DNA of 11,872 nt from Thalassiosira profunda (taxonomy: Eukaryota; Bacillariophyta; Thalassiosirophyceae; Thalassiosirales; Thalassiosiraceae), in NCBI GenBank assembly GCA_036939355.1, contig JALLAP010000555.1, positions 1 through 11,872 on the forward strand. The letters are read 5' to 3'. Positions 1 to 11,872 of the stretch are shown here, piece after piece. Under the pieces are notes generated by a model. That model was not told where the DNA came from and did no database searches. It saw only the letters and a list, made by a program, of their open reading frames with translations. Numbering within the stretch: the stretch's first letter is position 1; every line of letters begins with the position of its first letter. The position numbers and the translations under genes are program-made.

Positions 1-3000
1 AACAGAAGCTTGGACTGCAGCGCCGAAAGGACGGCCTTCCTGTTCTCTGGATCGAACGAATACCGGCGGGTCCCTTCTTCCCCTTCCGAGCTTCGCCGCT
101 TGGCAGTCGACCTCGCAGCTTTGTCATTGATCTGCAACAGATAGGACAATCAGTCGAGTGGGAGGATGCAAAAGTGCACAACCTGTGCACAAAACAGCAC
201 CAATCTCACCTTCCTCTCCATGTCGATCAGATTCTGCAGCGCACAGAAGAACAGGCTCTGATCTTTCAGGCTCGTCCCGGTCAGAACGTAGCTCTTCTCC
301 ACGATGCAGATATCGCCTTCCTTCGCCGCGTCTAACATTGCTTGATACGATTCGAGGCCGAGTTGGCGAGCACGATCCGATATGGGCGGACCCAGCGCTT
401 CCGTCAGCCATTTCTCCTCCGAGGTTGTGGGTCCACCAAAAGTCTCCTCGATGTATGCACTTTCATCAAGTTGCGAGGTTTCGTCGAACGCCAAATCGCC
501 AACAGAAGCAGACTTGAGCTTGGGTCTGAGCATAACTTTGTCCATGGCCCCGCGAAGACCCACGCCGGCGGCATTGTGGCTCTCTTCGCTGTCCTTCCTA
601 CCCCAATTTAGGCTATTCGCCCTCTCCATCATGCTATTCGCCCTCTTCATGAGTGGCCGGCCAGCGCCAAAGAGGGGCCCCGATGATTGCAATCTAGTAG
701 GACGCCTGGCCTTCCATTGCCGCCGCCACCATTTGGCCAGTCGAGACGCAGAGTTGCGCCTTTCCCTCTGCAAAGAAATGAGAGACGAAAGGGCCTGAGC
801 GTCTTTGCCGGTGACCTCGTCCTTGATGGTGATCGCGCATCCATGGCTGAGAGACCCAGCGACATCCGTGAACTGAAGCGAGAAGTGGTGGGTTGCAAGC
901 GGTAGATATGAGTATTGGCTCGCAGCGCCTGGACAAAACAAGACAAACATAAGCACCACTCACCCCTTGCAGCTGATAACTGTCGCCACCGGCTCCCAAC
1001 CATCCCAATCTCCTGGCGCCTTCTTTGGCGCATCGGGGGACGAGTCGAATGCGGAGTCCATTGGGAAAGCAAAACGCACCCAGGGCTTCGGCGTCGATAT
1101 CCGATTCGGAAGCTCCGGTGGGATATTGATCGACCAAGCCAATCTGCTTGGTAACGAACGGATCCAAGAAGCGATTTCCACACGCACGCAGCTCGGCCTT
1201 CTCCTTCATCAGCGACGACGGACTGGTGGAGAGGAGCGAAAACTGCTGATACGCACGGTCTCGTTCCGTGCTCCGAGAGTCCCGCTTGGACGCCAGCGAC
1301 AAATGCATGAGCTGGAGGCGCAAAAAGGCGTCCAAGTTCTCGCCGAACGTACTCGATGCCACGGACGCTGCACCCTCCGTGTGCACACTGCCGCGAATCG
1401 ACGTTTTGGGCCCCACTCCGAGCGCGGTATTTCTGGTAGACGAGTTGGTCGATTCTCGCGATGTCTTCGACCATCGCTCGTGCTGCTTGATCACCCTCAT
1501 CATCGTCATGCGCACCGTGTCGACGTTCTGCTCTGCTCCGTTGTCCATCATTTCGAGCAGCTTCTTTTTGTGCCGATTTCCTTGCCCCAGCGAGTACGTC
1601 AATCGCGGAGGCTTCACCGGACGCATGGCACCGTTGTTTTGAGAGTGTCGACATAGCGCCGGACTGGCGGAATTGGAAGGCCGGGAAGGCCTGGACGAAT
1701 CCCTCGAGTCGGACGGATCCCTCGAATCCGAATCCTGTTTCATTAGCGACAGATGCAAGGTCAGCCAAAGAGAGTACATTTAGCTCCAGAAATTGCACAG
1801 CCTCGCAACTCACCACCGTATCGCGGACCGAGTCTTCGGCCAGGGTCTCCTGCGTTTTGGGCTGCAGGGGAGCCTCGAGCTTCTTCTCCAGGTGCGCGTC
1901 CCAATCAAAGTCGGCGTACCATCGATGTTGCATGACGGCGCCGCCGCCGCCCATGGTGCGGCCCAATCGCTTCGACTTGGACGTGTTCAGCAGCTTGACG
2001 ATCAAATCCGAGAGATTGTGCGAGAAGAACGACGGGATGTTGACGTGGCCCGACACGATCTGCTTGTAGACTTCCATCGGCTTCTTGGCCGCGAAGGGCT
2101 CCTTTCCGGACGTCATCTCGAAGAGGAATACGCCGAGCGCCCAGTAATCCACGGCCCAGTCATGGCCATCGTTGAGCACAATCTCGGGCGCTAAATAGGC
2201 TGGGGTCCCGCACAAGGTCCACGTTTTGCCGCCATTGATCACCTGCGTTCGGATGCGGGAGACTTCGATTGAGCGAGGCGGATCGTACATGCATCGAACA
2301 GGCATCAAGAGCTCACCTTTGCGAGCCCGAAGTCCACAATCTTCACGTATCCGACAGAATTCATGACGAGATTCTCGGGCTTGAGATCCCTGCAGAAACG
2401 GCAATGTAAGACGGCCTGTCCGCGCATTCTTCAACACAATACACTCTGAGGCGACTCACCGGTACGCAATCTTCTTTGCGTGCATGTGGCAGAACGCGAA
2501 CAGCACCGAGGCCGAGTAGAACTTGCCCCAGTCCTCGGGAAATTGCTTCTCCGCCCGCAGTCGCTTGCACAGCTCCCCGCCCGGGAGCGCCTCGAGCAAA
2601 AAGTAGAGGTAGTCCTCGTCCTCCATGTCGCAGTAATAGCGGTTGACTGCCGCGATGACAGAATGCATAGTTCGTTTGGACAGAGACAATGTGAGCGCAA
2701 GATGCGAACATGATTGCAAATAACCAAGCGACGACGATCGCTCACTGAACGGGTGGTCCAATCCGGCCATGATGGCCTTCTCGTTCTGTATGTGCGCGTC
2801 CAGCCCGTTCTCCTTCAGGGAGTCCTTGGAGATGCACTTCAGCGCAAAGTATCCGTCGTCGCGGTCGAGGCCCTCGACGGGCCGCTTCAGCCTGGCCAGC
2901 CGCACGCGACCGAACGCCCCGATGCCCAGCACCTTGAGGACGTCCAGATCGGCCAGATCGACCTTCGGCGCCGCCCTCGCGCCCTTCCTCGCCGGCCCCG

Positions 3001-5575
3001 TGACGTCGAACTTCTCTTCTCGCCGCCGGTAATCCCCGCCGTGGTCGAGCAGCGACTGCAGATCCCCCAGGAGCAGGTTGAAATCGTTCCGCATCAATAT
3101 GTGGCACTCGACGTCGGTTTTGGCCACGCACGACGCCGTCCGCACGTCGTTCGACAGCAAGGCCAGCTCCCCGAAGAACTGCCCGGACGTGAGGGTGACC
3201 ACGGGCGCGTCGCCCTTGGCGCGGATGAAGACGTCCACCTGGCCTTTGTCGATCATGTAAAAGATGTCGCCGGGCTCGCCCTCGCGGACGATGGTGTGTC
3301 CGGCCGAAAACGATTCGTGGAGGGTCGCGAGGGCGAGGGTGCCAATTTCCGATTCCGAGAGGACGTCGCCGAGATATTTGGCCTTGATTTGGACTTTCTT
3401 CAGGAAGCGGACCTTGGCCTCCAACCGCCGCCGCTTGAACTGGCCCGTGATGGCCCGGAACGCCGTCCGGCCGATGCTCCACAATTTGCAAAAGTACCGC
3501 GTCCTTAGCGTCGCCGATCTCGGACAGCCGTACAGCAAGGCAATTTCGCCAAAGCACGCGCCCGCATACAACGTCGCCTTGTGCGCGTCCCCCTCGTACA
3601 CGTCGATCGTGCCCCGCTCCAGGACGTAAAAGGCGTCGCCCTCGTCGCCCTCCCGGATGATGGTGGATCCCGCCGACGCCTCGGAGGGGGCGAAGACGGC
3701 GACGAGTTCGGTCAGTTCCTCGGGGGAGCAGGCCTTGAAGAGGACGTTGTCGGCGATGGCGTTATGGAGGAGCGTTTGGACGGAGGGGGGCTTGGGCACT
3801 GTGACTTTGACGTAGTCGGTTTCGGGAGTGCGGGAGACGATGGCGCGCCGGCCCTCATCCTGCGGTCGCTTTTTGGACCGCTCCGAGCCTTTCTCATTGC
3901 AATTTGCAGAGTTGAGTTGGATCGAGGTGAGAAATAAATGTGAGATTGAGATTGGTTGAAGACAATCAAGTGAGAAAAATTCAAATTCGAAATTTGAAAT
4001 TCAACTTGAAAATTCAAAAACGCTCGTTTGAAAATTCAAACGGTCTTTTGAAAATTCAATTGGAATTTTCAAATTTCGAATTTCCAAATGGCAAAAGTTT
4101 CAAACGACCGCGACCAATCACTCACGCTTTTCCCGCTTCGACGCCCTCCTTCGCGACGCCCCCTCGTTCGCCGCTCCCCCGTCCCTCCGGAGCTGCCGTG
4201 CCATCGACCGGGCGTGCTCCCCGATCGGATCGCGCCGCATGCTGGAGTCCAACCGCAACGACGCCTCGCCGCTCGTCGCCGCGGAGTCCAGCGAGGTGTT
4301 GGAGGCGCGCGAGACGAAAGACGTTTTTGGTTGCGCGTTTGTGGCGGAGGTGGAGGCGGAGAAGTCGTCCTCCCGGATGACGTCGAGGTTGTCGGACCGT
4401 CGGCGCGGATGCGAGGGGTGCGGCGTTGTTGTCGTCGTTGGGGGCGGCAGGAGGTGGCCGTGCAGCGAATGGAATGAGACGGCGGGCTTGGGGCCGGGAG
4501 GGCGCGCGCCTTGAGACACTTTGTTGCCGCTCTCGCTCTCTCCCTCGTCGTCGATGGGCGCGATCCGCTGGGGCCGGCCCGCCGCCCCTGACGCCCCCTG
4601 AGGCAGAACCCGCGGCGGTGGGCGAGTGATCGCATCAGTCGTCGCCTCGGGCGCCGAGCTCCGCCGCGACGCCTTCTCGTTTCTCCTCCCCGCCATCCCC
4701 GCCGCGGACGCCGGCGCCGCCCGCCACGACGACCGCGTCTGCTCCAGCACCTCGCTGTCCAGCTCCAATTCGGTCGGGATGGATTGGTAGTCTCCGGCCG
4801 GTTGGCCCTTGAACACCCGCCCCGCGACTTGGGATGGGGGACGCTTTCCGTTTTTCACCGCCTCGATGGACTCGTCGTCCCCGTTGCCCCCTCTTCCATC
4901 GACCGGTCCCCCGTCCTCCCCGAGCCGGTTGATCATCAAAACGACGGCGTCCTCCGAGGCCATGCTGAGGTCGCTGCTCAATTGTTTGTTCGAGGAGGCC
5001 GAGCCCATGCTCTTGCTGCTCTCGGAGCGGGAGAGGCCCCGGGGCCGGTGGTGGTTGTTGATGGCGGAGGGGGAGCCGGCGTCGTCGAATTTGGTGGGGA
5101 CCGACACGGTCACCACATTGTGCTTTGTGCCGCCGTCGGCGCGATCCTGCGGCGCGGGCGCTTTTCTCTCCCCGGAGTCGACCGGGACCGCCGCCGTCCG
5201 GCCCGTTCCGGCGCCCATGCCGTCGCTGTCGTCGTCCCTCCCCGTCATCGCCCGGCCTTCCAATTTCGCCAGCATTCTTTCCAGGTTGTCCGACGATCCA
5301 TCCCCCGAGGCGCGCGAGCTGCCGGCATCGCCGCCAAAGCCGCAGATGAGGCTGGACTTTTTGTTGTCGCCGGTGCGATTGCTGTCGTCGACGTCGGAGG
5401 AATCGACGGTGGAATCGCCCCGTTGGCGGCCGGGGCGGGGCCCGAAGCCGCAGATGAGCGAGTCGGAGTGGGCGGAGTGGTCGGTAGTAGCGGTGGCGTC
5501 GTCCCCTCCTCCTACTCCCCCGGGGGAGGACAGTTGCTGCGTTGTTTGGGATGTGGAGGTTGTCATGGCGGCCAT
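1..5575 (-). CDS. PKG-type cyclic-nucleotide-dependent protein kinase fused to a uDENN module (3' end outside window)
   Basis: Inferred exons, in order of transcription: 5575-4126, 3888-2746, 2646-2460, 2389-2317, 2242-1814, 1734-964, 872-210, 131-<1. Seen directly: every donor is GTGAG and every acceptor ends in AG. The phases (1, 1, 2, 0, 0, 0, 0) all match, giving about 1615 residues with no stop. The ATG at 5575 is the first after an in-frame TGA just upstream. The kinase frame has no ATG upstream of its first nucleotide-binding domain, so exon 1 is needed to start it. Order: disordered tail (1-483), basic stretch (475-500), two cNMP domains (about 525-765), AGC kinase (798-1062), Ser/Arg linker (1085-1285), uDENN (1287 to about 1572). 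Inference: a soluble or membrane-recruited cGMP effector that also activates a Rab GTPase. Alternative: two genes split near 1779. However, the kinase frame has no stop before 647 if that intron is retained, which favours one gene. Confidence 0.75.
210..1158 (-). other. uDENN module (Rab guanine-exchange family) with a long internal insert, interrupted by an intron
   Basis: Seen: FVTKQIGLVDQYP (about 1287-1299), then FCFPNG (1315-1320), the hallmark of uDENN. After the intron at 873-963 comes FTDVAGSLSHGCAI (1352-1365), matching the family's TDxxGxxxxG strand. A later ICIV...SLFFCALQNLI stretch (1539-1567) matches the uDENN closing strand and helix. Between the last two lies an insert of about 165 residues rich in Ser, Arg and Lys. 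DENN proteins act as GDP/GTP exchange factors for Rab GTPases. The catalytic cDENN and dDENN parts would follow beyond base 1, so activity cannot be judged. The order and spacing resemble plant and protist DENN proteins more than the short animal uDENN. Confidence 0.75.
1905..2947 (-). other. AGC-family serine/threonine kinase domain, PKG-like, with intact catalytic residues
   Basis: Joined across four exons (introns 2647-2745, 2390-2459 and 2243-2316 removed). The glycine loop is GIGAFGRV at 805-812, the ATP lysine is in YFALK (Lys834), the helix-C glutamate is Glu853, and HPFI is at 862-865. The catalytic loop YRDLKPEN has Asp928 and is completed only by splicing the intron at 2390-2459. 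The metal motif DFG is at 946-948. The activation loop TWTLCGTPAYLAPE carries the expected phospho-threonine at Thr960. All residues needed for activity are present, so it should be an active kinase. The domain ends near RWYADFDW (1058-1065). After it I see no AGC hydrophobic motif; the chain runs into a Ser/Arg linker instead of stopping. Confidence 0.93.
3046..3760 (-). other. Tandem cyclic-nucleotide-binding domains (CNB-A and CNB-B)
   Basis: CNB-A covers roughly residues 527-645. Its phosphate-binding cassette is FGEIALLYGCPRSATL, with Glu598 and Arg607 in the positions that hold the ribose 2'-OH and the cyclic phosphate. CNB-B covers about 646-765 with cassette FGELALLSNDVRTAS (Glu723, Arg733). 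In known PKGs the residue after the Arg is Thr or Ser and contacts the guanine, whereas PKA usually has Ala. Here it is Ser608 in A and Thr734 in B, which suggests cGMP preference for both. Protist kinases do not always obey this rule, so the ligand remains inferred. The domain pair and its spacing to the kinase match PKG rather than PKA, whose regulatory part is a separate protein. Confidence 0.92.
3889..4125 (-). repeat. Long AT-rich first intron packed with small inverted repeats
   Basis: At 237 bp it is far longer than the other introns of this gene (70-99 bp) and is AT-rich within a GC-rich gene. The donor is C|GTGAGT at 4125 and the acceptor is AAAG|GC at 3889/3888. TTGAAAATTCAA occurs three times (4006-4017, 4028-4039, 4048-4059). 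Perfect inverted repeats with tiny loops lie at 3980-3998 (8-bp arms), 4025-4042 (8-bp arms, 2-base centre) and 4047-4073 (11-bp arms, 5-base loop). If the upstream exon were a separate gene, this stretch would be an intergenic spacer instead. Confidence 0.65.
4126..5575 (-). other. Exon 1: long disordered N-terminal tail of the kinase gene
   Basis: Residues 1-483 are rich in Ser, Gly, Asp, Ala and Arg and show no recognisable domain. The motif SLICGFG occurs twice, at residues 39-45 and 75-81, and is the only hydrophobic repeat in the tail. A short likely helix (LERMLAKLEGRAM) lies at 98-110. Basic RRxS-type sites are present at 304-307 (RRSS), 391-394 (RRRS) and 475-479 (RRRAS). The first ATG is followed by a second one within GCCGCCATGA. 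Classical PKGs carry a leucine zipper and pseudosubstrate N-terminally, and I see no heptad zipper here. The coding frame is supported by the exact phase match (C|GC) to the next exon and by G/C-rich third positions. Two other open frames cover the same bases, so the exon is less certain than the kinase domain. Confidence 0.7.
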
Positions 5576-6334
5576 GTCTCTTTGCAATCAGAGTGGTCTC
5601 TCCAACGATCTCCCCCCAATCCAATCTGCAACCGAAGGAGAAGAGATTGTGTGTAAAAGAGGCATAGAGCGAAGAAGAATTGAGTGAGCTGAGATTGGAA
5701 AACGCGGCATCAAGAGAATGGTTGCATGCGGCACACCAATCGATCGATAGGTCGCCACCCCCCGAAATCAAATGCATCTATCCCCAAACAATTCATCATC
5801 TAATTCCCCGCAGAGCTTAAAATCATATGCACCAAACCAAACTCTCAATCAACGCACGCGCGCGAACCACACGATGGCCGGTCGATGGCAGTTGCAATCC
5901 CCGAGCAGCCCCGAACGCGGCCGCCATCCCTCCTGCGTTTTGTCCTCCGCCGTCCATCAAGTATCGCGCCCGCGCGCGTCCTCCCAATCCCACGTGCAAA
6001 AATCTCCGGCTCGTCATAACACCAGCCAGCGCCCGTTGGCGCAGCATCCCGCCAGATATTGCAACGCCCGCCCCAATCGAATTGCAATTGGACCGGTCCG
6101 GAGGAGGCGCCCCACTCACCCTGCATGCACCTTCCTCGCGGAGGCGGAGAAACCCGAGCGCGTGGCGGAAGAGACGCGCCCTCTCTTTTTTGCAAAGGCC
6201 ACGCCGCCCAGCCCGCGATATACGACGCACCGCCCGTCCTACCCGCACCGAGCGCTGTCGCTCACGCTAGCGATGTCGGCTCTGGGGCCGCGGCGCGGGC
6301 GTGGGAGCCATCCGCTTGAAGTCTTGAAGCGAGG

Positions 6335-6375
6335 CCAATCACATGAGTCACGAGAGGTCACAAGTCACAAGTCAC
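6335..6375. promoter_or_regulatory. CCAAT box plus cluster of four GTCAC motifs, one within TGAGTCA
   Basis: CCAAT lies at 6335-6339, followed by TGAGTCA at 6344-6350 and GTCAC at 6347, 6357, 6364 and 6371. TGAGTCA is the classical bZIP (AP-1/Gcn4-type) site and GTCAC resembles bZIP half sites. The cluster lies about 255-295 bp before the start of the RING-Sel1-MYND gene. Function as a binding array is inferred from spacing and motif density only. Confidence 0.35.
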
Positions 6376-6400
6376 CGGAGGAGCACAAACAGGACGGGTC

Positions 6401-6458
6401 CTCCTCCGTCCTCCGCGCTCCGCTCTCGCCCGCCTCCTCCCTCCTCCGTCCTCCGCGC
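6401..6458. repeat. 18-bp pyrimidine-rich direct repeat
   Basis: CTCCTCCGTCCTCCGCGC occurs at 6401-6418 and again, identically, at 6441-6458, a 40-bp offset, within a continuous C/T-rich tract upstream of the gene at 6629. It may be a promoter pyrimidine tract or simple slippage; nothing more can be said. Confidence 0.6.
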
Positions 6459-6628
6459 GCTCCGCCGCTCCCCCGCGCAGCCGGCCGCGAGCTCCAACTC
6501 CCTCCCCCGTGCTGGGCGGTGTCGACGCCGACGGACAAGCCGTGGCCGCTTAACCTCCAGCACGCACCGGAGACCGTTTTTTCTGCGTTGAGAGGCGGCA
6601 CGCGGCACGTGCACCACGCCGCCATAAT

Positions 6629-7690
6629 ATGTCAGAACAAGGGTTCGAGGAGGGGGACTGCCCGCTCTGCCTGGAGCCCCTTCCTCCGTTTTGGGATTTG
6701 CAGGACCGTCGGAGAATATTCGTCTGCTGTGGAAAGCACTGCTGCCTCGACTGCGGGAAACGGAGCGACGAGTATTTGCGGACGGCGCGGGACAGTGGCT
6801 CGTACGGAAGGGAGGAAGAGCAGCTCGCCAGCAAGTGCCCGCTCTGCCGGGGCCCAATACTTACGGGCGATGATTTAGGGAGGTCGATGGTAGATAGATT
6901 TGAGAAGAGTTGTTTGCCGCTCTCGTTGTACCGGGAGTTGGGGGTGAGGTATCTTGAAGGGTGGGATGGCGTGGAGGTAAATGTGGAAAGGGGCATGGAG
7001 ATATTGATGCTGGGCGCAAAGAAAACCCCCAATTGCCAGTATCAAATTGGCATCATCTATGGTAAGGGCAAATATGGTCTGCCGAAATCGACGGCAGAAG
7101 CAAAGCGGTGGTATCTTGCCGCGACAGAACAGGGTCACGCGATTGCCGAATTCAATCTTGGTTTGATGTTTCTGGATGAGGGGGATGATGCTGAATTCTT
7201 GCGATATATGAGAGGCTCCGCATCCAAAGGCTTTGGCGAGGCTTGCTTCAATCTGGGTGTGGCTTACTACACTGGCGAATACGGTGCCCAAAAATCCGAG
7301 GAAGAGGCAATCCGCGTCTGGACCACGGGGGCTGAGGGGGGGCATGTGAATTGTATGAAACAGTTGGCAAAGGCCATGTGCAATCCTATTGCGTTGGACA
7401 ATCCCACTTTCACTGAAGGAATGCATTGGCTCCGACGAGTGGCCGATGAGGGCGATGAATACGCAATCTTGAACCTGGGACATTTGGAAAAGTGGGCGAG
7501 CGGCAGATGCTTCATGTGCGAAAAGACAGCGCCCCCCGAGACAACCGAGACAACATCATTCCACCAATGCTCGAGGTGCCGCGTGGCGTGGTATTGCAGC
7601 AAGGACTGTCAGACACAGCACTGGGTGGCGGAGGAGGGTGGGCACGAGCAGTTTTGCATCATGTGGAAATATTTCTGTAACTCGGCGTAG
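6629..7690 (+). CDS. RING-like / Sel1-repeat / MYND zinc-finger protein
   Basis: Single exon, 353 residues, starting MSEQGF. The N-terminus has a RING-like zinc site: CPLC (11-14), CCGKHCCLDC (33-42, with His37) and CPLC (70-73), the spacing expected for an E3 ubiquitin ligase. Residues about 100-285 form four or five Sel1-type helical repeats (for example AEFNLGLMF at 173-181 and ACFNLGVAYY at 205-214), which act as protein-binding scaffolds. The C-terminus is a MYND finger: C294, C297, C314, C317, YC at 322-323, C327, H339 and C343. There is no signal peptide or membrane segment. By family knowledge it could be an E3 ligase whose Sel1 and MYND parts choose the target; the substrate is unknown. 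I remember large families of this architecture in diatoms. It is intronless and looks less GC-rich than the kinase gene. It converges with the next gene across 54 bp. Confidence 0.9.
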   Translation: MSEQGFEEGDCPLCLEPLPPFWDLQDRRRIFVCCGKHCCLDCGKRSDEYLRTARDSGSYGREEEQLASKCPLCRGPILTGDDLGRSMVDRFEKSCLPLSLYRELGVRYLEGWDGVEVNVERGMEILMLGAKKTPNCQYQIGIIYGKGKYGLPKSTAEAKRWYLAATEQGHAIAEFNLGLMFLDEGDDAEFLRYMRGSASKGFGEACFNLGVAYYTGEYGAQKSEEEAIRVWTTGAEGGHVNCMKQLAKAMCNPIALDNPTFTEGMHWLRRVADEGDEYAILNLGHLEKWASGRCFMCEKTAPPETTETTSFHQCSRCRVAWYCSKDCQTQHWVAEEGGHEQFCIMWKYFCNSA

Positions 7691-7744
7691 CGTTTCGACT
7701 CAAGAACAGGCTTGTTCTTTTACTCGCCACAAACTGCCTCTTAT

Positions 7745-9030
7745 CTACACCTCCAAATATTGCAAGACGGCCGGGATAATGACATTCATATCGTTGCCGC
7801 AGTTTCGACGGCTAGCCTGTCTTTCCTCTGCATTTTGCCCGTTGCCATCGATATTGCATCTCCAAATCGCCAGCTCAAGCATCGTCGTTACATCCAACCG
7901 ATCGTAGTAGGCAAACCACTCTTGGATGCATCGGAGTTTCTGTCCCTCCGTCTGCGGAATGCGGCGTAGGATGCCACGTACCTTTGCCTTGGCTTGCTCG
8001 ATCTGGCGCGGGCTCCTGTACTGCATCCACTTGGAGATTACCAGTTTCCTTCCTGGAGTGACAGGCATTGTTCCTCTCATTAACCGACAGCTGGAGCTCT
8101 CAATACCAATCACAACTGCCACGGGAGGAATGTTGATAGCTCCAGAGCTGGGCATCCGCGGAATGCTTCAGAACCAATATCAAGGACCCCCTCGCGCAGA
8201 GTCACTTCTGACAGACTGGTGCAATTCTCAAATGCAAAAGCCTCAATGTCCGCGACAGATGATGGGATGGTGATGCGCTCAAATGAATTGCAGTCACGAA
8301 ATGTCGCTCTGCCAATCATCTTTAGTCCCTCGCGAAGCTCCACGTGCTTCAACTGATGGCAGCCATCAAATGCGACATCTCCTACTTGCAATGTCGTCGA
8401 GGGGACACGGATACCGGCTAGCGACGTGCAACTTCCGAATGCACCCCTTTTGATACGCTGCAGGCCCTCATTAAGATCCACTTCTGCCAAACTTTTGCAG
8501 TTACAGAATGCCTCGGATTCAATGTCTGTGACAGACGCGGGAATGTTGATCCGCCTCAAAGCGCTGCAATTGTAGAATGCTTGTGCTCCGATGCGCTGTA
8601 TCCCCTCGCTGAGCTCAACTTCAACCAAACTTTTGCAGCACATAAATGCCCACTCCTCAACTTCAGCAACAGATGAGGGGATGCTCACCCGGTTCAGTGC
8701 CTCACAATTGTAGAATGCCCCCGCTCCAATCTTCGTTGTGTTTCCGAGATCGATCTCCTCCAATCTCGCGCACCACCGAAATGCTTCCCTGCCAATCTCG
8801 ACCGCAGAGGCAGCGGGCCAAACAACGTGCTCCAGCAAGTCACAATAGCTGAATGCAGAAGCCGAAATGGTGCTGACATTGCACAGATCCAACGCCACCA
8901 AATCCCTACAGAAATGAAAGGCCCCTTCAGGAATCACCGTTACGCCCGATGACACGCGGATCCGGCTGGCATTCCGGTGCCAATCCTGGACCTCGCCGCC
9001 GTCGTACTCGACGTATTCCTCCCCAACCAT
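7745..9030 (-). CDS. BspA-type leucine-rich repeat (LRR_5) protein with an apparent frameshift before its C-terminal tail
   Basis: The start is the ATG at 9030 (MVGEEYVEYDGGEVQDWHRN), the only in-frame ATG before the repeats. Residues 30-298 hold twelve repeats of about 23 residues, each with an AF-x-x-C core, alternating an acidic form (LSEGIQRIGAQAF) with an IPSSV form (IPASVTDIESEAF). This frame stops at 8110, mid-repeat. The continuation INIPP, the basic segment PVTPGRKLVISKW and the tail TTMLELAIWRCNI...VLQYLEV lie in another frame and end at 7745. That tail resembles the C-terminus I remember for diatom members. No plausible intron separates the frames; one missing base near 8137-8142 would join them into about 428 residues. 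It is therefore a sequencing error, a young pseudogene or a truncated allele. Family role: protein-interaction surface, function unknown. No signal peptide or transmembrane segment. Confidence 0.8.
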
Positions 9031-9557
9031 CCTTCGCGAAAGTCGACGGTGGTTGCCAAAATTACCAGGCGATATGAATATAGATACAGCACCAGAGAAG
9101 GATGGACCGGAGAAGAGTGAAGCCGGCAGCGCGGGGAATACAACAATATGTACTTCTTGTGGCCTGTTGCGATCTTTTCCCTTTTCGCGGCCACCTCGCT
9201 CTTTCCCCACCACTTGACGGCGTCGTCGGGTGTGTGTAGATAGCGGCGCCAGTCGCAGCGATGCGATAATACACACAACAGGCGCCTCATCCCCCCACCG
9301 CGCGAGGCTAGGTAGGTACTATCCGGCGCGTGGAGGGCGGGGGCAAATAATAATCTCCGCTCGCTAATAAAGCGGCGAAGAATAATACTGATTCCATCGT
9401 CAAAGACATCAAATCCTACCAGTTGAAGCTCATTTGGCGATCCTCCACGCGTGCCTGCTCTTGAGCTCGAGCTCGATCGCGAACACGTCCCCTCTCGCTC
9501 TCGCACCAAAGTCAAAGAACAAAGGTCCTCGCATCGATCGCCCCGGTCTTCAGCGCC
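9031..9557. promoter_or_regulatory. Divergent intergenic region between the LRR gene and the DGAT2 gene
   Basis: A 527-bp gap holding the upstream regions of two genes that point away from each other. It has AT-rich patches (around 9070-9090 and 9345-9395) and a 12-bp palindrome GAGCTCGAGCTC at 9463-9474. The reading frame of the LRR gene stays open upstream of 9030 but contains no ATG, so I treat it as non-coding. I see no clear TATA box, RNA gene or repeat family. Confidence 0.5.
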
Positions 9558-10910
9558 ATGTGCCTCCCCACGGAGCGATCCAACAAGCCCGGCAGCAAGC
9601 CCGCGGCGACCGCCGCCGCCGGCTTCAGCCCCCGCCTGATCCGTGCCCGGGCCGACCGCACTCCAAATCCCCTCGCGGCCTGGGCCCTCGTCACCCTCTG
9701 CACGGCTTCCTTCTACCTCGGTCCGCTCCTCCTCCTCTCTCCATTCATTCTCTACCCGTTCCATCCTCGGGCGGCCGGGGTCTTGCTCGCCACGGCGGTG
9801 TTTCTGGCGGTGCACCCGGTCTCGCCGTGGCCGCGCTTTCGGAGGATGTGTCAATTGTTCTACGGGGTGTTCGACTTTCACCACAACATGACGCCGAAAT
9901 TGGACGAGATTGCCGCGAGGGAGAACCGGCTGAGCATCGTGGCGTGCCATCCCCACGCGATCATTCCTTTGCACGGTGAGTTTGCAATTTGCAATTTGTT
10001 TCGCGAGGTAGGATACGATAGGATACCGCCGTGCTTTTATTGCAATTCATATTCTAATCGTTTTCTCTTCGTATGTACATAGGCTTCATTTGGGGCGCCA
10101 TCTGCGACCAGCTGCTGCCCCACATGTACGGCGTCGGGGCCACGACGGTGAGGAACATACCTACGGCGGTCGATGCACGAGTTGTGTTGCTTGTGCAAAA
10201 ATCTCATCCGCGAGACGCTCTCTTCTTCCCTATCTCAGGACGGAGCCCTGTACCTGCCGGTGCTCCGCCACGTCCTCCAGTACCTCTCGGTGGGCTCCAC
10301 GCAAAAGAAGGCGATCGTGGCGTCGATGCAACAGAAGGGCCAAAACCTCTTCATGCTACCGGGCGGCGTCGCGGAGATCTTCCTGAGCCATCGCCGGCCG
10401 ACGTCGGACAATACGCTCCCGAACGTGCAGACGATCAAAGCGCGGAGATACGGACTGATGAAGGTCGCGCTGGAGACGGGCGCGTCCGTCTACCCCTGCT
10501 TCGTGTTCGGAGCGTCGGACATGCTGGATCAATTGACGCCCGTGGACAACAACGGCAGCGACGACAACGAATCGAAGGAAACGAAATCCGGCGGCGGCAT
10601 TGGGAGCGCGATGATGGCCCTGTCGCGAAAGATCGGGGGCGGCCTGACGCTCTACTACGGGCAGTACGGCCTTCCCATACCGTGGACGCCGCGCCTATCG
10701 ATGGTCATGGGCGACCCCGTGCACCCCGTTTTGAACGGCAAAACGGTGGCGAACGTGAGCGGAGACAAGCAAACGTGCGAGCGGGTGGACAATCCGACGC
10801 CCGAACAGGTGAACGAGCTGATGGAGCGATACGTCGACGCCACGCACCGCCTCTTCGAGCAATACAAGGCGATGGCTGGTTACCCGAACGACACGCTCCG
10901 AATCATCTAG
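9558..10910 (+). CDS. DGAT2-type acyl-CoA:diacylglycerol acyltransferase
   Basis: Exons 9558-9975, 10083-10147 and 10239-10910 (introns of 107 and 91 bp, donors GTGAGT and GTGAGG, acceptors ATAG and CTCAG) give 384 residues, a normal DGAT2 length. A hydrophobic hairpin lies at about 39-88. The active-site region reads HPHAIIPLHG at 131-140; the usual family motif is HPHG, so the fourth residue is Ala. Further family marks are LYLPVLR (165-171), the PGGVAE motif (202-207), YPCFVFG (246-252) and GDPVHPV (319-325). The family makes triacylglycerol from diacylglycerol and acyl-CoA at the ER and lipid droplets; related members make wax or monoacylglycerol-derived lipids, so the exact substrate is inferred. 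An acidic, low-complexity insert at about 259-277 is probably a loop. The start ATG precedes a basic, soluble N-terminus. Confidence 0.9.
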
Positions 10911-11273
10911 GGTTTCAGGGATGTGGTCATTTGCTAAATGTATTTCTAGGCTAGCTATTATTCTATTTTCTGCCAGCCAGATGCCAGTGGCTCTGAACGC
11001 GAAGTTCCTTCTCGTAGATGCTTGTTTGTAATGTAATCTCTTGGTTTCGTTTTGTGGATCTCCTTCCTCGGTGATGAGAAAGCCGGCGAATGGGCTGTGG
11101 TGCGTCCATTATTTAGTACAGAGGGGTACGCAGATATGCAGAGGGATAGCGATAGCGTTTAGCGTCTTATGGGCTACACATTCTATCACACAAAGAGAGC
11201 CAGAGGAGAATTGCGCAGCAAGATTCGACCTAAAGAGAAGAGAAATTGCAAACAGGCCCAGAGGAGGGCATCT
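10911..11273. other. 3' gap between two convergent genes
   Basis: This 363-bp stretch lies after the stop of the acyltransferase and after the stop of the minus-strand gene at 11274. It is less GC-rich than the genes and would hold both 3' untranslated regions. No exact AATAAA is visible, and I see no protein, RNA gene or repeat. Confidence 0.5.
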
Positions 11274-11732
11274 TCAACGGCCGAACCACCTATCCAAGAG
11301 CTTGTCGATATGCACTTCCCACGACAGGCGAGTCCTTCTCTCTCCTGGTGGGTTCTCTTGCGCCTCGTTGGCATGGCCGCCTGGATTCTCTTGGTGGTCA
11401 TCCCGGCGCGCTGGCGCTCCGTCCACGCCATCGCGGACGTCGCCGTTGGCTGCCGCGGCGTTGTTGCCCAGACCCAGGAGCGTATTCATCCGGACTTGGT
11501 TGTCGGAGTACCGCGCGAAGGCGTCGTTCGCCTGGGAGGCCGACGAGGTCGCGGCGCCGCCGTCTTCGGTCTTGGTGGGAACGGTGATCGTGTACTCTCG
11601 GGCCTCGTTGGCATTGTTCGCCTCCGCGGCCTCTCCGCCGCCGGCACCCTCGTTCGGCGCGGACGGCTCGGCGTCGCCGGGCGCGCTCCGCCCTGCTTCT
11701 TCCTCGCTGCCCTGGGCGTTGTTGCTGCTCAT
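11274..11732 (-). CDS. Small low-complexity protein of unknown function with a conserved-looking C-terminal patch
   Basis: From the ATG at 11732 (MSSNNAQGSEEE) the frame runs 152 residues. The first 130 are Ala, Gly, Asn, Glu and Asp-rich and probably disordered, with one ordered-looking strand, EYTITVPTK, at about 46-54. The last 20 residues are basic and aromatic (RRTRLSWEVHIDKLLDRWF) and look like a short binding helix. No known domain, signal peptide or membrane segment is visible. The reading frame stays open upstream of the ATG. An extra exon starting at the ATG at 11869 could join through a weak GTGCTT donor to a CTACAG acceptor, making a 71-bp intron with matching phase, so the true N-terminus may be longer. 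G/C at third positions supports coding. Neither function nor family is recognised. Confidence 0.55.
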   Translation of the reverse strand: MSSNNAQGSEEEAGRSAPGDAEPSAPNEGAGGGEAAEANNANEAREYTITVPTKTEDGGAATSSASQANDAFARYSDNQVRMNTLLGLGNNAAAANGDVRDGVDGAPARRDDHQENPGGHANEAQENPPGERRTRLSWEVHIDKLLDRWFGR

Positions 11733-11872
11733 CTTGCTGTAGACTGTGAAATGATCAGTGCTTGCGTTGTTGGTTGTGTCGAGTGTCTCCTCACACAAGC
11801 GAAGCACCTGCCAGGAATGTCGACGTGGTTGACACTTGGGGACTTGGGTGACAACTTCAATAAGGCCATGTG
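11733..11872. other. Upstream end of the window, before the small minus-strand gene
   Basis: Either the 5' region of the gene at 11274-11732 or, if the weak splice pair described for that gene is used, a further exon and intron of it. There is no other feature. Confidence 0.4.

Follow-up and report, generated by a model that had tools for sequence, protein, structure and literature searches.

Does a single gene of the diatom Thalassiosira profunda join a cGMP-dependent-type protein kinase (PKG) to a DENN module, and could a cyclic nucleotide thereby control a Rab exchange factor in cis? Here, we analyse the locus that raises these questions, namely its gene model, its relatives among public proteins, and the readings that its anatomy permits. 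The window is the whole stretch of DNA analysed, contig C554 of 11,872 bases, in an assembly of 21.8 Mb in 1,366 contigs.

Gene model on the contig

The kinase–DENN gene lies on the minus strand, and the splice model drawn from the sequence has eight exons running from 5575 to 1 (table 1). All seven introns are GT–AG, with lengths of 237, 99, 70, 74, 79, 91 and 78 nt and phases 1, 1, 2, 0, 0, 0 and 0, which are compatible across all joins. The spliced frame comprises 1,615 codons without a stop and is still open at contig position 1, which upholds the claim of an earlier, sequence-only reading that one continuous frame with seven phase-matched introns runs from kinase to DENN with no stop between them. 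The same reading had placed the gene at 1–3888; position 3888 is the boundary of exon 2, the gene most likely starts upstream of it, at the ATG at 5575, and with the span corrected to 1–5575 the observation holds, and on firmer ground than first claimed. The encoded protein consists, in order, of a low-complexity N-terminus, two cNMP-binding domains (CNBs), an AGC kinase, a linker and a uDENN. For intron 963–873, which follows the FCFPNG motif, other acceptors at 928 or 918 and an unspliced alternative were rejected, as they give 8, 7 and 7 stops, respectively; proteins P0001, P0006, P0016 and P0017 read ..Q(L/I)QGFTDV.. across this intron, matching the splice model.

Table 1. Features of the window, with positions on the contig and the basis of each assignment.
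Feature	Position	Strand	Basis or remark
Exon 1, encoding a 483-aa N-terminus of low complexity	4126..5575	-	open frame, GT donor at 4125
Exon 2, with CNB-A and CNB-B, the pseudosubstrate-like motif ahead of them and the first part of the kinase N-lobe	2746..3888	-	splice model
GRRAIV, pseudosubstrate-like, directly before CNB-A	3836..3853	-	motif comparison
CNB-A phosphate-binding cassette FGEIALLYGCPRSAT	3509..3553	-	aligned to PKG I-beta chain 7lv3_A
CNB-B, best PF00027 stretch	3071..3316	-	Pfam; cassette FGELALLSNDVRTAS at 3175-3131
AGC protein kinase domain over four exons	1919..2941	-	Pfam Pkinase 187 bits
Exon 3	2460..2646	-	splice model
Exon 4	2317..2389	-	splice model
Exon 5	1814..2242	-	splice model
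Phase-0 intron, kinase exon to linker/uDENN exon	1735..1813	-	ACGGTG/GTGAGT ... AAACAG/GATTCG; P0001 reads RDTVDSDSRD there
Exon 6, linker and first uDENN part	964..1734	-	257/257 residues equal to P0001
Conserved linker block YSLGQGNRHKKKLLEMM	1546..1596	-	regex matches in fused sequences
uDENN N-terminal half, FCFPNG at 1074-1057	1039..1137	-	PF03456 17.5 bits
Exon 7, uDENN continuation (FTDVAGSLSHGCAI at 872-831) and uDENN–cDENN loop	210..872	-	221/221 residues equal to P0001
Exon 8, ends at contig edge; cDENN comes next in P0001	1..131	-	43/43 residues equal to P0001
Sel1-repeat protein, single frame, C-terminal MYND finger	6629-7687	+	54.7 and 35.6 bits
BspA-type leucine-rich repeat protein	8113-9105	-	236.6 bits
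Diacylglycerol acyltransferase (DAGAT), apparently intron-split	9558-10907	+	68.1 bits in 10155-10907

Independent support comes from P0001, a public protein of 1,945 aa encoded on a contig of 1,704,246 bases. For exons 2–8 it agrees with the window protein at 379/381, 63/63, 24/24, 143/143, 257/257, 221/221 and 43/43 residues (99.5–100%), and for exon 1 at 375/483. The contrast is sharp: the low-complexity exon 1 diverges from P0001, while exons 3–8 are identical. P0001 extends 333 residues past the window protein and contains a cDENN (PF02141 DENN, 61.1 bits against a cut-off of 23.4, best stretch 1655–1744). Since P0001 matches the exons and carries this domain, the splicing inferred here is upheld, and a cDENN that is missing from the window belongs to the polypeptide. 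This cDENN falls past the contig end.

The missing 3′ end was also sought elsewhere in the assembly. A PF02141 search gave four places, which represent two other DENN genes and none of which is the fused gene, and a search with P0001 gave no match past its residue 1612; at the sensitivity of these searches, the 3′ part of the fused gene is absent from the assembly. The two other DENN genes (C321/C593, loci L003 and L004, and C367/C521, loci L005 and L006) sit on two contigs each, like two haplotypes, and a 601-base probe from the fused gene finds one place. The DENN gene on C321 has a PPR-like tail, which we take to resemble that of DENND4.

Fused relatives and the integrity of the join

Three protein searches were made: with window residues 1095–1615 (20 proteins), with the cDENN part of P0017 (37 proteins) and with the CNB–kinase part of P0019 (the best 120 of 680 proteins examined). 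Together they contain at least 25 fused sequences (P0001–P0014, P0016–P0024, P0027 and P0041). Precomputed Pfam calls for cNMP binding, kinase and DENN occur together in 20/25; the CNB call is absent in P0004, P0020 and P0022, and the DENN call in P0019 and P0041, both of which terminate within the DENN region. Named carriers are Thalassiosira exigua, T. sp. AJA248-18, T. oceanica and Odontella aurita (P0021), and the prefix CCRYP of P0019 presumably denotes Cyclotella cryptica. None of the 37 proteins of the cDENN search bears a pennate-diatom name, most of them carrying no name at all. P0015 is counted as a fusion fragment, since its match begins in the kinase tail, and is labelled DENN-only in the DENN tree and the linker count below. 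Two architectures stand apart. The metagenomic fused protein P0023 has a second uDENN-like unit before its CNBs (residues 46–414, 128.4 bits to the DENN-part profile), which could be a tandem merger, and P0105, a PKG model of 1,313 aa from Cyclostephanos tholiformis, additionally has PF04121, possibly through a gene-model merger.

That a PKG-type kinase and a DENN module share one diatom polypeptide is confirmed by the open frame, by P0001 and by the fused sequences. Orthologues in which the two halves are always separate, named beforehand as what would speak against a fusion, are contradicted by the same domain order in at least 25 sequences. The fusion could nevertheless be spurious if gene prediction had joined two neighbouring genes on the same strand, the DENN gene starting near 1779, and an open reading frame with an ATG at 1779 is present inside intron 1735–1813. 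Several observations weigh against such a join: the fused ORF P0017 bears a transcript label (MMETSP transcript ORF, type complete), the identical join recurs in at least 25 sequences, Odontella P0021 among them, the linker block is conserved, and the intron has phase 0 on both sides. The transcript-labelled P0017 and the recurrence in T. exigua, T. oceanica and Odontella aurita make a gene-model merger very unlikely; we rejected it and regard it as exceedingly improbable.

The cyclic-nucleotide-binding and kinase half

The first half of the protein has the anatomy of a PKG. Pfam assigns cNMP_binding with 124.6 bits in two stretches, N-terminal to the kinase on one chain. In a PDB search with the CNBs and kinase, PKG I-beta (7lv3_A) is matched with 383 bits over query residues 29–596. 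The kinase motifs GIGAFG, YRDLKPEN and DFG are present, and the T-loop TWTLCGTP (2224–2201) aligns with KTWTFCGTP of PKG I-beta, so that the catalytic motifs and the activation-loop threonine are kept. Tandem CNBs followed by an AGC kinase on one chain, a TWT T-loop (as in PKG I-beta), serine or threonine in the cassettes and a pseudosubstrate-like motif ahead of CNB-A are common to PKG and the fused protein. They differ in that P0001 has about 890 extra residues C-terminal to the kinase, made up of linker and DENN, and that the fused protein has a low-complexity N-terminus of about 480 aa. The chain of the Plasmodium-type PKG 5dyk aligns twice over its CNB part, and the fused protein has two CNBs.

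Serine or threonine after the cassette arginine is a mark of preference for cGMP over cAMP. The cassettes PRSAT and VRTAS (R-S-A and R-T-A) align to TRTAT and VRTAN of PKG I-beta. A genuine fusion whose ligand is cAMP or another nucleotide, outside cGMP signalling, is nonetheless conceivable: PKA catalytic subunits are the best PDB matches next after PKGs, and ligand choice is more than sequence alone can settle. The full-length best matches are PKGs, however, with regulatory and catalytic parts on one chain, and serine or threonine follows the arginine in both cassettes, as in PKG I-beta; we consider a ligand other than cGMP improbable.

The RRAIV motif before CNB-A resembles, as we understand them, the inhibitory sites of PKI and PKG I-beta. 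An R-x-A-(I/V) motif is found before CNB-A in 12 of the 13 fused sequences in which the region was located, several of the other 12 of the 25 being truncated; the exception is P0027, with RKNV. Stand-alone PKGs have a similar ARAAVM-type motif at this place. By its likeness to such sites, RRAIV is a putative pseudosubstrate of the fused kinase.

The linker and the DENN module

Between kinase and uDENN lies a conserved linker block. Its regular expression matches 18 of the 25 fused sequences, and P0001 and P0041 also have the block with one change; there is no match in P0019, P0020, P0022, P0024 and P0027, in any of the 10 sequences without a kinase domain (nine DENN-only and P0015), or in any of the 17 kinase-only sisters described below.

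The uDENN of the window is recognised by PF03456 with 17.5 bits (E 0.0056) against a cut-off of 22.3, and with 20.6 bits in a genome scan; at 17.5 bits it is, taken alone, sub-threshold. The uDENN is also under the Pfam cut-off in P0001, P0006, P0009, P0017, P0021 and P0022, with no call in P0016, and among the fused sequences scanned it is above the cut-off only in P0023 (33.2 bits), P0024 (23.6 bits) and P0027 (25.1 bits). For dDENN, the sole Pfam call among the fused sequences scanned is in P0024 (16.6 bits, cut-off 26.8), and the comparison with DENND1A/B gives a collinear match with a non-significant score of about 0 bits. A DENN profile, A3, was built from the fused fragment P0020, P0015 and the nine DENN-only sequences. 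Against the PDB at E ≤ 1 it matches DENND1A (44.3 bits, E 6.7e-11) and DENND1B (37.7 bits) alone, and hhalign gives 97.4% for A3 against the fish DENND2A-like protein P0037.

Conservation was read from an alignment of 23 fused sequences, from which P0019 and P0011 were left out and in which P0041 is without a cDENN. Conspicuous in these 23, with each letter common to at least 80% of the sequences, are a cDENN core with PLPLP.VS..WG, LLKLLLLERSVL..G...EEVTAC and PYKWASAFMPLLP..MLDFV.SPVPFIAGM, the kinase core, the linker motif Y.LG.GNRH.Q and the uDENN motif FCFPNGL..RL.PR.A..GA.RLGW. An alignable cDENN core and a uDENN-like FCFPNG ... FTDxxG block are shared with DENND1A (6ekk), DENND1B (3tw8) and DENND2, whereas the fused protein differs from these DENN Rab GEFs by its cyclic-nucleotide-type kinase, long uDENN–cDENN inserts and a weak dDENN. 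The C-terminal DENN module comprises a cDENN, a weakly recognised uDENN and probably a dDENN.

How far this module works as an exchange factor is the point on which the main rival reading turns. In that reading the fusion is genuine, and the DENN module is a Rab-binding or membrane anchor for a cGMP-activated kinase, without exchange activity or regulation in cis. The intact kinase motifs, the mostly sub-threshold uDENN and the barely recognisable dDENN are in its favour, as are the kinase-only sisters, which suggest that the kinase is able to work without a DENN. The strong conservation of the cDENN core in the 23 aligned sequences weighs against this reading, being consistent with a working module, though not specifically with exchange. 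A pure anchor is a real possibility, well short of an even chance.

Kinase-only and DENN-only relatives and the origin of the fusion

Both halves of the fused protein are also found apart. Among the best 120 of the 680 CNB–kinase matches, 99 are outside the fused 25 and are mostly 630–820 aa long. Stand-alone diatom PKGs, such as P0055 of T. profunda and P0043 of T. exigua, share the CNB–CNB–kinase core, with 53–54% identity to P0019, and differ in being without a DENN, in a SNFD tail motif (9/10 sequences compared) and in forming a separate clade. Contig C1109 of the same assembly (positions 3–158) is 100% identical to residues 685–736 of P0055. A second group, the kinase-only sisters of the fusion, has at least 17 members; eight of the 17 stop about 40 residues past the kinase, the tail of P0062 is odd and divergent, and eight are without a located tail, of which some may be cut sequences. 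In T. exigua the stand-alone, sister and fused kinds occur together, as P0043, P0052 and P0006, respectively. DENN-only relatives number nine. With kinase-only and DENN-only relatives in existence, members of the family can do without the fusion.

The kinase was placed in two trees. In a mixture-model tree of 45 chosen sequences (16/25 fused, 7/17 kinase-only sisters and 22 others), a branch with SH-aLRT 99 splits the fused and sister sequences from the rest, the stand-alone diatom PKGs included; the bolidophyte Triparma groups with the other PKGs, outside the fused and sister side. Monophyly of the fused sequences is not rejected for this set (p-AU 0.473). In a tree of 124 sequences, the fused ones lie inside a 44-member group (support 88) with the 17 sisters, P0038 and P0039. 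The fused trait changes twice in the 45-sequence mixture-model tree, against three times in the 124-sequence tree, which is without a mixture model and in which the stand-alone tag was given to P0038, a fragment that falls within the fused clade, and to P0039, whose match is oddly long.

The DENN tree, unrooted and of 38 sequences, unites P0021, P0022, P0023, P0024, P0027 and P0041 with the nine DENN-only sequences in a branch of 15, and sets the remaining fusions, that of the window included, apart from it. Rooting with fish DENND2 sequences was rejected, as they are too distant, with branches of length 5. From these tree results the fusion seems to be an old one among diatoms, perhaps with a single origin, and the halves also occur apart.

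A possible route from cGMP to the Rab cycle

Control of a Rab exchange factor in cis by a cyclic nucleotide would fit this anatomy. In the mechanism we propose, two cyclic-nucleotide sites and the RRAIV pseudosubstrate would keep the kinase off in the resting state, and binding of a Rab by the DENN module would place the enzyme on a membrane. Cyclic GMP, presumably favoured over cAMP by the RSA and RTA cassettes, would release the kinase, which could then phosphorylate its own linker, the uDENN–cDENN loop or nearby trafficking proteins, and this phosphorylation would change Rab exchange. A precedent in trans is provided by ULK1, which, according to PMC5869855, phosphorylates DENND3 at S554/S572 and leads to Rab12 activation.

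The uDENN–cDENN loop does contain candidate sites. In fused sequences, R/K-R/K-x-S/T sites number 39 against 20.8 expected, with 0 of 1000 shuffles as high, in a count that scored 22/24 sequences, left P0019 out and used shuffles that ignore shared ancestry. The loops of DENN-only sequences, 4/9 of which were scored, have 9 against 4.7 expected, with 35 of 1000 shuffles as high. As the site ratio is the same in DENN-only sequences, the enrichment does not favour phosphorylation in cis, and we rejected it as proof of self-regulation.

One gene, then, encodes a cGMP-dependent-type kinase with a C-terminal DENN module. Our preferred reading, that it is a kinase activated by cGMP with a Rab-GEF-type module of its own and would lead from cGMP to vesicle traffic within a single protein, is, in our judgement, evenly poised. 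A bolder form of this proposal is that the protein evolved once in diatoms and that the kinase, when switched on by cGMP, directly reprograms its own attached Rab exchange module; a pheromone- or stress-induced pulse of cGMP would then drive membrane traffic with no intermediates, as in secretion for the cell wall or in the sexual stage. This form is tentative and rather unlikely.

Novelty and biological meaning

As far as domain composition can tell, the fused protein is a new combination of two known families. The prior statement that no PKG–DENN fusion has been described agrees with the open-licence literature, where none was found among the papers listed, an absence that is not proof. That literature, as searched, also yielded no description of a kinase–DENN fusion of any sort and no paper devoted by title to diatom DENN proteins. 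In the available text of the DENN survey PMC3521125, ‘kinase’ occurs a single time, within the title of a reference, and cNMP nowhere; DENN does not occur in the available parts of PMC2705460, PMC12803021 and PMC3019232. P0013 and P0021 have the database name cGMP-dependent protein kinase, and databases therefore already contain such proteins, named after their kinase half.

Another cGMP-pathway fusion in diatoms joins a guanylyl cyclase to a phosphodiesterase, a combination that is diatom-only to its authors' knowledge; it makes and destroys cGMP, whereas the fused kinase would respond to it (PMC4726125). Genes of cGMP synthesis are reported to be induced in diatom mating (PMC5485032, PMC8027222), and a cGMP-biosynthesis family also by abiotic stress (PMC7335047). 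A PKG with a DENN module would name the Rab cycle as a concrete candidate target of cGMP, one that is testable in thalassiosiroids. If true, this would be the first DENN protein, within the literature searched, with cyclic-nucleotide control as part of its own chain.
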